Assembly: GCA_002292185.1 (NCBI GenBank)
Contig: DBBL01000045.1
Coordinates: forward strand, 1-6,107
DNA from: Akkermansiaceae bacterium UBA985
GTDB lineage: Bacteria > Verrucomicrobiota > Verrucomicrobiia > Verrucomicrobiales > Akkermansiaceae
Direction: 5' to 3'
Length of the DNA stretch: 6,107 bases
Below, one piece after another: positions 1-6,107 of the stretch; position 1 is the first letter of the stretch; every line of letters begins with the position of its first letter. The position numbers were made by a program, and so were the translations under genes. Below the pieces are notes generated by a model that did no database searches, had not been told where the DNA came from, and saw nothing but the letters and a program-made list of their open reading frames with translations.

Positions 1-219
1 ATCAGGCAAAATGCCGATTATGGACACATATACAGCCAAAACCCTATATTGCAGGACCCTCATAAACAACTTCGCACAATGTATGTAATACGTGGTTGTA
101 TTGTATGTAGTCCCATATAGGCCCCAATCCTGTCTTATTTTGCCCAGTCTCGCACTACCCGAGCTCAATAGCCCCTGTTGGCTAACTAGCGGAAATGATG
201 CCGGGATCTATACCCTGCG
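1..219. other. left-edge region without a supported gene
   Basis: I see no convincing coding region here. On the minus strand it lies downstream of the barrel-like gene, but I see no intrinsic terminator with a U tract. The only local structure is an 8-base direct repeat TGTATGTA (80-87 and 102-109, period 22) with a small inverted repeat AATAC/GTATT (87-91 and 98-102) between the copies. A short open frame on the minus strand runs from an ATG at 63 off the left edge, but it is too short to judge. Confidence 0.5.
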
Positions 220-921
220 TCAAAACTTGATGCGCATACCAAGCCCTGGATACTTCATTCCCCAATAGATCGCACTCAGAGACAGATTGTCGTTCAGAGA
301 CCTCGATAGAGATAAATGTGTATCGGTGCCGCTGTATTGGACTGTCAGAGAAGCTTCCTTGTGTCTCAAATGAACGCCGACCAGTGGCCTGATCTTGTCA
401 ATCTCTTCAATCCACACTGCCCCTGCGTATGGCGAAGGTGTAACACCCCAGAATTTCATATCCGGCATCGCTTTGCTTAATGTGAAGAAATAGCTACGTG
501 ATTCCACATCTGAGCCCTTGTAACTGAAATCATCCTCGCTGGTGCCTAGGATGACTGCCGGCCTCCAGCCAAGAGGATCTTCTGAAACAGCTCGGTAAGT
601 AGCCGTGATGCTGACATTGTCAATGAGAGGCCGGTAATCTACACCGAGACCTAGATCAGCTGTGGCCCAGTATTTGAAACTGGCAAAGATCTGCCCTGAA
701 TCCCCCTTTTCGGGAATCCACCTGCCACTCATTACAATCGGGTGACTATCTGATACGCCACTCACGGTGCCGCCTTCTCCTGGTCACATGGGTCATGTGG
801 GAACTTCCGATACAATCGGTGATGAAGCGACCGGCGGCGTTGGGCATGATGTCTCAGCCCAAGCAAATGAATGCGAGAAGCCTAATATTGCCATGGTGAG
901 TAAAAGCGGGATAACCTTCAT
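220..921 (-). CDS. putative secreted beta-barrel-like selenoprotein with a UxxU motif (two in-frame TGA codons)
   Basis: Read from ATG 921-919, the frame encodes 233 residues if two TGA codons (795-793 and 786-784) are read through. Residues 1-22 are a classic signal peptide: Lys2, a hydrophobic core and an Ala-Trp-Ala signal peptidase site. A Pro/Ser-rich linker with the only Cys (C26) follows, then Thr-Sec-Pro-Met-Sec-Pro with Sec at 43 and 46, equivalent to a CxxC motif. Residues 53-233 have alternating beta-strand character and end in Phe, as outer-membrane barrels often do. A SECIS-like hairpin (755-773) sits 10 nt after the second TGA. The frame is intact on both sides, both interruptions are TGA, and the same contig carries a SelW-type selenoprotein gene. 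The final stop is also TGA, with no similar hairpin placed after it. I recognise no family, so function is unknown; redox or metal binding is inferred from the motif. The alternative is a pseudogene, or re-initiation at GTG 765, which has AGGAGA upstream but would give no signal peptide. Confidence 0.62.
755..773 (-). promoter_or_regulatory. putative SECIS hairpin of the UxxU gene
   Basis: On the minus-strand RNA, seven stem positions (G-U, C-G, G-C, a G·G mismatch, C-G, A-U, C-G) close a five-base loop CGUGA. The loop G is 19 nt after the second UGA and 28 nt after the first. Both distances suit bacterial SECIS elements, where SelB recognises a loop containing a key GU. The hairpin has the same length and register as the one in the SelW-like gene, including the CCGUGNGU core. 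One hairpin may serve both UGA codons. Confidence 0.55.
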
Positions 922-931
922 TTTCGGCGCC

Positions 932-960
932 AATCTAGACTCGATTAAAACCTATGTCAA
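932..960 (-). promoter_or_regulatory. sigma70-type promoter for the UxxU gene, near-leaderless
   Basis: On the minus strand a perfect TTGACA (960-955) is followed after exactly 17 bp by TAGATT (937-932), which matches 4 of 6 bases of the -10 consensus. Transcription would start near 925-926, only about 4-5 nt before the ATG at 921. That implies a leaderless or nearly leaderless mRNA and agrees with the lack of a Shine-Dalgarno sequence there. It would also let this gene be expressed apart from the lipoprotein gene upstream. The assignment is by pattern only. Confidence 0.45.
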
Positions 961-989
961 TCTGCAACCGGCTCACATGTCGGCTTTGC

Positions 990-1625
990 TTAATACAAAG
1001 GAAACTCATCTTCCCATTGCCAGTCTCGGGGGTCTTCGCTCGAGCCTTTGATGATTTCAGAGGGCAAGCTGATGAATTCCACATCCTTGGTTGTCTCAGC
1101 AGCCAGATGAAACTTCACCAGGTTACGCCCTGTGCCCTTGGTGCTCGTTATCGATACATCAGCCAATACCGTAATGTCCCCATCTTCGCGTGGATACACC
1201 TTCAACTTGCCTGGAATCTGAAATACCGCGAAAACTTTACCCGGTTCTTTCTCTGATGGTTCGAAGCTAGTCTGATAACCCAAATGCTCTTCAGGATACC
1301 AATCACTTCGTTTTGTCTTACTAGTCAGGACTTTGACTCGGTGCACGATCATGAATTGGTGTTGGTCTTTCTCACCTTCAGCTTCAACACGCCAGATAAA
1401 CGGCCCATCCAAAGTGGCTGAGCCTGCCATATAAATCATGGCTGAGAAGCCGAAACCAGAGTCCCCACCCATGGGTTTCACGGAACCTGTCACCTTTGCC
1501 CCGTTGATCTCAACGGCCTGACTCTTTTGATAGGTGTGGCTTTTAGTGATGATGTGACCACAAGCAGACAGCACAAACAAAATGATGACTGCAGGCATTA
1601 CACGGAAAAATGAACTGATCTTCAT
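990..1625 (-). CDS. hypothetical lipoprotein
   Basis: This 211-residue protein begins with a type II signal peptide: Lys2, Arg8, a hydrophobic stretch at about 9-18, and a lipobox Leu-Ser-Ala-Cys with the lipidated Cys at 22. I chose ATG 1625 over the in-frame ATG 12 nt upstream. The signal peptide is compact from there, and AGGA lies 11 nt before it, whereas it would almost touch the upstream ATG. The mature part is soluble, rich in charged residues and beta-prone, with a very acidic C-terminus (residues about 189-208). I recognise no known domain. Its gene lies 68 bp upstream of the UxxU barrel-like gene on the same strand, so the two are probably an envelope pair, though the second seems to have its own promoter. 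It diverges from the M48 protease gene. The stop is TAA. Confidence 0.8.
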   Translation of the reverse strand: MKISSFFRVMPAVIILFVLSACGHIITKSHTYQKSQAVEINGAKVTGSVKPMGGDSGFGFSAMIYMAGSATLDGPFIWRVEAEGEKDQHQFMIVHRVKVLTSKTKRSDWYPEEHLGYQTSFEPSEKEPGKVFAVFQIPGKLKVYPREDGDITVLADVSITSTKGTGRNLVKFHLAAETTKDVEFISLPSEIIKGSSEDPRDWQWEDEFPLY

Positions 1626-1692
1626 AAGAAATAACATCCTATATCATTTCCTGCATGATGAAAACATCCAATCAAGCTGGACACAGTCAGGT

Positions 1693-1706
1693 GTTGACTA
1701 ATCAAC
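1693..1706. promoter_or_regulatory. palindrome in the divergent lipoprotein/M48 intergenic region
   Basis: GTTGA-ctaa-TCAAC is an inverted repeat with 5-bp arms. It sits between the divergent lipoprotein and M48 genes, 22 bp before the M48 start, and could be a regulator binding site. The spacing is close enough to affect either gene. Such short palindromes also arise by chance. I could not assign clear -35 and -10 boxes to either divergent gene. Confidence 0.22.
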
Positions 1707-1727
1707 GCAGACTCATGACATTCACGC

Positions 1728-2978
1728 ATGGATAATCCGATTGCGATTTTTATTTTGTTGGCGCTTTTTGCACTGTGGAACCTTGATTTCATATCATCTC
1801 TACTCAACCTCAAAGCTCTGGACCCTCAGCTTCCAGATGAGTTTAAGGGCGTTTATGACGAGGATAAATACGCTAAGTCTCAGCAATATACTCGGGTTTC
1901 AGCGCGCTACGGCATTATCACCTCTACTTATAGCCTGACTGTCCTACTGGTTTTTTGGTTTGTCGGAGGATTTGGTTTGCTGGATGAGTGGCTCAGAAGC
2001 TTTGGCTGGAGCGAGACGATCACCGGCCTTGTTTTCATTGGTTCCCTTCTCATCGGCAACAGCCTGCTATCACTACCGTTTCAGGTCTATGATACCTTTG
2101 TTATCGAAGAGCGTTTTGGCTTTAACAAAACAACGCCAAAGACATTCATCATCGATCAGCTGAAGGGTTTGCTTCTCGCTGTTATTTTAGGAGCCCCCCT
2201 ACTTGCCCTCATCATTTGGATATTTGCTACGGTTGAAAACGCCTGGCTATGGGCATGGCTTTCCTTCACGGGGTTCCAACTTCTCATGACCTACCTCGCC
2301 CCATCGGTCATCCTCCCGCTCTTTAATAAATTCGAGCCTATGGAAGACGGCGAACTGAAATCAAGCATCCAAGAAATGGCGAAGAAGTGTGATTTCCCAC
2401 TCACCGAGATTCACGTCATGGATGGCTCAAAAAGATCGACCAAATCAAATGCCTTTTTTACCGGCTTTGGCAAACACAAGAAAATCGCTTTGTTTGATAC
2501 GCTCATCGAAAACCACAGTAATGATGAGCTGCTTGCTGTGCTTGCCCACGAAGTAGGTCATTTCAAAAAGAAACATATTATTCAGCGTATTGTTTTCTCC
2601 ATCATACAGACAGCTGTTATCTTCTTCCTTCTCGGCATGGTCACGAATAAAGAGAGCGGCTTTGCGCGTAGCCTTTTTGATGCTTTTGGTGTCACTGAGA
2701 TATCTACTTATGCAGGCCTTGTATTCTTCCTTTTATTATTTTCCCCAGTCAGCCGTCTGTTATCGATCGTGGGCAATGCGATAAGCCGCAAGCACGAGTT
2801 CGAGGCCGATGCTTATGCCGCAGAAATACAAACAACACCCGCGCATCTAATCACCGGATTAAAGAAGCTCTCGGCAGACAACCTCTCCAATCTGACACCG
2901 CACCCCTTCCCTGTGTTTCTTGATTATTCGCACCCCCCAACACTGACAAGAATCAAGGCGCTCAAGGCTCTCCAATAA
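1728..2978 (+). CDS. M48 family metalloprotease, Ste24/CAAX prenyl protease 1-like
   Basis: This 416-residue integral membrane zinc protease has the usual length of bacterial Ste24 homologues. The active site is HEVGH at 274-278 (zinc ligands H274 and H278, catalytic E275). The third ligand is E357 in the EFEAD motif, with the conserved D361. Also typical are Ser-Asn-Ala-Phe-Phe-Thr-Gly at 240-246 and a C-terminal Ser-His-Pro-Pro motif near 401-404. Hydrophobic segments at about 4-22, 63-82, 100-118, 147-167, 172-192, 284-304 and 327-347 fit the seven-helix Ste24 fold. The eukaryotic enzyme trims prenylated proteins. Bacteria lack that substrate, so a role in membrane-protein turnover or signal-peptide clearance is inferred. 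The ATG at 1728 is the first start after an in-frame stop and immediately precedes the first membrane helix. No Shine-Dalgarno sequence is evident. It appears monocistronic, with 124 bp before the MoxR gene. Confidence 0.93.
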   Translation: MDNPIAIFILLALFALWNLDFISSLLNLKALDPQLPDEFKGVYDEDKYAKSQQYTRVSARYGIITSTYSLTVLLVFWFVGGFGLLDEWLRSFGWSETITGLVFIGSLLIGNSLLSLPFQVYDTFVIEERFGFNKTTPKTFIIDQLKGLLLAVILGAPLLALIIWIFATVENAWLWAWLSFTGFQLLMTYLAPSVILPLFNKFEPMEDGELKSSIQEMAKKCDFPLTEIHVMDGSKRSTKSNAFFTGFGKHKKIALFDTLIENHSNDELLAVLAHEVGHFKKKHIIQRIVFSIIQTAVIFFLLGMVTNKESGFARSLFDAFGVTEISTYAGLVFFLLLFSPVSRLLSIVGNAISRKHEFEADAYAAEIQTTPAHLITGLKKLSADNLSNLTPHPFPVFLDYSHPPTLTRIKALKALQ

Positions 2979-2995
2979 GAGCACGATCGTTCTTT
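2978..2995 (+). terminator. weak intrinsic terminator after the M48 gene
   Basis: An imperfect hairpin begins at the last base of the M48 stop codon: arms 2978-2984 and 2989-2995 around the loop GATC, with one C·T mismatch and one G·U pair. It is followed by T-rich sequence (TCTTGTTCT). The stem is AT-rich and weak, so termination may be partial and some transcripts could continue into the MoxR gene. Confidence 0.25.
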
Positions 2996-3102
2996 CTTGT
3001 TCTAGATCAGGCCCTTATCCTAAGCCACCTCACACGCTCATTTTTATTCGCTATTCACCATTGCACCGCTGCTCATTCTTTGGACAATAAGAAAAGACCA
3101 AC

Positions 3103-4086
3103 ATGAATAACCAAGAACTCTCAGATGCCATCAACCAGAATTGCCAATGGGTCCCTCTTGTAAAAGAAGAGATGGGCAAGGTCCTCGTAGGCCAAGCCGA
3201 ACTCATTGATCGTCTGATTATCGGCCTTTTATGCAAAGGTCATATCCTTCTTGAGGGTGTGCCCGGTTTGGCTAAAACCCTTGCGATCAAGGCCCTTTCA
3301 GGATGCTTGCACACGAACTTTGCACGCATTCAATTCACCCCTGACCTCTTGCCCTCCGATCTAGTCGGAACCATGATTTACAGTCCTCAAGAAGGCTCTT
3401 TTTCCGCCAAGCTCGGCCCTATCTTTAGTAACATCATTCTAGCAGATGAGATCAACCGTGCTCCAGCAAAGGTTCAATCAGCGCTTCTTGAAGCCATGCA
3501 GGAGCACCAAGTCACCATCGGAGACACGACACACCCCCTGCCCGATCCGTTTCTCGTATTAGCTACCCAAAACCCAATTGACCAAGAAGGAACCTACCAG
3601 CTGCCCGAGGCTCAACTTGATCGTTTCCTACTCAAAGTAACTGTCTCCTATCCCGATCAAGAGGAAGAGCTCGTCATCCTAGATCGGATGGCAACATCTG
3701 AACCTGTTTACGAGACCACCCCTGTCGTCGATATACCTACTATCTCGCAAAGCATGAAGCTGGTGAATAACATCTATATCGATCCTGCGGTGCGTCAATA
3801 TATTGTCCAGCTGGTCCAGGCGAGCCGTAACCCAGCCACGGTCGACAACTCCCTGAAAAACTATATCCGTGTAGGAGCTTCCCCTCGTGCCACCATTAAC
3901 CTAGCACTATCAGCTCGTGCCAGAGCATTCACTGCAGGCAGAGCATTCGTAACACCTCAGGACATCAAAGATCTAGCTCATGATGTCTTACGTCACCGCA
4001 TCATTCCAAGCTATGAAGCTGAAGCAGAGGATATAACGACAGATACTATTGTTGACCGTTTACTGGCTCGCGTGCCGGTGCCTTAA
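3103..4086 (+). CDS. MoxR-type AAA+ ATPase
   Basis: This 327-residue protein is a full-length MoxR ATPase, a chaperone-like family that often helps activate or insert metal cofactors in partner complexes and acts in envelope stress. Visible motifs are the Walker A GVPGLAKT (52-59), Walker B IILADE (111-116) with D115/E116, sensor 1 ATQNP (154-158, N157), the arginine finger in LPEAQLDRF (R174) and sensor 2 GASPRA (258-263, R262). No membrane segment is present, so it is cytosolic. The ATG at 3103 has only a weak purine-rich stretch (AAGAAAAG) upstream, and a poor promoter-like pair (3061-3066 and 3083-3088) precedes it. MoxR genes are usually followed by DUF58, transglutaminase-like and von Willebrand A genes. 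Here the next gene is convergent and unrelated, so this copy is solitary. The stop is TAA, 22 bp from the end of the convergent FAH gene. Confidence 0.93.
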   Translation: MNNQELSDAINQNCQWVPLVKEEMGKVLVGQAELIDRLIIGLLCKGHILLEGVPGLAKTLAIKALSGCLHTNFARIQFTPDLLPSDLVGTMIYSPQEGSFSAKLGPIFSNIILADEINRAPAKVQSALLEAMQEHQVTIGDTTHPLPDPFLVLATQNPIDQEGTYQLPEAQLDRFLLKVTVSYPDQEEELVILDRMATSEPVYETTPVVDIPTISQSMKLVNNIYIDPAVRQYIVQLVQASRNPATVDNSLKNYIRVGASPRATINLALSARARAFTAGRAFVTPQDIKDLAHDVLRHRIIPSYEAEAEDITTDTIVDRLLARVPVP

Positions 4087-4108
4087 GCTCAGCGCCTAAG
4101 ACTGGACA

Positions 4109-4963
4109 TTAAGCCTCAGAGATAATCCTCTGACGAATGCTCCCTATTTCTTTAATACCGAGCTCAACCTGATCCCCTACTGATAAGTAGTGCGGTGGAT
4201 TCATTCCCATGCCGACACCGGCGGGTGTTCCTGTCGCAATGATGTCGCCAGGTAATAGTGTCATGTATTTCGAGATATAGCTGACTAGATAAGGAATGCT
4301 GAACATCATATTTCCACTCCATCCGTTCTGTCTTTTATCTCCATTAACCTTGGTCCATAGGCACAAGCTGTGCGGGTCTGGAAGTTCATCGGTTGTCACC
4401 ATACACGGCCCAAATGGAGCAAAGGTGTCTAAACTTTTACCCTTCACCCATTGGCCGCTGCGCTCTTTTTGCCAAGCTCTCTCGCTATAGTCACAAAGCA
4501 CTGTGTAACCGGCAACATGACTCATAGCATCCTTTTCACTTATGTGTTTTGCCGTTTGTGCAATCACCACCGCTAGCTCAACTTCATAGTCGAGTTTTTT
4601 ACAATCCGTCGGGATCACAACGTCATCATACGGGCCAGAGCAGGCAGTGGTTGCCTTCATGAACAAGACGGGTTCTGGCGGCACCCCTCCACCAAATTCT
4701 TTTGCGTGATCGATATAATTCTTACCAACACAAATCAACTTCGACGGACGTGCAACAGGAGCTCCTCTTCTGACATCGACATCAACGGCACCTCCTCCAG
4801 GGCAGCCATCATCGACCCAGCTCTGAAGTGATTCCAATCCCCCGCAGGCAAAAAAACCTTCGTCAAAATCCCTAAATTCAGATGAAGCATCAACCAAGCG
4901 CCCATCGTTTAAAATAACACCCGGAGATTCTCTCCCGGGATCGCCGTGTCTGATTAGTTTCAT
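4109..4963 (-). CDS. fumarylacetoacetate hydrolase (FAH) family protein
   Basis: This 284-residue protein has the full FAH fold. The metal ligands are E127 and E129 (in DYEVEL) and D158 (in CDYSER). The His-Glu pair H86/E89 in VGKNYIDHAKE corresponds to the catalytic dyad described for FAHD1-type acylpyruvases and oxaloacetate decarboxylases. TGTPAGVG (244-251) and GKSLDTF (175-181) complete the signature. Family members cleave C-C bonds of acylpyruvates, decarboxylate oxaloacetate, or act on ureidoglycolate and related keto acids; the exact substrate cannot be told from sequence. The enzyme is cytosolic and Mg/Mn-dependent. Its ATG overlaps the TGA of the SelW-like gene upstream by 4 bp (ATGA), and no Shine-Dalgarno sequence is visible, so translation is likely coupled. 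It converges on the MoxR gene with only 22 bp between stops and no clear terminator. Confidence 0.92.
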   Translation of the reverse strand: MKLIRHGDPGRESPGVILNDGRLVDASSEFRDFDEGFFACGGLESLQSWVDDGCPGGGAVDVDVRRGAPVARPSKLICVGKNYIDHAKEFGGGVPPEPVLFMKATTACSGPYDDVVIPTDCKKLDYEVELAVVIAQTAKHISEKDAMSHVAGYTVLCDYSERAWQKERSGQWVKGKSLDTFAPFGPCMVTTDELPDPHSLCLWTKVNGDKRQNGWSGNMMFSIPYLVSYISKYMTLLPGDIIATGTPAGVGMGMNPPHYLSVGDQVELGIKEIGSIRQRIISEA

Positions 4964-5199
4964 GTGTTATTGGTATTAGATAGGGTCGAAAAAAGAGCTT
5001 TGGCCTCCCCCGTTGCAGGAAAAGCGCCTCCTCTCACTTTTTTCCAAATAAGATGACCATCCTTGCGTATTTCGAATATCCCTCCACTGCTAGCGATCAG
5101 TTTCACCTCTGCGCCAGTAGCTGCTTTTATCTCAGCTGACACACGGCCAGCTTCAGGTCCGTAATTTCATTGATTACAGTACTCAATTTCAATTGCCAT
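4960..5199 (-). CDS. SelW/Rdx-family selenoprotein with a CxxU redox motif
   Basis: From ATG 5199-5197 the frame encodes 79 residues if the TGA at 5169-5167 is read as selenocysteine. The start reads Met-Ala-Ile-Glu-Ile-Glu-Tyr-Cys-Asn-Gln-Sec-Asn-Tyr, which matches the first strand and CxxC/CxxU site of the SelW/SelT/SelH/Rdx thioredoxin-like family (C8, U11). The C-terminal half has the family core Gly-Gly-Ile-Phe-Glu-Ile (38-43), a Lys-Asp-Gly turn and Ala-Phe-Pro (58-60). The length is near the usual 75-100. A SECIS-like hairpin lies 14 nt after the TGA. The family is cytosolic, thiol-based and linked to redox control; the exact substrate is unknown. An in-frame ATG 21 nt upstream (5220) is possible, but the shorter start fits relatives better. 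A conventional reading gives only 60 residues from GTG 5142, without the active site. It overlaps the FAH gene by 4 bp. Confidence 0.85.
5134..5152 (-). promoter_or_regulatory. SECIS hairpin of the SelW-like gene
   Basis: The minus-strand RNA forms AGCUGGC/GUCAGCU with seven paired positions, including one G·U, and a five-base loop CGUGU. The stem starts 15 nt after the UGA, and the loop G is the 23rd nt after it. This fits the known bacterial window for SelB-recognised elements, which lie inside the coding region just after the UGA. Its geometry and CCGUGNGU core are the same as in the 755-773 hairpin. Confidence 0.75.
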
Positions 5200-5280
5200 G
5201 TGACTATCGTACAACTCCATTGCCCGTTTTGTCACGCGTTAACTCTATTCTGTAGCCGTAAGGTCCCGAGAAGCGGGCAC

Positions 5281-5319
5281 AAAAAAAGCCCGGCCTCATC
5301 GGTTACGATGAAGCCGGGC
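5281..5319 (-). terminator. intrinsic terminator of the rRNA operon
   Basis: On the minus strand GCCCGGC (5319-5313) pairs with GCCGGGC (5294-5288). After one mismatch a further 6-bp stem closes a four-base loop. Seven T residues (5287-5281) follow. The GC-rich stem and U tract just after 5S are typical of rRNA operon ends. A second, small CCCG/CGGG hairpin lies just beyond (5265-5277). The SelW-like gene starts about 80 bp downstream on the same strand. Confidence 0.92.
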
Positions 5320-5324
5320 ATAGA

Positions 5325-5440
5325 CCTGGCAACGACCTACTCTCACAGGGCCTATCGCCCCACTACCATCGGCGCAACAGTGTTTCACTTCCGGGTTCGG
5401 AATGGGACCGGGTGGTTCCACCATGCTATGGTCACCAGAG
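5325..5440 (-). rRNA. 5S ribosomal RNA
   Basis: The minus strand carries a 5S rRNA of about 116 nt. Recognisable parts are the conserved CCGAACCCGGAAGTGAAAC, the GCGCCGATGGTAGT segment, and the 3' GAGAGTAGGTC. The 5' end CUGGUGAC pairs over 8 bp (with wobbles) with GUUGCCAG near the 3' end, forming helix I, which sets the ends to within a few bases. It follows 23S after a long spacer and is followed by a strong terminator. Confidence 0.95.
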
Positions 5441-5788
5441 GACGCGTTTTATGCGGTGTGCTTAAAAAGCGACCTCCAGTTACCTTAGCGGTGATTGCTG
5501 AGATGATTGAGTTTGTGTTGTTGGGTCTTGGTAAAGATCGGTTGAAGTGATGCATGAAGCATTCGCTGACAACTGTAGAGAGATATTTCCGGTAATGATG
5601 AGATACATAATGTGATTTGATCACTTTGTCTCTTGTCCTTGGTTGACTCGCGCCGCAGATGCGACGATATGGCATTAAAACCAATCAACATATATTTGAA
5701 TTTCGAATGACTTGGACACCGGACTGCTTATATTCCGATGCCTCATTCTGTTCTCCTCGTTCAATTCACTAGGAATTGAATTCCGAAG
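5441..5788 (-). other. 23S-5S intergenic transcribed spacer, about 350 bp
   Basis: The spacer between the 23S 3' end and the 5S 5' end holds no tRNA that I can fold on either strand and no convincing protein gene. Frames that cross it also run into 5S. It has small inverted repeats, including GTGAT-ttg-ATCAC (5612-5624) and an 8-bp stem at 5760-5780. Many bacteria have spacers of roughly 50-200 bp here, so this one is long. It is probably removed by RNase processing. Confidence 0.6.
5760..5780 (-). repeat. perfect 8-bp inverted repeat just after the 23S 3' end
   Basis: TTCAATTC and GAATTGAA pair perfectly around a five-base loop ACTAG, starting about 8-10 nt beyond the inferred 23S 3' terminus. 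It could be a processing or stabilising stem in the pre-rRNA. It has no U tract, so it is not an intrinsic terminator. Confidence 0.5.

Positions 5789-6107
<319 letters not shown>

What the first reader, a model, noticed from the sequence alone, without database searches (positions are those of the whole stretch)
220..921. Possible new selenoprotein family: secreted, barrel-like protein with a Sec-Pro-Met-Sec motif
A minus-strand frame with a perfect signal peptide and a 181-residue beta-rich C-terminal domain is interrupted only by two TGA codons, at residues 43 and 46. The frame matches on both sides, both interruptions are TGA and none TAA or TAG, and the spacing equals a CxxC motif (UPMU). 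A SECIS-like hairpin follows, and the contig has a second, better recognised selenoprotein gene. UxxU motifs in exported envelope proteins are rare, and I recognise no described family that looks like this. An annotation that stops at TGA would lose the signal peptide and motif.
Basis: partly seen in the sequence, partly recalled or inferred. Interest (0 to 1): 0.92.

Follow-up and report, generated by a model that had tools for sequence, protein, structure and literature searches.

The report
Overlooked double-selenocysteine outer-membrane barrel family
A gene in an uncultured bacterium and its relatives carries two conserved TGA codons that are predicted to be read as the rare amino acid selenocysteine, in a protein predicted to be an outer-membrane barrel that likely handles metal ions; ordinary gene annotation cuts this part off, so the family appears to have gone unnoticed.

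Summary
In detail: window 220-921(-) is one frame with a signal peptide, TGA codons at residues 43 and 46, and a barrel domain. In the 29 genes (window included) whose motif could be read, the second codon is always TGA; the first is TGA in 26, Cys in 2, Met in 1; TAA and TAG never occur. A hairpin 10 nt after the second TGA covaries (22 compensatory cells against 6.0 in shuffles), and synonymous change there is ten times lower than in the barrel. All 17 carriers among 189 genomes of the order have selB and/or tRNA-Sec. Two AlphaFold models give 12-stranded barrels. Of 205 listed database relatives, 185 start where the motif ends and none keeps CxxCPG. The window's protein matches no Pfam or NCBIfam family, and no entry of a 2026 table of 119 families looks like it. 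In three genera the gene sits beside heavy-metal RND genes, once fused to their companion domain. I read it as a new selenoprotein family whose selenol arm likely binds soft metals; function is inferred, Sec insertion untested.

The parts
220..921 (-). selenoprotein gene, 233 codons plus TGA stop, two in-frame TGA codons
   Evidence: (own genome match with 2 TGA inside)
856..921 (-). predicted signal peptide (about residues 1-22)
   Evidence: sequence as read; comparable hydrophobic N-termini ahead of the motif in related genes; no signal-peptide program was run
763..810 (-). conserved motif SEVPTUPMUPGEGGTV
   Evidence: V40 P41 U43 U46 P47 G48 E49 V53 invariant in the 20 members aligned (L023 and L024, which differ, were not among them)
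793..795 (-). first in-frame TGA (residue 43, predicted Sec)
   Evidence: TGA in 26, TGT in 2, ATG in 1 of 29 readable genes
784..786 (-). second in-frame TGA (residue 46, predicted Sec)
   Evidence: TGA in 29 of 29 readable genes
755..773 (-). predicted bacterial SECIS hairpin (3 bp, G-G mismatch, 3 bp, 5-nt loop) 10 nt after the second TGA
   Evidence: synonymous change suppressed
763..765 (-). GTG inside the hairpin that mechanical ORF calling takes as the start
226..738 (-). predicted 12-stranded outer-membrane beta-barrel (residues 62-232; Phe 233 follows)
   Evidence: AlphaFold2 pLDDT 84.0, pTM 0.76; fold matches
4960..5199 (-). second selenoprotein gene, SelW-like (CxxU), supports Sec use by this organism

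Best explanation
Window 220-921(-) encodes a member of an unrecognised family of predicted selenoproteins: two conserved in-frame TGA codons, followed by a covarying hairpin, are predicted to be read as selenocysteine in a UxxUPGE motif on the mature N-terminal arm of a protein predicted to be a 12-stranded outer-membrane barrel, where the selenols likely bind soft metal ions, in some species beside heavy-metal efflux pumps. Shown: one frame, TGA conservation with Cys exchange at the first position, hairpin covariation, co-occurrence with Sec machinery, no all-Cys form among the relatives seen. Predicted: barrel fold, signal peptide, SECIS function. Inferred: the arm lies on the periplasmic side (N-termini of even-stranded outer-membrane barrels do, by established topology), and the two selenols (or Sec with Cys or Met) hold a soft metal such as Cu(I), Ag(I), Cd(II) or Hg(II) that the barrel passes out, gates on or senses.
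For: TGA codons: (29 readable genes, window included: position 1 TGA 26, Cys 2, Met 1; position 2 TGA 29; no TAA/TAG). TGA is also the normal stop of this gene, so the code is not reassigned. SECIS: (96.7% of cells paired against 80.4% shuffled and at most 51.3% slid; 4 of 6 pairs with changes on both sides). Codons: before the first TGA pN/pS 0.42; motif and hairpin pS 0.052 against 0.529 in the barrel (13 pairs, not all independent). Sec machinery: own selB above cut-off, selA in two pieces; selB in 15 of 17 carriers against 38 of 172 non-carriers, selB or tRNA-Sec in 17 of 17 against 54 of 172. Barrel. Metal: in G095, G019 and G059 (three genera) the gene lies 0.06-2.3 kb from a CzcA/CusA-type RND gene (in G059 the contig holds only part of it, below the TIGR00914 cut-off); expected within 2.5 kb 0.04 for 20 genomes, P(3 or more) about 1e-5. 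These three, and none of the other 25 of 28 contexts, also hold a GPxGGR-domain protein, His-rich in G095 and fused to the barrel in G059. Met replaces Sec 1 in G023 and a Cys/His-rich stretch precedes the motif in G534, which fits soft-metal ligands better than a diselenide.
Against: No experiment. tRNA-Sec not found in the window's own assembly. 25 of 28 contexts show no such RND gene, the window's own included (its RND gene is on another contig); several contexts are short, and the proximity test was made after seeing them. The position of the motif relative to the barrel was not measured. Foldseek by itself gave only one match below E 0.001 with low TM-scores. Profile searches of 387 genomes across the phylum found only the own genome. 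54 of 71 genomes with selB or tRNA-Sec lack the gene. Most known selenoproteins with known function are redox enzymes (PMC13188914).
Confidence: 0.57

Rival explanations
1. Same predicted selenoprotein and barrel, but the UxxU pair is a redox centre: an outer-membrane-anchored diselenide/selenol that reduces peroxides or exchanges disulfides on the periplasmic side.
For: UxxU keeps CxxC spacing; many selenoproteins are redox proteins and Prx-like UxxU forms are known (PMC13188914 section 7 parts 1-2; PMC2398784 passages).
Against: No thioredoxin-like or other redox domain in Pfam or in the model; the first Sec is Met in G023, which cannot form a diselenide with Sec 2; the one recurrent functional context seen is metal efflux, though in 3 of 28 contexts only.
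Confidence: 0.33
2. The TGAs are real stops: the protein starts at the GTG at 765 and the upstream piece is a leader or decayed N-terminus.
For: A purine-rich Shine-Dalgarno-like stretch precedes the GTG, and 185 of 205 listed database proteins start at that place.
Against: A barrel needs a signal peptide and a signal-peptide-like start lies upstream in frame; upstream pN/pS 0.42; only TGA, never TAA/TAG, with Cys exchange; co-occurrence with Sec machinery.
Confidence: 0.04
3. TGA is reassigned to Cys, Trp or Gly in these genomes.
For: Two TGAs inside an open frame.
Against: The same genes end in TGA in the window, L018, L022 and L035; selB and selA pieces present; a hairpin follows the TGAs.
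Confidence: 0.01
4. Assembly error or pseudogene.
For: The window is from a fragmented MAG (199 contigs).
Against: TGA stands at the second position in 29 genes from many assemblies and in a 97% identical copy in another MAG (L035); barrel pN/pS 0.18 among relatives.
Confidence: 0.01

Closest known systems
UxxU selenoproteins (Prx-like PF00578; metal-binding/mercuric-reductase-like NF041115; FmdB TIGR02605)
   Same: Two predicted Sec residues spaced as CxxC; NF041115 is named a metal-binding protein (PMC13188914 Table 1).
   Different: Other domains; this protein matches none of their models, has the pair on an N-terminal arm of a predicted barrel, and no all-Cys relative was seen in 29 genes or 205 listed proteins.
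GSU2204/MtrB-PioB outer-membrane selenoprotein (NF041027) and TonB-dependent receptor FCYXU selenoprotein (NF049945)
   Same: Selenocysteine in outer-membrane barrel proteins (PMC13188914 Table 1).
   Different: One Sec each by that table, other motifs, larger barrels (size recalled); no NCBIfam match here.
Glycine reductase selenoprotein A (GrdA)
   Same: The one family formerly thought to lack Cys homologues (PMC12013277 passage, which goes on to say that several were then found).
   Different: One Sec in CxxU (table); not a barrel (recalled).
Outer-membrane barrels FapF (5o65), KdgM (4fqe), NanC (2wjq)
   Different: 10-12% identity; a shared barrel shows no function.

Membership tests
Selenoprotein (as a kind) | In-frame TGA conserved where homologues have TGA or Cys | tested here: met
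   position 1 TGA 26, Cys 2, Met 1 of 29; position 2 TGA 29 of 29; no all-Cys form seen
Selenoprotein (as a kind) | SECIS hairpin just downstream of the TGA | tested here: met
   structure and covariation; its function is not tested; no Rfam family matches it
Selenoprotein (as a kind) | Sec machinery (selA, selB, selC, selD) in the genome | tested here: inconclusive
   own genome: selB above cut-off, selA in two adjacent pieces each below the cut-off, tRNA-Sec not found, selD not tested; 17 of 17 carriers have selB and/or tRNA-Sec
Selenoprotein (as a kind) | Selenium incorporated at the TGA | not testable with these tools
   needs 75Se labelling or mass spectrometry
SelW-like selenoprotein (window 4960-5199) | Rdx domain with CxxU | tested here: met
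   PF10262 60.2 bits, cut-off 22.6; TGA at residue 11
Prx-like / FmdB / NF041115 UxxU selenoproteins | Match to the family's profile | tested here: not met
   no Pfam match in the window's protein, two strays at E 0.009 and 0.022 in 20 members, neither of these families; no NCBIfam match in the window's protein and five other members
NF041027 and NF049945 outer-membrane selenoproteins | Match to the family's profile | tested here: not met
   no NCBIfam match in the window's protein or five other members
Outer-membrane beta-barrel | Signal peptide, even-stranded closed barrel, C-terminal aromatic | tested here: inconclusive
   12 strands in two models, C-terminal Phe/Tyr in the members read; location not measured, no signal-peptide program run
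FapF / KdgM barrels | Homology beyond shared fold | tested here: inconclusive
   fold only; no PDB sequence relative
DnaJ-type CxxCxGxG zinc motif | Several CxxCxGxG repeats pairing around zinc (recalled) | tested here: not met
   a single UxxUPGEG in the members; the eighth position is Ala in L015, L017, L019 and L020

The most novel reading that the evidence does not exclude
A selenium-bound outer-membrane barrel family with no all-cysteine form, in Verrucomicrobiota and, to judge by where their proteins start, in Acidobacteriota too (a barrel relative in Planctomycetota as well), in which a selenol arm acts as a soft-metal trap or gate for the outer membrane; one lineage has built a five-selenocysteine version with a hairpin after each TGA. 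It stayed hidden because gene callers start at a GTG inside the SECIS and because selenoprotein searches that rely on Cys homologues cannot see it.
Probability: 0.4. Interest if true: 0.92.

Novelty: new variant of a known kind. Interest (0 to 1): 0.83.

Why it matters
It adds a sizeable candidate selenoprotein family (763 and 886 database relatives of the barrel in two searches) with a predicted place (outer membrane) and possible chemistry (metal-binding selenol pair) unusual for selenoproteins. It exposes a systematic annotation fault: the cut falls exactly after the Sec motif, so the signal peptide and the conserved residues are missing from the listed records. No all-Cys form was seen, so the question of when selenium is indispensable becomes directly testable by Sec-to-Cys exchange, and the family gives a clean covarying SECIS set.

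Tried and rejected
Own-genome tRNA-Sec: of the eight best hits to RF01852 taken as loci, seven hold a tRNA for Leu, Ser or Trp at the place and one holds none by ARAGORN, so I do not claim it. Rfam near the motif: nothing of note. Plasmid and viral collections, asked with acidobacterial-type queries only (P0162, P0150, A2): no relatives. Phylum-wide profile searches: only the own genome in 387, against 17 of 189 in the order with a single protein; I cannot tell sampling from insensitivity. Lipobox at the Sec: rejected, the Secs lie after the likely signal cleavage in short members (by eye). DnaJ-like zinc finger: rejected as membership. Reassigned code: rejected (TGA is also the stop). One search's second L037 hit (14170) is a chance pattern match and was dropped. 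G147 (L021/L059) and G540 (L065) start inside the barrel at contig ends and were left out of the motif count (31 genes, 29 readable). Alignment A1 left out L014, L021, L023, L024, L026 and L035. The first neighbour scan for GPxGGR missed the window by an error of mine; repeated with all 28 contexts, same result. The L079 gene in cluster 10 is CysN, not selB. YjbH and DUF5777 were seen only as one weak stray each in 20 members.

Full report
What is there. On the minus strand, 921-220 is one reading frame of 233 codons with two in-frame TGAs (residues 43 and 46) and a terminal TGA. Mechanical ORF calling gives only the last 181 codons, from a GTG at 765. The frame upstream begins like a typical signal peptide (by eye); downstream is a beta-rich domain ending in Phe.

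Relatives and the two TGAs. A protein search found 61 relatives, 55 of them 181-187 aa, that is, cut at about the same place. Searching 189 genomes of the order found 17 carriers, the own genome included; one scan of named MAGs gave 8 further loci, labelled Akkermansiaceae or Verrucomicrobiales; 74 genomes of a second family gave 18 carriers, 14 of them already seen; 13 genomes of a third family gave 2, both already seen. In all, 31 distinct genes were held (window included); two start inside the barrel at contig ends. In the other 29, a search that allowed any residue or any stop shows position 1 as TGA in 26, TGT (Cys) in 2 (L024, L070) and ATG (Met) in 1 (L023, three repeats), position 2 as TGA in 29, and no TAA or TAG. 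TGA is also the normal stop of this gene in the window, L018, L022 and L035, so the code is not reassigned. V40, P41, both Sec positions, P47, G48, E49 and V53 are invariant in the 20 members aligned; L023 (Met at 43, Ser at 49) and L024 (Cys at 43) were not among these.

The hairpin. 10 nt after the second TGA (19 nt after the first) lies a stem of 3+3 pairs around a G-G mismatch with a five-base loop. On 25 distinct sequences RNAalifold returns the same hairpin. 96.7% of cells pair, against 80.4% in shuffles and at most 51.3% when slid; 22 cells have compensatory changes against 6.0 shuffled; 4 of 6 pairs have changes on both sides (24 of 500 shuffles reach that; 74 of 500 reach the number of pair types). 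The sequences were chosen by a pattern that fixes bases ahead of the stem and limits one stem column to G or C, not the rest. In 13 related pairs (not all independent) the stretch before the first TGA evolves as protein (pN/pS 0.42), the barrel likewise (0.18), and in the 12 codons after the first TGA synonymous change falls to pS 0.052 against 0.529 in the barrel, as an overlapping RNA element would cause. The spacing agrees with bacterial SECIS elements as I recall them.

Sec machinery. The own genome (1.95 Mb, 84.6% complete) has a selB piece above cut-off and a separate C-terminal match, both near contig ends, and selA in two adjoining pieces, each below the cut-off; tRNA-Sec was not found; selD was not tested. 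All three other sampled genomes of the genus have selB and tRNA-Sec but lack this gene. Over 189 genomes, selB (E up to 1e-60) is in 15 of 17 carriers against 38 of 172 others (Fisher 8.9e-8), tRNA-Sec in 11 of 17 against 50 of 172 (0.005), either in 17 of 17 against 54 of 172 (1.5e-8); shared ancestry is not corrected for. In G043 the gene ends about 30 bp from a convergent selB. The window also holds a SelW-like selenoprotein.

How far it reaches. A profile search and a search with L025 found 763 and 886 relatives, 120 listed each (the first scored only the 7993 best candidates), including proteins labelled Acidobacteria, Pyrinomonadaceae, Blastocatellia, Planctomycetota and Verrucomicrobia. 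Of the 205 distinct proteins listed in the three searches (the window's own cut protein included), 185 begin with [VM][SR][GA], the V-SG at the end of the motif, and none contains CxxCPG. For Acidobacteria this suggests, but without their DNA does not show, that TGA is conserved there; the planctomycete protein starts further in and tells nothing. Phylum-wide searches of 387 genomes found only the own genome.

Function. In three genera the gene lies beside a CzcA/CusA-type RND gene: G095 (its only one at E up to 1e-100, 1.1 kb away), G019 (2.3 kb; a cation-efflux-family gene between them) and G059 (58 bp; the contig holds only part of the RND gene, below the TIGR00914 cut-off). Expected number within 2.5 kb over 20 genomes is 0.04, P(3 or more) about 1e-5 (test chosen after the fact, two genomes have two gene copies, relatedness ignored). 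The same three, and none of the other 25 of 28 contexts, carry a small exported GPxGGR-domain protein: after the RND gene in G019 and G095 (in G095 a lipoprotein-like, His-rich one), and fused to the barrel in G059 (L024 and L081 domains E 2e-11; the G095 one, broken by a run of N, gave no alignment). G534 has a Cys/His-rich stretch before the motif. G023 has Met in place of Sec 1, in three motif repeats, and five in-frame TGAs in 454 codons, each followed by a foldable hairpin, the first one weak. Met plus Sec cannot make a diselenide but can hold a soft metal, so I prefer a metal role (0.57) over a redox one (0.33). Against it: 25 of 28 contexts, the window's own included, show no such neighbour.

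What is known. The 2026 review PMC13188914 (section 7, parts 1 and 2 of 3 read, with the whole of Table 1; 119 families by its own count; passages) lists UxxU only for Prx-like, NF041115 and FmdB proteins, and outer-membrane barrels only as the GSU2204/MtrB-PioB and TonB-receptor FCYXU types; its UPGQ entry (PrdC form 2) is a different protein. PMC12013277 (passages) says its method may miss selenoproteins lacking Cys homologues, formerly thought to be only GrdA. PMC2398784, PMC9312934, PMC5877670 and PMC4807772 were seen in passages. The listings of searches showed no paper on this family in the held library; subscription papers, preprints and supplements were not searched.

Verdict. This is very likely a new selenoprotein family with unusual traits; the mechanism remains a proposal.

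Noticed in passing
window 4960-5199 (-): SelW-like selenoprotein (Rdx) with TGA in CxxU; TGA-stopping ORF calling keeps only 60 codons.
   Followed up: partly
L023 1459-2820 (-), genome G023: Relative with five in-frame TGAs and no TAA/TAG in 454 codons: CTTU, PTU and three SSEVPAMPTUPGSG repeats, each TGA followed by a predicted hairpin (the first weak); a possible five-Sec protein.
   Followed up: partly
L024 1045-2094 (+), genome G059: Cys-x-x-Sec form fused to an exported GPxGGR domain, 58 bp downstream of a CzcA/CusA-type RND gene.
   Followed up: yes
L070 (G534), upstream of the motif: Cys-x-x-Sec form with a Cys/His-rich stretch (DCSEHNHAPGEC) ahead of the motif.
   Followed up: no
L083 7617-10243, genome G043: The family gene ends about 30 bp from a convergent selB gene.
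   Followed up: partly
G000 C52 1970-3305 (-): selA of the own genome is split into two adjoining frames (profile 1-184 and 210-452): frameshift or assembly error.
   Followed up: no
L081 7458-7931 (-), genome G019: Cys-rich protein directly downstream of the family gene in the metal-efflux context; no Pfam match.
   Followed up: no
window 990-1637 (-): Putative lipoprotein of 215 aa next to the family gene with no Pfam match; also beside it in the near-identical L035.
   Followed up: no
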